64,000 nucleotides of DNA from an uncultured Roseovarius sp. (GTDB lineage: Bacteria; Pseudomonadota; Alphaproteobacteria; Rhodobacterales; Rhodobacteraceae), in contig CANMOU010000003.1 in the NCBI GenBank assembly GCA_947499555.1, positions 1 to 64,000 of the forward strand, in the 5' to 3' direction. Made by a program: the position numbers and the translations under genes. Under the pieces are notes generated by a model. It worked only from the letters and a program-made list of their open reading frames with translations, searched no databases and had not been told where the DNA came from. The first letter of the stretch is position 1. The number at the start of each line of letters is the position of its first letter. Shown piece after piece: positions 1 through 64,000 of the stretch.

Positions 1-148
1 ACCATTCTGAGACAACGAGAAAGGATCAAACAAAAGACCATCGAAACGCGACGCTTGCTTCACCGCAAATCCGCCGCGCAATCAAACCAATCAGATGAGC
101 CAGACCCTCTCTTCGGTCAGGCAGCAGTCTATCCCAAAATCCCTGACG
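1..148. other. left edge, no confident gene
   Basis: On the + strand one frame is open from base 1 to a TGA at 214-216 (71 codons, no start inside the window). It would overlap the end of the DUF5681 gene by 68 bp, so it is either the tail of a truncated convergent gene or chance. On the minus strand a GTG at 63-61 opens a frame that runs off the left edge and could be the next gene of the leftward operon. Neither peptide was recognised. Confidence 0.25.
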
Positions 149-874
149 TCAAATACAGTACCCGCTTTTCTCTAGCAGCGAGTCAATTAGCCCAATCATC
201 TTTTTCGCGTGGGTGATGTCGCGGCAGATCATGTCCTGCATGCTCTCGTCCTCCTCAGTCTCCAAAAGCTTTTGGCATTCCTGCAATTCTTCTTGCCAGT
301 CGTCGCGACACTTCACCCAAAGGTCAAGATCGGCCTTGTCTTCCTTCGTCATAGGACCCTGTACCCAAGCCTCACCAGATTTGAAGTCGATCTTGATCTG
401 ATCAGGATGCGGCAGCGGATCAGGTAGATCGGTAATGCCCGCTCGCTCGCGGCGCTTGAGCTCGTCTTCCCAAACAATTTTGTAGTCTATTGCTGTTTTC
501 ACCCATTCGTCGGCTAGCTCTTTGCGCTGCCGCTCTGTCGTGGCCAGCATCTCGGAAAAGAGGCGCTGTGCTCGAAGGTCGCCCTTGGCCGCTTTGACGG
601 CAAGGGCACGGACAATAGCCTGGGCCATGGGGATGGAGACGTTGCGATCGCCGTCACGGACAGAGATATCGCGGTAAGCTTCTTCGAGAATAATGCTTTT
701 GAGGCGCTCTTCTTTGAGCTTCGGGCGTTTATTCTTCGATCCCTTGGGCCGCCCCTGAGGATTCCCCGACTTGCCGGGTTTGAAGCGGCTGTCGACCGGT
801 GGCTTGCCGTACCCGACACCGTAGTCTGAATCCGGGCGAACAGCCGGCAGCTTTGGTCTCTCATCCTCGCTCAT
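149..874 (-). CDS. DUF5681 domain protein, phage/island associated
   Basis: A 241-residue protein whose N-terminus carries the DUF5681 signature RFKPGKSGNPQGRPKGSKN at residues 30-48, followed by a Lys/Arg-rich stretch and a mostly charged, probably helical C-terminal half. The ATG at 874-872 overlaps the TGA of the upstream methyltransferase gene (ATGA), which indicates translational coupling; a longer in-frame start at 919 lies inside that gene and is less likely. In alphaproteobacterial prophages and islands, DUF5681 genes often sit between a ParB-methylase and a terminase; that is general knowledge. A terminase would lie left of this window. The molecular function of DUF5681 is unknown; the basic motif suggests nucleic-acid binding (inference). 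Confidence 0.8.
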   Translation of the reverse strand: MSEDERPKLPAVRPDSDYGVGYGKPPVDSRFKPGKSGNPQGRPKGSKNKRPKLKEERLKSIILEEAYRDISVRDGDRNVSIPMAQAIVRALAVKAAKGDLRAQRLFSEMLATTERQRKELADEWVKTAIDYKIVWEDELKRRERAGITDLPDPLPHPDQIKIDFKSGEAWVQGPMTKEDKADLDLWVKCRDDWQEELQECQKLLETEEDESMQDMICRDITHAKKMIGLIDSLLEKSGYCI

Positions 875-2175
875 ACCGCTGCCTTCAGCACTCGGTCGGT
901 GCCAGGTCCCCAACCACACGCCAGCCGTTCCGCGTCATCCTTCGAGAAGGCTTCCCACCGAGCGATGATCCGATCGCAATAAACCGGGTCAAGCTCGCAC
1001 AGATATCCACGTCGACCGGTCTTCTCAGCCGCGATAAGCGTCGAGCCAGAACCGCCAAAAATATCAAGGACGATGTCGCCGCGACCACTTACATCGCGAA
1101 TGGCATCGGCGATCATCTGAACTGGCTTGACGGTTGGATGGAGGCCCAGCTCCTCCATCCGGGACCCATGTCGACTGTTGATTCCGCGATATTCCCAGAC
1201 ATTTGTCCTGTAGCGTCCGTGCTGGCCAAGCTCGAACGTGTTAATGTGCGGCGCTCTGCCCTTCTTGAAGGCGAAGACAAGCTCGTGGCGGCTCCGGTAG
1301 AACGTGCCCATCCCCCCATTGTCTTTGGCCCAAACGATGAGGTTTTTCAGCTCATCATAGACAGCGCGACCAGCGTCGAGCATCTCACACATGTGACGCC
1401 AGTCTATACAGACAAAGTGGATTGACCCATCGACGGCATGATCGGACAGGTTTCGAAAGGCTCGTTCGAGAAAGTGCGTGAACTCCGCCTGCGTCATCTC
1501 GCCAGAGGCCATGGCAAATTCACGATGCTGCGTTTTGCCCCGGTTTCCGACATGCCCATCGATTGGCACATTGTAGGGCGGATCCGTGAAGATCATGCGT
1601 GCCTTTTGGCCAGCCATCAGAATGTCAATCATAGCCGGATCGAGCGCGTCCCCACACATGAGACGGTGGGGCCCCAATTGCCAGAGATCTCCTTCCCGGA
1701 CCCGTGAAGGAGCCTCGATGGGAAGCGCGTCATCATTTGGGTCGCCCGGCTCCTCAGGAGCTGATGACGACAACACACCGTCGATCTCCGGAATGGAGAA
1801 CCCGGTGATGCTGACGTCAAAGTCAAGATCGGCCGCAAACAACGCGCCAAGCTCGGTCGCCAAGAGGTCCTCGTCCCAACCAGCGTTGATCGCTAGCTTA
1901 TTGTCGGCCAATACGTAAGCACGCTTTTGGTCCTCGCTCATGTGGTCAAGCCGCAGGCAGGGCACTTCTGATAACCCAAGGAGCTTCGCCCCCTCCACCC
2001 GCCCGTGCCCGGCGAGGATAGTGCGATGCTCGTCGATCAGCACCGGGTTGGTGAAGCCAAAGGTCTCGATGCTGTCTGCGAGCTGGCGGACCTGTTTCTT
2101 CGAATGCGTCCGTGCGTTTCTCGCCCAGGGTTTGAGTTCGTGGATGGGGATATGTTCAACTTTGCTGCGGGCCAT
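871..2175 (-). CDS. ParB-like nuclease domain / site-specific DNA methyltransferase fusion
   Basis: A 434-residue protein. Residues about 5-95 match the ParB N-terminal fold, with AGHGRVEGA at 55-63. Residues about 160-420 form an amino-methyltransferase with DPPY at 198-201 (catalytic motif IV), HPTVKP at 346-351 and the SAM-binding FGGSGST at 373-379. The order DPPY before FxGxG is that of beta-class N6-adenine or N4-cytosine enzymes. No restriction endonuclease gene is adjacent, so it is probably an orphan phage-type methylase protecting element DNA (inference). The ATG at 2175-2173 has a GGGAGG site just upstream; the in-frame start at 2217 lacks one. It is divergent from the XRE-ImmA pair and coupled to the DUF5681 gene. 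Confidence 0.87.
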   Translation of the reverse strand: MARSKVEHIPIHELKPWARNARTHSKKQVRQLADSIETFGFTNPVLIDEHRTILAGHGRVEGAKLLGLSEVPCLRLDHMSEDQKRAYVLADNKLAINAGWDEDLLATELGALFAADLDFDVSITGFSIPEIDGVLSSSAPEEPGDPNDDALPIEAPSRVREGDLWQLGPHRLMCGDALDPAMIDILMAGQKARMIFTDPPYNVPIDGHVGNRGKTQHREFAMASGEMTQAEFTHFLERAFRNLSDHAVDGSIHFVCIDWRHMCEMLDAGRAVYDELKNLIVWAKDNGGMGTFYRSRHELVFAFKKGRAPHINTFELGQHGRYRTNVWEYRGINSRHGSRMEELGLHPTVKPVQMIADAIRDVSGRGDIVLDIFGGSGSTLIAAEKTGRRGYLCELDPVYCDRIIARWEAFSKDDAERLACGWGPGTDRVLKAAV

Positions 2176-2312
2176 TTTCGCCTCCCTTATCGTTCCCCTC
2201 CAACAGGCGAGCATCAACTTATCTTACCTACATGTTCGATGTATCAAACTTCTGGTCATTCGTCAAGTTCAGGCGTATGCTTCTGTTTGACCAATCAAAC
2301 GAGGGGAGTACG
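2176..2312. promoter_or_regulatory. divergent control region with dyad operator
   Basis: The 137 bp between the methylase gene and the XRE regulator. It contains a perfect inverted repeat GTTTGA-CCAA-TCAAAC at 2285-2300, a further TCAAAC half-site at 2244-2249, and a smaller dyad ACAT-N5-ATGT at 2230-2242. The placement fits autoregulation and divergent repression by the adjacent XRE protein, as in ImmR-type control of mobile elements. The promoter boxes themselves are not clear. Confidence 0.4.
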
Positions 2313-2642
2313 ATGCGGATTGGAGAACGCTTGTTCAGCCTTCGCCAGAAGAGCGGGCAGCCGCTGCAGGCCGTCGCAGATGCAGTCGGCATTTCGAAGG
2401 CTCATGTTTGGGAGCTGGAGAAGGGTCGGAGCAAAAACCCTTCATTCGAACTCGTGCAAAAGCTGGCGCACCACTATGGGGTGAGTATTGACGAGCTGAT
2501 CGGCAATGAGAATGAACCCGATGCGGTCTCTCTTCAGATTGCGCGCCTTCATCGTGGTTTTGAAGAACTATCCGAAGGCGACCGAACGGTGGTTGAGCAA
2601 ATGATAAAGTCCCTCAAAGCGCGCGCCGAGCAGCACGAGTAA
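2313..2642 (+). CDS. XRE-family HTH repressor
   Basis: A 109-residue protein with a Cro/C1-type helix-turn-helix over residues about 5-60, including AVADAVGISKAHVWELEKG. The C-terminal half is acidic and helical, ending in a likely dimerising segment. The ATG at 2313 follows GAGGGGAG, so the longer in-frame start at 2232 is not favoured. The next gene, an ImmA/IrrE peptidase, begins 3 bp after its stop. In such pairs the XRE protein represses element genes and is inactivated by the peptidase (known for ImmR/ImmA of ICEBs1). Here the divergent target would be the methylase-DUF5681 operon; this is inference. Confidence 0.88.
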   Translation: MRIGERLFSLRQKSGQPLQAVADAVGISKAHVWELEKGRSKNPSFELVQKLAHHYGVSIDELIGNENEPDAVSLQIARLHRGFEELSEGDRTVVEQMIKSLKARAEQHE

Positions 2643-2645
2643 CCA

Positions 2646-3491
2646 TTGCAACTTGATCGTATCGACCTAGCCGATATTCGCGATCCACGGCGAATTGCGC
2701 AAGCGATACATCGCCAACTCGGCCGTATTGAACCGCCTGTGCCCGTTATCAAGATCGCGCATGCGTTGGGGATTGTCGAGGTTAAGCAATCTCAGTTTGA
2801 CGGGTTCGAAGGCATGCTTCTGACAGACCGCGTAAGAAGCCAAGGAGCGATTGCAGCCAATACGACACACGGGGATGCGAGAGCTCGCTTCACAATCGCG
2901 CATGAACTCGGACATTTCCTGATGGAATGGCATCAGTTCACCGACCCCTCTGGTTTCACTTGCAGCCCTATGGACATGCGCGAAACACAAGAGGGTCGAC
3001 GAGAGCTGCGCCAGGAAGTGGAATCCAACCGGTTCGCCATTGATCTGCTGGCACCGCCGCACTTGGTGGACCCGAAGCTCGGCGACGAGCCAGATCTGAG
3101 AGACGCACAGCACCTCCGCGACCGTTTGCATATCAGCCTGGAGGCATCTACGCGCAGGATGGTCGATCGGCACCCGCAAGTTCTTGCTGCGGTGTGGTCA
3201 GCAGACCAGCGCATTCGCTACGCACACAGGCGCAAAGAATTTCCTTGGATCAAGTGGAATTCGAAGGACCCTGTGCCTGCGGATTCATTGACGTCCCGCG
3301 TAGCCAGGAACGGCAATCGTGGCTTCACAGATTGGACGCTGACTGACTCATTCGCTTGGACAGACGTCGTGGGCATCAAGCTTTGGGAACAGGTGCGCGT
3401 CGGATCGAACGGCCACGCTGTCACGCTCCTTTGGGTTGACCTTACGGATGAGTTTGACGAGTACGAACCTGTTTTAGCTCCGCGGGTCTGA
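2646..3491 (+). CDS. ImmA/IrrE family metallo-endopeptidase
   Basis: A 281-residue protein with the zinc-protease motif HELGH at residues 86-90 and a downstream Glu-containing helix (EVESNRFAIDLL) typical of the ImmA/IrrE (COG2856) family. Residues about 185-281 form an extra C-terminal region rich in Trp and Asp that I do not recognise. The start is a TTG at 2646, 3 bp after the XRE stop, with no strong ribosome-binding site, so translation is probably coupled. The expected role is to cleave the partner XRE repressor upon a stress or element-excision signal (family knowledge plus context). Confidence 0.87.
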   Translation: MQLDRIDLADIRDPRRIAQAIHRQLGRIEPPVPVIKIAHALGIVEVKQSQFDGFEGMLLTDRVRSQGAIAANTTHGDARARFTIAHELGHFLMEWHQFTDPSGFTCSPMDMRETQEGRRELRQEVESNRFAIDLLAPPHLVDPKLGDEPDLRDAQHLRDRLHISLEASTRRMVDRHPQVLAAVWSADQRIRYAHRRKEFPWIKWNSKDPVPADSLTSRVARNGNRGFTDWTLTDSFAWTDVVGIKLWEQVRVGSNGHAVTLLWVDLTDEFDEYEPVLAPRV

Positions 3492-3997
3492 CCGACCAGC
3501 AGGCTGACTGAAATGTTTCGCTGATCCCCGAAATTGGTTCCCTGTTTCCGTTCGTGAATTCCCTGCAGTCGCCGCCAGATTTCCCTGTTATCCAAAGAAC
3601 AGGGAATTCACTGATAAGGCTCTGATATTTCGTGCGAAAATGGGGCGAAATCACCATAATCCACCCGAAAACCCATCAAAACTGCCGATTTTCCCTGTAA
3701 ATTCCCTGTAAACCACCAAAACAGGGCGAGACTGGATAGCTCGAAACTGGCCGCTTCACCACTGAAATCAACGTTACAAATGACAGCGGATAGTTGCTTT
3801 GCGGCGGGTCTTTTTCCGTTTGAGGCCGCTGGTGGCAGCTTCAACTTCGCCGACGAACTCTACTTTTTGATGGTATCTGGTGGCGTTTCCAAGTCGCGGT
3901 TGACCGTAGCTGAAAACCACACCCTCCCCTCGTCGGCGGAAGACTCGGATCAGAATCCCGAATTCAATCGCCGACTGGTTTTGCAAGCCTGCTGATT
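3492..3997. other. 506-bp gene-free stretch at island boundary
   Basis: There is no convincing gene. The first half carries a TTCCCTGT repeat array (listed separately). The second half (about 3780-3997) has short open frames on both strands that look like mutual shadows. The stretch separates the phage-like XRE-ImmA/methylase module from the chromosomal oxyR-katG pair, so an integration junction or recombinase remnant may lie here. No attachment-site duplication can be identified from this window alone. Confidence 0.4.
3538..3726. repeat. TTCCCTG repeat array with nested hairpins
   Basis: TTCCCTG occurs at 3538-3544, 3559-3565, 3581-3587, 3691-3697 and 3702-3708, and inverted as CAGGGAA at 3600-3606, with a partial ACAGGG at 3721-3726. 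The inverted copy pairs in two ways: TGAATTCCCTG (3555-3565) with CAGGGAATTCA (3600-3610), 11 of 11, and TTCCCTGTT (3581-3589) with AACAGGGAA (3598-3606), 9 of 9 with an 8-nt loop. The two hairpins share one arm and are mutually exclusive. The function is unknown. Confidence 0.75.
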
Positions 3998-4942
3998 TCA
4001 AATAACCTGATTATCATGCGGAGAGGCATCAAATTTGGCGAGCTTGTCGCGCTTTGCCTGGCCAATCTGTCGGATTAAGGCGCCAAGCCCCATAAACTGA
4101 TTTTCCAGCGGGCTTGTCTTTCTCCAAACCATGCCAATGGTGCGTTTGGGCTTGTTTTGCGAAAACCGTGAGATTGTCACTGATGTGCCGTGCGTTTCAA
4201 GCGGCACCGCCATTTCTGGAATCAATGTTAGCCCAAGCCCGGCATCGACCATCTGGACGAGTGTTGCGAGCGAGGAGCCTTCCATCAAAAGACTTGGGTT
4301 GGATGGCATTATTTTGCAAAAGGACAGTGCCTGATCGCGAAAGCAATGGCCTTCTTCGAGCAACAAAAGCTTCATTTCCTGCAGGCGTTCCGGCGCAGGC
4401 ACTGGCTTAACCGCGTCAGCAGCAGACCGGACCAGAACGAATTCCTCGTCGAACAAAGCAAATTCGCGCAGGCTTGGTTCCGAAACCGGCAAAGCCGCGA
4501 TGACAAAGTCCAGACGCGAGCGTAAAAGGTCATCAAGAAGCGATTGTGTGACGGTCTCACGCGGGTAGAGGTCGAGCGCGGGGAGAGCCACCGACAACCG
4601 GCGAATGATTTCCGGAAGGAGATATGGTGCGACTGTTGGTATGATGCCCATCCGCAACTTGCCTTGTAGCGGACCATCGGGTTTGCGGGCCAACTCGGAC
4701 ATTTCCTCGACGTCCAACAGAACCTTGCGAGCGCGCTCGAGAAATTCCTCGCCCAGGGTAGTTAGCCGGATCTGCCGGGATGCCCGCTCAACCAGCGGCG
4801 CTCCAAGCATGGACTCTAACTCTTTGATCTGTGCCGAGAGGGCCGGTTGCGTAATTCCGCTCGCTTCAGCCGCGCGACCAAAGTGACCAAATCGAGCCAA
4901 AGCATCGAAGTACCTGAAATGCTTGAGTGTTAGGCTAACCAT
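3998..4942 (-). CDS. oxyR: OxyR, peroxide-sensing LysR regulator
   Basis: A 314-residue LysR-type regulator. The winged HTH is at residues about 1-60 (FGRAAEASGITQPALSAQIK) and the effector domain covers 90-300. The redox pair is recognisable as GHCFRDQALSFC with Cys200 and Cys209, matching the disulphide-forming Cys199/Cys208 of E. coli OxyR. It is transcribed divergently from katG, the classic arrangement in which oxidised OxyR activates the catalase-peroxidase gene. The ATG at 4942-4940 begins exactly where the LysR family normally starts. Confidence 0.95.
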   Translation of the reverse strand: MVSLTLKHFRYFDALARFGHFGRAAEASGITQPALSAQIKELESMLGAPLVERASRQIRLTTLGEEFLERARKVLLDVEEMSELARKPDGPLQGKLRMGIIPTVAPYLLPEIIRRLSVALPALDLYPRETVTQSLLDDLLRSRLDFVIAALPVSEPSLREFALFDEEFVLVRSAADAVKPVPAPERLQEMKLLLLEEGHCFRDQALSFCKIMPSNPSLLMEGSSLATLVQMVDAGLGLTLIPEMAVPLETHGTSVTISRFSQNKPKRTIGMVWRKTSPLENQFMGLGALIRQIGQAKRDKLAKFDASPHDNQVI

Positions 4943-7226
<2,284 letters not shown>

Positions 7227-7235
7227 GTCTCAATT

Positions 7236-7260
7236 CCCGGGTAGACTGGTTCTGCCCGGG
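7236..7260 (+). terminator. stem-loop after katG
   Basis: CCCGGG-T-AGA pairs with TCT-G-CCCGGG (one G.U pair) ten bases after the katG stop. No T-run follows, so it may be a weak terminator or an mRNA-stabilising structure. A second small hairpin, CAGATCG/CGATCTG, lies inside the last katG codons (7201-7217). Confidence 0.45.
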
Positions 7261-7438
7261 ATATCTTCCTCACTTCATTTCTCGATTTATCTCGACAGCG
7301 TTCCAGCGTTGCTGATTTATGCGAAACACAAGTGCTTTATAATCCAGTAACAATTGGATTTCTTAATGGACGTTCGCAGGGCGGGCCACATCTGTAGTCA
7401 AATGCGTTTTCGGACTCAGAATGTGAAGGGTTGCCGAT

Positions 7439-9256
7439 TTGTCTTTTATTGATCCACCGAGCCGGTCGTCTGTGGTTTCGCCGCGAGAGCGGTCACACGA
7501 TCTGCGTCTCGTTCAAAACGACGATTCCAAAGCGCGCGACATTCGCTTTCGGCGGGCACTTGTCCTTGTGGCCAATGTCATGACGGTGTTCCTTCTGTTC
7601 GCCGCAATGGCTACGTTCCTTTCATACGGCGGTCTGATCTGGATCGAATGGGCCATGCTCGCGGCCTATGCGCTCACTCTGCCTTGGCTTTCAATCGGAC
7701 TGTGGAATTCCGTGATCGGCCTCTGGCTGGACCGAAAATTCGGGAGTAACGCGGCCAAAATTGTGAACCCTGCATTGGGGCGGATATCCGGGGATGAGCC
7801 GATCAGTACCAGGATCGCCGTTGTGATGCCTTTGCGGAATGAAGACCCTGCGCCGTCTTTTCAGCGGTTGAGACGCCTTCAAGAAGAGCTGGCAGGAACC
7901 GCCTGGGCAAAGCAGTTTGATTTTCACGTCTTAAGCGACACTGATCATCCGGGTATTGCCTTGCGCGAAGAGGCCGGAGTTGCGCAGTGGCGTCGGAGCG
8001 ACCCACAAGCCACAATTCAGTATCATCGTCGCAGCCAAAACACCGGATATAAGGCTGGTAACATCGCTGAATTTCTAGATCGATCTGGCTCAGCTTACGA
8101 CTTTTTCCTGCCGCTCGACGCGGACAGCGTCATGGGGGCTGAAACAGTTTTGCGACTGGTGCGTGTGATGCAGGTGTCACCGGAAATTGGTATGCTGCAA
8201 AGCCTTGTGACTGGCTTGCCCTCCAAGACCTTCTTTACGCGGGCCTTCCAGTTTGGCATGCGCCATGGCATGCGGTCTTACACGCTCGGGTCTGCGTGGT
8301 GGCAGGCCGATTGCGGCCCGAATTGGGGACATAACGTTCTCATTCGCACGAAACCTTTCCATCAACATTGCATGCTGCCCAAACTTCCGGGGAAAGGCGC
8401 GCTTTCAGGAGATATCCTGAGCCATGACCAGCTTGAAGCGGCGCTGATGCGGCGCGCGGGCTTGGAAGTTCGGGTGCTGGCGGAAGAAAGCGACAGCCAC
8501 GAAGAGAACCCACCTAGCCTCGCAGATTTCATTCGGCGCGAGCTTCGCTGGTGCAATGGCAATATGCAATACATCCGGCTGCTCGGCCTTCCCGGGTTAG
8601 CAAAGTTGAGCCGTGTGCAGCTGTACCTTGCGATACAGATGTATGTTGCTGCTCCAGCTTGGATGCTTTTTGTGATCCTAGGGGCAAGCTTGGCGGCGGT
8701 GCCCCAGCAATTTGTTGGTGCGCCGCTTTCGTTTGGACTTGGTCTTTTCGCTACGCTGCTAATCCTGAACCTGATGCCCAAACTTATGGGAGTGGCTCAG
8801 ATACTCGCGGACAAAGATCGCGCCGCCGAATATGGCGGGCGCGTTTCGGTCTGCGTGAGCGGGCTTGTCGAAATTCTGGTTTCTATGTTGATGGCGCCCA
8901 TTGTCGCCTTTGGGCTAAGCATTTTTCTCGTCGGCTTATTATTCAACCGCCGCGTCGGTTGGAATGCACAGCAACGTGAGCGCGAGCGCCTAGAGTGGCA
9001 CGAAGCTGCAAGCGTTCTGTGGCCGCAAACTGTTTTCGGTCTTGCTTTGACCGCTTGGCTCGTGGTTCTGGTGCCTTGGGCGCTCATTTTTGCTGCACCC
9101 ATGCTCGTCGCATTGAGCTTTGCAATTCCAATCGCTGTCGTCACGACTTCGCCGAGGCTAAGCCGCTGGTCAGTCGCAAATGGCTTATTCGACATCCCGG
9201 AAGATCGCTTATCGAACGCTCAGGACGCGCTTCCTGCCAAGGCAGACATCGCGTGA
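7439..9256 (+). CDS. opgH: glucans biosynthesis glucosyltransferase H (OpgH/MdoH)
   Basis: A 605-residue membrane GT2 glycosyltransferase that polymerises UDP-glucose into osmoregulated periplasmic glucan. Two membrane segments lie at residues about 41-63 and 70-95. The cytoplasmic catalytic domain has SDTD (166-169), DADS (227-230), LSHD (327-330) and RELRW (367-371, the Q/RxxRW motif). Several C-terminal membrane helices lie from about 390 to 570. The start is TTG at 7439, with GAAGGG 8 bases upstream. The usual partner opgG is not adjacent, which is unusual compared with the enterobacterial opgGH operon. It ends 15 bp from the convergent RibD-like gene. Confidence 0.9.
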   Translation: MSFIDPPSRSSVVSPRERSHDLRLVQNDDSKARDIRFRRALVLVANVMTVFLLFAAMATFLSYGGLIWIEWAMLAAYALTLPWLSIGLWNSVIGLWLDRKFGSNAAKIVNPALGRISGDEPISTRIAVVMPLRNEDPAPSFQRLRRLQEELAGTAWAKQFDFHVLSDTDHPGIALREEAGVAQWRRSDPQATIQYHRRSQNTGYKAGNIAEFLDRSGSAYDFFLPLDADSVMGAETVLRLVRVMQVSPEIGMLQSLVTGLPSKTFFTRAFQFGMRHGMRSYTLGSAWWQADCGPNWGHNVLIRTKPFHQHCMLPKLPGKGALSGDILSHDQLEAALMRRAGLEVRVLAEESDSHEENPPSLADFIRRELRWCNGNMQYIRLLGLPGLAKLSRVQLYLAIQMYVAAPAWMLFVILGASLAAVPQQFVGAPLSFGLGLFATLLILNLMPKLMGVAQILADKDRAAEYGGRVSVCVSGLVEILVSMLMAPIVAFGLSIFLVGLLFNRRVGWNAQQRERERLEWHEAASVLWPQTVFGLALTAWLVVLVPWALIFAAPMLVALSFAIPIAVVTTSPRLSRWSVANGLFDIPEDRLSNAQDALPAKADIA

Positions 9257-9271
9257 GCGCTTGGTCGTGAC

Positions 9272-10048
9272 TTAGTCTTGCATCGTGCAATCAAGCATCA
9301 CATCAGAGCCGAGTGAGTAGGCGCGCATTTTTGGCCTTATCGCATGCGCCAGCAATTCGCTCGGATTTGAGAGCGTGATACTTTGAGGACCGTCTCCGAT
9401 GAGAAGAGGCGCTATTCCGAAATGAAGACGGTTCAAGAGGCCGTTTTCGAGGAACTTGGCAATGGTGATGCCGCCGCCTTCAACCAAAAGTGTCGAAAGA
9501 CCTTCGGGGCGCAGAGCCTTAGTGATTTCATGTGGGTCAATGACACCCTTTTTCAGAGGCAGCCGGATCACCGTAACGCCCTCCGGCCGAGGCCGGTCCA
9601 CGCTCTGAATCACGATGCGCCGTGTCCCATCGCTTGCAAAAAGCGGCGCGTCATCCGGCAGCCGGCCATTCGGGTCAATCACGATGCGCGCGGGGTTTTT
9701 CCCTTCGCAAAGTCTTACCGTAAGCCGGGAACTGTCATGCAGCGCTGTACGCACACCGATAATGACACCATCAACAAGCGCACGAATCCGGTGCAAATGC
9801 GCGAGCCCGTCTGGGCCAGAGACATCGCGCGCGTCACCAGTTACCGTCGCGACGCGCCCATCAAGTGATTGCCCAATTTGCGCCAGGGCAAATGGTCCCT
9901 GATCGCGGCGCGCCAAGGGTGAATAGAGATCAAGCGCTGCTTTTTCGCCAGAGGTCCAAGTGTTCCCGCAGGAACAAGATATGCGATTCCTCAAATGCAG
10001 CAGATGGTTCCAAGTTCTGTCGGTCATGTTTACTTGCATTTCACTCAT
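9272..10048 (-). CDS. RibD C-terminal (reductase) family protein
   Basis: A 258-residue protein matching the reductase half of RibD / dihydrofolate reductase-like fold: QSLDGRVA around residue 60-67, a GVRTALHDSSRLTVR segment near 98-112, LVEGG at 188-192 and APLLIGDG at 213-220. The deaminase domain of RibD (HAE and PCxxC motifs) is absent. The first 50 residues are atypical and contain Cys25 and Cys27. NAD(P)H-dependent reduction of a pyrimidine- or pterin-type ribityl/carbonyl group is the family reaction. The gene starts 3 bp after the methyltransferase stop and is the last gene of the leftward cluster with a PTPS-like protein, so a role in a dedicated pterin-like pathway rather than riboflavin synthesis is inferred. 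Start choice is uncertain (10048 or 10027). Confidence 0.8.
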   Translation of the reverse strand: MSEMQVNMTDRTWNHLLHLRNRISCSCGNTWTSGEKAALDLYSPLARRDQGPFALAQIGQSLDGRVATVTGDARDVSGPDGLAHLHRIRALVDGVIIGVRTALHDSSRLTVRLCEGKNPARIVIDPNGRLPDDAPLFASDGTRRIVIQSVDRPRPEGVTVIRLPLKKGVIDPHEITKALRPEGLSTLLVEGGGITIAKFLENGLLNRLHFGIAPLLIGDGPQSITLSNPSELLAHAIRPKMRAYSLGSDVMLDCTMQD

Positions 10049-10051
10049 CTC

Positions 10052-10816
10052 TTACGGCTTGCCGGTTGGTTTCGCCAACAGATCGACATGGCCAATCATA
10101 CAGGAGATTTCATGTGGGCTTTTGCGCCGGGCCTGCCACCAGTCAGTTGCACATTCTGCGCCTGCATCGTCTGCCGCCTGCGCAATCCCTTTGACGAGCT
10201 CCAAGACCATTTCTTCCATGCCATGGCTAAGCTGCCAGGGGCTTTGAGCGTTCTCAACGGCAAACCCTGCATCTTGCAGAACCTCAATGGTGCGGTTGGC
10301 TGCATCTGGTCCAAGCGCTGGGCCAAATCCCTTGTCGGTGTGTTGATGCCTGTTGAACATCGCCTTGATCTCTTCATCGGTTGGATCCGTGGGCGCCCAG
10401 CTCATTGTGCCGTCATAGGTCAATGCTGCATAAAACGGCACGTCCAATCGTGCGATTAACGCAATCAGCCAGGGCTCGGAAACCAGATCCAGCAATGCCG
10501 AGGCAGTCACCAGCGTCACACCTTCGAGCGGAAGATCTTCGATCTTGTTGAGATCCATCAGGTAAGTTTCAGCGGATAACCCAGTCTGTTCCGCTGCTCT
10601 CTTGAGCAGTCCTGAATCGCTATCGACGAGGCGCCAAACGGTATGCGGCGGCAACAAGCCGGACAGGGCCCGTGCGGTGGCGCCCGTGCCGCATCCAAGA
10701 TCGAGAATGATCGGATCCGGCCCAGCCAACAGCGCCGCTTGCTGCATCAGGTGTTTGTCGCGCGCTGCAAGATCGGCTGGCTCGCGTAGGGCCAACCAAT
10801 CGGCCGAGAAACTCAT
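10052..10816 (-). CDS. class I SAM-dependent methyltransferase
   Basis: A 254-residue protein with motif I LDLGCGTG at residues 38-45 and an acidic post-I Asp (LVDSDSG), i.e. a Rossmann methyltransferase. The substrate cannot be read from the sequence. Its ATG overlaps the stop of the PTPS-like gene (ATGA at 10816-10813), and the RibD-like gene starts 3 bp after its stop. The tight coupling on both sides argues that it modifies the product or intermediate of the same pathway. Confidence 0.85.
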   Translation of the reverse strand: MSFSADWLALREPADLAARDKHLMQQAALLAGPDPIILDLGCGTGATARALSGLLPPHTVWRLVDSDSGLLKRAAEQTGLSAETYLMDLNKIEDLPLEGVTLVTASALLDLVSEPWLIALIARLDVPFYAALTYDGTMSWAPTDPTDEEIKAMFNRHQHTDKGFGPALGPDAANRTIEVLQDAGFAVENAQSPWQLSHGMEEMVLELVKGIAQAADDAGAECATDWWQARRKSPHEISCMIGHVDLLAKPTGKP

Positions 10817-11214
10817 GCCGAGATGTCTCCTTCGTACCAGGCACGCGCGACATGGCTTTCGTGCAGCAAGATCCTGATACGTTTGATCCGGCCCTCATCG
10901 GCCAGTTTGCCCAGGCGAACCTGCTCCGCGATCTGCTGAAAGATGTGATGGCAAAGAAACTCGGTTGTCGTGAACTTCCCCTTGAATTCCGCATGTTCAT
11001 CGAGGTTTTTGTAGCGCAGCGGCTCAAGCGCCTTTGCCAAAGCCTCTGTTGCAAGGCCAATGTCCGCTACAAGACCGTGTTCGTCGATGTCTTCGGAAAA
11101 GAACGCGGCATCAACTGTGAATGTCGCGCCATGCATGCCCTGTGCCGGGCCAAAGACACCGGAAGGAAGCGAATGCGCAATCATGATGTGGTCACGAACT
11201 TCAACAGCAAACAT
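10813..11214 (-). CDS. 6-pyruvoyl-tetrahydropterin synthase / QueD family protein, divergent active site
   Basis: A 133-residue protein of PTPS/QueD length and layout: first His at 14 (IAHS), an HG motif at 28-29, VADIG at 49-53, a threonine-rich TTTEFL at 82-87, and the pterin-anchoring Glu119 in LHES. Key positions differ from the family: the HGH zinc motif reads HGA, no Cys is found in the usual catalytic position before it, and the Asp-His pair reads Asp72-Glu73. It may therefore not be a standard QueD or PTPS enzyme. A GAGGAAC site precedes the ATG. It lies 9 bp after the dehydrogenase gene and overlaps the methyltransferase gene. Confidence 0.85.
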   Translation of the reverse strand: MFAVEVRDHIMIAHSLPSGVFGPAQGMHGATFTVDAAFFSEDIDEHGLVADIGLATEALAKALEPLRYKNLDEHAEFKGKFTTTEFLCHHIFQQIAEQVRLGKLADEGRIKRIRILLHESHVARAWYEGDISA

Positions 11215-11223
11215 TTGGGTTCC

Positions 11224-12177
11224 TCAATTCTGATTATAGCAGACGCGGTGGCAGAGCGTCATGGGATCGGACAAGATTGATCCGTAGGCTTCGGGCAGGT
11301 CGTCAAACGCGGTTTCTCCTGAGACCAAGATATCAAGCGCCGGATCACATAACAGCTGCAGGGCTTTGACCATTCGCCTTCTGTGGCTCCATCGCGGACG
11401 CCTGTCAGGCGATACTTGTCCGACTTGCGAACTGATGAGGCGAAGACGGCGGCTATGAAAGGCGCCGCCCAGCGGGGCAGGGATGGTGCCTTCGCCGTAC
11501 CAGCTTGCCTCGATGATTGCGGCTTCGTTCCCAGCACAATTCATGGCTGATTCCAGACCACCGCTGGCGCCGGACAGATTGACAACGATATCGCACTCTT
11601 GCGGTGCGTTGTCCGGTGTCGCAAAGCCGCAGCCGAGCTGGGAGGCGATGCCCGAGCGATCCGGGTTGATGTCCATGAGTGTTACATCTGTGCCAGGCAT
11701 CCTAGAAGCAAGGTACCCCGTCAGCGCACCAACAACACCGGCTCCGATAATCAGTATCTTGTCTCCAGGTCCGGCGTTGGCATCCCACAGAATGTTAAGC
11801 GCCGTTTCCATATTCGCAGCCAGAACTGCGCGCTCAGGTGGCAGAGCAGAGGGAAGCGGGTTCAAAGCGGTTTCCGGCAGGCGAAACTCTGTCTGGTGAG
11901 GGTGCAGAGCGAAAACGGTTGCGCCCTTATATCTACCTTCCAGAACCCGCCCCACCGCGCAGTAGCCGTATTTGACGGGATACGGAAAGTCGCCCTCCTG
12001 CGCCGGGCCGCGCATCCGTATGTATTCCGCTTCCGGAACAGTTCCTTCAAAGACCTTGCGTTCCGTTCCGCGGCTTATGCCGGAATAAAGCGTCTTGACC
12101 AAGACGCCCTCTCCGTGCGCTGCGGGACGGATTCCTGCTTGTGTCGGACCGACACACCAAAGGGCCTTGGCGGACAT
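11224..12177 (-). CDS. medium-chain dehydrogenase/reductase, BchC-like, zinc-less
   Basis: A 317-residue MDR-superfamily oxidoreductase. The GroES-like N-terminal half carries SGISRGTE (32-39) where zinc alcohol dehydrogenases have a catalytic Cys, resembling the SGISTGTE of bacteriochlorophyllide dehydrogenase BchC. The four-Cys structural zinc loop is absent. A Rossmann fold with GAGVVG is at 145-150, followed by Asp in LMDIN, which favours NAD over NADP. AGGAAG precedes the ATG. It belongs to the pterin-like cluster (9 bp before the PTPS-like gene); the substrate is unknown, probably a secondary alcohol/ketone. Confidence 0.82.
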   Translation of the reverse strand: MSAKALWCVGPTQAGIRPAAHGEGVLVKTLYSGISRGTERKVFEGTVPEAEYIRMRGPAQEGDFPYPVKYGYCAVGRVLEGRYKGATVFALHPHQTEFRLPETALNPLPSALPPERAVLAANMETALNILWDANAGPGDKILIIGAGVVGALTGYLASRMPGTDVTLMDINPDRSGIASQLGCGFATPDNAPQECDIVVNLSGASGGLESAMNCAGNEAAIIEASWYGEGTIPAPLGGAFHSRRLRLISSQVGQVSPDRRPRWSHRRRMVKALQLLCDPALDILVSGETAFDDLPEAYGSILSDPMTLCHRVCYNQN

Positions 12178-12408
12178 ATCGGATTAGTCTTCCTATTGGA
12201 TTTCGCGGTTACGGTGAAGAAGAGTAAGGACCATGGGCATCTCTTTAATTTTGTACAGTTAGAACGAAACCACCTGCATCAAGCTGCATGCGACACTTGG
12301 CGCGGAGTGTCAGCTGAGGTGGGTAAAGGCCCGGGCAAGGCAGCAAAAACGATGCTGGCTTTTTCTGCCGCATCTATTGGAACCGATATTCTTTTCTCTG
12401 TCATGCGC
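12178..12408. other. 231-bp gap inside the pterin-like cluster
   Basis: It lies between the glycosyltransferase and the dehydrogenase, both leftward. A 41-codon minus-strand frame (12404-12279) starts 4 bases after the glycosyltransferase stop but uses rare ATA/AGA codons and has no clear ribosome-binding site, so it is probably not a gene. A second promoter for the four downstream genes may lie here: the minus strand has a TACAAAAT-like box around 12250-12257. Nothing else is supported. Confidence 0.3.
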
Positions 12409-13494
12409 TCAGGTCTCGTGCACTGGCGTCAGCGTATTGCGCAGCAGAACCTTTTCGACGGCCTCGACCGTGCTGGCCCAGCTTGGCAAAGCCGCGCCCG
12501 CACGTGCGGAGGCTGACACCATTCGAGCACGGCAATCATCGTCGTTGAGCACCTTTGCCAGCGCGCCTGCAAACTCTAACGGGTCATCGGGTGGAACAAG
12601 AACGCCAGCATCTGGTGCAACAGTCTCGGATACCGCGCCGACCTTGCAGGAAATGATCGGTAGGCCGTGCATCATGGCTTCGTCGAATACAAGACCGTAC
12701 CCTTCATATCGCGTGGCCAATGCGAAGATGCTCGATTGCGCGTAAAGCGTTGCCAGTTCGTCATCGGAGACGCGCCCTGCAATTCTCACGCGTTCATTCA
12801 AATCAAGCTTTGCCACGAGGCGCGCAAGCTCTGAAGCGTATTCAGTGCTAAAGGCGCCACCTGCGATCACGGCGTTCCAGGGCAGAGACTTAATATGCGC
12901 CAATGCTTCTATCAGGACGTCATGACCTTTGCGCGGCACCTGAATGCCCACCGACAGGATCAGGGGAGGATCAACCTTGGGTTTGGATACCTTGCTGTGG
13001 TCCGTGCCCGGCCCGGCGACGGTGATGCGAGTTTCATCAACACCGTAGTCTGTCCTCAGTACATTGGCCGTGTGAGGGCTCGGAACCAGAATCTGCGAGA
13101 CCTGCTGAAGGTTTTGCCGCTCAGAGTCCCGCAAGCTTGAGCGATCACTATCAGAAAGCCCGGTTTCCAAAGCCAAAGGATGATGGATGAGGGCGACAAT
13201 AGGGGCGCTGATTGACGCCATGACGGTTGAATCGAATGCGCCGAGTGCCAGGCCATCAATGATGATTGGCTGATTCTCGCAAACCGTGGAAAGTTGACGT
13301 GCTGCATCGCTCAGGTCATCGCGAGTCGGGTCCGGAAAACTGCCCCCCAAACTAAGAAGCGTGATATCCCATCCCGAATGACGTAGCCCGTTGATCAGTT
13401 TGCGGTCGAAGCTGTAACCGCCGGTGAGGGACGCGATATCCCCTGGAACAGCAAAAGTTGCTCTCCGTTTGGTTATGCAGTCTTTTTCAATCAT
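12409..13494 (-). CDS. GT4-family glycosyltransferase
   Basis: A 361-residue GT-B enzyme. The N-terminal acceptor domain begins with AVPGDIASLTGGYSFD, and the C-terminal nucleotide-sugar domain has SVGIQVPRKGHD (181-192) and the EX7E motif EGYGLVFDE at 264-272. It has no membrane segment, so it is cytoplasmic. It probably transfers a sugar from a nucleotide donor to a small molecule or lipid. It is the first gene of the leftward cluster, separated from the dehydrogenase by 231 bp. Glycosylation of a pterin, as done by cyanobacterial PgtA, is an attractive but unproven role. Confidence 0.88.
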   Translation of the reverse strand: MIEKDCITKRRATFAVPGDIASLTGGYSFDRKLINGLRHSGWDITLLSLGGSFPDPTRDDLSDAARQLSTVCENQPIIIDGLALGAFDSTVMASISAPIVALIHHPLALETGLSDSDRSSLRDSERQNLQQVSQILVPSPHTANVLRTDYGVDETRITVAGPGTDHSKVSKPKVDPPLILSVGIQVPRKGHDVLIEALAHIKSLPWNAVIAGGAFSTEYASELARLVAKLDLNERVRIAGRVSDDELATLYAQSSIFALATRYEGYGLVFDEAMMHGLPIISCKVGAVSETVAPDAGVLVPPDDPLEFAGALAKVLNDDDCRARMVSASARAGAALPSWASTVEAVEKVLLRNTLTPVHET

Positions 13495-13785
13495 CTGGTC
13501 GTGAGTGTTCTTTCGCCTTCGGCTGCTAGCGCAGATTTCGCGTATCGGTTCGGCTCACGCTCTAACCTTTTGAAAACCGGCATCTTCACAACCGCAGAAC
13601 ATAACGTGTGATGTGTGGGAAGTATAATGCCGACTATGCCTTTGGGCAGGACCTCGCTAAGATTTGAAGTTTAATCGGGGCACGAAAGTATAATGTCGGC
13701 ACAACGGCTCTAGTTTTTTTGTTAAGGCAGATCGCTGTCTGCATTCGTGCACTGAACCTAACTTTATTGGACCTAAGGAGATAAC
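13495..13785. promoter_or_regulatory. divergent region glycosyltransferase-yceI with repeated TATAAT boxes
   Basis: 291 bp without a gene. Three related elements lie on the + strand: GAAGTATAAT at 13619-13628, GAAGTTTAAT at 13666-13675 and GAAAGTATAAT at 13684-13694. Two contain perfect TATAAT boxes (13623-13628, 13689-13694) 66 bp apart, each followed by G-[CT]-CG, suggesting two yceI promoters or a repeated binding site. TTGAAG at 13664-13669 is a possible -35 for the second (19-bp spacer). An AAGGAGATAAC site precedes yceI. No clear promoter for the leftward glycosyltransferase was found. Confidence 0.45.
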
Positions 13786-14367
13786 ATGCGAAACCTTGCT
13801 GCTTTCGCCGCCTGCGCCACCCTAGCATCTGTCGCACATGCCGACATGGCGCGTTACGAACTCGATCCAACGCATACGGCCATCTATTTCAAGGTTGACC
13901 ACATTGGTTATGCCAAGACGCTGGGAATTTTTACGGGACTGAGCGGCAGTTTCTTTTACGATGATGAAACTCAAGAGCTGAAGGATGTGAAGGTCACGAT
14001 CCAGGCCGACAGCGTTGATACGTTTAACGAAGCCCGCGACAACCATGTCCGAAATAAAGACTTCCTGCATGTCAGTGAGCATCCGGAAATAATGTTTTCG
14101 GCCTCTGGCGGCACACCATCGTCGGATACGAGTGGAACTGTTACCGGTGACCTGACGATCTTGGGCCAAACGCAGCCTATCACCCTGACCGTTCAGCTTA
14201 ATAAAGTCGGGGAATACCCGTTTGGCCACAAACGCGAAGTCTTGGGTCTGTCCATGAGCACCTCTATCATGCGCAGCGACTTTGGCATGACTTATGCGGT
14301 TGAAAACGGGCTTGTCGGGGATGAAGTCACGATAAACATCGAAACCGAAGCAATGAAAATGGAATAG
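13786..14367 (+). CDS. YceI-family periplasmic polyisoprenoid-binding protein
   Basis: A 193-residue secreted lipocalin-like protein. Residues 1-19 are a signal peptide ending VAHA, cleaved before Asp20. The mature part starts with YELDPTHTAIYFKVDHIGY, the YceI hallmark, and runs through conserved segments such as LTILGQTQPITL. Family members bind isoprenoid chains (for example ubiquinone precursors) in a beta barrel and respond to stress or pH. It has a strong ribosome-binding site and is monocistronic, ending in a bidirectional terminator. Confidence 0.93.
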   Translation: MRNLAAFAACATLASVAHADMARYELDPTHTAIYFKVDHIGYAKTLGIFTGLSGSFFYDDETQELKDVKVTIQADSVDTFNEARDNHVRNKDFLHVSEHPEIMFSASGGTPSSDTSGTVTGDLTILGQTQPITLTVQLNKVGEYPFGHKREVLGLSMSTSIMRSDFGMTYAVENGLVGDEVTINIETEAMKME

Positions 14368-14380
14368 GTCTTTGACCTGA

Positions 14381-14435
14381 CCAGGCCTGCCAGGAAGAAA
14401 GCAACAGTCCGAATTCTTCCAGGCCTGGCGTTTTT
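14381..14435. terminator. bidirectional terminator yceI / Zn-peptidase
   Basis: CCAGGCCT (14381-14388), a GCCA bulge, GGAAGAA (14393-14399), a 14-nt loop, then TTCTTCC (14414-14420) and AGGCCTGG (14421-14428), followed by CG and TTTTT. The arms pair perfectly apart from the bulge, and the structure lies between two convergent genes. Confidence 0.85.
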
Positions 14436-14442
14436 CGGACAG

Positions 14443-15123
14443 CTATCGCCGGCGGCTGAAAACCAGATACATCGCCCAGGCCCCAAGCGCCGAGACAGCG
14501 GCAGCCACATAGGTCCAGGCTGCTGCACGAAGGACTTTCTTTGCGCCATCCATCTCCTCACTCGTGCTCAGGATCCCGGTTGTCTCCAGAAGAGCGAGCG
14601 CGCGCCGAGAGGCGTCAAACTCGACGGGCAACGTTACAAGGGCGAATAGCGCCGATGCCCCAAACAAAATCGCGCCGATCCACATAATGATCGGGGCACC
14701 AAGGAAGAGCCCGCCGAGGAAGATGACAGGACCAACAGAGGAGCCCGCTTTCACGACTGGCACGATCGCTGTTCGAAATTCCATCGGCGCGTAATCATCA
14801 GCATCCTGGATCGCATGACCTGCTTCATGTGCTGCGATGCCTGCCGCCGCGATTGACCTGACACCCCATACCGCTTCGGAAAGGCGCAAGACTTTGCCTC
14901 TGGGGTCGTAGTGGTCACTCAGGACACCTTTGACCGGTTCGACCATTACATGTTGAAGACCGCGCACATCCAGGATGTGCCGCGCGACCTGTGCGCCGGT
15001 CAGGCCAGAGCGGAGCGCAACCCGCGAAAACTTGTGTACATTCGCTTTGACTTTGGTTTGCGCATAGCTGCCCAAAACCATGCCCGGCAGGATCAGCGCC
15101 CACAAGATCGGATCGTCAAACAA
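14443..15123 (-). CDS. YugP-type membrane zinc metallopeptidase
   Basis: A 226-residue inner-membrane protein with an N-terminal membrane helix, a soluble section with the zinc motif HEAGH at residues 99-103, two helices around 125-165, and a C-terminal helix (about 198-222). This is the layout of the YugP family (putative neutral zinc metallopeptidase, DUF/COG2738). The start is TTG at 15123 with GGAGGCGAGG immediately upstream. The substrate is unknown. Confidence 0.88.
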   Translation of the reverse strand: MFDDPILWALILPGMVLGSYAQTKVKANVHKFSRVALRSGLTGAQVARHILDVRGLQHVMVEPVKGVLSDHYDPRGKVLRLSEAVWGVRSIAAAGIAAHEAGHAIQDADDYAPMEFRTAIVPVVKAGSSVGPVIFLGGLFLGAPIIMWIGAILFGASALFALVTLPVEFDASRRALALLETTGILSTSEEMDGAKKVLRAAAWTYVAAAVSALGAWAMYLVFSRRR

Positions 15124-15220
15124 GCCTCGCCTCCATCTTTTCAGTCTGTCTTATCACTACGTAACGTAAAATACTGGGATTTGATCCCCTGGCAGTCTCT
15201 TTTGAGGTCGGCACATCAGA

Positions 15221-16498
15221 TCAACGGCTTCTCCAGGCTTGCGTTGCAGTCAGTGCGAGGTCGAAGAATGCTGTCTTGAAACCATTATTCGGGACGCGTT
15301 TTAGCTGTGTCAGCGGGAGCGGAAGGTCGGCTGGGTCTGCGCCTGTGAGAAGGGCCGCCATGGACTTGCCAAAGACGGTTCCCGTTGTAATGCCGCGGCC
15401 GTTGTAGCCGATCGGCGTCCAAAGTCCGTCCTCAAGTTGGTGAATGCGTGGGAGGTGATCTGGTGTCATCGCGATCTTGCCATCCCAAACTGTTTCAATT
15501 TCAACCGGTCCAAGCGCAGGGAAAGCATGCGATATCTGTTGCTGCGCCCATCGGCGGGTAAGCCCCCTTTTTTCCGTGCCAATGGCGCGCCCCATCGTGC
15601 CGATCAAAAGGCGGCCCGCAGCATCTTTCCGGTAACTCCGTATAACGGTGCCCGTGTCCCATAAGCCCTGTCTTCCGGGTAAGATAGCATCGGCTTTTTC
15701 CCCTAAAGGAACCGTCGCGGCCTGCATGTAGTGGATTGGCGTGAAGACGCCCTGAAGGCGGGGCCAGAGCGCATCGGTGTATGCATTTGTGCCAAGTACG
15801 ACTGTTTTCGCCGTCACGGCACTTTGATCCGTTTCAACGCGCCAGCCCGTGCCGATCTTGGAAAGGTTTGTTACGCGCGTCCCAATGGAGATTTCCGCGC
15901 CCGCGCCTCGGGCTGCCCGGGCCAATCCTCGACAATATCCCATGGGGTTTATCGTTCCTGCGCGGTGATCAAGCAGACCTCCGTGGAAGCGCTCAGACCC
16001 GGTCATCTCTTTGGTCTCTTTTGGGTTGAGAAGATCAACCGGTTGTCCAAGGCGCTGCCACTCGGCATGACGCGCCGTAAGGTCTTTCATGCCCGAACGA
16101 GAATGTGCAGCGTGGATCGTGCCGGTCCTCGTGACCTCGCATTGAATCTGGTGTTTCTCAATCAGATCGAAAACCTCTGCGGGCGCGCGGCTGAATCGCT
16201 CAACAAACCGTGGTCCATAGGTCTCTCCGAGTTTCTTTCGCACCCGGGCTGGTGGCAACCAGGCAGCGGCATTCACAAACCCCACATTCCGGCCCGATCC
16301 GCCAAACCCAATGCAATTGGCTTCCAACACCTGCACAGACAGACCGTTTTCGGCACAGTGCAGTGCCGTTGAAAGACCCGTATAACCGCCTCCGACAATG
16401 GCGACATCAACAGCGTCAAGGCGCGGCCCTTGCTGTGCCAGGTCGACTTCAGGCGAGGTTCTCTCCCACAGGGACAGAGGTTCTTCTGTGGTTATCAT
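15221..16498 (-). CDS. FAD-dependent amine/amino-acid oxidoreductase (DAO family)
   Basis: A 425-residue flavoprotein of the DAO superfamily. The FAD dinucleotide motif VAIVGGGYTGLSTA lies about 30 residues from the start, followed by GFGGSGRNVGFVN; conserved C-terminal DHLPRIHQLEDGLW and GYNGRGITTG complete the fold. The closest family I recognise is PuuB-like gamma-glutamylputrescine oxidase and related amine oxidases. The ATG at 16498 fits homologue length (start near PLSLWE); an in-frame TTG at 16567 would add 23 unlikely residues. It is divergent from the rhodanese-aminotransferase pair, so joint amine or amino-acid metabolism is inferred. Confidence 0.85.
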   Translation of the reverse strand: MITTEEPLSLWERTSPEVDLAQQGPRLDAVDVAIVGGGYTGLSTALHCAENGLSVQVLEANCIGFGGSGRNVGFVNAAAWLPPARVRKKLGETYGPRFVERFSRAPAEVFDLIEKHQIQCEVTRTGTIHAAHSRSGMKDLTARHAEWQRLGQPVDLLNPKETKEMTGSERFHGGLLDHRAGTINPMGYCRGLARAARGAGAEISIGTRVTNLSKIGTGWRVETDQSAVTAKTVVLGTNAYTDALWPRLQGVFTPIHYMQAATVPLGEKADAILPGRQGLWDTGTVIRSYRKDAAGRLLIGTMGRAIGTEKRGLTRRWAQQQISHAFPALGPVEIETVWDGKIAMTPDHLPRIHQLEDGLWTPIGYNGRGITTGTVFGKSMAALLTGADPADLPLPLTQLKRVPNNGFKTAFFDLALTATQAWRSR

Positions 16499-16600
16499 TG
16501 GCTGCTTAATCGTCGTGAACTGCGTTACAGCTTGATGCCTCGCAAATCTGTCGTCAACATATGCCAAACGCCCGTTCCTTGGTCAAAAAGGTCTCACGAT

Positions 16601-16999
16601 ATGGCAAAACTCGGAAAGACCGCGGCAAACATGGTGCAAGAAGCACGCGCCCGTATCGAAGAGGTCGAAACCAAAGACCTTATTGCGATGGTCGATGATC
16701 CCGACGTGGTGATTGTCGATATCCGAGACATCCGCGAACGAGACCGCTCGGGGTATATCCCGGGGAGTGTGCACGCGCCCCGTGGCATGGTGGAATTCTG
16801 GGTTGATCCCGAGAGCCCATATTTCAAAGAGGTCTTCGGACAGGACAAGACTTACGTTTTCCACTGTGCCAGCGGCTGGCGTTCGGCGCTGACCGTCGCC
16901 ACACTTCAGGACATGGGGTTTGAAGCATCGCATCTGCGGGAAGGCTTCTCCACCTGGGAAGAGCAGGGTGGGCCAATCGAGAGGTCAGAAAAAGACTAG
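16601..16999 (+). CDS. rhodanese-like sulfurtransferase domain protein
   Basis: A 132-residue single-domain rhodanese. The CH2A-type VIVDIRDIRERDRSGYIPGS is followed by an active-site loop HCASGWRSA with catalytic Cys89. The loop is six residues long, as in sulfur-accepting rhodaneses. It could carry a persulphide or transfer sulfur. It starts with an ATG after AAAAAGG and sits 75 bp upstream of the class III aminotransferase in the same direction, so the two are probably co-transcribed. Confidence 0.88.
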   Translation: MAKLGKTAANMVQEARARIEEVETKDLIAMVDDPDVVIVDIRDIRERDRSGYIPGSVHAPRGMVEFWVDPESPYFKEVFGQDKTYVFHCASGWRSALTVATLQDMGFEASHLREGFSTWEEQGGPIERSEKD

Positions 17000-17074
17000 T
17001 GCGTCGACAGCAATGCTGGCGCGCCTTACGTCATTAAGGCTAGGTTGCGATCAGTGGATCAAAAAGAGGATGCC

Positions 17075-18475
17075 ATGTCGGACCCAACGCTGCATGCAAA
17101 GCCGAAATCGAATTCCCCAAGCGACGCTGAACTCAAGCGCTGGGATCGGGACCATCACCTGCACCCTTGGGCGGGGATCGAGAGTGTTGGCAAAGACGAT
17201 TACATGCGCGTCAACACAGGAGAGGGCATCTATCTGTGGGACAGCGAGGGCAAGCGGTATATCGACGGACCGGGCGGTATGTGGTGCGTCCAGATCGGCT
17301 ATGGTCGCGAAGAGATGGCCCAGGCGATTGCAGAGCAAGCATTGCACATGCCTTACGCCTCGCCGTGGTCCTTCACGTCCGAACCCGCAGCCATGCTGGC
17401 GCGAAAACTGGCTGAGTTTGCGCCGGGTGACCTGAACACAGTGCATTTTACAACTGGCGGGTCGACGGCAGTCGACACAGCGTTGCGGGCCGTGCAGTTT
17501 ATGAACAACCGTCTCGGACGGCCCGAGAAGAAACTCATACTGTCACGCGAGAAAGCCTATCACGGCTCGACCTACCTGGCTTCAACCATGACCGGGAAAG
17601 AACGGTTCAAGACCCAATTCGACAAAGCCGACGCGCTTGTGCATTTCTTGCCAGATGTAAACCCTTATGGCAGGGCCGAGGGCATAAGCCTTGACGATTG
17701 GTGCGACGCCAAACTGGCAGATATGGAAGCGGCCATTGCCGACATCGGCGCAGACAAGATTGCCGCCTTTATTGCCGAACCAATCCTGTGTTCGGGGGGG
17801 ATCATCGTGCCCCCTCCGGGCTATCACAAACGCACGTTGGAACTTTGTCGCGAACACGACATCCTCTATATCTCGGACGAGGTGGTCACCGGATTTGGCC
17901 GTCTGGGGCATTGGTTTGCCTCCGAGCCGGTTTTCGACATTGTGCCCGACATCATCACCTGTGCAAAGGGGCTTACCTCCGGCTACATCCCGCTAGGCGC
18001 ATGCATCCTATCAGACAGCATGGTGGATCGTATGCGTGGAACCTCTGAGAATGACACGTTTTATAATGGGTACACATATTCCGGCCATCCCGTTGGCTGT
18101 GCCGCGGCTCTGAAAAACATCGAGATTATGGAGCGAGAGGATATCCTTGGCCATGTTCAGCGGATCACGCCCTATTTCCAAGGCCGTTTGCGCAAAATCG
18201 GTGAGACGTTTGACATCGTGGGCAATGCTCGTGGCATGGGGCTTTTGGGTTGCCTGGAATGCCGTCCTGAGCTCTCGAATGAGACCTATGCCGCCCATCT
18301 GCAATTCGGGGCGAAACTGGATGCGGCCTGTGAAGAGATGGGGCTACTCCTGCGCCCCTTTGGCAACATGGCCGTCTTCTCGCCGCCGCTCATCATGACT
18401 GAGGCACAGATCGACGAGATGTTCGACATCATGGAAGCAGGCCTGACCAAGCTCAGCGCGGAGTACGCCGCCTGA
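17075..18475 (+). CDS. class III PLP-dependent aminotransferase
   Basis: A 466-residue omega-type transaminase. SDEVVTGFGR at 267-276 includes the PLP-ring Asp268, and the Schiff-base Lys298 is in CAKGLTSGY. GGSTAVDTALR (128-138) forms the phosphate-binding part. Such enzymes transfer amino groups from diamines, beta-alanine, taurine or aromatic amines to pyruvate or 2-oxoglutarate; the exact donor cannot be read. The ATG at 17075 follows AGAGGA; a 10-residue longer start lacks support. Its neighbours are a rhodanese and a divergent amine oxidase. Confidence 0.92.
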   Translation: MSDPTLHAKPKSNSPSDAELKRWDRDHHLHPWAGIESVGKDDYMRVNTGEGIYLWDSEGKRYIDGPGGMWCVQIGYGREEMAQAIAEQALHMPYASPWSFTSEPAAMLARKLAEFAPGDLNTVHFTTGGSTAVDTALRAVQFMNNRLGRPEKKLILSREKAYHGSTYLASTMTGKERFKTQFDKADALVHFLPDVNPYGRAEGISLDDWCDAKLADMEAAIADIGADKIAAFIAEPILCSGGIIVPPPGYHKRTLELCREHDILYISDEVVTGFGRLGHWFASEPVFDIVPDIITCAKGLTSGYIPLGACILSDSMVDRMRGTSENDTFYNGYTYSGHPVGCAAALKNIEIMEREDILGHVQRITPYFQGRLRKIGETFDIVGNARGMGLLGCLECRPELSNETYAAHLQFGAKLDAACEEMGLLLRPFGNMAVFSPPLIMTEAQIDEMFDIMEAGLTKLSAEYAA

Positions 18476-18477
18476 CG

Positions 18478-19062
18478 TCACTTCGGTTGCCAGTCAGCCT
18501 TGTTGATTTCGAACCAGTCGACGGTCTCGCTGCCATAGGCCTTTCTTTGTCCGACGAACCGCAGGCCACACTTGCTCAAGACACGCTGCGACCTTGTATG
18601 TCCCGGGTCGGTCGTGGCGACGACCTGGCTCAGCGCGGTTTCCTCGAAAGCAAACTGCAGCATCCTGCGGCAAATCTCTGTTGCATAGCCCCGGCCCCAA
18701 GCCTCCGCGATCAACAAGTATCCAACTTCGATCGGTGCGTTTGGATAGGCCGTGCTCTTCAAGCTGTCCCAATCATACTCATCGGTTTCAATCGGCACCG
18801 GCAGCAAAACGCAATCGCCCAGCTTCTGCCCGGTGTCCTTCCGGTTGACGCACCAGATTCCAACCCTGCCGCCCGCGCCCCTTTTGACATAGTTGTGCAT
18901 ATGGTCCTCGACCGCATCTGGAGACATGGGTTCAGACACAAAATGCATCACTGCCGGATCACAGAGCAGGGACTTTGCGATATCGACATCTTGAAGGGAG
19001 AACGGTGTCAGCCGCAGCCTTTCGGTTTCCAGATCAAGCGTCACGGGTCCGAGACACGACAT
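18478..19062 (-). CDS. GNAT-family N-acetyltransferase (RimJ/RimL type)
   Basis: A 194-residue acetyltransferase of the Acetyltransf_3 type: TERLRLTPF at the N-terminus, a beta-4 strand EVGYLLIAEAWGRGYATE containing the acetyl-CoA-binding R/QxxGxG/A-like loop, and NxxS-like QRVLSKCGL near the C-terminus. The ATG at 19062 lies 7 bases after the EamA transporter stop; a longer GTG start at 19080 would overlap it. It is co-oriented with the EamA gene and probably co-transcribed. The substrate is unknown. It ends 2 bp from the convergent aminotransferase gene. Confidence 0.85.
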   Translation of the reverse strand: MSCLGPVTLDLETERLRLTPFSLQDVDIAKSLLCDPAVMHFVSEPMSPDAVEDHMHNYVKRGAGGRVGIWCVNRKDTGQKLGDCVLLPVPIETDEYDWDSLKSTAYPNAPIEVGYLLIAEAWGRGYATEICRRMLQFAFEETALSQVVATTDPGHTRSQRVLSKCGLRFVGQRKAYGSETVDWFEINKADWQPK

Positions 19063-19069
19063 ATTCGAC

Positions 19070-19927
19070 CTATCTCGCACGCCTGAGCAAGACCATGTTC
19101 GAGATCACCAGAACACCGATTACAACAGCACCCCCGATTAGGGCCCAACGGCCGGGATCTTCTCCGACCACAGCCCAGACCAGCAGAGGGGCCAGCACGG
19201 ATTCCAGCAAGATCAAAAGCGAGACTTCGGCAGAGCTGATGTAGCGCGGGCCAACTGTCAGGAAACAGGTGGCAATGGCTATGAAGAGCCCATGCATCAA
19301 GAACAAATGCCATTGCGCGGCAACCGGCACCATTGGAGAGATAAATGGCAAGAGTATCAAACCTGCGCCAATATAGGAAAGCGGGATGGCAGGGATCATC
19401 GAGATATCCTTGAGCTGGCGTACCGCAGTGAGGGCGCCCGCGTAGGCGGCTGATACGTAAAGCGCCCAGAGATCTCCTTTCCAAGAGGCAAGTTTGCTCT
19501 CATGAGAGCCATAAGCCAGAATGCCCAAGCCGACAAAGACCCCAAGCATAGTCAGCACCATACGCCGCCCAATGCCTTCTCCCAGAAAGAGCCAGCCAAA
19601 CAGCGCTGCAAAGACGGGCATCGAGGCAAAGATGAAGACCACGTTAGCGACGCTGGTTTGGGTAACGGCCATCACAAAGCCCGGTGCAGTTGAGCCCATG
19701 AGCACCATGTAGATCACACCGGGCAATCCCGTGCTGAGAGAAGTGCGAATGGCTGAAACGCCCTGAAACATCAGAACCCCGATTAGGATCATGACGCCTG
19801 CTGTGATACCGCGCCAGAAGGCGGTGACAAGGGGCTCGGCATCGATCAGGCGAACAAATAAGGAATCCGGCACCACGAACAACACGCCCAGCGTGGTCAG
19901 CAGGATGCCCTTCAGATGAGTATTCAT
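19070..19927 (-). CDS. EamA/DMT-superfamily transporter
   Basis: A 285-residue inner-membrane protein with about ten hydrophobic helices arranged as two EamA repeats (residues about 8-140 and 150-280). The end of repeat 2 has the typical ESVLAPLLVWAVVGEDP followed by a glycine-rich last helix and a basic tail. Family members export amino acids or small metabolites. It is followed closely by the GNAT gene. The substrate is not predictable. Confidence 0.9.
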   Translation of the reverse strand: MNTHLKGILLTTLGVLFVVPDSLFVRLIDAEPLVTAFWRGITAGVMILIGVLMFQGVSAIRTSLSTGLPGVIYMVLMGSTAPGFVMAVTQTSVANVVFIFASMPVFAALFGWLFLGEGIGRRMVLTMLGVFVGLGILAYGSHESKLASWKGDLWALYVSAAYAGALTAVRQLKDISMIPAIPLSYIGAGLILLPFISPMVPVAAQWHLFLMHGLFIAIATCFLTVGPRYISSAEVSLLILLESVLAPLLVWAVVGEDPGRWALIGGAVVIGVLVISNMVLLRRAR

Positions 19928-19977
19928 GGCTGTAGCAGTCCGGTCTTTGACGTCGATTGTAAAGACCCTGAAAATGG

Positions 19978-20415
19978 CTAGGTCTGGCCCAAACGTCGTA
20001 GTAGCTGACGCAGAATGCCGATCTGATCGCTCGAAAACCCCTGCGTCAGACGACGATCATAGGCCGCCGCAGCATCTCTGAGGTCATGATAAGCAGCAGT
20101 ACCCGTCTTGGTCAGGCTCAGCGTTTCAAACCGTTTGTCGGACTTGTCCCTGCTGCGCGTCAGAAACCGGCTGCTTTCCAGGCGCGTCACGGCCCGGCTT
20201 ATCTTTGTTTTGTGAATTTTAGCGCGTGACACGATCTCTTTGGCGGTCATTGGCCCGTAAGTGCCCAGGTGAAACAGCACCCGCCAGTCCGTACGCAGCA
20301 TGCCGTAACGGTCTTTGTAGATTTTCTGAAATTCAAGACTGGCCGCCTCGGCCGCCTGATTGAGGAGGTATGGCAGAAAATCCGCCAGCTCAAATTTGGT
20401 CTCGTCGCGCGTCAT
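19978..20415 (-). CDS. MarR-family transcriptional regulator
   Basis: A 145-residue winged-helix regulator: N-terminal dimerisation helix, DWRVLFHLGTYGPMTAKEIV, then the recognition segment HKTKISRAVTRLESSRFLTRSRD with the wing KRFETLSLT. It is divergent from hmgA with 64 bp between starts, so it is probably the repressor of the homogentisate operon. The ligand could be homogentisate or a later ring-cleavage product (inference). An inverted repeat in the shared region is a candidate operator. Confidence 0.92.
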   Translation of the reverse strand: MTRDETKFELADFLPYLLNQAAEAASLEFQKIYKDRYGMLRTDWRVLFHLGTYGPMTAKEIVSRAKIHKTKISRAVTRLESSRFLTRSRDKSDKRFETLSLTKTGTAAYHDLRDAAAAYDRRLTQGFSSDQIGILRQLLRRLGQT

Positions 20416-20479
20416 GAGATGGAGCTAGCTCTTGTTAGTTACAAATTCAACTATTACCTCTGAAACAGGAGGAGATCCG
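20416..20479. promoter_or_regulatory. MarR/hmgA divergent operator region
   Basis: Two dyads lie in 64 bp: a perfect palindrome GAGCTAGCTC at 20422-20431 and TAGTT-N8-AACTA at 20436-20453. The second has the size and shape of MarR-family operators. The hmgA ribosome-binding site AGGAGGAG lies at about 20467-20474. Confidence 0.5.
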
Positions 20480-21841
20480 ATGAACCGCCAGTCAAGTTCA
20501 CATACATTCACCCAAGCCCCAAGCGAGGCAGGCCTGCACAAAGGCTACATGCCAGGCTTTGGCAATGATTTCGAAACCGAAGCGTTGCCCGGCGCCTTGC
20601 CACAAGGGCAAAACAGCCCGCAAAAATGTGCTTATGGGCTCTACGGCGAACAGCTTTCGGGCACCGCCTTCACCGCGCCCAGCCATCAGAATGAGCGCAC
20701 ATGGTGCTACCGGATTCGCCCCTCGGTCAACCACTCGCACCGCTACGCCCGCATTAATCTGCCCTATTGGAAATCTGCACCACATGTCGTCGAAGACGTG
20801 ACATCCCTTGGTCAGTACCGTTGGGACCCGGTGGCGCATTCGGATGAAAACCTGACCTGGCTCACCGGCATGCGGACGATGACCACCGCAGGCGACGTAA
20901 ACACCCAAGTTGGCATGGCCAGCCATATCTATCTGGTCACAGCCTCGATGGTGGACAGCTACTTCTATTCCGCCGACAGCGAACTATTGGTCGTCCCTCA
21001 AGAAGGCCGCCTGCGCTTTTGTACCGAGCTTGGAATCATCGACCTTGCACCGCCGGAGATTGCCATCCTGCCTCGCGGTCTTCTCTACCGGGTCGAAGTC
21101 CTTGATGGCCCCGCGCGTGGCTTTGTCTGCGAAAATTACGGTCAGAAATTCGCCCTTCCGGGCCGCGGCCCCATAGGGGCCAACTGCATGGCCAATCGGC
21201 GCGACTTCAAGACCCCGGTAGCCGCCTTTGAAGACCGCGATGCACGCTCGACCGTCACCATCAAATGGTGCGGGCAATTCCACGAAACGCAGATAGGTCA
21301 TTCGCCTTTGGATGTGGTCGCCTGGCATGGCAATTACGCCCCCTGCAAATACGACCTGACGACCTATTGCCCGGTGGGCGCAGTCCTCTTTGACCATCCC
21401 GACCCGTCAATCTTTACAGTGCTCACGGCCCCCTCAGGCGTCGAAGGCACGGCTAATATCGATTTCGTGTTGTTTCGTGAACGTTGGATGGTGGCCGAGA
21501 ATACCTTCCGACCGCCTTGGTACCACAAGAACATCATGTCGGAACTCATGGGTAACATTTACGGCCAGTACGACGCCAAACCTCAGGGTTTTGTTCCCGG
21601 CGGCATGAGCCTGCACAACATGATGCTGCCCCATGGCCCGGACCGCGAGGCATTCGAGAAAGCGTCAAACGCTAATCTGGGCCCCGACAAGCTCGACAAT
21701 ACCATGTCCTTCATGTTCGAAACCCGCTTTCCCCAGCACCTGACGGAGTTTGCCGCCAGAGAGGCCCCGTTGCAGGATGACTACATCGACTGCTGGGCCG
21801 ATATTGAGAAGAAGTTCGACGGCACGCCCGAGGGCAAGTGA
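20480..21841 (+). CDS. hmgA: homogentisate 1,2-dioxygenase
   Basis: A 453-residue non-haem iron dioxygenase that opens the homogentisate ring to 4-maleylacetoacetate in tyrosine/phenylalanine degradation. The conserved N-terminus [19 protein letters not shown] and the iron-site region with [14 protein letters not shown] and [15 protein letters not shown] are clearly present. The length is normal. The ATG at 20480 has AGGAGGAG upstream, preferable to an in-frame start at 20432. It is the first gene of the aromatic operon and divergent from its likely MarR regulator. Confidence 0.97.
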
Positions 21842-21891
21842 TGGGATTTGCGTATTTTTGGAACAGTGAAAGATAGGGGCTGCTTGAGCAA

Positions 21892-22851
21892 ATGAAGGTC
21901 GCAAGCTTGAACCATGGATCGCAAGATGGCTGGCTGGTCGCGGTCGCGGCTGACCTGTCCACCCAACGCTCATGCACCGATAAGACGTTGCGCGAGGCTC
22001 TTGACGCCGAGCGTATTGTGCCGGAGTGCACAGAGCACCCGTTTCATGAGGACCTCTGCAAAGCTGTGCTCCCGCGTGCGACACAGTTTCTTGACGCGTC
22101 CGCCTATGTGAACCATGTCGATCTTGTGCGCCGCGCACGCGGGGCCGAGATGCCGGAACGCTTCTGGAGCGATCCTTTGATGTACCAAGGCTGCTCGACC
22201 TTCATCGGACCGAAGGATGACATCCGGTCCGATGTGTCTTGGGGTATCGATTTTGAAGCCGAAGTTGCGGTGATCACAAGCGACGTCCATCAAGGTGTCA
22301 GTGCCGCCGAAGCGATAGGGTTCATCGAATACATTCTACTGATAAACGATATTTCCCTGCGCGCGCTGATCCCTGACGAGCTTTCCAAAGGCTTTGGCTT
22401 TGTGCAATCCAAACCACCCTCGGCGACGTCTCCTGTGGCTGTTCCACCAACGGAATGCCCCGGCTGGAAAGGCGGTAAACTGCATGGCGTCCTGAACGTC
22501 GATCTCAACGGTCAGCCATTCGGTCGAGCCGACGCGGGCATCGACATGACATTCGACTTTGGAACCCTAATTGCTCACGCCGCCAAGACACGGCCTTTGG
22601 GCGCGGGCACGATCATCGGCTCTGGCACCGTGTCGAACCGCGATGCTGATGGCGGACCGGGCAAACCGGTGGCGCAAGGTGGGCGCGGGTACTCTTGCAT
22701 CGCCGAGCAGCGCATGGTGGAAACCATCCAGACCGGCGCGCCGCAAACACCGTTTCTGCAACCCGGAGATCGCGTCAAAATCTGGATGGAGGATGAGACC
22801 GGCCAGTCGATCTTTGGCTCCATTGAGCAGGAGGTCGCCCCATGGCCCTAA
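21892..22851 (+). CDS. fumarylacetoacetate hydrolase family protein
   Basis: A 319-residue FAH-family enzyme. Metal-binding acidic residues appear in WGIDFEAEVAVI, and the C-terminal part has GTIIGSGTVSN, EQRMVETI and LQPGDRVKIWMED. The gene is 50 bp downstream of hmgA, so the expected reaction is hydrolysis of fumarylacetoacetate to fumarate and acetoacetate, the last step of the homogentisate pathway. The two-domain architecture is short compared with eukaryotic FAH but standard for bacterial versions. Its last 4 bp overlap the convergent DUF2585 gene. Maleylacetoacetate isomerase is not in the window. Confidence 0.92.
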   Translation: MKVASLNHGSQDGWLVAVAADLSTQRSCTDKTLREALDAERIVPECTEHPFHEDLCKAVLPRATQFLDASAYVNHVDLVRRARGAEMPERFWSDPLMYQGCSTFIGPKDDIRSDVSWGIDFEAEVAVITSDVHQGVSAAEAIGFIEYILLINDISLRALIPDELSKGFGFVQSKPPSATSPVAVPPTECPGWKGGKLHGVLNVDLNGQPFGRADAGIDMTFDFGTLIAHAAKTRPLGAGTIIGSGTVSNRDADGGPGKPVAQGGRGYSCIAEQRMVETIQTGAPQTPFLQPGDRVKIWMEDETGQSIFGSIEQEVAPWP

Positions 22852-23405
22852 CCACTCGCCTGCCACTCAGCAATCGCCTCAATCGGATAGAGCAGCATAA
22901 CCACATTCAGCGTCAGATTATCGCGAATGATCCACAAGGTCAGAAGCTCAAACCCGATCACAATCACCAGACTGGCCCAAATTGGCAATCGACGCGCCAG
23001 CCAGAAGCCCAGCAGCATCGCTGTAATGTCAGAGGCCGAATTGAGCACGCTATCACCATAGTAGTCGAGCGAGATGGTCACCTCGCGGTATCGCTCAATC
23101 ACCGCATTGGTGTTCTCGGCAATCTCCCACGCGCATTCCACCGCCGTGGCAATCACCAGCCGCCAGCCAATCTCAACCCGCCGGGCCACCAGCCAAAGTG
23201 CCGCGTAAAAGATGAACCCATGCAGCAAATGACTGGGCCAGTACCAGTCAAACACCTGCTGGCTGCCTTCGCTGGTGCCCACCGTCCCCCAAAGATCGAC
23301 CCAGCCACAGGGGCAGGTCGGGTTGCGACCCATCAGGAGCAGGATGACGAGCGTCGCAATACTCAGCGCGGTGACAATCAGATAGGGAATACGTCTTGCA
23401 GTCAT
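22848..23405 (-). CDS. DUF2585 / UPF0314 membrane protein
   Basis: A 185-residue integral membrane protein with about four to five hydrophobic helices and the family landmarks NPTCPCG near the N-terminus, WYWPSHLLHG, ECAWEIAENT and YYGDSVLNSASD. The function is unknown. It is transcribed against the aromatic operon that surrounds it, overlapping the fahA end by 4 bp. The start is ATG at 23405 (or GTG two codons earlier). Confidence 0.88.
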   Translation of the reverse strand: MTARRIPYLIVTALSIATLVILLLMGRNPTCPCGWVDLWGTVGTSEGSQQVFDWYWPSHLLHGFIFYAALWLVARRVEIGWRLVIATAVECAWEIAENTNAVIERYREVTISLDYYGDSVLNSASDITAMLLGFWLARRLPIWASLVIVIGFELLTLWIIRDNLTLNVVMLLYPIEAIAEWQASG

Positions 23406-23458
23406 GGCCACAGGGAATCACACCTGTGGGCGGCTGTCGAGTAAGGAAAGGATGACCC

Positions 23459-24409
23459 ATGGCCAAGGCTTTTGCTTCGCAAAGTGACCTCACGGAAAAG
23501 ACCATCAGCTTTACCGAAATCGGGCGCGATCTCTATGCCTTCACAGCCGAGGGCGACCCCAATTCCGGCGTGATCATCGGCGACGACAGCGTGATGATCG
23601 TTGAAGCACAGGCCACGCCACGTCTGGCGCAGAAGGTGATCGATTGCGTGCGGCAGGTGACGGACAAGCCGATCACACATCTGGCACTCACCCATTACCA
23701 CGCGGTGCGGGTCCTTGGCGCGTCGGCCTACGGCGCGGGGCAAATCCTTATGTCCGATGCGGCCTGCGCGATGGTCGCGGAGCGCGGCCAAGAGGATTGG
23801 GACAGCGAATTTCAGCGCTTCCCGCGGCTCTTTGAAGGACATGAGAGCATCCCTGGACTGACCTGGCCCACCACCACGTTTTCTGACGCAATGAGCGTCT
23901 ATCTGGGCAAACGCCGCGTCGACCTGATGCATCTGGGCCGGGCGCATACGGCAGGTGATATCGTCATTCATGTGCCCGATGAGAACGTGATGTTCACTGG
24001 CGACATCGTCGAATACCACTCGGCCTGTTACTGCGGTGATGGACATTTCGGCGATTGGGGCGACACGCTGAATGCGGTGAGAACCTTTGAAGTGGATGCC
24101 ATCGCGCCGGGACGCGGCGGGGCGCTGATGGGGCGTGAGATGGTGGACAAAGCCATTGAAAGCACTCGTGATTTTGTGGCCAGCACTTATGCTCCCGCTG
24201 CTCGCGTGGCCGCCCGGGGCGGGTCATTGAAAGAGGCGTGGGACGCCGTTCGCGCCGAATGTGATCCGAAATTCGCGGACTACGCCATCTACGAGCATTG
24301 CCTGCCCTTTAACGTCTCCCGCGCCTATGACGAGGCTCGCGGCATCGACACGCCGAGGATTTGGACGGCGCAAAGGGATATCGAGATGTGGGAGGCGTTG
24401 CAGGGGTGA
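23459..24409 (+). CDS. metallo-beta-lactamase-fold hydrolase, altered metal site
   Basis: A 316-residue MBL-fold protein. The usual HxHxDH reads HYHAVR (residues 79-84), so the site-2 Asp and His are replaced by Val83 and Arg84, while later ligands remain: His in LGRAHTAGD and Asp in MFTGDIVEYH. It probably binds one zinc, or uses a different chemistry. GGAAAGG precedes the ATG. It is followed, with overlaps, by a small membrane protein, a flavin monooxygenase and DUF2783, so it belongs to an aromatic or phenolic degradation unit next to hmgA; a lactone or thioester hydrolase role is a guess. Confidence 0.85.
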   Translation: MAKAFASQSDLTEKTISFTEIGRDLYAFTAEGDPNSGVIIGDDSVMIVEAQATPRLAQKVIDCVRQVTDKPITHLALTHYHAVRVLGASAYGAGQILMSDAACAMVAERGQEDWDSEFQRFPRLFEGHESIPGLTWPTTTFSDAMSVYLGKRRVDLMHLGRAHTAGDIVIHVPDENVMFTGDIVEYHSACYCGDGHFGDWGDTLNAVRTFEVDAIAPGRGGALMGREMVDKAIESTRDFVASTYAPAARVAARGGSLKEAWDAVRAECDPKFADYAIYEHCLPFNVSRAYDEARGIDTPRIWTAQRDIEMWEALQG

Positions 24410-24645
24410 GATTGTCCCGGCTTTGGATGTTCGTGGGTCATTTGCCCCTCACCGTTTTTGGTCTTTTTACCGGTCTTGCGGTGCATAGCGCACACAGCAA
24501 ACTCGAAGAAGTGAAGCTCAAGGCCGAGTTTGATCACACGTTTGAAAAACATCTGAAAAACGCAAAGCTCAACCTTCGTGTCGCCGTACTTCAAACAAGC
24601 TTGCTCCACGTTTTGGTCGTAGCAGCGTTGATATGGGCGTTTTAA
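24406..24645 (+). CDS. small two-helix membrane protein
   Basis: A 79-residue protein with hydrophobic helices at about residues 8-24 and 60-78, separated by a charged, helical stretch (HSKLEEVKLKAEFDHTFEKH). The GTG at 24406 overlaps the MBL gene stop (GTGA) and has GGAGG ten bases upstream. Its stop overlaps the ATG of the monooxygenase (TAATG). Tight coupling on both sides supports a real gene. I do not recognise a family. Confidence 0.7.
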   Translation: MRLSRLWMFVGHLPLTVFGLFTGLAVHSAHSKLEEVKLKAEFDHTFEKHLKNAKLNLRVAVLQTSLLHVLVVAALIWAF

Positions 24646-26234
24646 TGACCTCTCCTTTCGCCCAGGACCTATACCCCTACAAGCGCCACCCTGATCAGGA
24701 CGCGTCGCGCGCCGCGCACCATCCCGTCACCATCGTCGGCGCAGGCCCCGTCGGTCTTGCCCTTGCCATCGACCTTGCTCAGCGCAATATCCCCACGCTT
24801 GTTCTTGACGACAATTCCCGCGTCTCCACGGGCTCCCGCGCCATCTGCTTTGCCAAACGCACATTGGAGATCGCCGACCGGCTGGGTGTTGGCGAAGCGT
24901 TGGTCAGCAAGGGCGTGCAGTGGAATCTCGGCAAGGTCTTTTCCGGCGAGCGGAAGGTCTATGAGTTCAACCTGGCCCCCGAGGACGGCCACAAAAACCC
25001 CGCCTTCATCAACCTGCAGCAATACTACCTTGAAATTGCCCTTGTGGGGCGCCTCCGTGCACTTCAGGCCGAGGGCGCGCCGGTGGACTTGCGGGGCGAG
25101 AACCGTGTCTCTACGCCTGTGGCTCATGCCGATCATGTCGCTCTGACCGTCGAAACACCCGACGGGTTTTATAGCCTCAAGACCGACTGGCTCATCGCCT
25201 GCGACGGGGCGAATTCACCCATCCGTAACCGTATGGGACTGAACTTCAAAGGCCGCGTCTTCGAGGATAACTTTCTTATCGCCGATGTCACCATGCAGGC
25301 GGATTTTCCGACCGAGCGCTGGTTCTGGTTCGACCCGCCTTTCAACCCCGGTCAATCGGCGCTTTTGCACAAGCAGCCGGACGGTGTCTGGCGGATTGAT
25401 CTGCAACTTGGTTGGGACATTGACCGAGAGGCAGAGATGGACCCCGAGCGTGTGCGCGACCGCGTGGCGCAGATGTTGGGGCCGGATGTGGCGTTCGATC
25501 TGGAATGGGTCTCGATTTACACATTCCAGTGCCGCCGGATGGAGCGCTTGCGCCATGGCCGTGTTCTTTTTGCCGGTGATGCCGCCCATCAGGTTTCGCC
25601 CTTCGGAGCGCGCGGGGCGAATTCAGGGCTTCAAGATGCCGACAATCTCGGATGGAAACTGGCGGCGGTGGTGGAGGGAGGCGCGCCTGAAAATCTGCTC
25701 GACAGTTACGATTTCGAACGTGCCCAAGCCGCTGATGAAAACCTACTGAACTCCACCCGCTCGACCGATTTCATCACACCCAAGTCCCAGATCAGCCATG
25801 TCTTTCGCGACGCTGTGCTTGATCTTGCCAAAAACCACGCCTTTGCCCGGCCTTTCGTCAATTCCGGCCGGCTGTCCCAACCCACGACCTATGACGGTTC
25901 TTGTCTGAACACGGTTGATGGCCTGCCGGGCGCTCCGCCTCGAACCCGCCCCGGCGCACCCTGCCCGGATGCGCGCCTGGAAGACGGATACCTGCTGGAT
26001 GCGCTTGGCCACAGATTTTTCCTGCTCGCTCTGAATTGCGATCCTCCCGCGGCGACCGGTCTGCCCCATCTGTCGCCGCAGATCACGGACGATATCCGCA
26101 GCCGCTATCTGGGGAGTGCCTCCTCGGCGCTCTATCTCATCCGCCCTGACCAGCACGTCGCCGCCCGCTGGCCCAGTGCCACTGTTCAGGCGGTCAAAAA
26201 CGCTCTTTCCTGCGCCAAAGGACATCCCCCATGA
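24645..26234 (+). CDS. FAD-dependent aromatic monooxygenase (MhpA/PheA type)
   Basis: A 529-residue flavoprotein hydroxylase. The FAD motif VTIVGAGPVGLALA starts at about residue 28, the DG motif lies in LIACDGANSPIR, and the second FAD motif GDAAHQVSPFGARGAN follows. A C-terminal thioredoxin-like part is present. Relatives hydroxylate 3-(3-hydroxyphenyl)propionate, resorcinol or chlorophenols using NAD(P)H and O2. Here the substrate is probably a phenolic compound leading towards the homogentisate route. The start is the ATG of TAATG at 24645. It is followed with an ATGA overlap by DUF2783. Confidence 0.9.
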   Translation: MTSPFAQDLYPYKRHPDQDASRAAHHPVTIVGAGPVGLALAIDLAQRNIPTLVLDDNSRVSTGSRAICFAKRTLEIADRLGVGEALVSKGVQWNLGKVFSGERKVYEFNLAPEDGHKNPAFINLQQYYLEIALVGRLRALQAEGAPVDLRGENRVSTPVAHADHVALTVETPDGFYSLKTDWLIACDGANSPIRNRMGLNFKGRVFEDNFLIADVTMQADFPTERWFWFDPPFNPGQSALLHKQPDGVWRIDLQLGWDIDREAEMDPERVRDRVAQMLGPDVAFDLEWVSIYTFQCRRMERLRHGRVLFAGDAAHQVSPFGARGANSGLQDADNLGWKLAAVVEGGAPENLLDSYDFERAQAADENLLNSTRSTDFITPKSQISHVFRDAVLDLAKNHAFARPFVNSGRLSQPTTYDGSCLNTVDGLPGAPPRTRPGAPCPDARLEDGYLLDALGHRFFLLALNCDPPAATGLPHLSPQITDDIRSRYLGSASSALYLIRPDQHVAARWPSATVQAVKNALSCAKGHPP

Positions 26235-26446
26235 CCCACTTGATCCAAACCCCAAACCTGCCCGACGCGGATGCGGTTTATGCCGATGTCCTGGCCGCGC
26301 ATGAGGGACAAACCCTTGAAGAAAGCGCCGCCCTCAATGCCCGGCTGATCCTGATCCTGGCCAACCATATCGGCGAAGCAGACGTGATAAGGGAGGCGCT
26401 GGAGATGGCGAAAAAGAGTGTGAGCGCCGACAATAGAGCCAAATGA
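26231..26446 (+). CDS. DUF2783 protein
   Basis: A 71-residue acidic, helical protein matching DUF2783 (core HEGQTLEESAALNARLILIL). Its ATG overlaps the monooxygenase stop by 4 bp. Family members are commonly the small last gene after this type of flavin monooxygenase, so it may be a partner or activator of that enzyme; no function is established. Confidence 0.85.
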   Translation: MTHLIQTPNLPDADAVYADVLAAHEGQTLEESAALNARLILILANHIGEADVIREALEMAKKSVSADNRAK

Positions 26447-26579
26447 TGGCTCGGAGCCCATTCAGAACACCGGTTCGTCGACCCAAAGGCACGGCTTCAT
26501 AGACGTCAGCGTCCTCGGCGTACCAAATACCACCCCGAACCCCATGGACACCCTCACGCCATCATCCTAACCTCGCTCC

Positions 26580-26918
26580 ATGACCGATACACCTGAACGC
26601 CGCTGGCATGATATGGGCGGGCAAGATGCGGGTCCGGTTCCGATGGACGGACATGATTTTGCTCTTTGGGAGAAACGCATTGATGCGCTGATGGTGCTGT
26701 GCGGAGGCAAGGGGCTTTTTACGGTCGATGGCCTGCGCCGGGCGCTGGAAGACATGGGCGAGGATGCCTTTGAGAAATACAGCTATTACGAACGCTGGAT
26801 TGCTGCCACAAACCAGAACCTGATCGAGGCAGGCGTCTACACGCTCGAAGAGCTGGGCCAGCGGATGGAAGACGTCGCGGCGCGTGGCCCCACCTATGGC
26901 GAGGCGCAAGGTGACTAA
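26580..26918 (+). CDS. thiocyanate hydrolase beta-like / nitrile hydratase beta N-terminal half
   Basis: A 112-residue protein corresponding to the N-terminal half of nitrile hydratase beta, as in the separate ScnB subunit of thiocyanate hydrolase. The WHDMGGQDAGPVP opening, ALWEKRIDALM and YSYYERWIAATNQNLIEAGV are the recognisable family segments. In this superfamily it packs around the metal-binding gamma/alpha subunit. It is followed by the C-terminal-half subunit with an overlap and then by the metal subunit, giving a complete three-subunit set. Confidence 0.85.
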   Translation: MTDTPERRWHDMGGQDAGPVPMDGHDFALWEKRIDALMVLCGGKGLFTVDGLRRALEDMGEDAFEKYSYYERWIAATNQNLIEAGVYTLEELGQRMEDVAARGPTYGEAQGD

Positions 26919-27171
26919 AGTTCGTATCAAAACCATGTATCCGCCGGGCCACGTACGCGCGCCCTTTTATATCCGGGGCAAAGAGGGCGAGATCGAGCGA
27001 GAGATCGGCCCTTTCGGCAATCCCGAACAACTGGCCTATGGGCTGGAGGCTGAAAAGCAAACACTTTACCGCGTGCGGTTTTCCATGGCCGAGCTCTGGG
27101 CCGAGGCCGCCGAGGCCCCTGGTGACACTGTGGATGTCGAAGTTTATGCCCATTGGCTGGAGGAGTCCTGA
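26911..27171 (+). CDS. thiocyanate hydrolase alpha-like / nitrile hydratase beta C-terminal SH3-like half
   Basis: An 86-residue SH3-like barrel protein with the segment YPPGHVRAPFYIRGKEGEIE and LYRVRFSMAELW, matching the C-terminal half of nitrile hydratase beta (ScnA type). The GTG at 26911 has GAGGCG in front and overlaps the upstream stop by 8 bp; upstream in-frame ATG/GTG codons lack ribosome-binding sites. It forms the split beta chain with the preceding gene. Confidence 0.83.
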   Translation: MTKVRIKTMYPPGHVRAPFYIRGKEGEIEREIGPFGNPEQLAYGLEAEKQTLYRVRFSMAELWAEAAEAPGDTVDVEVYAHWLEES

Positions 27172-27172
27172 T

Positions 27173-27823
27173 ATGCCGCATGACCATCACGATCATGAGC
27201 ACCTGAGCCCCTCGGGTCATCCCTTTCGCGCCGACAATGACATTCCGCTAACCTACTGGCAGCGCATGGAGATTGCCGTGCGTGAGCTCTTGGTGGAAAA
27301 AGGCCACCTGACCCCAGCAGAGATCAACGCACAGATTGACGCAATGGATGCTCGAAGCCCTGCCGACGGGGCCGCCGTGGTGGCGCGTGCCTGGGTCGAT
27401 CCGGAGTTCAAGACGCGACTTCTGGCCAATGCCTCAGAGGCGACGCGCGCGATGGGTTTTGACATCGGGCCGCTGAACCTGATTGCCGTCGAGAATACCG
27501 CTGAGATCCATAACATCATCGTCTGCACGCTGTGTTCGTGTTATCCGCGCAATCTGCTGGGCTTGCCGCCTGACTGGTACAAGACCCGCGCCTACCGTTC
27601 GCGTGCCGTAAAGGAGCCGCGCAAGGTCTTGCGCGAGTTTGGTGTGGAGCTGCCTAAAAGCACGCAAATCCGTGTCCACGACAGCACCGCCGATATGCGT
27701 TACGTGGTGATCCCGGCGCGACCCGAGGGCACCGACGGGTTGGACGAAGCGGCACTGGCTGCGCTTGTCACGCGCGACTCGATGATTGGCACAGGGCTGG
27801 CCCGCGTTCCGGCAGGGGCCTGA
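27173..27823 (+). CDS. thiocyanate hydrolase gamma-like / nitrile hydratase alpha subunit (cobalt type)
   Basis: A 216-residue metal-binding subunit. The claw motif VCTLCSCYP places Cys118, Cys121 and Cys123 around the metal; Thr after the first Cys is typical of cobalt enzymes. WYKTRAYRSRAVKEPRKVL is conserved in the family. The N-terminus is His-rich (seven His in the first sixteen residues), which could help metal loading. It hydrates nitriles or hydrolyses thiocyanate to carbonyl sulphide and ammonia; the split-beta architecture favours the thiocyanate type, but the substrate is not proven. No cobalt activator gene is adjacent. GGAGGAG precedes the ATG. Confidence 0.88.
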   Translation: MPHDHHDHEHLSPSGHPFRADNDIPLTYWQRMEIAVRELLVEKGHLTPAEINAQIDAMDARSPADGAAVVARAWVDPEFKTRLLANASEATRAMGFDIGPLNLIAVENTAEIHNIIVCTLCSCYPRNLLGLPPDWYKTRAYRSRAVKEPRKVLREFGVELPKSTQIRVHDSTADMRYVVIPARPEGTDGLDEAALAALVTRDSMIGTGLARVPAGA

Positions 27824-27894
27824 GAGGCAGAGGGTTGAGATAACAGGCGCAAGCGCGTAAGGCTAGGGACAAGGGTCTCTGAGAAAGGCCGCGC

Positions 27895-28833
27895 ATGAGC
27901 GACGAGCAAACCCAAGAAAGTATTCCATTGACCGAGCGGTTGATTGGCGCACTTCTTGTTGCGCCGATCCGGATGGCCCGCCTGTTGCCCTACCGGATGC
28001 GGGTGCCTTTCGTTGGTTGGGCGGTGTCCAGTGTCCTCGGGCCGCTTGCGGGGTATCGGCGGCGAGTGCGCGAAAACCTCGCCTATGCCCGCCCCGATCT
28101 TTCCCCCGAAGAGGTACAGGAGCTGATGCGCCGAGTGCCCAATAATGCCGGGCGCAATATGGTCGAGCTCTATTCGCCTGAATTTGCAGATCACGCGCGC
28201 AATTCCCCGGTTATCGGCCCCGGTCTTCCCGATGTGCGTGCGGCGCGTGAGGCGGGGCGTCCGGTGATCTTTGTCACCGGCCATTTCGGGTCTTTCAACG
28301 CGGCGCGCCTTGCGATGATGGAGCAGGGGTTCAACATGGGCGTCTTTTACCGTCCCATGGCAAACCGCCCGTTCAACGAACACTATGTCAGAGCCATGGC
28401 CGCGCTTTCCGAGCCAATGTTTGAGCAAGGCCGCAAAGGCATGATCCAGATGGTCAAGCATTTACGTTCGGGCGGCGTTCTGGCGATTCTGAATGATCTC
28501 AACGCTCATGATGGCGTGCCGCTTGAATTCTTTGGCAAGCCGGCCCTGACGTCGCTTGCCACGGCGGAAATGGCGCTCAAGTTTGATGCGCTTTTGGTGC
28601 CGGTCTGGGGCCTGCGTGATCCGGACGGTCTGCACTTTACGATCCACACCGAAACGCCGATCCCGCATTCAGATCCTGTGACAATGACGCGTGAGTTCAA
28701 CAGCCGTCTTGAAGCGGCCATTCGCGAGAACATGCACCAGTGGTTCTGGATCCACCGACGCTGGAAAGACGGCACAGGCCCACTTGCCGACCGCGGTTCC
28801 AAGATTTTGGCCGATATGGAAGAAAGTGCCTGA
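27895..28833 (+). CDS. LpxL/HtrB-type lysophospholipid/lipid A acyltransferase
   Basis: A 312-residue membrane-associated acyltransferase with an N-terminal hydrophobic segment (about 15-55), the acyl-transfer motif region GHFGSFNAAR, VFYRPMANRPFNEHY, and the C-terminal QWFWIHRRWKDG typical of the LpxL family. The catalytic HX4D/E reads His130-X4-Asn135, so the acidic partner is replaced by Asn. This may lower or change activity. The gene stands alone and ends in a long hairpin shared with hemF. Confidence 0.88.
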   Translation: MSDEQTQESIPLTERLIGALLVAPIRMARLLPYRMRVPFVGWAVSSVLGPLAGYRRRVRENLAYARPDLSPEEVQELMRRVPNNAGRNMVELYSPEFADHARNSPVIGPGLPDVRAAREAGRPVIFVTGHFGSFNAARLAMMEQGFNMGVFYRPMANRPFNEHYVRAMAALSEPMFEQGRKGMIQMVKHLRSGGVLAILNDLNAHDGVPLEFFGKPALTSLATAEMALKFDALLVPVWGLRDPDGLHFTIHTETPIPHSDPVTMTREFNSRLEAAIRENMHQWFWIHRRWKDGTGPLADRGSKILADMEESA

Positions 28834-28843
28834 CAGCGCCTTT

Positions 28844-28903
28844 GGGTATTTTTGACAAGAAAGAAGCCAAAGCACCTGGTCTTCTTTCTTAGTCCAAATA
28901 CCC
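28844..28903. terminator. long bidirectional stem-loop between acyltransferase and hemF
   Basis: The arms are 28844-28866 and 28881-28903 around a 14-nt loop; 18 of 23 positions pair, as GGGTATTT/AAATACCC and AAGAAAGAAG/CTTCTTTCTT with a central 5-nt mismatch. It lies between convergent genes and is T-rich on both strands, so it is probably a bidirectional terminator. A similar left-arm sequence (GCGTATTTTTGGA) recurs between hmgA and fahA at about 21850-21862. Confidence 0.7.
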
Positions 28904-28933
28904 GGGTGCCGGCCGGTGACAATCAGGAAAAGA

Positions 28934-29821
28934 TCAGGCCCATTTTGCTACCGGGGGCAGGCTCATCAGCACGGCGTCAGCATCATGGCCAGTGGCAAGG
29001 CCAAATTTGGTGCCGCGGTCATAGACGAGGTTATATTCGGCATAAAGCCCGCGATGCACCAGCTGGGTTTCCTTGTCGGCCTCTGTCCAGTCCTGCATCC
29101 GGCGTTTCTCGACCAGTGGAACATAGGCCTTGAGAAAGGCGCGGCCGATATCCTGTGTCAGGGCGAAATCGGCTTCCCAGTCGCCCGAGTTCTGATCATC
29201 CATGAAAATGCCGCCAACACCACGCGCGCGGTCCCGGTGCGGGATGTAGAAATAGTCATCCGCCCAGTCCTTCAGGCGCGGATAATGCTCGGATCCGTGC
29301 GGATCGAGATGTGCCTTTTGCTGGGCGTGAAAATGCGCGGTGTCCTCGTCGTATTCGATGCAGGGGTTCAGGTCTGATCCGCCGCCAAACCACCAGGCCC
29401 CGGGCGTCCAGAACATACGGGTATTCATATGCACAGCAGGCACATGCGGGTTTTGCATATGCGCAACCAGGCTGATGCCCGAAGCCCAGAACCGCGGGTC
29501 GTCCGCCATGCCCGGCGCGCCACGTGCGGCCATTGCCTGTTGCGCCTGCGCGCCCAGCGTACCGTAGACTTCAGAGACGTTGACGCCGACCTTTTCGAAG
29601 ACGCGCCCACCGCGCATCACGCTCATCAACCCGCCGCCCGCGTCAGAGCCATCATCGCTTGTACGTTTGGTTTCGCTGACATCGAAACGGCCCGGGTTTG
29701 CATCCGACATCGGCCCGGCGACATGGCTGTCTTCCAGCGCCTCGAAGGCAGTGACAATGTCATCCCGAAGCTGCCGAAACCAGCCGGCGGCGCGGGATTT
29801 TTCATCTTGCATCTTGCTCAT
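28934..29821 (-). CDS. hemF: oxygen-dependent coproporphyrinogen III oxidase
   Basis: A 295-residue haem-biosynthesis enzyme converting coproporphyrinogen III to protoporphyrinogen IX with O2. Conserved segments include MFWTPGAWWFGGGSDLNP and EYNLVYDRGTKFGL. The ATG at 29821 lies 7 bp after the SDR stop; a longer start at 29875 would overlap the SDR gene and is rejected. It is the last gene of a leftward unit clpS-methyltransferase-SDR-hemF. Confidence 0.95.
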   Translation of the reverse strand: MSKMQDEKSRAAGWFRQLRDDIVTAFEALEDSHVAGPMSDANPGRFDVSETKRTSDDGSDAGGGLMSVMRGGRVFEKVGVNVSEVYGTLGAQAQQAMAARGAPGMADDPRFWASGISLVAHMQNPHVPAVHMNTRMFWTPGAWWFGGGSDLNPCIEYDEDTAHFHAQQKAHLDPHGSEHYPRLKDWADDYFYIPHRDRARGVGGIFMDDQNSGDWEADFALTQDIGRAFLKAYVPLVEKRRMQDWTEADKETQLVHRGLYAEYNLVYDRGTKFGLATGHDADAVLMSLPPVAKWA

Positions 29822-29828
29822 GGCCCTA

Positions 29829-30629
29829 TCAATGCGCCGGGGCTGCGACAGGGTCAAGCAATGTGCGGCCCCCATCGACAGTCATGATCTGTCCTGTCAT
29901 GAAACCGGATGCATCGCTGGCCAGGTACTGCACGGCCGAGACCAGCTCACCTGCCGAGGCGATACGGCCCAGTGGCGTGTGATCTTCGATATCGGATCTG
30001 TAGTCGGCGTTTTCGCGTAACGTGTTTTTCAATGACGCGCTCATTACAGATCCGATCGCCAAACCGTTGACCCGGATGCGGTGCGGGGCCAGCGACACCG
30101 CCAGGTTGCGTGTCATCTGGTCAAGTGCCGCCGTCGAAACGGAATAGCCCAGAAGATCGGGATGTGTTCGCCGCGCGGCGATGGAGGAAAGATTGACGAT
30201 GGAGCCAACAGGCCCCTCTTCCTGGTCCTCCGCCTGCTTGATCATGCGTTTCGCCACGAGCTGACTAAGACGGAGCGGTGTCAGCAGGTTCTGCTGCAGC
30301 GACAGTTCCACGGCGTCGTCGTCGGGATTCAGAGGGTCAGAGGGCACAACCTGCCGTGCGGCGTTGACGAGGACATCAACCTGCTCGAACGCGTCTATTG
30401 TCGCCGACAGCAGATTGGCCAGCGTAAGTTTTTCCCGCAGATCCCCCGCGAAATAACGTTGAGAACTTCCATCCTCATTCTCGCCCAGCTCATGTGCGAG
30501 CTGCTTTTCATCCATATCAGCGAACATTACATTCGCGCCTTTATCGACAAAATGCCGCCCCACCGCGAGGCCAACGCCATTGGCGCCTCCGGTCACGATG
30601 GCCGTCTTGCCCGAAATGGAAAATGACAT
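29829..30629 (-). CDS. short-chain dehydrogenase/reductase lacking the catalytic lysine
   Basis: A 266-residue classical SDR. TGGANGVG at 13-20 binds the nucleotide, the catalytic Ser lies in VNLSS (145-149) and Tyr is at 162, but the YxxxK lysine is Thr166 (GYSVSTAAL). The codon is ACG, one base from the lysine codon AAG. GQIMTVDGG near the end is typical of the family. It is directly upstream of hemF (7 bp). It could be an inactive or altered-mechanism member; the substrate is unknown. AGGGAG precedes the ATG. Confidence 0.88.
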   Translation of the reverse strand: MSFSISGKTAIVTGGANGVGLAVGRHFVDKGANVMFADMDEKQLAHELGENEDGSSQRYFAGDLREKLTLANLLSATIDAFEQVDVLVNAARQVVPSDPLNPDDDAVELSLQQNLLTPLRLSQLVAKRMIKQAEDQEEGPVGSIVNLSSIAARRTHPDLLGYSVSTAALDQMTRNLAVSLAPHRIRVNGLAIGSVMSASLKNTLRENADYRSDIEDHTPLGRIASAGELVSAVQYLASDASGFMTGQIMTVDGGRTLLDPVAAPAH

Positions 30630-30692
30630 CGGTCCTGTCTCTCCCTCGCTCGCCTGCCGTCCTGCATCGCATTCCCGGCTTTCGAGATCAAC

Positions 30693-31685
30693 CTATCTGA
30701 GTTTCTGGATTGGCCCAAGGCCGCGCAAGACCTTGAAACGATTATCATCTGTAAGGAGCGTCACGTCGCGAAACAGCGTTGCCAGTTTCGCCTCATAGGG
30801 CAAATGGCGGTTGGCCACGAGAAAAAGCTGGCCTTTGGGTTTGAGGCACTGCGCTGCGGTTTCGATGAAACGCCGGCCCAGATCGGGATCACCGGCACGT
30901 CCGGTATGAAAAGGCGGATTCATGACAATGGTGTCGAGTGGCGCGTCGGGCCGCCAGCGCAGAGCGTCTGCCCAATGAAATCTGGCTCTGGGATCCGGGA
31001 CATTGATCCTGGCGCAATCCAGGGCGTCTTTCTCGGCCTCGACCAGATGAAGGTCTTCGATATCCGGGTTCTTCGCTAATTCAGCGCTGAGATACCCCCA
31101 GCCTGCGCCAAGATCAGCGACAGTACGCCCCAGTTTCTTCGGCAGATGCCCCGCCAGAAGCTGCGAACCGGGGTCAATCCCGTCCGCCGAAAACACGCCT
31201 GCTGCCGTGACAAAACCCTCGGGCAGACGTGTCGGCTTTTCCTGCAGCCAATCCTCAAGACCTGGACCGCCGGTGATCCAAAAGAGCTTGCCATGAGATT
31301 TTGAAAGCGCGGGCGAAACATCTTGTCGGGCACGGCAAAGCTTCAGGATCGATTCGATCCCATCTGTTTTGGCACCATCGACAACAACAGGGCCCGAAGT
31401 GCCGCTGCAGGCTGATGCGATCATCGACAGGTTGAGGGATTTTGCGCGCGCCGCGAATACCACGGCTGCTACAAAGCGGCCCTCTGGTGCACTGCTACAC
31501 GCGAATCCTTGCGCCGCGAACGCCTCGAACGAAGGGCGGAACCCGGTGATGATCTGGCACCTGGATGTCTCAAGAGCGGACAGATCGGTTTCGGGAGATG
31601 GCCGAAAAACGGCGATCCGCCCCTGCTCGGGCCAAGGGAGGTCCCCGGAACCGATTGCCAAAGCCAAGCGCGAGCCCGAACTCAC
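30693..31685 (-). CDS. RsmC/RlmG-type class I SAM methyltransferase
   Basis: A 330-residue methyltransferase with the two-domain layout of 16S rRNA m2G methyltransferases: a degenerate N-terminal domain and a C-terminal catalytic domain with VADLGAGWGYLS (motif I) and NPPFHTG (motif IV), which is specific to RsmC-like N2-guanine enzymes. The GTG at 31685 lies one base after the clpS stop, suggesting coupling. Assigned to rRNA modification by family; which base is modified is not determinable. Confidence 0.87.
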   Translation of the reverse strand: MSSGSRLALAIGSGDLPWPEQGRIAVFRPSPETDLSALETSRCQIITGFRPSFEAFAAQGFACSSAPEGRFVAAVVFAARAKSLNLSMIASACSGTSGPVVVDGAKTDGIESILKLCRARQDVSPALSKSHGKLFWITGGPGLEDWLQEKPTRLPEGFVTAAGVFSADGIDPGSQLLAGHLPKKLGRTVADLGAGWGYLSAELAKNPDIEDLHLVEAEKDALDCARINVPDPRARFHWADALRWRPDAPLDTIVMNPPFHTGRAGDPDLGRRFIETAAQCLKPKGQLFLVANRHLPYEAKLATLFRDVTLLTDDNRFKVLRGLGPIQKLR

Positions 31686-31686
31686 G

Positions 31687-32028
31687 TCACTCTTTTTCCA
31701 TAGTACATTGCAGCGGATGCTGGTGGCGCCGGGCAAAATCCATCACTTGTGCCACTTTCGTCTCGGCGATCTCGTGACTGAAGACGCCGACAACCGCGAC
31801 ACCCTTCTTGTGCACGGTCAACATGATTTCGAACGCCTGAGTGTGCGACATGCCAAAGAACCGTTCCAGCACGGCTACGACAAATTCCATTGGTGTATAG
31901 TCATCATTCAAAAGCAGCACCTTGTACAAAGGTGGCCGCTTTGTTTTGGGTTTGGTGTCGACGACGACGGTTGTATCTGTCCCGTCATCCTCGTTGCCTG
32001 GCCCAGACATGATGACCAGTTTTGCCAT
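31687..32028 (-). CDS. clpS: ATP-dependent Clp protease adaptor ClpS
   Basis: A 113-residue N-end-rule adaptor that delivers substrates to ClpAP. The core [20 protein letters not shown], then [19 protein letters not shown] and the C-terminal [10 protein letters not shown], matches ClpS closely. A flexible N-terminal tail of about 33 residues precedes the fold. It is the first gene of a leftward unit with the RsmC-like methyltransferase one base downstream. The start is probably ATG 32028 (32010 is an alternative). Confidence 0.95.
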
Positions 32029-32204
32029 GTCGTCCCGTAATCTAAGCTCTCAAATAATGCTGTGCCTGAGGTATATAACTTTCCCTCAGCCTCTGAAAAG
32101 GGGCGCGGTTGAGCGAAAGCGCAAGTTTCTTAGACCAGCGCATGAGAGCGGGATGATAAACTTTGGTTGATAGATCGTTTTGACCGACGAAAACGTGCGT
32201 GGTC

Positions 32205-32903
32205 TTAATCCAGGCGCGCAGCGGCCTCAACAAGGCCGGTCCCGCCACGGCGCTGGATCAGAATGGCAACCGGGCCATCTGTTTCAACTGCTACAGCCAG
32301 ATCAAGCGGTTCGCTCCCGTCCCAAGTGCCGACCTGCGCCATGCTGGTGACGACATTTGCGTAGCTGATCGTACGGCCGGCATTCTCGCCTCGGGTGATT
32401 TTGACCGTTTTCTCTGGCATGAATTGAACAAGCTGCACGACAAACGGCCCTCCGATATCGCCAAGAGGTTCGGCTTTGACATGCACTTCTCCGCCATCGC
32501 GGTTGGCCTGCATATTGATCGTTGCCGGGGTTTGCAGATGGCGGTTTATCATATCAGTCACATCCGTCGGGCTATTGCCCACGACATGCTCGCTGCCATT
32601 GATGACCATCTGCGGTGTGTAGATCATGCGACGATTGTTGGCCGCAGCATAAGCTCGTTGACGATCAGCGTGCGCAGGGTTTGCAAAGCTATCTTTCCAG
32701 CCGATATAGTCCCAGTAGTCGACATGAAGGGCGAGCGCCACGACATCGTCACGCGCGGCCAACTGGTGCATGAACTCATCGGCAGGTGGGCAGGAGGAGC
32801 ACCCCTGAGATGTGAAAAGCTCTACGACAACGGCTTTTGTCTGTGCCGCGGCTGGCGATATCCAAAACCCGGTTGCCAATGCGAAAGCTGCGAGTAAACG
32901 CAT
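32205..32903 (-). CDS. DUF1223 secreted thioredoxin-like protein
   Basis: A 232-residue protein with a signal peptide (residues 1-20, cleaved after AAA) and an N-terminal thioredoxin-like domain with CSSC at Cys35-Cys38 in LFTSQGCSSCPP, followed by DYWDYIGWKDSFA. It matches DUF1223. A periplasmic thiol-redox role is inferred from the CxxC motif; no function is established. It is divergent from acnA. Confidence 0.9.
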   Translation of the reverse strand: MRLLAAFALATGFWISPAAAQTKAVVVELFTSQGCSSCPPADEFMHQLAARDDVVALALHVDYWDYIGWKDSFANPAHADRQRAYAAANNRRMIYTPQMVINGSEHVVGNSPTDVTDMINRHLQTPATINMQANRDGGEVHVKAEPLGDIGGPFVVQLVQFMPEKTVKITRGENAGRTISYANVVTSMAQVGTWDGSEPLDLAVAVETDGPVAILIQRRGGTGLVEAAARLD

Positions 32904-33006
32904 GTAATTGCCTCATCGATGTCTGAACTGGCCCTGTCCTTTACCTAACCAGATTTGGCTGAAATAACCAATCAACGATTTGCGAGGCGATTGTGAATGT
33001 GTTGCA

Positions 33007-33035
33007 TTGAATTATTGTGTGCAATTGTATACAAT
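33007..33035 (+). promoter_or_regulatory. acnA promoter with overlapping palindrome
   Basis: TTGAAT (33007-33012), 17 bp, TACAAT (33030-33035) form a sigma-70-like promoter 86 bp before acnA. A perfect 12-bp palindrome ATTGTATACAAT (33024-33035) covers the -10 box. TTGTATACAA is the kind of half-site pair bound by GntR-family repressors, so repression here is plausible. The regulator is not in the window. Confidence 0.5.
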
Positions 33036-33120
33036 AAGAGGCAAGCCCGACTTGAACGCCGGTTTCTTTTAGTTCAGAACCACCCCAACATGCCTGCCCC
33101 GATTGTGAGAGGATTTCCCC

Positions 33121-35808
33121 ATGCCTGTAACCGTTGGTCATGATAGCGCCAAAACCCGCAAAACGCTGAAGGTGGGAGAGAGCTCTGTCGCCTATTACTC
33201 GATAGCAGCGGCTGAAGCTGCTGGGTTGGGTGATTTTTCAAAACTCCCGGCTGCATTGAGAGTGGTCTTGGAAAACATGCTTCGGTTCGAGGACGGCAAG
33301 ACCGTTAGCAAGGATGACATCAAGGCGTTTTCCGAATGGGCGGAAAAAGGCGGCAAGAACCCCCGAGAGATTGCTTATCGCCCCGCGCGCGTTCTGATGC
33401 AGGATTTTACCGGCGTACCAGCAGTCGTGGACCTTGCGGCGATGCGCGACGGGATCAAGGCGCTCGGCGGTGACCCGCAGCAGATCAATCCGCTGAACCC
33501 GGTGGATCTTGTGATTGACCACTCGGTAATGATCGACGAATTCGGCAATCCGCGCGCGTTCCAGATGAATGTCGACCGCGAATATGAGCGCAACATGGAA
33601 CGCTACCAGTTCCTGAAATGGGGGCAGGGAGCGTTCAACAATTTCCGCGTGGTGCCCCCAGGTACAGGGATCTGCCACCAGGTGAACCTTGAGTATCTGG
33701 CACAAACGGTCTGGACCGATGTGGACCAGAACGGCGAAGAAGTGGCCTATCCCGACACGCTGGTGGGCACCGACAGCCACACCACCATGGTCAATGGCGC
33801 GGCAGTCCTTGGTTGGGGCGTCGGTGGGATTGAGGCCGAGGCGGCCATGCTGGGCCAGCCCATTTCGATGCTCATCCCCGAAGTTGTCGGCTTTGAGCTG
33901 ACGGGCAAGATGGTTGAAGGCACGACCGGGACAGACCTTGTTCTGAAAGTTGTGGAAATGCTGCGCGAGCGTGGCGTGGTGGGCAAATTCGTTGAATTCT
34001 ACGGCGCCGGTCTGGATACATTGCCATTGGCCGACCGCGCGACAATTGCCAACATGGCCCCTGAATACGGCGCCACCTGCGGCTTCTTCCCGATCGACGG
34101 CGAAACGCTGCGCTACCTCCGCCAGACCGGGCGCGACGAGGCGCGCATCGCTTTGGTTGAGGCCTATGCCAAGGAAAATGGCTTCTGGCGCGGTGACGAC
34201 TACGCGCCTATTTACACCGACACGCTGCATCTCGACATGGGCACGATCGTTCCGGCCATCTCCGGCCCGAAACGCCCGCAGGATTACGTCACCCTCACCA
34301 ACGCCAAATCGGCGTTTACGCGTGAGATGAAAGACACCTTCAAGCGCCCCATGGACAAGGAAGTGCCGGTTGCAGGCGAAGACTACACGCTGTCGTCCGG
34401 CGACGTGGTGATCGCCTCTATTACCTCCTGCACCAACACCTCGAACCCGTATGTGATGATTGGCGCAGGATTGGTGGCGCGCAAGGCGGCTGCTTTGGGA
34501 CTGGATCGCAAGCCCTGGGTCAAAACCTCCCTCGCGCCAGGCTCTCAGGTTGTGTCGCACTACCTAGAGGCCGCAGGCCTGCAGGAGGATCTCGACAAGA
34601 TCGGGTTCAACCTTGTGGGCTATGGCTGCACCACCTGTATCGGCAACTCTGGTCCAATCCAGAAAGAGCTTTCCGAAGCCATTGCCGAGGGCGATTTGGT
34701 CGCTACATCGGTCCTGTCTGGTAACCGCAATTTCGAAGGCCGGATTAGCCCTGATGTGCGCGCGAACTATCTCGCGTCTCCGCCGCTGGTGGTCGCTTAT
34801 GCGCTGGCAGGCACCATGGATATAGACCTGACAACCGAACCATTGGCGCAGACGCCGGATGGTCAGGATGTCTATCTCAAAGATATTTGGCCCACACAGC
34901 AGGAAATCGCGGAACTGGTTGAAAAGACGGTAACGCGCGAGGCCTTTATCGAGAAATACGCCGATGTCTTCAAAGGCGATGAGAAATGGCAGTCCGTTGA
35001 GACCTCAGAGGGCGAAACCTACGACTGGCCCGCGACGTCGACCTATGTTCAAAACCCACCTTACTTCCAAGGCATGGGCAAGGAACCGGGCACGATCACC
35101 AATATCGAAGGCGCGCGGGTTCTGGCTGTGCTGGGTGATATGGTCACGACCGACCACATTTCCCCGGCAGGCTCATTCAAGGACACGACGCCCGCAGGGC
35201 AGTATCTGACCGAACGGCAAGTGCCTGTGCGCGAGTTCAATTCTTATGGCTCTCGCCGGGGCAACCATGAGGTCATGATGCGCGGCACATTCGCCAATAT
35301 CCGCATCAAGAACGAGATGCTCGATGGGGTCGAAGGTGGTTACACCAAGGGCCCGGATGGCGCGCAGACATCCATCTTTGAGGCGGCCATGGCCTATCAG
35401 GCGCAGGGCACGCCCCTGGTTGTTTTTGGTGGCGAACAATATGGTGCAGGTTCAAGCCGTGACTGGGCCGCCAAAGGGACAGCCCTGCTTGGCGTCAAAG
35501 CCGTGATTGCCGAAAGCTTTGAACGTATTCACCGCTCAAACCTTGTTGGTATGGGGGTGATCCCGTTTGAATTCACCGGTGGGGACACGCGCGATACGCT
35601 TGGACTAACCGGTGACGAGACAGTTTCGATCTCTGGCCTTGATACGATCCAGCCTTTGCAGGAAGTGCCATGCACGATCACCATGGTGGACGGATCAACG
35701 AAGGAAATCACCCTCAAATGCCGCATCGATACAGCGATTGAAATCGAATATATCGAACATGGTGGCGTGCTGCACTACGTGCTGCGAAACCTGGCGCAGG
35801 CGGCTTGA
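33121..35808 (+). CDS. acnA: aconitate hydratase A
   Basis: An 895-residue monomeric aconitase of the AcnA/IRP type that interconverts citrate and isocitrate in the TCA cycle. The [4Fe-4S] ligands are Cys437 in ITSCTNTSNP and Cys503/Cys506 in YGCTTCIGNSG. The C-terminal swivel domain has GGEQYGAGSSRDWAAKG and IHRSNLVGMGVIPFEF. The length is normal. The ATG follows GTGAGAGGA, and the promoter lies at 33007-33035. It is single-gene with a small hairpin after it. Confidence 0.97.
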   Translation: MPVTVGHDSAKTRKTLKVGESSVAYYSIAAAEAAGLGDFSKLPAALRVVLENMLRFEDGKTVSKDDIKAFSEWAEKGGKNPREIAYRPARVLMQDFTGVPAVVDLAAMRDGIKALGGDPQQINPLNPVDLVIDHSVMIDEFGNPRAFQMNVDREYERNMERYQFLKWGQGAFNNFRVVPPGTGICHQVNLEYLAQTVWTDVDQNGEEVAYPDTLVGTDSHTTMVNGAAVLGWGVGGIEAEAAMLGQPISMLIPEVVGFELTGKMVEGTTGTDLVLKVVEMLRERGVVGKFVEFYGAGLDTLPLADRATIANMAPEYGATCGFFPIDGETLRYLRQTGRDEARIALVEAYAKENGFWRGDDYAPIYTDTLHLDMGTIVPAISGPKRPQDYVTLTNAKSAFTREMKDTFKRPMDKEVPVAGEDYTLSSGDVVIASITSCTNTSNPYVMIGAGLVARKAAALGLDRKPWVKTSLAPGSQVVSHYLEAAGLQEDLDKIGFNLVGYGCTTCIGNSGPIQKELSEAIAEGDLVATSVLSGNRNFEGRISPDVRANYLASPPLVVAYALAGTMDIDLTTEPLAQTPDGQDVYLKDIWPTQQEIAELVEKTVTREAFIEKYADVFKGDEKWQSVETSEGETYDWPATSTYVQNPPYFQGMGKEPGTITNIEGARVLAVLGDMVTTDHISPAGSFKDTTPAGQYLTERQVPVREFNSYGSRRGNHEVMMRGTFANIRIKNEMLDGVEGGYTKGPDGAQTSIFEAAMAYQAQGTPLVVFGGEQYGAGSSRDWAAKGTALLGVKAVIAESFERIHRSNLVGMGVIPFEFTGGDTRDTLGLTGDETVSISGLDTIQPLQEVPCTITMVDGSTKEITLKCRIDTAIEIEYIEHGGVLHYVLRNLAQAA

Positions 35809-35827
35809 ACAAGATCCGGTCAGACAG

Positions 35828-35845
35828 GGCCGCTTTCTGGCGGCC
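35828..35845 (+). terminator. stem-loop after acnA
   Basis: GGCCGC-TTTCTG-GCGGCC is a perfect 6-bp stem 20 bp past the acnA stop. It is followed by CCCGCCTCTTTC and a second GCCCC/GGGGC dyad, without a long T-run, so termination may be partial before the next gene. Confidence 0.45.
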
Positions 35846-35867
35846 CCGCCTCTTTCGAGGGGCGCGC

Positions 35868-36596
35868 GTGTTTGGCCGCCGGAACATCCTCAAGCAAGCA
35901 TGCCTGGTTTTGATGTTCCTCTTTCCCGGGACGATGGCTCCCGCTTCGGACAAGGGCCATTCCTGTTTCCAAATCGATGAAAATGAAGCGCCGGACGCTT
36001 CGATTTCAGCCTGCACCGAAGCAATTGCTTCGGGCCTCGAAGGCGAAGCCCTGGCCAAGGCCCACCTTGCCCGCGGTGTCGCACATCGCGAACTGGGCCA
36101 TCTGGACCAAAGTGTGTCTGATCTTGAACGCTCGCTTGAGATTGTATCGGACACGGGCACCCAACGCATGTTGGCCTGGACCTATCGTGAGCAGGGCCGA
36201 TATAGCGAAGCGGAAGACCTGTACACGGACGTCTTACGAAAAGATGACCATTGGCAGGGCTGGCTTTCGCGATGCGTGGTGCGGACCGATATGGGGGCGT
36301 TTGAAGCGGCTCTTTCGGATTGCGAAGAGGCCGAAAAACAGACCACGTCGCCGGATATCATGTTCTTTAAGGGCCGCTCTCTTCTCGAACTCAACAGACC
36401 TCGTGACGCTTTCGTGACGGTCGAGCCGGGTCTAGCGATGCCAGACATCAACGGCCGTCTGTTTGAGATCGCCGCGATAGGACTGTGGAATTCTGGCCAG
36501 TATCAACGCGCTTTGGAGACCGCAAAAAGGGGTTTGGAAATCTATCCCGCCGATCCTGATATCCTTTGGTTTTTGTCGCAGGCTGAAGGGCAATAG
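35868..36596 (+). CDS. secreted tetratricopeptide-repeat protein
   Basis: A 242-residue protein with a hydrophobic signal-type segment (residues about 8-26, ending MAPAS) and TPR-like helical repeats, for example GVAHRELGHLDQSVSDLERS, YREQGRYSEAEDLYTDVLR and GLWNSGQYQRALETAKRGL. The GTG at 35868 has GAGGGG five bases upstream. A TTG at 35805 overlapping the acnA stop would add 21 arginine-rich residues and looks less likely. Probably a periplasmic scaffold; no specific role is known. Confidence 0.78.
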   Translation: MFGRRNILKQACLVLMFLFPGTMAPASDKGHSCFQIDENEAPDASISACTEAIASGLEGEALAKAHLARGVAHRELGHLDQSVSDLERSLEIVSDTGTQRMLAWTYREQGRYSEAEDLYTDVLRKDDHWQGWLSRCVVRTDMGAFEAALSDCEEAEKQTTSPDIMFFKGRSLLELNRPRDAFVTVEPGLAMPDINGRLFEIAAIGLWNSGQYQRALETAKRGLEIYPADPDILWFLSQAEGQ

Positions 36597-36623
36597 GTGA
36601 TGTTTCCGCAGTAGCGGTCCCAT

Positions 36624-37301
36624 CTAATCCCACACAAACTGCATGATCTGTCGCACCGAGTGGAACATGCGTGACACCTCGTATGTGGCGAGAAACAAGA
36701 TCGGATAGCCAACCGATTGGCGCGCTTCAAAGAATGGCACAAGACCGGTCTTGTGGATCAACGCCTGCATCGGTCGGAACAAAAGAAGCGACAAGGCCAT
36801 GCCAATCAAGACGCCAACCGCGACGTCGCTTGGCCAATGCAGGCCAACAGCAACCCTTGGAAGACAGACGAAGACCCCGGCATGGAAGAGCGCAAAGATC
36901 CCTGCTCGTTTCGAGACCTGGAAAAGCCCAAGGGCCAACGCGAAGAACAACACGGCATGGTCAGATGGAAAGGCGCTCCATTCTTCCAGCAGGCGTGTGT
37001 TGAGCCACGGGGCAACGGTGATCTCGGTTTCCGGGTCGTGGACCGGTCGGGCACGAAATGGCAGGACACTTGCCAAACCACGCGCGACCGCGATGCCGAT
37101 TGCGCCAATCAGCAGGACGCCGACCAGCTTCTCGCGCGCCGTCTGCCGACTCTGGTCATCGAAGGAAAACCAGAGCCCCCAGAAAAGAACGATGGGCAAA
37201 AGGTTCTTCAGCGCCTCTCGGGTGAAAAGGAAGAATGTCCAGGACAAACCGGAATTCGACATCGCCCAAGAATTTAGCGCCAATAATAGTTCTTGATCCA
37301 A
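36624..37301 (-). CDS. PAP2-family membrane phosphatase
   Basis: A 225-residue integral membrane protein with the three acid-phosphatase motifs: RGLASVLPFRARP (KxxxxxxRP-like), FPSDHA (PSGH) and RVAVGLHWPSDV (SRxxxxxHxxxD). About six membrane helices. Family members dephosphorylate undecaprenyl pyrophosphate or phosphatidylglycerophosphate at the periplasmic face. The start is ATG at 37301. Confidence 0.88.
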   Translation of the reverse strand: MDQELLLALNSWAMSNSGLSWTFFLFTREALKNLLPIVLFWGLWFSFDDQSRQTAREKLVGVLLIGAIGIAVARGLASVLPFRARPVHDPETEITVAPWLNTRLLEEWSAFPSDHAVLFFALALGLFQVSKRAGIFALFHAGVFVCLPRVAVGLHWPSDVAVGVLIGMALSLLLFRPMQALIHKTGLVPFFEARQSVGYPILFLATYEVSRMFHSVRQIMQFVWD

Positions 37302-37459
37302 TCGGTCGTCTCATTCATTAACAATCGCCGAATGTGATCTGAAATTTTATTGTCGAGTCAATGAGTTGATCAAATAGAGCCGTTGTGGCGCAAAATCACG
37401 CTTATCAAGGTGTTACGCTTATCCCGACTCTGGGGCCGCAGATTGGGCGTCATTTTCAA

Positions 37460-37485
37460 GAGCGGGTCCATGAAAGAACCCGCTC
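37460..37485 (-). terminator. stem-loop downstream of trcR
   Basis: A perfect 8-bp stem GAGCGGGT / ACCCGCTC with a 10-nt loop, 17 bp past the trcR stop on the minus strand. The following bases are only moderately T-rich. Confidence 0.5.
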
Positions 37486-37501
37486 ATTTCCAAAGCACAG
37501 C

Positions 37502-38254
37502 CTAGGCGTTTTCGTCTGCGTCTTCGTCATCCCCCGAGGGGAGATTGAAGAAGCTGTCGGCGTCGATTTTCTCCTTCGGCTCGCGACCGGAGGTATCGTC
37601 ATTGCCAAGGCTGAAAGTTTCAAGCCCCTCAATCGCGGTCGGGATACGTGGTTCTGCGTCCGCCTCAAGGCTTTGCTCTGTGCTGAGAAGCTTGCGGCGT
37701 TCGTCATCATTGATGGTCTCGCCGTCCTTGGCTTTCTTCGCAGCGGCCTTCTGAACCGCGGCGTCGAGTTCGCTTTGCTTACACAAGCCAAGCGCAACAG
37801 GATCGATTGGCTGCATGTTCGAGATGTTCCAGTGGGTGCGTTCCCGGATCGACTGGATCGTGGGTTTTGTGGTTCCGACAAGCTTTGCGATCTGGCTGTC
37901 GACAAGCTCGGGGTGGAATTTTACCAACCACAGAATCGCGTTGGGTCGGTCCTGCCGTTTGGACAGAGGCGTGTAGCGGGGGCCACGACGTTTTTCCTCG
38001 CCCACAGCCGCAGGGTTGAACTTCAGCGTCAGCTTGTGCAGTGGGTCTTTTTCGGCCTTGTCGATTTCCTCCTGCGTGAGCTGGTTGTTTGCAACCGGGT
38101 CAAACCCTTTCACACCTGTGGCCACATCTCCATCGGCGATGCCCTGTACCTCAAGCTCGTGCAGACCGACGAAATCGGCAATCTGTTTGAAGCTGATCGT
38201 GGTGTTGTCCACCAGCCAGACAGCGGTGGCTTTGGTCATCAATGGCTTTGACAT
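37502..38254 (-). CDS. trcR: cell-cycle transcriptional regulator TrcR (DUF1013)
   Basis: A 250-residue protein conserved across alphaproteobacteria. The N-terminal region is TAVWLVDNTTISFKQIADFV, an HTH-like fold. The central HPELVDSQIAKLVGTTKPTI is another sigma-like HTH segment. The C-terminal tail is acidic and probably disordered. TrcR homologues associate with RNA polymerase and influence cell-cycle gene transcription (Caulobacter literature). AAGGAGA precedes the ATG at 38254; upstream in-frame codons are untranslated leader. It is divergent from the RNase T2 gene. Confidence 0.92.
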   Translation of the reverse strand: MSKPLMTKATAVWLVDNTTISFKQIADFVGLHELEVQGIADGDVATGVKGFDPVANNQLTQEEIDKAEKDPLHKLTLKFNPAAVGEEKRRGPRYTPLSKRQDRPNAILWLVKFHPELVDSQIAKLVGTTKPTIQSIRERTHWNISNMQPIDPVALGLCKQSELDAAVQKAAAKKAKDGETINDDERRKLLSTEQSLEADAEPRIPTAIEGLETFSLGNDDTSGREPKEKIDADSFFNLPSGDDEDADENA

Positions 38255-38390
38255 CGCGAACGTCTCCTTGGCGCAAATCTGTCCCGTCGCCTGGAAAAGG
38301 CGGTCCTGAGAGTTTCCAGGACGGGTTTCCGTTGTCGGGGAACTTGGCGCGTATATAGTCGGGCGGAAATCAAAATGAAAGAGCGAACTG

Positions 38391-39020
38391 TTGCGCGCGT
38401 TTCTCGTTTTTCTGTTCACAGCCACGATGAGCCTGGCGGAAAGCAACAAACCCGGTGTTTTCGACTATTACGTTTTATCGCTGAGCTGGTCGCCGAACTG
38501 GTGCGCACTAGAGGGTGATGCGCGCGGCTCGCCGCAATGTGACAGCTCGGAGGATTACGGTTGGGTTTTGCATGGCTTGTGGCCGCAATTCCATCGCGGC
38601 TGGCCTGAGTTTTGCCAAAGCGCCGAGCGTGCGCCGTCACGCCGCATGACACGCGAAATGACCGATATTATGGGCAGCTCTGGCCTCGCCTGGCATCAAT
38701 GGCGCAAGCATGGCACCTGCACGGGTCTGTCCGCGCCCGCCTATTATGCTCAAAGTCGTGAGGCCTACGCCCGCGTCACCCGACCGGAAGTGTTTCGCAA
38801 GCTCAAAGACCCGGTTCAGTTGCCCGCTTCGGTGGTGGAAGAGGCCTTTCTGAAAGCTAATCCAAGTCTGGAACGTGACATGGTGACAGTCACCTGCCGC
38901 GAGGGCCATATTCAAGAGGTGCGCATTTGCCTTTCCCGGGATCTCAATCCGGTCCCTTGCGGTCGCGACGTGATCCGCGATTGCCGTCTGAAAGATGCGC
39001 AGTTCGAGCCGATCCGCTAA
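38391..39020 (+). CDS. secreted ribonuclease T2
   Basis: A 209-residue RNase T2 with a short signal peptide (residues 1-16). Both catalytic segments are present: CAS1 HGLWPQ with His61 and CAS2 WRKHGTC with His107. Six or more Cys residues suggest disulphides, fitting the periplasm. The start is TTG at 38391 with a GAAAGAG site upstream; the nearest ATG (38375) is out of frame. RNase I-type scavenging of periplasmic or external RNA is the expected role. Confidence 0.92.
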   Translation: MRAFLVFLFTATMSLAESNKPGVFDYYVLSLSWSPNWCALEGDARGSPQCDSSEDYGWVLHGLWPQFHRGWPEFCQSAERAPSRRMTREMTDIMGSSGLAWHQWRKHGTCTGLSAPAYYAQSREAYARVTRPEVFRKLKDPVQLPASVVEEAFLKANPSLERDMVTVTCREGHIQEVRICLSRDLNPVPCGRDVIRDCRLKDAQFEPIR

Positions 39021-39072
39021 GCTAAGCCTTCTTGCCTGTCTTTGATGGCGGATGCGGCAAAGCGCAGAACAG

Positions 39073-39615
39073 TCAGATGAGCAGCGCCAAGAGCGCGATG
39101 GGCCAAAGCAGCAGGTGCGAGATATGGTCAAACCAGTTGCCGCTGCCCAGTCGCAGGCTCCATGCCCCCTGCGCCAGAACCGCGACCAGCGCCAGAAACC
39201 AGTTACCGGTCAGAAGGCTGTAGAGACACATAACCAGCGTCATGGCCGCGACAGGTTTGGGTGCATAGCCAAAGCGGTAAAGATCAATCGGTCCTTTCCC
39301 GAACGCTGATGTGAGAAACCCGGTGTATAGCAACAGAAAAATAAAGAGCTCAAAGCCCGAAAAGCCCGGTACCGGCACCCCGAAGGCCACCACGATATCG
39401 CGCAGCGCAAGAGCCGGGAGCATCACGCCAAAAGGTGCCAGAAGCGCGACAAGACCTTGGATCGCGACATGGGTGCGCAGACGTGTTGCGCAGATGCCGC
39501 CCGCCGCAAGTCCTGGCAGCAGCGCCGCCCAGGCCGGTAGCACGCTGCCCACGACAGCAAAGACAAGCCAGCCCAGCAAAAGGCCCACACTCACGGAGGC
39601 ACCAAGACCGTTCAT
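39073..39615 (-). CDS. multi-helix membrane protein of unknown function
   Basis: A 180-residue protein with about six hydrophobic helices and few charged residues, without a motif I can name. Its ATG overlaps the stop of the sialidase-like gene (ATGA), so it is the last gene of a leftward three-gene unit with a quinone oxidoreductase and a sialidase-fold protein. A transport or anchoring role for the sialidase-like protein is possible but unsupported. Confidence 0.75.
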   Translation of the reverse strand: MNGLGASVSVGLLLGWLVFAVVGSVLPAWAALLPGLAAGGICATRLRTHVAIQGLVALLAPFGVMLPALALRDIVVAFGVPVPGFSGFELFIFLLLYTGFLTSAFGKGPIDLYRFGYAPKPVAAMTLVMCLYSLLTGNWFLALVAVLAQGAWSLRLGSGNWFDHISHLLLWPIALLALLI

Positions 39616-40730
39616 GCGCCAAAGACCCAGTCGAGGTTAAAGGCCATGACGCGCAATCCCCTTTTGTTGCCGAGCGAATAGGCCAACAACAATGTGCCAT
39701 CCTCCAGAGCTCGCAGCATGGGGTACCGTGCGCCCGCGCCGTTGGATTCCAGCTCCTGCAGGCTGTCGAATGTCTTGCCGCCGTCATCTGACAGCAGAAG
39801 ACTAAGCCTGTCGCCGCCGTCTGGGTCGTCATTTGCCACCATCAGGATGCGCCCGCTGCCTAGCGGAAGGGCCGCGACCGGCGCGCTTGGGTTGGGTATG
39901 TTGAGCGGCGTCACCTCGGACCAGCTTTGCCCGCCATCGGCGGTTTCGCTGCGCAAGAGCTGTCCGCTTGGGTCAAAATCGCGCAGAAACGCGACCGCGC
40001 TTTGCTCGTCCAGGGGCACGATCATCGGTTGGATAGGTTTGCTTGGCCCTGTCATGCGCGCGACATCACGCACGTGCCCTTGCGCGTCGAGCCGCACCAG
40101 GCTGCCATATGTGGACCCCATTTCGAAATAGGCTGGCAGGCCGTGGGTGCTGTCGGCAAAGGGGATCATCGGCGATTTCACCAGATGCGAGCGGTTCAGG
40201 ATGGGCGAAAGGTTCAGTTTTCGCGCCCAGAGCGGACCGTCTTGTGCCAGTTTCACATCCGCCACCGAAGCCATGGCCCAGCCGCCCACCGAGACGACGG
40301 TTGTATAGATGTGGTCGGGGCGGCTTTCATTCTCGATGCAATTGCCCAAGGTCACAACAAGCTGCCCGGGATCCATCACCGCCCCTAGCCCGGCGGGGGT
40401 GATGCGCGGGCCTTGCGCCGTCTTGATCCAGTCCTCGCCCACGCGCTCGAACTGGGCGGCATGAATTTTGACATCCGCCTGCGCCTCGGCTGAGCCCTCA
40501 AACCACAAGAGTTCGAAGCCGGTCTGCGAAATCATCAGGGCGGGTGCGTGCGCTTGCCCGGCGGCGATGTCATATGCAAAGATCTGATCGCATCGCAGCT
40601 TTCCCTGCTGCTGGACAGGCCGGATGGGCGCAAATCGCCAGACCGGAGGCTTGTCGCGCAGCACGGTCAATGCGCTGAGCGCGAGGCTGAGGCCCGTTAG
40701 GATCAGTAGGAGAATCGTAGCTGCGCCCAA
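39612..40730 (-). CDS. exo-alpha-sialidase-like BNR-repeat protein
   Basis: A 372-residue protein with an N-terminal membrane anchor/signal segment (about residues 3-23) and a six-bladed sialidase-like propeller. Asp-box motifs are visible as SETADGGQSWS and LSDDGGKTF, and a Tyr/Arg-containing GARYPMLRALEDGTLLLAYS closes the fold. Sialidase activity itself is uncertain because the Arg triad cannot be assigned with confidence. The start is TTG at 40730, three bases after the oxidoreductase stop, with AAGGTGG upstream. Confidence 0.8.
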   Translation of the reverse strand: MGAATILLLILTGLSLALSALTVLRDKPPVWRFAPIRPVQQQGKLRCDQIFAYDIAAGQAHAPALMISQTGFELLWFEGSAEAQADVKIHAAQFERVGEDWIKTAQGPRITPAGLGAVMDPGQLVVTLGNCIENESRPDHIYTTVVSVGGWAMASVADVKLAQDGPLWARKLNLSPILNRSHLVKSPMIPFADSTHGLPAYFEMGSTYGSLVRLDAQGHVRDVARMTGPSKPIQPMIVPLDEQSAVAFLRDFDPSGQLLRSETADGGQSWSEVTPLNIPNPSAPVAALPLGSGRILMVANDDPDGGDRLSLLLSDDGGKTFDSLQELESNGAGARYPMLRALEDGTLLLAYSLGNKRGLRVMAFNLDWVFGA

Positions 40731-40733
40731 AAT

Positions 40734-41708
40734 CTAAGCCACCTTCAGGACAATTTTGCCGATATGCGCGGAGCTTTCCATGCGGGCATGGGCCTTGGCT
40801 GCGTCTTCCAGCGCAAATTCGGAATCCATCACCGGCGTCACGCGACCCGCCTCCAAAAGCGGCCAGACATGGCGGTGCAGGTCCTGCGCGATGCAGGCCT
40901 TGGCCAGCTTGCTTTGCGGGCGCAGGGTCGAGCCGGTGATCTGCAAGCGCCGGGTCATGACCTGCGTGAAGTTGACCTCAAGCTGGGGGCCTTGCAGGAA
41001 AGCGATCTGAATCAGGCGGCCATCATCGGCCAGCGCATCAAGATTGCGCGGCAGATATGGCCCGCCGACCATGTCGAGGATCAGGTTGGCCCCGCCTTTG
41101 GCGCGCATAACTTGAACGAAATCTTCGCTTCGATAGTTGATGGCGCGCTCTGCGCCAATATCCTGGCAGGTGGTGCATTTCGCCTCGGACCCTGCCGTGG
41201 CGAAGACCCGCGCCCCAAAGGCGCGAGCCAGTTGAATGGCCGTGGTCCCTATGCCGCTGGAGCCACCATGGATCAAAAACCGTTCTCCGGCGCGTAGGCG
41301 GCCCCGCTGAAACACATTGGTCCAGACAGTGAAAAAGGTCTCGGGCAGACAGGCGGCCTGCGCAAGGCCAAGGCCCTTGGGCACCGGCAGGCAATGTGCG
41401 GCAGACGTGGCGGCGTATTCCGCATAGCCTCCGCCGGGCAAAAGCGCGCAAACCTCATCTCCGACAGCCAAGCCTGAAACACCGGGTCCAACAGTTGCCA
41501 CCGTTCCGGTGCCTTCCAGCCCGGGCAGATCGCTCGCGCCTCTCGGCGGGTCATAATGCCCCGCGCGCTGCAGCGCGTCAGGCCGGTTCACACCTGCATA
41601 GCTGAGCTTGAGGACAACTTCGCCATGGCGCGGCTCGGGAATGGTCCGCGTGCCCGTAACCAGCGCCTCTGGCCCGCCGGGTTTTGCAATCTCAACAACG
41701 CGCATCAT
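40734..41708 (-). CDS. NAD(P)H:quinone oxidoreductase, MDR family (PIG3-like)
   Basis: A 324-residue zinc-less medium-chain reductase. The N-terminus MRVVEIAKPGGPEAL, the GRAGHYDPPRGASDLPGLEGTG-type core (residues AGHYDPPRGASDLPGLEG) and the nucleotide site LIHGGSSGIGTTAIQLA match PIG3/QOR enzymes that reduce quinones with NADPH. The start is ATG at 41708 (a second ATG follows directly); longer TTG/GTG starts to 41735 lack support. It is the first gene of the unit with the sialidase-like and membrane proteins. Confidence 0.9.
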   Translation of the reverse strand: MMRVVEIAKPGGPEALVTGTRTIPEPRHGEVVLKLSYAGVNRPDALQRAGHYDPPRGASDLPGLEGTGTVATVGPGVSGLAVGDEVCALLPGGGYAEYAATSAAHCLPVPKGLGLAQAACLPETFFTVWTNVFQRGRLRAGERFLIHGGSSGIGTTAIQLARAFGARVFATAGSEAKCTTCQDIGAERAINYRSEDFVQVMRAKGGANLILDMVGGPYLPRNLDALADDGRLIQIAFLQGPQLEVNFTQVMTRRLQITGSTLRPQSKLAKACIAQDLHRHVWPLLEAGRVTPVMDSEFALEDAAKAHARMESSAHIGKIVLKVA

Positions 41709-41780
41709 CTGAGGCAAGTTTCCGCCCTCCACCAAGACAGGTGGTAACAGCCACGGTCAAAATTGCAAAGAACCCAAGCG

Positions 41781-42464
41781 TTACCGGCTCCAGCGCCCGG
41801 GCATCCCGGTTGGGCTTGTGCCGGAAGGAGGTTTGATGCGCCCGAGAAAAGACAGAGGCCCCTTCATCAAACCATCGATGATCTTGCTGTCACGCGCTTT
41901 GGCTTTGACCTTCTCAATCTGCATGACATCGTCGATACGGCGGTCAAGGAAGGCCCAGGTGTTCTCATACCCGTCGCTTTCGTCCCCCAGCCAATAAAGC
42001 AGCGTTGAGGAATAAACACCCGAGAGCGTGGCGCGTTTGGTGTACCAGTTCACATCGTCCGACGTGTCACCAAGTGCTGTCCAGATCTGATCGCAGGTTT
42101 TCCAGACCGCTTGCGCGCCCTCAAAGGCGTAATGTGGCAACGCAAAAAGGGTCACGCCACGGCGGACAAGCTCTTTGTCTTCAACCGCCTCAAGACGAAA
42201 GCGCACAGCCGCCGCAACCCGGTCGCGAAAGCGCAGCTCGCTTAGATCGGTCTCGTTCAGACGGGTGAGCATCGCTATGTCGCCCTCTTCATGAAACGCC
42301 ATGGCAAGATCAACCGCCCCGCGTGGGCAGGCTGCCGAGGCCAGACCGGGGCTAATCCCGGCATCGGCCTGCGCGGCTTTGAATGTGGCCTCGCTCCACC
42401 CGTCAAAGGGCACATGCGCCTTGGCGGCGTCCAGTAGGGTCTGTTTGATGTCCTGCTTGGCCAT
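41781..42464 (-). CDS. COQ9-family protein (rpsU-divergently transcribed)
   Basis: A 227-residue helical protein matching COQ9, a lipid-binding helper in ubiquinone biosynthesis. Recognisable segments are AHVPFDGWSEATFKAA near the N-terminus and DDVNWYTKRATLSGVYSSTL. GGAGAC precedes the ATG at 42464; an upstream in-frame start at 42503 is not favoured. Its head-to-head position with rpsU is the well-known alphaproteobacterial arrangement. Confidence 0.92.
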   Translation of the reverse strand: MAKQDIKQTLLDAAKAHVPFDGWSEATFKAAQADAGISPGLASAACPRGAVDLAMAFHEEGDIAMLTRLNETDLSELRFRDRVAAAVRFRLEAVEDKELVRRGVTLFALPHYAFEGAQAVWKTCDQIWTALGDTSDDVNWYTKRATLSGVYSSTLLYWLGDESDGYENTWAFLDRRIDDVMQIEKVKAKARDSKIIDGLMKGPLSFLGRIKPPSGTSPTGMPGRWSR

Positions 42465-42496
42465 CGCGATGTCTCCAATGTGAAAAGCTCTGACCC

Positions 42497-42525
42497 TAGA
42501 CAACCTAGTATCGCTTTGCTATACG
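42497..42525 (+). promoter_or_regulatory. probable rpsU promoter
   Basis: TAGACA (42497-42502), 17-bp spacer, TATACG (42520-42525), 54 bp before the rpsU start in the 114-bp divergent region. Confidence 0.45.
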
Positions 42526-42578
42526 GCCACTTCCTGCAATCTTATGCAACTTTAACTTAGAAAGGTGGTGACAACCAC

Positions 42579-42785
42579 ATGCAGGTCAGTGTTCGCGACA
42601 ACAATGTCGATCAGGCGCTTCGTGCCCTGAAAAAGAAACTGCAGCGTGAGGGCGTATTCCGCGAAATGAAGCTTCGGCAGCATTTCGAGAAACCCTCCGA
42701 GAAAAAAGCGCGCGAGAAGGCCGAGGCCATCCGCCGCGCCCGTAAACTCGCACGCAAAAAAGCGCAACGTGAGGGTCTTCTTTAA
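42579..42785 (+). CDS. rpsU: 30S ribosomal protein S21
   Basis: A 68-residue, very basic protein beginning [20 protein letters not shown], the S21 signature, with a Lys/Arg/Ala-rich C-terminal helix. A GAAAGGTGGTG site precedes the ATG. Divergent from COQ9 and followed by a strong intrinsic terminator, so it is monocistronic. Confidence 0.98.
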
Positions 42786-42814
42786 GACCTGATGCGACCA
42801 GCGCAACAAGATGA

Positions 42815-42850
42815 CCCCCGGGCAGACGCTTCGGGGGTTTGTCTTTTTTT
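42815..42850 (+). terminator. rho-independent terminator of rpsU
   Basis: CCCCCG (42815-42820), 11-nt loop, CGGGGG (42832-42837), then TTTGTC and an uninterrupted T-run at 42843-42850. A classic intrinsic terminator 30 bp past the stop. Confidence 0.9.
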
Positions 42851-43055
42851 GGGGGTGGATCTCACTCGGATAATTTGTTGAGCTTGATGTCCGGTTTGAG
42901 CCCACAGGAGAGGGAACCCAAAAGCCGCGCGATGGTGTTCAACGCCCGCCCCGCACGCGAACCGGACTTTACCCACTCTCATTTTTCCGCCCCCACACTT
43001 GCCCCTTCGCGCCCTCTGGCCTAGACCATCTTCAACACTCGCCAGGGAGGCCGCG

Positions 43056-44783
43056 ATGACCAAGTTTGACAAGAAAATCCTGCCCAGCCGTCATGTGACC
43101 GAAGGACCCGCGCGCGCACCGCATCGGTCTTACATGTATGCGATGGGGCTTTCCGAGGATGAGATCCATCAGCCTCTCATTGGCGTGGCCACCTGCTGGA
43201 ACGAGGCCGCGCCTTGTAACATCGCCCTCAGTCGTCAGGCACAATCGGTCAAGATGGGTGTGAAAGAGGCCGGCGGCACGCCGCGGGAATTCACCACGAT
43301 CACTGTCACGGACGGCATCGCCATGGGTCATGAGGGCATGCGTTCATCGCTGGCAAGTCGTGAGGCGATTGCCGACACCGTGGAACTGACCATGCGAGGG
43401 CATTGCTATGATGCGCTTGTCGGTCTGGCCGGCTGTGACAAATCCCTTCCGGGCATGATGATGGCCATGGTGCGGCTCAACGTGCCGTCGGTATTCATCT
43501 ATGGCGGATCGATCCTTCCGGGCCGGTTCCAAGGCAAGGATGTGACTGTACAGGACGTCTTTGAAGCCGTGGGCCGCCATCAGGCGGGCGCGAATTCAGA
43601 CGAAGAACTCAAGGCCTTGGAAAAGGTCGCCTGTCCGTCTGCTGGTGCCTGTGGCGGTCAGTTCACAGCCAACACCATGGCCTGCGTGTCCGAGGCCGTT
43701 GGTCTGGCCTTGCCCAACTCCTCTGGCGCACCTGCACCCTATGAAAGCCGCGATGCCTATGGCACTGCCTCTGGCGAGGCGGTGATGAAGCTTCTGGAGA
43801 AGAAGATCCGCGCGCGCGACGTTGTCACGCTCAAGTCGCTGGAAAACGCCGCCCGCGTGGTGGCCTGCACCGGCGGGTCCACCAATGCCGGCCTGCACCT
43901 GCCCGCCATCGCGCATGAGGCGGGGCTGGAGTTTTTCCTTGATGATGTCTGCGAGATTTTCAAGGATACGCCCTATTTCGTCGATCTGAAACCGGGGGGG
44001 CAATATGTGGCCAAGGACCTCTATGAGGTGGGCGGTGTGCCGGTTGTGATGAAGGAATTGCGCAAGATCGGTATGATCCATGAGGATTGCATCACCGCGA
44101 CGGGCCGCACAATGGGTGAAGAGCTCGACCTCATTGAACGCGAAGCCGATGGGCAGGTGATCTACCCCGCCGCATCGCCTATCACCAAGACCGGCGGTGT
44201 TGTGGGCCTGAAGGGTAATCTTGCCCCGCAGGGAGCCATTGTGAAAGTGGCGGGCATGTCGGAAGAGGAACAGGTGTTCACCGGTCCTGCCCGTGTCTTC
44301 GAGAACGAAGAAGATGCATTTGAGGCGGTTAAGATGCGCGCTTACAACGAGGGTGAGGTCATTGTCATCCGCAACGAAGGCCCCGCAGGCGGGCCGGGTA
44401 TGCGCGAGATGCTGGCCACGACAGCGGCGCTTTCCGGGCAGGGTATGGGTAAGAAGGTTGCACTCATAACCGATGGACGCTTCTCCGGCGCGACACGCGG
44501 GTTTTGCGTGGGCCATGTCGGGCCAGAGGCCGCGCATGGTGGGCCGATCGCGCTGATCCAGGATGGTGATGTGATCACGATCAACGCCATAACAGGTGAG
44601 TTGAGCGTGGATCTGAGCGACGACGAACTGGCCAAGCGCAAAGAGACCTGGGCCGGTCCGCGTGAGACAATCTACGCCTCAGGTGCGCTTTGGAAATACG
44701 CGCAGCTTGTGGGCGAGACTTACAAAGGTGCGGTGACACACCCCGGCGCTGAGGCGGAACGCCACGTTTACGCCGATCTTTAG
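43056..44783 (+). CDS. ilvD: dihydroxy-acid dehydratase
   Basis: A 575-residue Fe-S dehydratase in valine, isoleucine and pantothenate synthesis. Fe-S ligands are in [19 protein letters not shown] and [15 protein letters not shown], and the C-terminal [20 protein letters not shown] is typical of IlvD. AGGGAGG precedes the ATG at 43056. It stands alone; about 200 bp of gene-free sequence separates it from the rpsU terminator. Confidence 0.96.
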
Positions 44784-44931
44784 GTGTCGGTCTGAACCGC
44801 CTGTGCCTTGGTCTCTGCCGAAGGATGAGTCTTTGCGCCGGAATGGATTGTTTCCAAATCCGGGTTAATGCTATTCAAAGGCGTGGGGCATTATAGAGCA
44901 GTCCCAAAGGCAACGGGCTGGCAGCAAACCG

Positions 44932-45696
44932 ATGAAAACTTCGCTTGTGGATTGGGTCGCTGAGCGGCGTGACGTTCAAAGATGGCGCAAGGTTCTTGGT
45001 AAGGCTTCAAACCTGCGCATGTCGGAACTGCGCGCCGAACGCGCACAGGCGCAAAAGCTGCGGTATTATCTCGACGAGTTCATCTCGAAAGCGGATCAAC
45101 GTCTTGCGCTGCCCTTTATCGGCTCCAACGCCTTTCCCAAGCCCCATGGGACTGACTGGTCCTGGCGCCCGGCTCTCTGGCGCGAGCCGCTGGCCGTTCC
45201 AGGTAGCTCTTCGGTGCAAAGCAAGACGCAGCTGGGCGAGGAACTGACGCTCTTTCATGACTGTCAGCATTCGGAGCTGACGCTCCGCCAGCTGCGCAAT
45301 ACGCGCGAGGCCGATCTTGCGCCTTTCGGGCTGAGGATGGATGTCTTCAGTTTCGATGGTTCTTTTCTGTCGCTTGTTCTCGATTTGCCGGACGCTGCCA
45401 TGGTAGGGCTGCAACGCCGACATCTGCTCCGTATGGACACAATCGTCGAAATGGAAAAACCGTTGGAGATTTTTGCGCGCCTCAATGTGAAACATGGCCC
45501 GAACACCGAACAGATCGTCCGCGAACTTCCCCTGCATGAAGAAGAAATCATGGTGGAGTTTGATCTGGCCTACACCAAGCTGAACGAAAAGCGTATCGAG
45601 CGCGGATGGATCGATCTTATCTTCGAGAATCCGCAGATGAGCCAGGTGATCCTGCGGGATTTGACATTCAGCCGACGGCCCAGAGCGGAATTATAG
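44932..45696 (+). CDS. DUF6478 family protein
   Basis: A 254-residue soluble protein I match to the Rhodobacteraceae-restricted DUF6478 family by its overall sequence: KTSLVDWVAERRDVQRWRKV at the N-terminus, PFIGSNAFPKPHGTDWSWRP in the middle, and FENPQMSQVILRDLTFSRRP at the end. No catalytic motif is evident. The next gene starts 21 bp downstream in the same direction, so the two are probably co-transcribed. Confidence 0.8.
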   Translation: MKTSLVDWVAERRDVQRWRKVLGKASNLRMSELRAERAQAQKLRYYLDEFISKADQRLALPFIGSNAFPKPHGTDWSWRPALWREPLAVPGSSSVQSKTQLGEELTLFHDCQHSELTLRQLRNTREADLAPFGLRMDVFSFDGSFLSLVLDLPDAAMVGLQRRHLLRMDTIVEMEKPLEIFARLNVKHGPNTEQIVRELPLHEEEIMVEFDLAYTKLNEKRIERGWIDLIFENPQMSQVILRDLTFSRRPRAEL

Positions 45697-45717
45697 ACGC
45701 AAACAAAGGAGCATCGC

Positions 45718-46095
45718 ATGACGGCATGGGTTTTGACCAAGACGCGGCTCATGGAAGGGGTCTGGGAAGGGATGCTGACCTATGAAGGCGTCGGATCCGC
45801 TGTTCCGGACGTGGCGGTGACGCATTTGCAGCAGCCATTGCCAAATGTAGATCTGCAGGAAAGCCAGGCAGAGAAAGCCTGGGTTTTGCGTGTGCCGATT
45901 CCGGTCGAACATATTGCCGACGGGGTTCAGACCTTTGTCATCACGGACGCCACGACCGAAACTACGCTTGGCAGTTTTTCCCTGATGTGCGGTGATGCGC
46001 TGGGTTATGACATTCGGGCCGAGGTTACGCTTCTGCGTGAAGAGCTTGATATGCTCAAACGTGCTTTTCGGCGACATTGTCTTGAGACGACATAG
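45718..46095 (+). CDS. hypothetical protein, co-transcribed with DUF6478
   Basis: A 125-residue protein with no signal peptide or membrane helix. It is beta-rich in the first 100 residues and ends in a short coiled-coil-like helix (EVTLLREELDMLKRAFRRH). AAAGGAG precedes the ATG. No family is recognised. Its last 41 bp overlap the end of the convergent cpdB gene. Confidence 0.75.
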   Translation: MTAWVLTKTRLMEGVWEGMLTYEGVGSAVPDVAVTHLQQPLPNVDLQESQAEKAWVLRVPIPVEHIADGVQTFVITDATTETTLGSFSLMCGDALGYDIRAEVTLLREELDMLKRAFRRHCLETT

Positions 46096-48061
46096 CCTGC
46101 GGACCATTGAGAGGGATCTCGATCTGCACAAACCCTTGTCGGGTTGTATCGCCGACACGCGCACCCAGCGCCCGAAGATCGCCTGGATAGTCCAGAACAC
46201 CGGGTCCTGTTTCCAGCAGAACGGACGTCTCCGCGACGGGCACAAAGCGCCACATCTTTTGAGCAGGTGTTGGTGGGCAGATGTCCCTCGTTGACAGAAA
46301 TTCGGTCACAAGATCACGGATAAGCCTTGTTCCTTTAAAGAGAACATGAGGTTGATTTGGTTCGTCTTGCATGAGCGAACTAAGGGTTGCGGCGCGAAAG
46401 TTTTTCACGGCGACGGCAAACGCCGCGTCGCTCGCAAGGGGCCTTCCGGCATGGGTGACGTTTTGGATGCGCTTGGCGCCTGGATTGATCAACTCTCCCA
46501 GGTGGTTAAATCTTGGCGGCTGTGTCAGATCGATGTCGTATTCAAGCCCGTAGACCGTATCAAATGCGTGTCCCACAAAGGCCGGGTTCCAGTAAACTTG
46601 CCGTCTTTCGCCGCGACGAAGCTGTTGAAGACACGACACAGATCTCTCCAACCAATCGAGGAGCTGATCGCTTGTCATTCGCAAGCCAACCAGAGTGTTT
46701 GGAAACGGGTAAAGACTGGCGATGTTCCGCAGGCTGATCGGACCGGCGGGAATGTCGGTGTAAAACTCTGGCCCTGCCGGACCGCCAGTTTTGTAAGGTG
46801 CGCTGGCAGACAGCACTGGCAGGCTGGCATGCTCGCTTTCCTTTAACACCGCTGCCAGGGCATCTCGCTTGCACGCCATGATGAGCTGCTGCCCCGGGTC
46901 GGGGCGAAACTGGCTGAGATAACTGTGAACCGGCACAGAGCTGACGCCAACTGCAACATTGTTCTGCCGCAGCGTCGTCTGATGTGCCGTCGCGACTATC
47001 TCTGCAAGTTTAGGGTCTGCCGTGCTTGCTGTTTCTGAGACCGCGTGCGCTTTGACCTTGTGCCCCACAACCTGCCACCTTGTTGCGGTGGGCTGCAGCA
47101 AGAGGTCGATGACACCCAGATGAGAGCCCCTGAACCCGGCCATAACAGCCGGTTTTCCTGCCAGAGTGCCATTCGAAAAACTAACGCCGGGGTCTGCAGA
47201 TGTCACATTTGGATTGGGAAAAACCTGGTGCACGTGGCCTGTCATAACGGCGTCGATCCCCGACACATCCGCCAGCGCAAGGCCCGCGTTTTCCTGACCG
47301 GGCGACATCTCTCCTTGTCCGACGCCAGTATGCGCAAGTGCGAGGATAATCTCTGCACCGTCCTTTTTCATTGCCGGGACATAAGCCTGCGCCGCCTCAA
47401 GCATGTCGCGGGCCTCCAGACGACCGAACAGATGATCCCGGTCCCATTGAAGAATCTGGGGAGGCAGCAGGCCAATGATGCCGATCCGAATTCTTTGCGT
47501 GTTTCCTCCATTATCTGTCAGCGCACAGTCGAGAATTTGGTAAGGCGGGAACAGCGTGACGTCTTTGGTAGGGTCGGTGGAATGTTTCTGCGTCATGATA
47601 TTGGCGCAGATGACCGGGAAAGCGGCCTCCTTTAACGCGGTCTGCAACCAATCCAGACCAAAATTGAAGTCGTGGTTTCCCAGCGTGGCGGCATCGTATT
47701 TCAGGTGGTTCATTGCCGTGACAACCGGGTTCGGCCCTGACCATCCATTTTCGGGTCTGATCGTGATGTCGGTCAGCGGCGAACCCTGCAAGAAATCGCC
47801 ATTTTCGAATAAGAACGTATTCGTCGCCTCGGCCCGCATCTTCTTGATGTGACCGGCCACCTTCTCAAGGCCAAAACCATCAACCTTGGTGTCACTTGCG
47901 TAGTCATAGGCAAGGAGATGGCCATGGACATCGGTGGTCTCGAGAAGTCTCAGCCAGATGTGTTGCCCAAGGCCCTCTTCTTGCTGCTCAACGCGATCCG
48001 GCACCGGCCATGGCCAGATATTTCCATTGTTCTTTTTGGTACGACCTGGCCCTTGTCCCAA
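46055..48061 (-). CDS. cpdB: 2',3'-cyclic-nucleotide 2'-phosphodiesterase / 3'-nucleotidase
   Basis: A protein of up to 668 residues with the metallophosphoesterase opening ETTDVHGHL, ENGDFLQGSPLTD, GNHDFNFGLDW and a GHVH motif, followed by the 5'-nucleotidase C-terminal domain ending in FKGTRLIRDLV. It recycles nucleotides. No signal peptide is visible, and no ATG start exists in the proper frame: the frame opens with TTG at 48061 or GTG at 48004, so the true start is uncertain and the cellular location unclear. It ends inside the convergent gene (41-bp overlap). Confidence 0.85.
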   Translation of the reverse strand: MGQGPGRTKKNNGNIWPWPVPDRVEQQEEGLGQHIWLRLLETTDVHGHLLAYDYASDTKVDGFGLEKVAGHIKKMRAEATNTFLFENGDFLQGSPLTDITIRPENGWSGPNPVVTAMNHLKYDAATLGNHDFNFGLDWLQTALKEAAFPVICANIMTQKHSTDPTKDVTLFPPYQILDCALTDNGGNTQRIRIGIIGLLPPQILQWDRDHLFGRLEARDMLEAAQAYVPAMKKDGAEIILALAHTGVGQGEMSPGQENAGLALADVSGIDAVMTGHVHQVFPNPNVTSADPGVSFSNGTLAGKPAVMAGFRGSHLGVIDLLLQPTATRWQVVGHKVKAHAVSETASTADPKLAEIVATAHQTTLRQNNVAVGVSSVPVHSYLSQFRPDPGQQLIMACKRDALAAVLKESEHASLPVLSASAPYKTGGPAGPEFYTDIPAGPISLRNIASLYPFPNTLVGLRMTSDQLLDWLERSVSCLQQLRRGERRQVYWNPAFVGHAFDTVYGLEYDIDLTQPPRFNHLGELINPGAKRIQNVTHAGRPLASDAAFAVAVKNFRAATLSSLMQDEPNQPHVLFKGTRLIRDLVTEFLSTRDICPPTPAQKMWRFVPVAETSVLLETGPGVLDYPGDLRALGARVGDTTRQGFVQIEIPLNGPQAMSSQDNVAEKHV

Positions 48062-48215
48062 AATACATCAGCCCCTCACCCCATGAATGTCTCAAGGTCG
48101 CATATTAAACCTTAGGTTGCAAATCATTTGGCGATTACGATGCGTCCGTTGATTTGGGAAAAGGAACTTGCCCTGACATGCCGATCATGGCAGGTCGATG
48201 CTTGGAGACCAAACC

Positions 48216-49184
48216 ATGCGTCATGCAGAAACTGTTACATTCGGGGGCTCGTCCCTCGATCGGGCCACCGATCTTCGCAGCAAACCTGAAGAAGTGCAAA
48301 AGCTTATCGCCTCAAACCGGGCAAGCGTTGTTCTTTTCTGGCGCGGCAAACCGCTTGTTGTCTCCCCGAATCTTGATCGCCTTGCTCGACTGCCAGCGGA
48401 TCATTCCTTACTCGAAAAAGGCACGTTCGGTCCTGTCCTTTTGGGGCGCGAAGAGGATGGTGCGATTGTGCTGGCATATGAGCTTTCGGACTGGGTGCCT
48501 GACGACGTTGACGTAAGCACATTGGGTGGCTTCGTCGATACCAGCGAGCAGCAGCACCCTGATCTTGGTACATCCATGAGTTTTGCCGAGCTGCGCCGTA
48601 TCATGACACGCCTCTCGCCTCGTGATGCAGAGATCGCAGCCGAAGCCAAAGCCATTCTGGGTTGGCATGCGACCCACAAGTTCTGCGCGTGTTGCGGTGC
48701 GGCATCCGAGGTGATTCAATTCGGTTGGCAGCGGAACTGCGATGCCTGCGGTGGTCAACATTTTCCACGTACGGATCCCGTCGTGATCATGCTGATTACA
48801 TTTGGCAATAGCGTTCTTATGGGGCGCTCTCCTGGATGGCCGGAGGGTATGTATTCGCTTCTGGCCGGGTTTATTGATGCCGGCGAGACGATGGAGGCCG
48901 CAGTCCGACGCGAGGTGATGGAGGAGGCGGGTATTCGCGTAGGTGACGTTGGCTATCTGGCCAGTCAGCCCTGGCCCTTTCCGTCGTCCCTTATGCTTGG
49001 GTGCTGGGGACGGGCACTGTCCAGTGAGATAAGAATTGATCCCACTGAGATCGAAGATGCGATGTGGGTCACGCGAGAGGAGATGGCATGCGCATTTGCT
49101 GGTGAGCATCCAAAGCTCTTGCCCGCGCGTAAAGGTGCGATTGCTCATTTTTTGCTGCACAATTGGCTGGCGGATAAGCTATAG
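48216..49184 (+). CDS. nudC: NADH pyrophosphatase / NAD-capped RNA hydrolase NudC
   Basis: A 322-residue Nudix enzyme. The zinc ribbon uses Cys157, Cys160, Cys175 and Cys178. The Nudix box runs from Gly218 to Ile240 (GFIDAGETMEAAV...), and SQPWPFPSSLM (residues 250-260) is the NADH-specific NudC signature. GGAGACC precedes the ATG at 48216, preferable to the in-frame ATG at 48198. The SRPBCC gene follows 55 bp downstream. Confidence 0.95.
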   Translation: MRHAETVTFGGSSLDRATDLRSKPEEVQKLIASNRASVVLFWRGKPLVVSPNLDRLARLPADHSLLEKGTFGPVLLGREEDGAIVLAYELSDWVPDDVDVSTLGGFVDTSEQQHPDLGTSMSFAELRRIMTRLSPRDAEIAAEAKAILGWHATHKFCACCGAASEVIQFGWQRNCDACGGQHFPRTDPVVIMLITFGNSVLMGRSPGWPEGMYSLLAGFIDAGETMEAAVRREVMEEAGIRVGDVGYLASQPWPFPSSLMLGCWGRALSSEIRIDPTEIEDAMWVTREEMACAFAGEHPKLLPARKGAIAHFLLHNWLADKL

Positions 49185-49239
49185 GTGACAAGCAGGCGAT
49201 AAAGAAAAGCCCGAACGGGTGAACGAACGAGGGTGGCAG

Positions 49240-49707
49240 ATGAAATTCGTCGAGAAGGAGGATATCGAGGCTCCTATCGAATATGTCTTTTCGCAGATTA
49301 CCGATTTTCCGGCGCTGGAGCGGTCTGCGCTGCGCCGTGGTGCCGAGGTTCAGCGCGTCAATGAAATGTCCACCCCGGGCAAGGGTATGGCCTGGGACAC
49401 CGCCTTCATGCTTCGCGGAAAACGCAGGCAAATGCGACTTGAGATCACGGATTACGATCCACCGAACTGTCTGATTGTTGAATCCGACTCCGCGAACCTG
49501 AAGGGGCACATGATGCTTGATCTTGTGGCCCTGTCCCGCCGGAGAACGCGTCTTAGTGTTTCGGTTTCGGTATCGGCAAAATCACTAAGTGCGCGGCTGC
49601 TGCTTCAATCGCTCAAGCTGGCCCGCACGAACATGACCAAGCGGTTCGCACTGCGTGTCGCAGACTATGCGAAAGATCTTGAAGATCGCTACAAGGCCAT
49701 AGCCTGA
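49240..49707 (+). CDS. SRPBCC/START-fold protein
   Basis: A 155-residue protein beginning KFVEKEDIEAPIEYVFSQI, the typical first strand and helix of polyketide cyclase/START-like (SRPBCC) ligand-binding folds, with alternating beta strands up to a long C-terminal helix. ATG at 49240 follows GAGGGT; a GTG at 49219 would add seven residues. The ligand is unknown. It lies in the same direction as nudC. Confidence 0.85.
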   Translation: MKFVEKEDIEAPIEYVFSQITDFPALERSALRRGAEVQRVNEMSTPGKGMAWDTAFMLRGKRRQMRLEITDYDPPNCLIVESDSANLKGHMMLDLVALSRRRTRLSVSVSVSAKSLSARLLLQSLKLARTNMTKRFALRVADYAKDLEDRYKAIA

Positions 49708-49715
49708 TACGCAAA

Positions 49716-49735
49716 GGGCCGCCCGAAGGCGACCC
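49716..49735. terminator. imperfect stem-loop after SRPBCC gene
   Basis: GGGCCGCC-CGAA-GGCGACCC pairs 7 of 8 positions with a stable CGAA tetraloop; it lies between two convergent genes. No T-run follows. Confidence 0.4.
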
Positions 49736-49767
49736 TCCACGGTCAAACCGGCTCCCTGAGTGATGGA

Positions 49768-50022
49768 TCAGCCGATTTGCGTGTCGAGGATTTTGTCGAA
49801 AAGAGGTGAGCTACCGCGCGTGGGTTTGCTGCGTTTTTCGCCTCTGTCTTTGGCGGCGAATACCTCGTTCTCTTGCACTGCGAATTCCGCGAACTGGTTT
49901 TCCCGTTCTTGAACACTCAACTCGCCCACCTCTGTTGGGGCGGACAGGACTTTGGTGATCGAGAGAGCGGCGACAGGTGTCGCGAAAACAGCTGCCAATG
50001 CTATGATTCCAAGAGTACGCAT
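49768..50022 (-). CDS. small secreted hypothetical protein
   Basis: An 84-residue protein with a signal peptide (MRTLGIIALAAVFATPVAAL) and a short mature part rich in Glu and Gln, ending in a basic RSKPTRGSS stretch. GAGGAGAT precedes the ATG at 50022; an in-frame start at 50076 is unlikely. No family is recognised. It is single and convergent with the SRPBCC gene; the next 300 bp to pheA (50023-50327) contain no gene I can support. Confidence 0.7.
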   Translation of the reverse strand: MRTLGIIALAAVFATPVAALSITKVLSAPTEVGELSVQERENQFAEFAVQENEVFAAKDRGEKRSKPTRGSSPLFDKILDTQIG

Positions 50023-50327
50023 TGTAATCTCCTCTACCAAGGGGGTTGCGGCAGAAAGCTTGCCGTTTGTGAGCATGAGATGGGGATGTGGCGGGGCGAC
50101 CGACAGTCTTCATCTTGCGCTTGTGAAGGATCACTCGCAGCCGCGCACAGCGGCGTGATCACCCGTGCATGTTGGTTCACGAACGGAGGAAGTCACGACG
50201 CGTTGAAATTCATAAAGCTATGATTTTACACCAAAATATATGAAATCGGACAATCGCTCAAAGGACAGCGGATTTTGCGCCCTATCAGAAAAATTCTGTA
50301 ACAATCACGGATGCTGGAATCTGCGCG

Positions 50328-51161
50328 TCAGTGGCGCCTCGGATCGGCCGGGTAAACACCCAGCATGACAAGCTCGGATGTGAAATACTCCAGTTCTTCC
50401 AAAGCTCGCGCCACGGCGGGATCATCGGGATGCCCTTCGATATCCGCGTAAAACTGCGTCGCAGAAAAGCTGCCACCAACCATGTAGCTTTCAAGCTTGG
50501 TCATGTTGACGCCATTGGTGGCAAATCCTCCCATGGCCTTGTAGAGCGCGGCGGGAATGTTTCGCACTTGAAAAACAAATGTCGTCATCATGCCGTCAGA
50601 GCCGCGTTGAGACCAATCAGGCTCTCGCGACATGACCAGGAACCGCGTCGTGTTGGTGCCTTCGTCCTCGATCCCGCGCGCCAGCACATCGAGGCCGTAA
50701 ATCTCTCCAGCCAGTTCACTGGCAAGGGCCGCCATTTCCGGATCACCGGCCTGTGCCACTTCGCGCGCAGACCCGGCTGTGTCGGCACCGGTCACACGTT
50801 GGATCCCCTGATTGGCGAGAAACGCGCGGCATTGACCAAGCAGCATCGTGTGGCTTTTGGCGCGTTTGACCTTTTCTAGGGCTGTGCCGGGCAGGGCAAG
50901 CAGGTTGATGCGCACCCGGACAAAGGCCTCTGACACGATGTGCAGGCTTGAGGACGGCAAAAGGTGGTGGATATCTGCGACCCGCCCAAAGGTCGAGTTT
51001 TCCACCGGGAGCATGGCAAGATCGGCTTTCCTTGTTCGCACGGCTTCAATGGCGTCCTCGAATGTCCGACACGCCAGTGGTTCCATTTCAGGATACGTCT
51101 CTTTGCAAGCCTGATGCGAATATGCGCCGGGCTCGCCCTGGAAAGCGATGCGTTTGGTCAT
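50328..51161 (-). CDS. pheA: prephenate dehydratase
   Basis: A 277-residue stand-alone enzyme for phenylalanine synthesis (prephenate to phenylpyruvate). It has the N-terminal PDT signature FQGEPGAYSHQAC, the catalytic TRF motif in GTNTTRFLVM, and a C-terminal ACT domain (NIPAALYKAMGGFATNGVNM, TKLESYMVGG) for feedback by phenylalanine. No chorismate mutase domain. The ATG at 51161 was chosen over 51185 by homologue length. Divergent from the cytochrome c gene. Confidence 0.95.
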   Translation of the reverse strand: MTKRIAFQGEPGAYSHQACKETYPEMEPLACRTFEDAIEAVRTRKADLAMLPVENSTFGRVADIHHLLPSSSLHIVSEAFVRVRINLLALPGTALEKVKRAKSHTMLLGQCRAFLANQGIQRVTGADTAGSAREVAQAGDPEMAALASELAGEIYGLDVLARGIEDEGTNTTRFLVMSREPDWSQRGSDGMMTTFVFQVRNIPAALYKAMGGFATNGVNMTKLESYMVGGSFSATQFYADIEGHPDDPAVARALEELEYFTSELVMLGVYPADPRRH

Positions 51162-51282
51162 CTTCTTGTGCCTGTTCTGTCCCATGCCGTGGTGCGGTCG
51201 ATTGGTCGCGGAAACTACACCTTGCGCAGTTCAAGGGGAAGCGGATAGATACGCCCCGAGAGATTCATTTGGAAACGGGCCT

Positions 51283-52380
51283 ATGCTGGACACAATGACG
51301 TTTACGAAGATCCTGGGCGGCTTTTGTGGCGCTCTGCTGGTCTTCCTTCTTGGCAAATGGGTAGCGGAAGAGATGTACGCGATGGGCGGAGGTCATGGTG
51401 ATGACCACGGCCCGGCCTACATCATCGAAGTGGCAGATAGCGGTGAAGAGACCGAAGCAGGCGAGGAAGGCCCAAGTTTTGCAGAGCTTTATGCCTCGGC
51501 TGATATCGCAGCTGGCGAGAAAGTCTTTGGTAAATGCAAGGCCTGCCACGCGGTGGACGGTACGGATAAAACCGGTCCGCATCTTGATGGCGTGGTTGGT
51601 CGCGACGTCGATGCAGTGGCTGGGTTCGGCTATTCCGGCGCGCTGAGCGCGGTAGTTGCCACCTGGACCCCTGAAGAGCTGGACGCATTCATCGCGAACC
51701 CCAAAGGCTATGCGCCGGGGACATCTATGGGTTTTGCTGGCCTCAAGAAGATTCAGGATCGGGTTGATGTGATCGCTTATCTCGACAACACAGACGGCGA
51801 CATGACGGTTCTCGAAGTGCCAGCAGCGGCCGAAGAAGAAGCGGCAGCTGAACCTGCAGCGGAGGAAGCCACAGAAGAGGCTGCCACTGAAGAGGCCGCG
51901 GCAGAGCCAGCGGCGGAGGAGGCCACCGAAGAAACTGCAGAGGCAACTGAAACGGCAGCAGCAGAAGAGGCCAGCGAAGAAGAAGTGGCAAGCGAAGAAC
52001 CAGCAGAGGAAGCCTCGTCAGAAAGTGATGCCGCAGCATCCGAGGCCAGCGGTTTCGCCGCCCTGGTGGCTGCTGCCGATATCGCGGCTGGCGAAAAAGC
52101 CTATAAGAAATGCGCGGCTTGCCACGTGGCTGACAAAGAGCAAAACCGCGTCGGCCCGCATCTTGTGAACATCGTTGGCCGCCCGGTCGCGTCGGTTGAA
52201 GGTTTTGGGTACTCCGGCGCGCTGGACGAACTCGGCGGCGAATGGGATCTTGATCGCCTGAGCGCATGGCTGGAAAATCCGCGCGAATTTGCTCCGGGCA
52301 ACCGGATGAGCTTCCGCGGCGTCTCTGACGAACAGGACCGCGCCGACATTATCGGATATCTGCAGTCGCTTTCGCAGTAA
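51283..52380 (+). CDS. membrane-anchored di-haem cytochrome c with Ala/Glu-rich linker
   Basis: A 365-residue protein: an N-terminal membrane helix (residues 9-27, anchor), cytochrome domain 1 with C85-KA-C88-H89 and likely Met149, an Ala/Glu-rich linker of about 70 residues (183-250), and domain 2 with C277-AA-C280-H281 and likely Met342. The two domains are alike (both contain DIAAGEK before and GFGYSGAL after the haem site), so they arose by internal duplication. This fits a periplasmic electron carrier of the CycM/c552 type between bc1 complex and oxidase. ATG at 51283 or 51295. It is followed by a strong terminator. Confidence 0.9.
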   Translation: MLDTMTFTKILGGFCGALLVFLLGKWVAEEMYAMGGGHGDDHGPAYIIEVADSGEETEAGEEGPSFAELYASADIAAGEKVFGKCKACHAVDGTDKTGPHLDGVVGRDVDAVAGFGYSGALSAVVATWTPEELDAFIANPKGYAPGTSMGFAGLKKIQDRVDVIAYLDNTDGDMTVLEVPAAAEEEAAAEPAAEEATEEAATEEAAAEPAAEEATEETAEATETAAAEEASEEEVASEEPAEEASSESDAAASEASGFAALVAAADIAAGEKAYKKCAACHVADKEQNRVGPHLVNIVGRPVASVEGFGYSGALDELGGEWDLDRLSAWLENPREFAPGNRMSFRGVSDEQDRADIIGYLQSLSQ

Positions 52381-52406
52381 GCGTTACCACCGCTAGCAAT
52401 TTTGTG

Positions 52407-52444
52407 AACCGCCCGTTTATCAACGAACGGGCGGTTTTCTTTGT
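52407..52444 (+). terminator. rho-independent terminator of the cytochrome c gene
   Basis: AACCGCCCGTT (52407-52417), 8-nt loop, AACGGGCGGTT (52426-52436), continuing into a T-rich run TTTTCTTTGTT. A perfect 11-bp stem. Confidence 0.92.
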
Positions 52445-52552
52445 TGCGCTGTCGCTCGGCAAGGATCGGCGCTTGAAACCCCTGCCGCGCCTCCTTTAGC
52501 TTGCCACGGAGCAATAAAATCCCACATCAGGGCAAGTGAGAGGAAACTGCGT

Positions 52553-54463
52553 ATGAGCCGACACCGAAACCGGGCCAAGACCCGTGCACTTGACGGACAA
52601 CATCACCGCTTACTGGCGTCTGCCCTGATGAGCCTGTCAATCCTGATACTAAGCGCTTGGGTTGCGGTCGCCGAGGAGCAGAAGATCATCAAAAGCCACG
52701 GCTATTCATTCTTCGGGGATCTGAACTATCCAGAGGATTACACGCATTTCGATTACGTGAACCCCGACGCGCCCAAAGGCGGCGAGATTTCGATCGCGCT
52801 GGCCGGCAGTTTCAGTTCGATGAACCCCTTCACGCGCAATGGGCGCGCGGCGCAACTATCATCGATAATGTACGAGAGTTTGTTGGAAGGTACAGCGGAC
52901 ACAGTTGGCGAAAGCTATGGCCTTCTTGCACACACGGTCGAGTATCCCGAGGACAAATCCTGGGTGATTTTCCATATGCGCCCGGAGGCAAAGTTTTCAG
53001 ATGGCACGCCTGTCACGGCGCATGATGTGGCTTTCTCGCATAACCTGCTTCTGGATCAGGGCTTGCAAAGTTATGCCGTCGCGGTGCGCAAGCGAATTCC
53101 CAAGGTCGAAGTTATCGACGATCATACCGTCAAGTTCTATTTCACCGAGGGTATCTCCCGGAGAAACTTGATTGATCAAGTTGGAAGCGTGCCGGTTTGG
53201 TCGAAGAAATGGTTTGAAGAAACAGGCGCACGACTAGATGAACCGCGAATGACCACTTCTCCAGGATCAGGCGCGTACATGGTCCATGAGATCGAGGCAA
53301 ATCGGCGCGTTATCTATAAGCGCAATCCCGACTATTGGGGCGCTGATCTTCCAGTAAACAAGGGTCGCAACAATTTTGATACGATCAGACTTGAATACTT
53401 CGCCGATGCGACCGCCGGATTTGAGGCCTTTAAGGCTGGTGAAGTGACCTACAGGACAGAGCGCGATCCTAAGATCTGGGCAACATCCTACGATTTTCCA
53501 GCTCTGGACAAAGGTTGGGTGAAACGTGAGGAGCTGGCAAATGGTGAGCCGCCCGACATGTTAGGTATCGTTTTCAATACGCGGAAAGACGAACTGTCGG
53601 ACGTTCGTGTTCGGCAGGCGCTTTCTTTGGCCTTTAACTTTGAGTGGACGAACAAGTCGCTTTTGTATGATCTTTTTGCGCAGCAGAGATCGTTTTCAAC
53701 CGGAACTCATTTAGAGGCAAAGGGCCTGCCAGAAGGCGGTGAGCTCGCGTTTTTGCAATCTATGTCGGAAGAAATCCCAGAAGATGTTTTAAAATCCGAG
53801 CCCTGGGTCCCGCATGAGAGCGACCCAGACAGGTTGGTCAATCGGAAAAACAAACGGGCGGCGTTGAGACTGTTGCAGGAAGTTGGGTATTCGGTCGGTG
53901 ATGATGGGATGGTTCGTGACGAAAAGGGCGTTTTGATGCGCCTGAATTTTCTCTTCAACTCCTCCGGTGATCCAACTGACAAAGCGATCGCAGAAAATTA
54001 CCTCTCTAACTTGAGAGACTTGGGAATTGACGCGCGACTGGAGGCCGTTGACAGTGCGCAGTTCACCAAACGCGAGCGCGATCATGACTACCATCTGGCT
54101 TTTGACGGCTACCCTTCACTCTTGGGCACAGGCACGGGCCTCTTGCAGAGGTTTGGTATTGAATCTTCCGACGGGCTTTTTAATCCAGCCGGTCTGGCCA
54201 ACCCGCTGGTTGATGAGATCATCGAAAAATCGCTTCTAACCAAAAGCCAGGAAGAAGAGGACAATTCTGTTCGCGCCCTTGATCGCGTTCTTCGGCACCA
54301 ATACCTGTTAATTCCTAAAGGCTACGCGCCCAATCATTGGGTCGCCTATTGGGATCAATATGCCCATCCAGAGGAAATCCCACCTTTTGCGCTGGGGACA
54401 TTGGATTTCTGGTGGTATGACGAGGAAAAGGCACAGAAGCTGAAGGAGGCAGGCGCGCAGTGA
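52553..54463 (+). CDS. yejA: peptide ABC transporter substrate-binding protein YejA
   Basis: A 636-residue periplasmic binding protein of the SBP_bac_5 family with an N-terminal signal segment (about residues 20-40, ending VAVAEEQ). GYSFFGDLNYPEDYTHFDYV and PKGGEISIALAGSFSSMNPF are typical of YejA. First gene of a four-gene importer (yejABEF) for oligopeptides or peptide-nucleotide antibiotics. The ATG follows a GAGAGGAAA site. Confidence 0.93.
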   Translation: MSRHRNRAKTRALDGQHHRLLASALMSLSILILSAWVAVAEEQKIIKSHGYSFFGDLNYPEDYTHFDYVNPDAPKGGEISIALAGSFSSMNPFTRNGRAAQLSSIMYESLLEGTADTVGESYGLLAHTVEYPEDKSWVIFHMRPEAKFSDGTPVTAHDVAFSHNLLLDQGLQSYAVAVRKRIPKVEVIDDHTVKFYFTEGISRRNLIDQVGSVPVWSKKWFEETGARLDEPRMTTSPGSGAYMVHEIEANRRVIYKRNPDYWGADLPVNKGRNNFDTIRLEYFADATAGFEAFKAGEVTYRTERDPKIWATSYDFPALDKGWVKREELANGEPPDMLGIVFNTRKDELSDVRVRQALSLAFNFEWTNKSLLYDLFAQQRSFSTGTHLEAKGLPEGGELAFLQSMSEEIPEDVLKSEPWVPHESDPDRLVNRKNKRAALRLLQEVGYSVGDDGMVRDEKGVLMRLNFLFNSSGDPTDKAIAENYLSNLRDLGIDARLEAVDSAQFTKRERDHDYHLAFDGYPSLLGTGTGLLQRFGIESSDGLFNPAGLANPLVDEIIEKSLLTKSQEEEDNSVRALDRVLRHQYLLIPKGYAPNHWVAYWDQYAHPEEIPPFALGTLDFWWYDEEKAQKLKEAGAQ

Positions 54464-54531
54464 GCCGGGCAGGGGGCAACCAGCAAGAACCGCGCCAGCA
54501 AAGCGCGCTGCGACGCGGCGGGTAGCTACGC

Positions 54532-55614
54532 GTGGGCGCCTATATCCTCAGACGTCTGCTTTTGGTGATCCCGACGCTCATTGGGATCATGATCATCAAT
54601 TTTGCGCTTGTGCAGTTCCTGCCCGGCGGGCCGGTGGAGCAGGCCATTGCCGAGATACAGGGGCAGGGTGACGTTTTCGGCGGCTTTGCGGGCGGCGAGG
54701 ACGATGGTGGCCTCGGGTCGGACGAGGTTGATGGGTATATTGGTGCAAGGGGCCTTCCTCCGGAGTTCATAGCCGAGTTGGAAGCACAGTTTGGTCTCGA
54801 TAAGCCGCCGCTTGAGCGCTTTCTCAATATGATGTGGAACTATGCCCGGTTTGATTTCGGCGAGAGTTATTTTCGGAAAGTGAACGTGATCGAGCTGGTT
54901 CTCGACAAGATGCCGGTCAGTGTCACGCTGGGCATCTGGACGATGCTCTTGTCCTATCTGGTGTCGATCCCGCTTGGCATTCGCAAGGCGATGCGGGATG
55001 GCACGCCGTTTGATACGTGGACAAGTGGCATCATCATTGCGGCCTATGCCATCCCGGCTTTTCTTTTCGCCATCATCTTGCTCGTGCTTTTTGCAGGAGG
55101 CTCTTATTACCAGATCTTCCCGCTCCGTGGCCTGACATCGGATGGATGGGAGGATCTGAGCCTGATCGGCAAGGCGCTGGATTATCTGTGGCACATTGTG
55201 CTGCCGATCACGGCGCTGTCCATCGGCGGATTTGCCACCCTGACGCTTCTCACCAAGAACTCGTTTTTGGACGAGGTGAAAAAGCAATATGTCATGACCG
55301 CCCGTGCCAAGGGCCTGACGGAGCGGAAGGTGCTGTATGGCCATGTTTTCCGCAACGCCATGTTGATCGTCGTCGCGGGCTTTCCGGGCGTCTTCATCGG
55401 TGTTTTCTTTACCGGCAGCCTGCTTATCGAAACGATCTTTTCGCTCGACGGTCTGGGGCGGCTTTTCTTTGAGGCCGCGATCGGGCGGGATTATCCGGTC
55501 ATGTTCGCAACGCTCTATCTTACGACGCTCATCGGTTTGGTCGTCGCGATCCTGGGCGATCTGATGTATGTGCTGATCGATCCGCGCATCGACTTTGAAA
55601 AGCGGGCAGGCTGA
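54532..55614 (+). CDS. yejB: peptide ABC transporter permease YejB
   Basis: A 360-residue membrane permease (BPD_transp_1) with about six helices and the EAA-loop-like segment [41 protein letters not shown] is the usual N-terminus. The start is GTG at 54532; an in-frame TAG at 54523 excludes longer versions. It is 68 bp downstream of yejA and 3 bp before yejE. Confidence 0.94.
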
Positions 55615-55617
55615 CCC

Positions 55618-56727
55618 TTGGTTCGCCTGTCGCCTCTCAATCAACGCCGCTGGCGCAACTTCAAGCGCAACAGGCGGGCCTATTGGTCGCTGATCCTGTT
55701 TTCGATCCTGTTTCTGATCACGCTTCCGGCAGAATTCGTGGCCAATGACAAGCCGCTTCTGGTGCAGTACCGAGGCGAATACTACACGCCGGTCTTCAGG
55801 TTCTATCCCGAGACAGCCTTTGGCGGAGATTTCCGCACCGAGGCCCCCTATGGCGATCCCGAGGTGCAGTGCCTGATCATCTCGGGCGGGCTGGAGGACT
55901 GTTTCGATGACCCCGATGGCATCATCGCCGATGCACAGGATGGCGAAGTGAATGGCGAGGCGATTGAAAAGGGCTGGGCTCTGTGGCCGCTTGTTCCCTA
56001 TCGCTACGATACACCGGTGGATCGTCCCGGTGCTGCGCCGCTGCCCCCCAATGAACAGAATTGGCTTGGCACGGATGGCACCAAGCGGGACGTGCTGGCG
56101 CGGGTCATTTACGGGTTCCGGCTCTCTGTGCTCTTCGCCTTGATCGTGACGGCACTGTCGTCGGTTATTGGCGTTTTTGCAGGTGCCATTCAGGGGTATT
56201 TCGGCGGCAAAACCGACCTCATTTTTCAGCGCATCATCGAAATATGGGCCTCCACGCCGCAGCTCTATGTGATCATCATCCTGTTCGCGATCCTGCCGCG
56301 AAGTTTCTGGCTTTTGGTGGCGATCACAGTCGCCTTCGGCTGGATGGGGCTTGTGGGTGTGGTGCGTGCCGAGTTTCTGCGTGCGCGCAATTTCGAGTAT
56401 GTTCGCGCGGCCAAGGCGTTGGGTGTGAGCAACATGACGATCATGTTCCGCCATATGCTGCCCAACGCGATGGTGGCCACGCTGACCTTCCTGCCCTTTA
56501 TCATCACTGGCACAATCGGTCTTTTGGCCACGCTTGATTTCCTTGGCTTTGGCTTGCCGGCCTCGGCCCCGTCGCTGGGCGAACTCACACTTCAGGCCAA
56601 GAATAACCTGCAGGCCCCCTGGCTGGCCTTCACTGCCTTCTTTACCTTTGCCATCATGCTATCGCTTCTGGTCTTCATTTTTGAAGGTGTGCGCGATGCC
56701 TTTGACCCAAGGAAGACCTTCGAATGA
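55618..56727 (+). CDS. yejE: peptide ABC transporter permease YejE
   Basis: A 369-residue permease with a long periplasmic insertion after the first helix (about residues 45-150) and the EAA loop ARNFEYVRAAKALGVSNMTIMFRHMLPN. It starts with TTG at 55618, three bases after the yejB stop. The insertion with PLPPNEQNWLGTDGTKRDVLAR is typical of YejE/OppC members. Its stop overlaps the yejF start. Confidence 0.93.
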   Translation: MVRLSPLNQRRWRNFKRNRRAYWSLILFSILFLITLPAEFVANDKPLLVQYRGEYYTPVFRFYPETAFGGDFRTEAPYGDPEVQCLIISGGLEDCFDDPDGIIADAQDGEVNGEAIEKGWALWPLVPYRYDTPVDRPGAAPLPPNEQNWLGTDGTKRDVLARVIYGFRLSVLFALIVTALSSVIGVFAGAIQGYFGGKTDLIFQRIIEIWASTPQLYVIIILFAILPRSFWLLVAITVAFGWMGLVGVVRAEFLRARNFEYVRAAKALGVSNMTIMFRHMLPNAMVATLTFLPFIITGTIGLLATLDFLGFGLPASAPSLGELTLQAKNNLQAPWLAFTAFFTFAIMLSLLVFIFEGVRDAFDPRKTFE

Positions 56728-58313
56728 GCCTTCTGAATGTCCAGGATCTGCGCATCGGTTTTCGGCAGGACGGCAAAGTCACACAGGCCGTGCAGGGTGT
56801 GTCGTTCACCGTCGATCGTGGCGAGACCGTTGCTCTCGTGGGAGAATCTGGCAGCGGCAAGTCGGTAACTGCGCTGAGCACAGTTTCGCTTCTGGCAGGA
56901 TCGGCCATTGTCGAGGGCAGCGTGACCTATGATGGGCAGGAGATGGTTGGTGCCAGCGAGGCACAACTGCGTAAAGTGCGGGGAAACGACATCTCGTTCA
57001 TCTTTCAGGAACCGATGACCTCGCTCAATCCGCTGCACACGCTGGAAAAGCAACTGCGGGAAAGCATCGAGTTGCACCAGGGCTTGAAGGGAGAAGCCGT
57101 GCGCGCCCGCATTCTCGAGCTTCTCACGCGCGTCGGCATTCGTGATCCCGAAACCCGGCTGGGGGCCTATCCGCATCAACTATCGGGTGGGCAGCGTCAG
57201 CGGGTTATGATCGCCATGGCACTGGCCAACAAACCCGATATCCTGATTGCCGATGAGCCGACTACGGCGCTCGATGTGACCATTCAAGCCCAGATTCTGG
57301 AGCTTCTGGCCGAACTCAAACGCGAAGAGCAGATGGGGCTTCTCTTCATCACCCATGATCTTGGCGTGGTTGAAAAGATCGCCGACAAGGTCTGCGTGAT
57401 GAAAGACGGCCTTATCGTCGAGACCGGGCCAACCAAAGAGATCTTTGACAATCCGCAGCACGATTACACCAAGAAACTTCTGAGCGCAGCACCCTCTGGC
57501 GCACCGGAAACGGTGGCCGAGAATGCGCCTGTGCTGGTGGAAACCGATAAGCTCAAGATTTGGTTTCCGATACAGAAGGGGTTTCTCAAACGCACTGTCG
57601 GGCATGTGAAAGCAGTGAATGAGGCCAATATCTCGGTGCGCGCCGGTGAGACGCTTGGCATCGTGGGCGAAAGTGGCTCAGGCAAGACGACGATAGCACT
57701 GGCACTTATGCGGCTCATCGAGTCGGAAGGGACCATGCGCTTTGACGGCGAAGACATGCGCGGCTGGTCGACCAAGGAGCTACGTCGCCGCCGCTCTGAC
57801 ATTCAGATCGTCTTCCAGGACCCTTTCGGAAGCCTGAGCCCACGTATGACCTGCGAGCAGATCATCTCTGAAGGTCTGAGCGTCCATGGTAATCCCGATG
57901 GTCGCCCGGTGCGGGATCTGGTCGCCGAGGTGATGCAGGAAGTGGAACTTGATCCGGCGATGATGGACCGTTACCCGCATGAGTTTTCCGGCGGTCAGCG
58001 GCAGCGGATCGCCATTGCGCGTGCGATGATCCTGCGGCCCAAGCTTGTTGTTCTGGATGAGCCGACCTCGGCGCTCGACATGACAGTGCAGGTGCAGATC
58101 GTCGATCTTCTCCGCCGCTTGCAACAGAAATACGGCCTGGCCTATCTATTCATCAGCCATGACCTGGCCGTTGTGCGTGCGATGAGCCACAAGGTGATCG
58201 TGATGAAGCAGGGCGACATTGTCGAATCTGGCTCGGCAAAAGATATCTTTGAGAATCCCAAGACCGAGTATGCCAAGACGCTTCTAAGCGCGGCGCTCGA
58301 TCTCGTGGTCTGA
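56724..58313 (+). CDS. yejF: duplicated ABC ATPase YejF
   Basis: A 529-residue fusion of two ABC nucleotide-binding domains (OppD- and OppF-like): Walker A GESGSGKS and GESGSGKT, signatures LSGGQRQR and FSGGQRQR, and Walker B LIADEPT and VVLDEPT. It powers the YejABEF importer. ATGA overlap with yejE. The order and lengths match the enterobacterial yej operon. Confidence 0.95.
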   Translation: MSLLNVQDLRIGFRQDGKVTQAVQGVSFTVDRGETVALVGESGSGKSVTALSTVSLLAGSAIVEGSVTYDGQEMVGASEAQLRKVRGNDISFIFQEPMTSLNPLHTLEKQLRESIELHQGLKGEAVRARILELLTRVGIRDPETRLGAYPHQLSGGQRQRVMIAMALANKPDILIADEPTTALDVTIQAQILELLAELKREEQMGLLFITHDLGVVEKIADKVCVMKDGLIVETGPTKEIFDNPQHDYTKKLLSAAPSGAPETVAENAPVLVETDKLKIWFPIQKGFLKRTVGHVKAVNEANISVRAGETLGIVGESGSGKTTIALALMRLIESEGTMRFDGEDMRGWSTKELRRRRSDIQIVFQDPFGSLSPRMTCEQIISEGLSVHGNPDGRPVRDLVAEVMQEVELDPAMMDRYPHEFSGGQRQRIAIARAMILRPKLVVLDEPTSALDMTVQVQIVDLLRRLQQKYGLAYLFISHDLAVVRAMSHKVIVMKQGDIVESGSAKDIFENPKTEYAKTLLSAALDLVV

Positions 58314-58381
58314 CAAGTGAGATTCAAACGATACAAGACGGATATTCTGGACTAAGCTTAGGCTGAGTCCGGGAGGAGCCT

Positions 58382-58732
58382 ATGCCAAAATCACTTGATG
58401 CATTCTTTGACGCCTGGTCGGAAACTGATCCGGCAGGGCAGCTTATCCTGTTGTCGAAGGCTTTGTCTGAAACCGCAAGTTACGCTGATCCCCGCACCGA
58501 TGGTGTGGACGGAATTGAAGAGATCGCAGCCTATGTCGCGCAGTTTGCACAGATGGCGCCCGGTGCTAAGGCAGAGGTGATATCGTCGGAAACCCGGGCT
58601 GGTGTCACGCGGGCCACGGTCCGGTTTTCGATGCCGGGCGGCATGGAGCAGCTGGGACAGTATTTTGCCGAGACGGATCATGAAGGCCTGCTCAAGCGAC
58701 TGGTTGGGTTCAAAGGCACAGGCGAGGCCTGA
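58382..58732 (+). CDS. NTF2/SnoaL-like protein
   Basis: A 116-residue protein with an NTF2-like cone fold pattern: helix SLDAFFDAWSETDPAGQL, ASYADPRTDGVDGIEEIAAYV and a C-terminal beta sheet. No catalytic residues can be assigned. GGAGG precedes the ATG. It ends with a TGATG overlap into the LysE exporter gene, so the two are translationally coupled. Confidence 0.82.
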   Translation: MPKSLDAFFDAWSETDPAGQLILLSKALSETASYADPRTDGVDGIEEIAAYVAQFAQMAPGAKAEVISSETRAGVTRATVRFSMPGGMEQLGQYFAETDHEGLLKRLVGFKGTGEA

Positions 58733-59364
58733 TGGACCTTCTGCTATTTCTGCCCGGTATCCTTGCCGCCTATGCCATTCTGGTTGTCGGGGCGTCATCT
58801 CCGGGGCCTTCGGTGGCATTGCTCATCGGGATTGCGACGTCTCAGGGCCGCGCGCCTGCGATGGTGGCGACGCTTGGAATTGCAACGGGGAGCATGCTGA
58901 TCAACTTGCTGACGATGCTGGGCGTCGGATTGCTGTTGTCGCAAGCGGCCTGGGCCATGACGGGGCTGCGCATCATTGGCGCTGCATACCTTGTTTATCT
59001 GGCTTACGGAGCCTTTCGCAAGGCCATCAACCCTCCGGCCGTTCAGGCCATCAAGACCGATGCACAATCCAATTGGCGGCATTTTGGGGTTGGATTTCTG
59101 CTGCAAGTGACCAATCCCAAGGCCATTGCCTTTTGGCTTTCGATTGCCTCGATCGGGGCAGTTGACGGGGCCAATCCGGAAGTGGTAGCTCTGTTCGTTC
59201 TGGGGGCGTTTTTGATTTCATTCAGCTGCCACGGGGCCTGGGCGCTTGCAATGTCGACCCGGCACATCCGGGCCGCTTACGCCAGGGGGCGCCGCTGGAT
59301 TGAGACGGCATTGGGCGTTTTCTTCGTCTTCGCGGCGTGGAAGTTGGCCACGGCCGAGAAGTAA
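58732..59364 (+). CDS. LysE/RhtB-family amino-acid exporter
   Basis: A 210-residue inner-membrane protein with five to six helices and the family landmark GASSPGPSVALLIGIATSQG at the first reentrant segment, and TNPKAIAFWLSI in the middle. Family members export amino acids or homoserine lactones. The substrate is unknown. Coupled to the NTF2-like gene by TGATG. Confidence 0.9.
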   Translation: MDLLLFLPGILAAYAILVVGASSPGPSVALLIGIATSQGRAPAMVATLGIATGSMLINLLTMLGVGLLLSQAAWAMTGLRIIGAAYLVYLAYGAFRKAINPPAVQAIKTDAQSNWRHFGVGFLLQVTNPKAIAFWLSIASIGAVDGANPEVVALFVLGAFLISFSCHGAWALAMSTRHIRAAYARGRRWIETALGVFFVFAAWKLATAEK

Positions 59365-59500
59365 CCGTTCTTCGAAACCTGCGCGATACCGCCAGCCGAT
59401 CACGCTCTGTAAGTCCAGTTCACATAAATTGATCAGGCCTGACGTCCTCAGTGCCCCGGCCCGGGTTGATTAAATCAAAGGTGCGGGTCTAAGACGTGCC

Positions 59501-60415
59501 ATGCAGATTTACCTCCCCATAGCCGAAGTCTCGGTCAACGCATTTCTCCTGCTTGGTCTTGGCGGCATGGTCGGTGTCTTGTCGGGTATGTTCGGCGTTG
59601 GTGGCGGGTTCCTGATGACGCCCCTTCTGTTCTTCATTGGCATCCCTCCGGCTGTTGCAGTGGCGACGGAAGCCAACCAGATTGTGGCCTCGTCTTTCTC
59701 TGGCGTGTTGGCACATTTGCGGCGCAAGACCGTCGATCTCAGGATGGGTACGGTGCTGCTTATCGGTGGTCTGGTTGGTGCCGCGCTTGGGGTGGTCGTC
59801 TTTAACTATCTGAAATCATTGGGCCAAGTCGACCTTCTGGTGAAGCTCTGCTATGTTGTCTTCCTGGGCATTATCGGTGCGATGATGTTTGTCGAAAGCC
59901 TGCGTGCCATCCGGCGCAGCAAGGCCGGCACACCACCCACTCGCAAGAAGCATAACTGGATTCACAAGCTGCCCTTCAAAATGCGGTTTCGCACCAGCGG
60001 GCTTTACATCAGCGTCATCCCCCCTGTGCTGGTTGGCGTCTGCGTTGGTATTCTGGCGGCGATCATGGGCGTGGGCGGCGGGTTCATTATGGTGCCGGCC
60101 ATGATCTACTTGCTGGGCATGCCCACCAAGGTCGTGGTGGGCACCTCGCTTTTCCAGATCATCTTCGTGACGGGTTTCACCACTCTGTTGCACGCGACCA
60201 CGAACTTCACAGTGGACGTGGCCCTGGCCGTTTTGTTGTTGGTCGGCGGTGTGATCGGAGCGCAGATCGGCACAACAATTGGTACCAAGCTCAAGGCCGA
60301 GCAACTGCGCATTCTGCTGGCGATCATGGTTCTCGCGGTGTGCTTCAAGCTTGCGCTTGATCTGCTCATCATGCCGTCCGAGCTTTACTCTATCGGCGCG
60401 GCGGAGGGGCACTGA
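59501..60415 (+). CDS. TauE/SafE-family sulfite/sulfoacetate exporter
   Basis: A 304-residue membrane protein with two TauE repeats, each opening with a glycine-rich GMFGVGGGFLMTPLL / IMGVGGGFIMVPAMIYLLG segment, the family hallmark. Eight or so helices. Members export sulfite, sulfoacetate or related organosulfonates. Its stop overlaps the ATG of the TIGR02186 gene (a conserved pair). No strong ribosome-binding site before the ATG at 59501. Confidence 0.9.
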   Translation: MQIYLPIAEVSVNAFLLLGLGGMVGVLSGMFGVGGGFLMTPLLFFIGIPPAVAVATEANQIVASSFSGVLAHLRRKTVDLRMGTVLLIGGLVGAALGVVVFNYLKSLGQVDLLVKLCYVVFLGIIGAMMFVESLRAIRRSKAGTPPTRKKHNWIHKLPFKMRFRTSGLYISVIPPVLVGVCVGILAAIMGVGGGFIMVPAMIYLLGMPTKVVVGTSLFQIIFVTGFTTLLHATTNFTVDVALAVLLLVGGVIGAQIGTTIGTKLKAEQLRILLAIMVLAVCFKLALDLLIMPSELYSIGAAEGH

Positions 60416-61173
60416 TGCGTATGCTGTTTGCCCTTGTTTTACTGGTCTTTGCGCTGCCTACCGCGAGTGAAGAGGTTGTGTTGGGGCTGAGCAAAGACAA
60501 GGTTGCCATCACAGCAACGTTTGATGGCTCTGAGATCCTTGTCTTCGGCGCGGTGAAGCGCGAGGCACCCATTCAGGACGAGCCGCTTGACGTGATCGTC
60601 GCGGTTGCCGGGCCATCCGAGCCGGTTGTGGTTCGACGCAAGGAGCGGCGCTTTGGTATCTGGGTCAACACAGAGGCACTTGAAGTTGATGAGGCGCCGA
60701 GCTTTTACGCGATTGCGACGACAGGTCCGCTGAGCGATGTTTTGTCGAATGTCGAGGACCTGCGCCATAAGGTGACGATCCCCCGGGCGATCCGGTCGGT
60801 GGGCGCCCCGAGCGACGTGAAAGATGCGCAGTCTTTTACGGATGCGATCATTCGTATTCGGACAGAGAATGGCACTTATTCCTTGCAGGAGGGTGCGGTT
60901 GCGCTGGACCAGCAAACGCTGTTCAGAACGTCGATTGAGCTGCCTTCGAACCTGACCGAAGGCAGCTACCCGGCGCGTATTTTTCTGACCCGGCAGGGGC
61001 GTGTGGTGTCTTTGTTTGAGACCACAATCGACGTTCAGAAGGTTGGTCTTGAGCGCTGGCTTTACAACCTGTCGCGAGAAATGCCTCTGATCTACGGACT
61101 GATGTCACTGGCGATTGCAATCTTTGCCGGTTGGGGTGCGTCCGCCGCGTTCCAGGTTATCCGGCAGCGCTAA
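60415..61173 (+). CDS. TIGR02186 family single-pass membrane protein
   Basis: A 252-residue protein with a signal peptide (residues 1-18), a beta-rich periplasmic domain (EVVLGLSKDKVAITATFDGS, then FGAVKREAPI) and a C-terminal membrane helix (about 220-245) near the end. This matches the TIGR02186 family that is nearly always next to a TauE-type transporter. Probably an accessory subunit of that exporter; biochemical evidence is lacking. One-base overlap with the upstream gene. Confidence 0.85.
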   Translation: MRMLFALVLLVFALPTASEEVVLGLSKDKVAITATFDGSEILVFGAVKREAPIQDEPLDVIVAVAGPSEPVVVRRKERRFGIWVNTEALEVDEAPSFYAIATTGPLSDVLSNVEDLRHKVTIPRAIRSVGAPSDVKDAQSFTDAIIRIRTENGTYSLQEGAVALDQQTLFRTSIELPSNLTEGSYPARIFLTRQGRVVSLFETTIDVQKVGLERWLYNLSREMPLIYGLMSLAIAIFAGWGASAAFQVIRQR

Positions 61174-61216
61174 CTCCCGATCAAAGGTTAACGGCCTTAT
61201 TTTGCTGGAATCCCGA

Positions 61217-61260
61217 CGTCGGTATCACGTCGGTATTACGTCGGTATTGCGTCGGTGCGG
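61217..61260. repeat. four tandem 11-bp repeats upstream of the UspA gene
   Basis: Units CGTCGGTATCA, CGTCGGTATTA, CGTCGGTATTG and CGTCGGTGCGG follow one another without gaps (61217-61227, 61228-61238, 61239-61249, 61250-61260). The 11-bp period equals about one helical turn. They lie in the 304-bp gene-free stretch 61174-61477 between the TIGR02186 gene and the UspA gene. No other structure is seen in that stretch. Confidence 0.9.
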
Positions 61261-61477
61261 ATACTGGCAGCGGCCCGGAGTTAATGCGCCGTCCTGTCGC
61301 AACACCACAAGATGTGCAAATCGTTCGCCAAAGGGTAAACTCTGATCAGAGGGGCCTGTTTTGTGTCTGCGACGGACGTGGCTCACGATTGGGGAGCGCT
61401 CCGACCTTGTTTGCGCGCCGGCGCTTCCCACATGAAACCGCAGGTGAGGACATTCGGGAGCAAGAGGGGAAAATCCG

Positions 61478-62251
61478 ATGACCATCATTGTGACGAGCGA
61501 TCTTTCGGACCGGTCTCAGCATGCCATTGCGCGGGGCATTCAACTGGCGCAGATGGCGCAGGCGCGTCTGATGGTTATTCACGTGGTTGATAACACGCTG
61601 CCCGAATTTATCGCTGCGCATGTGCAAGAGATGACAAAAGTGAAACTTTCGGAAGATGTCGCCGCCATTGCCGGGCCTGCGCATGAGCACCAGATTGAGG
61701 TGACCATCGGGGACACGGTGGAAGAGATCACCAAGATGGCCGAGATGATGGAGGCGACACTTTTGGTCGTTGGCCTGCATCGGCGGCGCGTCTTTCTCGA
61801 CAGTATCAAAGAAACCATGATGGAGCGTCTTATTCGGGCCAGTGCGCTGCCGGTGCTTCTTGTCGCGGATGCGGTCGAAGGGGCATATAAGAGTGTTCTG
61901 GCCGGGGTGGCGATGTCGCCTGTCTGCGGTGCCGCACTGAGAAAGATTCAGATCGTGGCCCCAAAGGCCAAGGTGCAACTCTTCCATGCGCATGAAACGT
62001 CTTTTGAGAAAGAAGCCCGTCTTGATCTTGAGACATGGTCGGGCGAGACGAAACTGCCGAAGGACCTGCCGGAGCCGATCCTTTTCGAAGGGCCTGCTCT
62101 CGAAGCGATCCGCCAGCTTATGACCGAGACCAAGTATGATCTTCTCGCAATCGGCGGGCACACCCGCAGTGTTACAAGCCGCTACATCCTTGGCAGCGTG
62201 TCCGCTGACCTGATCCGCAAACCGCCCTGTGACCTGCTGATTGCGAAATAG
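61478..62251 (+). CDS. tandem universal stress protein (UspA)
   Basis: A 257-residue cytoplasmic protein made of two Usp domains. Domain 1 begins TIIVTSDLSDRSQHAIARGI and domain 2 ends GGHTRSVTSRYILGSVSADL, containing the G-2x-G-9x-G(S/T)-type ATP-binding loop. GAGGGGAAAA precedes the ATG. It probably acts in stress survival; ATP binding is expected for the second domain. The upstream tandem repeats may control it. Confidence 0.9.
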   Translation: MTIIVTSDLSDRSQHAIARGIQLAQMAQARLMVIHVVDNTLPEFIAAHVQEMTKVKLSEDVAAIAGPAHEHQIEVTIGDTVEEITKMAEMMEATLLVVGLHRRRVFLDSIKETMMERLIRASALPVLLVADAVEGAYKSVLAGVAMSPVCGAALRKIQIVAPKAKVQLFHAHETSFEKEARLDLETWSGETKLPKDLPEPILFEGPALEAIRQLMTETKYDLLAIGGHTRSVTSRYILGSVSADLIRKPPCDLLIAK

Positions 62252-62708
62252 CCGGGGCGTTTTCGACAGGCCTGTCGGATAGAACGGCTGCACTGACACC
62301 CGTTTACGAAATAGTGCGCGTTTTCACTGGTATCTGCTGCCGGCGTAACGCGGAGGATCGAAGGGCCCTCCGCTTTTCGTGGCCGGCTTTTTCATCCGTC
62401 CCAAAAGTTCGAAAACCTGCCGGAACTTGTGACAATGCGTTGAATTCCGGCACCAATTTCTCAGCGTAACAGATTAATTAAAGAGAATAAATTTTTCATA
62501 AAAAGAAAATAATTTTGATTTGCCGCTCTTTTATATGGCAAATCGCATAAAAATTAGGCAATGTTTGGCTACTCACGCCTCATCTTCCCCCAAAAGCAAA
62601 GATGGGCATGAGCGGCCTAAATGGGCCGGGACACAAGCAAGGGCGATTTGCTCTGGCCCCTAGAGGGCCCTCAAGAAATGGCAAACGCCCGAAAACGGAG
62701 GACAGTTT
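62252..62708. promoter_or_regulatory. 457-bp leader region of the ammonium transporter gene
   Basis: No gene. AT-rich from about 62470 to 62560. A perfect dyad GATTTGCC-N12-GGCAAATC is at 62517-62524/62537-62544. Downstream, the untranslated leader can fold into CATCTT/AAGATG (62581-62586/62599-62604, with outer GCC/GGC pairs) and into a nested stem GGGCC/GGCCC (62623-62627/62655-62659) enclosing AGCAA/TTGCT (62636-62640/62648-62652). GGAGG precedes the amt ATG. A regulatory role is inferred from position only. Confidence 0.5.
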
Positions 62709-64000
62709 ATGGATACCGATATCGGTGCGCTTACGGTGATCTTTACCGAGTTCTACTATTGGATCACCATCCCGCTGATGTTTTTGATTCACGTCGGCTT
62801 CTGCATGTACGAGGTCGGCGCGACACGCCACAAGAACCACATTCACACCCTGATGAAGAACACCATGCTTATCCCGTTGGTGACCGTAACATTCTTCTTC
62901 TTTGGATGGTGGATATACTTCGCTTTTCCAAATGGGCCGGGCATCACTGGAGGGCTAACGCAATCGGACAATGCGGTTCCGTGGTCTGAGCTTATGGGCA
63001 CGCACCTAGGTGGCCCCGGTCCTGCTCTTGAAAGCGCGCAAGGCTACGGCGTCGAGCTTGGCAACAGTTTCTGGAACCGTCTGAACGGCGTGTTCTGGGC
63101 CGCGTTCCTGCTGTTTTCCTGGACGGCGGCCTCGATCGTGTCGGGGGCAACCATCGAACGCATCCGCCCCTCGGCCTTCTGGATCCTGGCCGTGGTCATT
63201 GGCTCGGGCACATGGATCATCGACGCGGCCTGGGGCTGGCATCCCGATGGCTGGATGGTCACGCAACTGGGCTATCACGATGCCTATGCCTCGGGCGTGA
63301 TCCACGCCATTGCGGGCGGCTTTGCGCTTGGGGTGGTCTGCGTGCTTGGGCCCAGGCTGGGCAAGTTCGCCCCCGACGGCACACCGCGCAACATCAACCC
63401 GCATAACAAGTGGCTGGTCACCATCGGCCTGTTCCTGATCTATTGCGGGTTCTGGGGCTTTTACGTGGCCTGCAACGTGCCGATCATCGACCACCAGTCG
63501 CTGGGCGGTGCCGAAGGTGTGGTGAACTTCACCGCCACCACGATTTATCTGACACCAACAACCCTTTCGGCCATCGTCTTCAACTTCCTGATGTCGCTGT
63601 CAGGTGGCTTGCTGGCGGGCTATATCGTCTCCAAGGGCGAGGCCTTCTGGACCTATTCCGCAGGCCTGGCGGGAATCATCACCGCCTCGGCAGGCAATGA
63701 CCTTTATCATCCGATCCAAGCCATGCTGATTGGCGCAGTTGGTGCGGTCTGTGCGTACAAGCTGCACTTCTGGGTCGAGCGTAGGTTCAAGATTGACGAC
63801 CCGGTGGGCGCGGTCGCGGTGCATGGCTATGCTGGATTCATTGGTCTGGTGATCTGTGGCTTCATGCTTTGGGGTCATCCGGCGACAGCCGCATACCATG
63901 AAACTGTCGCAGTCATCACGCCTTGGGGTCAATTCCTGGGCGCGTGCATCATGTTCATTGTCCTGGGCTTCATTCCAGCTTGGATCGTCTCGAAGATCCT
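62709..64000 (+). CDS. ammonium transporter family protein (partial, cut by right edge)
   Basis: At least 430 residues of an Amt-type channel; the gene continues beyond the window. The pore twin histidines are recognisable as His199 in SGVIHAIAGG and His372 in VAVHGYAGFIG, and the Asp that lies eight residues before the first His (Asp191) is present. About ten helices are visible. The N-terminus is periplasmic and short of a classical signal peptide. No glnK gene lies just upstream, unlike the common glnK-amtB order. The ATG at 62709 has GGAGG nine bases upstream. Confidence 0.9.
   Translation, partial: MDTDIGALTVIFTEFYYWITIPLMFLIHVGFCMYEVGATRHKNHIHTLMKNTMLIPLVTVTFFFFGWWIYFAFPNGPGITGGLTQSDNAVPWSELMGTHLGGPGPALESAQGYGVELGNSFWNRLNGVFWAAFLLFSWTAASIVSGATIERIRPSAFWILAVVIGSGTWIIDAAWGWHPDGWMVTQLGYHDAYASGVIHAIAGGFALGVVCVLGPRLGKFAPDGTPRNINPHNKWLVTIGLFLIYCGFWGFYVACNVPIIDHQSLGGAEGVVNFTATTIYLTPTTLSAIVFNFLMSLSGGLLAGYIVSKGEAFWTYSAGLAGIITASAGNDLYHPIQAMLIGAVGAVCAYKLHFWVERRFKIDDPVGAVAVHGYAGFIGLVICGFMLWGHPATAAYHETVAVITPWGQFLGACIMFIVLGFIPAWIVSKI

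Follow-up and report, generated by a model that had tools for sequence, protein, structure and literature searches.

What would a bacterium make with a glycosyltransferase, a dehydrogenase, a PTPS-like protein, a methyltransferase and a RibD-type reductase encoded side by side? The window, by which we mean the whole 64,000-nucleotide stretch analysed from an uncultured Roseovarius sp., carries such a block, for which an earlier note had proposed a dedicated pathway to a pterin-like metabolite, no described pathway being known with this set.

Arrangement and inheritance of the five genes

All five open reading frames were found on the minus strand, as a leftward block at the positions that had been assigned to them. 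GT4, a glycosyltransferase of 361 aa (12409-13494; Pfam Glycos_transf_1, E=4e-33), is followed by ADH, a medium-chain, distantly BchC-like dehydrogenase of 317 aa (11224-12177) that falls below every Pfam cut-off, a PTPS-IV protein of 133 aa (10813-11214; Pfam PTPS, E=2e-21), MT, a class I SAM-dependent methyltransferase of 254 aa (10052-10816; Pfam Methyltransf_25, E=2e-7), and RED, a RibD_C-type reductase of 258 aa lacking the RibD deaminase domain (9272-10048; Pfam RibD_C, E=5e-33). The ATGA overlap and 3-bp gap said to join the last three genes were both reproduced, the former as a 4-bp overlap between PTPS and MT and the latter between MT and RED. ADH and PTPS are 9 bp apart, while 231 bp separate GT4 from ADH, and GT4 is thus less tightly joined than the other four genes. 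A scan of the cluster returned no more promoter-like sites (1 versus 2.6 expected) or terminator-like sites (4 versus 4.6 expected) than chance predicts. The best NCBIfam match of ADH is the BchC dehydrogenase (TIGR01202), yet at 48.6 bits it lies far under the equivalog cut-off of 291.25; ADH carries GISRGTE at what we take to be the site of the Cys motif of its zinc-type relatives.

By comparison it was established that the five genes form part of a conserved, widespread but patchy bacterial unit. Among 80 related loci, which were the best-scoring of 498 and are thus biased to close relatives, 54 span at least 20 kb; PTPS, ADH, MT and RED are present in 54/54 of these and GT4 also in 43. A broader sample of 34 loci, drawn evenly across Alphaproteobacteria, contained ADH in 33, GT4 in 32, MT in 30 and RED in 26 cases, as against 0, 1, 1 and 0, respectively, of 40 control stretches placed by hand at round coordinates in 19 of the 34-locus genomes; RED was missing from the stretch in 8 of the 34 loci, some of them ended by contig ends. 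Pairwise gene distances were correlated for all ten gene pairs (rho 0.70-0.87), a level reached by 0 of 200 permutations. Within the family of the window, Rhodobacteraceae, PTPS-IV and high-scoring ADH (a match of at least 372 bits) occur in the same 13 of the 149 genomes drawn, no more than 3 kb apart in 11 of these 13, and so the scattering in relatives that had been named as a possible refutation of a dedicated set was not encountered. Some ADH match at E<=1e-10 is present in 32 of the 149 genomes, the 19 beyond the 13 scoring at most 80 bits.

The distribution is patchy (13 of 149 family genera) and extends to Actinobacteria. The order ADH-PTPS-GT4-MT, often joined by a RibD-type reductase or GTP cyclohydrolase II (GCHII), recurs in Alphaproteobacteria, one gammaproteobacterium and Actinobacteria, on plasmids too. 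A fixed five-gene order across relatives, as the earlier note had envisaged, did not hold up: GT4 and ADH change place even among close relatives, and GT4, upstream of ADH in the window, sits between PTPS and MT in most other alphaproteobacterial loci and in the actinobacterial ones. In one genome (G233) ADH alone lies near PTPS, with GT4 and MT some 50 kb off (loci L147, L229), and RED matches were obtained in 2 of 9 actinobacterial loci, at 64-78 bits. Two plus-strand genes flank the set in the window, one for an MdoH-type glucosyltransferase (7439-9256, convergent with RED) and one for a YceI-family protein (13786-14367, divergent from GT4); such genes stand beside 8 and 7 of the 34 loci, respectively, and 0 of the 40 control stretches, and are candidate members at most. 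YceI and cytochrome b561 genes are both recurrent neighbours of the set.

Residue states of the PTPS-like protein and the reductase

The PTPS-like protein of the window is assigned to the PTPS-IV subfamily by its FGPAQ signature at residues 21-25, of which F, G, P and A are present in 120/120 and Q in 118/120 non-gap rows of an alignment of 122 proteins. The canonical PTPS/QueD residues (CxxxHGH, the zinc His triad and the catalytic His), all retained by five QueD controls, were sought in PTPS-IV and found altered: HGA stands in place of HGH, the catalytic Cys is replaced by Ala in 120/120 and the third zinc His by Ala in 121/121 non-gap rows, and the catalytic His is Tyr or Phe in 121 of the 122 proteins, while the ring-holding Glu (Glu119 is conserved) is retained in 122/122. 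A sister clade of PTPS-IV likewise lacks both PTPS-reaction residues, the Cys and the catalytic His. A queuosine role was rejected, as the window genome carries a separate canonical HGH QueD and the QueD residues are gone from PTPS-IV. The closest solved structure is SCO6650 (PDB 3d7j, E=3e-35), which reportedly does not catalyse the PTPS reaction and for which we know of no assigned reaction; this structure and the GCHII homologues are each said to have been the subject of an S. coelicolor paper. A classical tetrahydropterin glycoside, made like the biopterin glucosides by GTP cyclohydrolase I followed by genuine PTPS catalysis, would fit a PTPS fold beside a glycosyltransferase and a dehydrogenase, but is very unlikely given the missing catalytic Cys, His and zinc ligand and the reported behaviour of SCO6650, and given that the recurrent neighbour families scanned or profiled (one ABC-type cluster being judged by eye) hold GTP cyclohydrolase II and not I.

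PTPS-IV is already on record as a subfamily of COG0720 (cluster-node 62, 561 sequences) in the AGeNNT study, which also reported its neighbourhood with PF00925 and PF01872 (PMC5445326). The FGPAQ signature and the RibD_C (PF01872) neighbour, adjacent in the window, are common to both accounts, whereas PF00925 is labelled FolE2 there and GTP cyclohydrolase II here, and the dehydrogenase, glycosyltransferase, methyltransferase and lipid genes seen here are absent from the accessible part of that account of PTPS-IV (PMC5445326). The claim that no described pathway has this set therefore needs qualifying: a search by title and abstract start, with most subscription papers outside its range, found no description of the gene set or its product, but PTPS-IV and the PF00925/PF01872 neighbourhood are in print. 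A role of PTPS-IV in F420 synthesis has as its sole support a statement of unpublished work (PMC5041015, consulted in part). CofD (PF01933) gave no match in the window genome, which is 99.9% complete, the same search being positive in 10 of 14 control genomes; the lack of CofD makes such a role scarcely credible in this organism, and it was rejected unless CofD is unrecognisable there.

In RED the RibD_C match (residues 55-231 of 258) is the sole domain matched, Pfam finding no N-terminal RibD deaminase domain, and none of the NCBIfam RibD cut-offs is reached; the best solved relatives are the DAROPP-type reductases 6p8c and 2azn. An Asp and an Arg that presumably line the ribose-phosphate site are each present in 99/99 RED proteins, which suggests that a phosphoribosyl substrate is still bound. 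At the RibD Lys152/Lys151 site the 99 proteins have Gln (83), His (13), Ser (2) or Leu (1) and never Lys, the window RED having Gln and the RibD of the same genome Lys. Lys at this site favours the deaminated substrate according to PMC3631187, as far as that source was available, and its replacement by Gln or His indicates that the undeaminated cyclohydrolase product, DAROPP, is probably the substrate of RED. RED resembles the archaeal and fungal DAROPP reductases (2azn, 6p8c, yeast RIB7) in standing alone and in missing the selectivity Lys, but differs from them in having Gln/His rather than Asn/Thr at that site, in keeping Arg where 2azn and 6p8c show His, and in clustering with PTPS-IV.

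As RED and RibA are both riboflavin-pathway folds, they might be thought to form a back-up route supplying ribityl pyrimidine for flavin or lumazine. This was rejected as highly improbable because the window genome has its own complete RibD, the presence of which also supports a distinct role for RED, and ADH, PTPS-IV, MT and GT4 are without a known riboflavin role. Expression of SCO6655 in S. coelicolor is reported to oppose the predicted flux, but so is that of SCO2687, another GTP cyclohydrolase II (PMC2853524, seen in part), and the argument that SCO6655 offers against a back-up route is consequently weak.

A candidate precursor and route

An associated GTP cyclohydrolase, which the earlier note had suggested looking for, is indeed present in many relatives, albeit of type II (RibA) rather than type I, and in the window genome it is encoded away from the cluster. 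RibA lies in the cluster in 40 of the 80 close loci (best-scoring of 498), 10 of the 34 others and 0 of the 40 controls; the other half of the close loci and the remaining 24 of the 34 have it outside the stretch that was fetched. Of the 9 actinobacterial loci (L181-L189), 8 carry RibA. Neighbouring genes were grouped by a codon-scored clustering, and a Pfam scan of those families that recurred without a label confirmed creatininase and showed no GTP cyclohydrolase I.

From these comparisons we infer substrates, step order and product, and give about an even chance to the cluster being a dedicated branch off the first riboflavin step that leads to a methylated, glycosylated ribityl-pterin or ribityl-diaminopyrimidine. 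GTP cyclohydrolase II would provide 2,5-diamino-6-ribosylamino-4(3H)-pyrimidinone 5'-phosphate (DAROPP), which RED would reduce directly to the ribityl compound DARIPP, so that RibD deamination would be bypassed and the 2-amino-4-oxo (pterin-type) edge preserved. PTPS-IV would grip this edge through its conserved Glu and, rather than run the PTPS or QueD reaction, most likely close a ring or bring about a tautomerisation; ADH may act in redox of a side-chain carbinol, MT in methylation and GT4 in sugar transfer, perhaps onto the ribityl chain. Counting against this proposal, a ribityl chain would leave the need for a PTPS-fold enzyme unexplained. PTPS-IV is related to GTP cyclohydrolase I through the T-fold, and in an alternative that we consider unlikely it would turn DAROPP into dihydroneopterin monophosphate by rearrangement and cyclisation, with RED as a dihydropterin reductase and ADH, MT and GT4 modifying the C6 side chain. 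The association of GCHII with PTPS-IV in Alphaproteobacteria and Actinobacteria, the retained Glu anchor and the loss of the PTPS-reaction Cys and catalytic His from PTPS-IV and its sister clade alike would all suit such a rearrangement, but the invariant Asp and Arg of RED speak against it, as does the loss from PTPS-IV of a zinc ligand that GTP cyclohydrolase I-like chemistry would require.

What stands of the dedicated pterin-like pathway is therefore a co-inherited set, a 2-amino-4-oxo ring that is probably GTP-derived and a glycosyltransferase in the core, the product and chemistry being predictions. Earlier work had already described PTPS-IV, the GCHII/RibD_C neighbourhood and one structure (SCO6650); the comparison gives PTPS-IV steady partners, a likely precursor in the undeaminated GCHII product and a selectivity residue in RED. 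If the riboflavin-branch proposal is true, bacteria own a hitherto undescribed side route from riboflavin synthesis, ending in a pterin-type glycoside that some lineages may hold in lipid-bound form.

The actinobacterial loci L182-L187 have the order PTPS, GT4, MT, LPG_synthase_TM, creatininase, GCHII, an order that would match the S. coelicolor numbering SCO6650 to SCO6655; the window differs in having neither creatininase nor GCHII in the cluster and in that RED adjoins MT. GCHII occurs in two types, with Met or with Tyr at its switch position. GCHII of L182-L187 is Met-type, and an adjacent creatininase-family gene, the family being confirmed by Pfam Creatininase, was present in 6/6 actinobacterial loci with Met-type GCHII and in neither of two with the Tyr type, one of which (L189) spans just 3.8 kb. 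A formamidase has been described (PMC9478397, consulted in part), and the pairing is compatible with a formylated intermediate plus a formamidase. This correlation fails in Alphaproteobacteria, where creatininase neighbours occur with Tyr-type GCHII (L121, and weaker matches in L132 and L133) or without GCHII in the stretch (L125, L126, L131).

Lipid genes and plasmid copies

In roughly half of the close relatives the set is extended by genes for a phosphatidyltransferase, a flippase-like protein (LPG_synthase_TM) and an LtaS/sulfatase-like protein, hinting at a lipid-linked product in the relatives that carry all three. For the window genome such a product looks less likely, as profile searches, run without a positive-control genome, gave no match to the cluster-type CDP-OH phosphatidyltransferase, LPG_synthase_TM or LtaS/sulfatase-like genes. 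More speculatively, and with the chances well against it, the full pathway could yield a new kind of membrane lipid, in which a methylated, glycosylated pterin-type ribityl ring would be joined to a phosphatidyl group by the CDP-alcohol phosphatidyltransferase, cross the membrane via LPG_synthase_TM and then be transferred by the LtaS/sulfatase-like enzyme, with periplasmic glucans made by MdoH as a conceivable recipient, or serve as redox partner of YceI/cytochrome b561. The cassette would then have moved between Proteobacteria and Actinobacteria, on plasmids too, and the version in the window genome would be a shortened one ending at a soluble glycoside.

One of the five plasmid loci examined (Streptomyces sp. 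NBC_00028) has PTPS-IV without any partner. In 5/5 plasmid records examined PTPS-IV is named 6-carboxytetrahydropterin synthase and tagged queuosine biosynthesis, and these labels are probably wrong.

A conserved and mobile gene set

Five minus-strand genes at 9272-13494, encoding a GT4 glycosyltransferase (GT4), a BchC-like dehydrogenase (ADH), a PTPS-like protein, a methyltransferase (MT) and a RibD_C-type reductase (RED), were found where the earlier note had placed them, and domain searches returned the families that it had assigned. The ADH and PTPS-like genes lie 9 bp apart, the PTPS-like and MT genes overlap by 4 bp (ATGA) and MT is separated from RED by 3 bp, while 231 bp separate ADH from the upstream GT4 gene. 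Among solved structures the PTPS-like protein has, up to E=0.1, a single match, SCO6650 (3d7j; E=3e-35), which from its SCO name we take to be from Streptomyces coelicolor. This match and an FGPAQ motif, given as the signature of the PTPS-IV subfamily of COG0720 in an excerpt of PMC5445326, identify the window protein as PTPS-IV.

The gene set is real, conserved, patchy and mobile. A collection scan yielded at least 595 stretches, 498 of them confirmed, and among the best 80 of these 498 (the close loci) PTPS was present in 80, MT in 79, ADH in 77, RED in 76 and GT4 in 54, with all five genes in 52; where these best 80 extended over at least 20 kb (54 loci), PTPS, ADH, MT and RED occurred together in every case and all five genes in 43. 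A less biased draw of 289 evenly sampled Alphaproteobacteria contained PTPS-IV in 36 genomes, and 34 of the 36 loci were compared, leaving out the window genome and G260, the third genome of an already represented genus. Some of these stretches end at contig ends. ADH was present in 33 of the 34, GT4 in 32, MT in 30, RED in 26 and all five genes in 23, versus 0, 1, 1 and 0 for the four partners in 40 control stretches from 19 of these genomes. The sole control with GT4 and MT (L229) is from G233, whose PTPS locus is without both, and therefore probably represents part of one and the same gene set.

In the window's family PTPS-IV was detected in 13 of 149 genomes, and ADH matches at E<=1e-10 in 32, of which 19 scored at most 80 bits and 13 at least 372 bits; the latter are the same 13 genomes, the two draws of 149 being taken as identical. 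The two genes lie less than 3 kb apart in 11 of the 13, 11 kb apart in one and on different contigs in one. Pairwise protein distances correlated across loci for all ten gene pairs (rho 0.70 to 0.87; 0/200 permutations as high). Genome kinship contributes to the co-occurrence and correlation figures; despite this, the patchy distribution argues for inheritance of the five genes as a set.

Matches were present in 20 of 72,556 plasmid records, and gene neighbourhoods were compared in five of these. On pOB3b1 of Methylosinus trichosporium OB3b, mdoH, ADH-PTPS-GT4, a hypothetical protein at the place of MT, and RED were found, while a Rhizobium sp. SL42 plasmid combines ADH-PTPS-GT4-MT, RED, ribA and cytochrome b with genes for a sulfatase, an LPG_synthase_TM (flippase-like) protein, an FkbM methyltransferase and a CDP-alcohol phosphatidyltransferase (CDP). 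The order is ADH-PTPS-GT4-MT-cytochrome b-RED-CDP on a plasmid of the gammaproteobacterium Thiodictyon, and CDP-ADH-PTPS-GT4-MT-LPG_synthase_TM, together with RED, on a 59 kb plasmid of Microbacterium sp. SGAir0570 typed as mobilizable. The plasmid of Streptomyces sp. NBC_00028 counts against the set, as PTPS-IV was without any usual partner in the 18 kb inspected. A Rhodobacteraceae-like cluster was also seen in L054, L019, L022 and L039, from records titled Aquiluna, Micrococcales and Cellulomonadaceae; as L054 sits on a contig of 748 kb in a 1.5 Mb genome, the cluster may have arrived there by transfer and not be a contaminant.

PTPS-IV and its sister clade

Residues were counted in an alignment of 122 PTPS-IV proteins with five QueD proteins, one of them from the window's own genome. 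The first and second zinc His are retained in PTPS-IV, the third is replaced by Ala (121/121 non-gap rows), the catalytic Cys by Ala (120/120 non-gap rows) and the catalytic His by Tyr or Phe (121 of 122); the Glu is present in every one of the 122. The five QueD proteins retain all of these residues. SCO6650 reportedly has no PTPS activity. Given the losses and the conserved Glu, the window protein is unlikely to perform the PTPS or QueD reaction and is likely to bind a pterin-type ring.

In the phylum Actinobacteria, to which the genome of L054 (G436) belongs by its Aquiluna title, 42 of 396 genomes gave a match at E<=1e-8, and loci were read for 30 of them: 10 were of PTPS-IV type (FGPAQ and HGA in nine, one being incomplete), 16 had FGPA with HGH and four carried the QueD Cys. 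ADH, GT4 and RED matches were obtained in all 16 FGPA/HGH loci (L161, L163, L166-L179), within their 2.4-3.3 kb, and in none of the four QueD-type loci. The 16 proteins form one clade (support 0.995), as do the 122 PTPS-IV proteins (0.848); loss of the Cys and catalytic His is common to both, and the zinc His are retained in the sister clade. The RED-ADH-PTPS-GT4 set is therefore present in a further lineage, and zinc loss in PTPS-IV was probably a later event.

RED and GTP cyclohydrolase II

RED is without a deaminase part, and its closest solved relatives are 6p8c and 2azn. At the position of Lys152 of E. coli RibD, Lys is absent from all 99 RED proteins, of which 83 carry Gln, 13 His, 2 Ser and 1 Leu; RibD of the own genome has Lys there, and 2azn and 6p8c have Asn. 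According to an excerpt of PMC3631187, Lys at this position favours the deaminated substrate and the Thr of yeast favours DAROPP, the undeaminated product of GTP cyclohydrolase II (GCHII), while archaea have Asn. On these grounds RED is likely to act ahead of deamination, a reading that agrees with the Glu retained in PTPS-IV, and both residues point to a 2-amino-4-oxo compound.

RibA (GCHII) was located in the cluster in 40 of the best 80 of the 498 loci, in 10 of the 34 alphaproteobacterial loci versus 0/40 controls, and in eight of the nine actinobacterial loci L181-L189, L188 being without it. In six of these eight (L182-L187) Met replaces the Tyr of the other two, and all six have an adjoining creatininase-family gene (confirmed by Pfam), which was not seen in the Tyr-type L181 and L189 (0/2), L189 spanning only 3.8 kb. 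Met at this switch site reportedly makes SCO6655 halt at the formylated product. In Sinorhizobium and Brucella this product is deformylated by a relative of creatininase, as stated in an excerpt of PMC9478397. An entry from GTP to DAROPP fits the clustered RibA and the Met-type GCHII with its adjacent creatininase. The set can reasonably be read as a branch that leads from GCHII to a glycosylated, pterin-type product. PTPS-IV and some of the genes around it had been described before; new, as far as the literature searched shows, are the broader set of genes, the test of co-occurrence, the residue in RED and the sister clade.

The Met-creatininase correlation fails in Alphaproteobacteria, where the GCHII examined are of Tyr type and creatininase genes lie near PTPS-IV in L121, L125, L126 and L131 and, more weakly, in L132 and L133; none was found in L003-L082. 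Two genes of the GCHII family are present in the own genome: an intact Tyr-type RibA at C1:1106962, which scores 520 bits against the profile of the clustered RibA, and, at C1:720125 (L086), a RibBA-like protein whose strongly diverged GCHII half reaches 26.9 bits. As a weak hint at regulation, SCO6655 is among 15 S. coelicolor genes whose expression opposes predicted flux, most being turned on in stationary phase (excerpt of PMC2853524); SCO2687, also a GCHII, is on the same list, so SCO6655 is not singled out.

Lipid genes and other neighbours

Among the best 80 of the 498 loci, CDP was present in 41, sulfatase/LtaS-like genes in 39, LPG_synthase_TM in 36, inositol monophosphatase-like genes (IMP) in 55 and FkbM in 50, and the CDP, sulfatase and LPG_synthase_TM genes overlap by a few bases in several close loci. 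In the 34 loci versus the 40 controls, the profiles found CDP 9 versus 0 times, FkbM 6 versus 0, sulfatase 5 versus 1 (p=0.07), LPG_synthase_TM 0 versus 0 and IMP 0 versus 1. In L181-L189, CDP lies beside the core in seven of nine and LPG_synthase_TM in eight of nine. Profile searches of the own genome, run without a positive-control genome, returned no match to CDP, sulfatase or LPG_synthase_TM. A lipid-bound product is therefore an option for the relatives and is not supported for the window.

Families recurring at five or more close loci or three or more others were profiled or Pfam-scanned; GTP cyclohydrolase I was absent among them, and the remainder are transporters, regulators and housekeeping genes, one ABC-type family being assigned by eye. 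On the plus strand, a gene at 7439-9256 for an MdoH-type glucosyltransferase and one at 13786-14367 for a YceI protein flank the window cluster; both are candidate members and no more. In profile searches MdoH was present in 8 of the 34 alphaproteobacterial loci and YceI and cytochrome b561 in 7 each, versus 0/40 controls for all three (p between 0.001 and 0.003, with no correction for the 15 profiles).

Elsewhere in the window, a DNA methyltransferase of N6/N4 type whose N-terminus is ParB-like adjoins a DUF5681 protein (149-2217), and an OxyR-type LysR regulator adjoins a 725-aa haem peroxidase (Pfam peroxidase; 3998-7226) which by eye looks like the catalase-peroxidase KatG.
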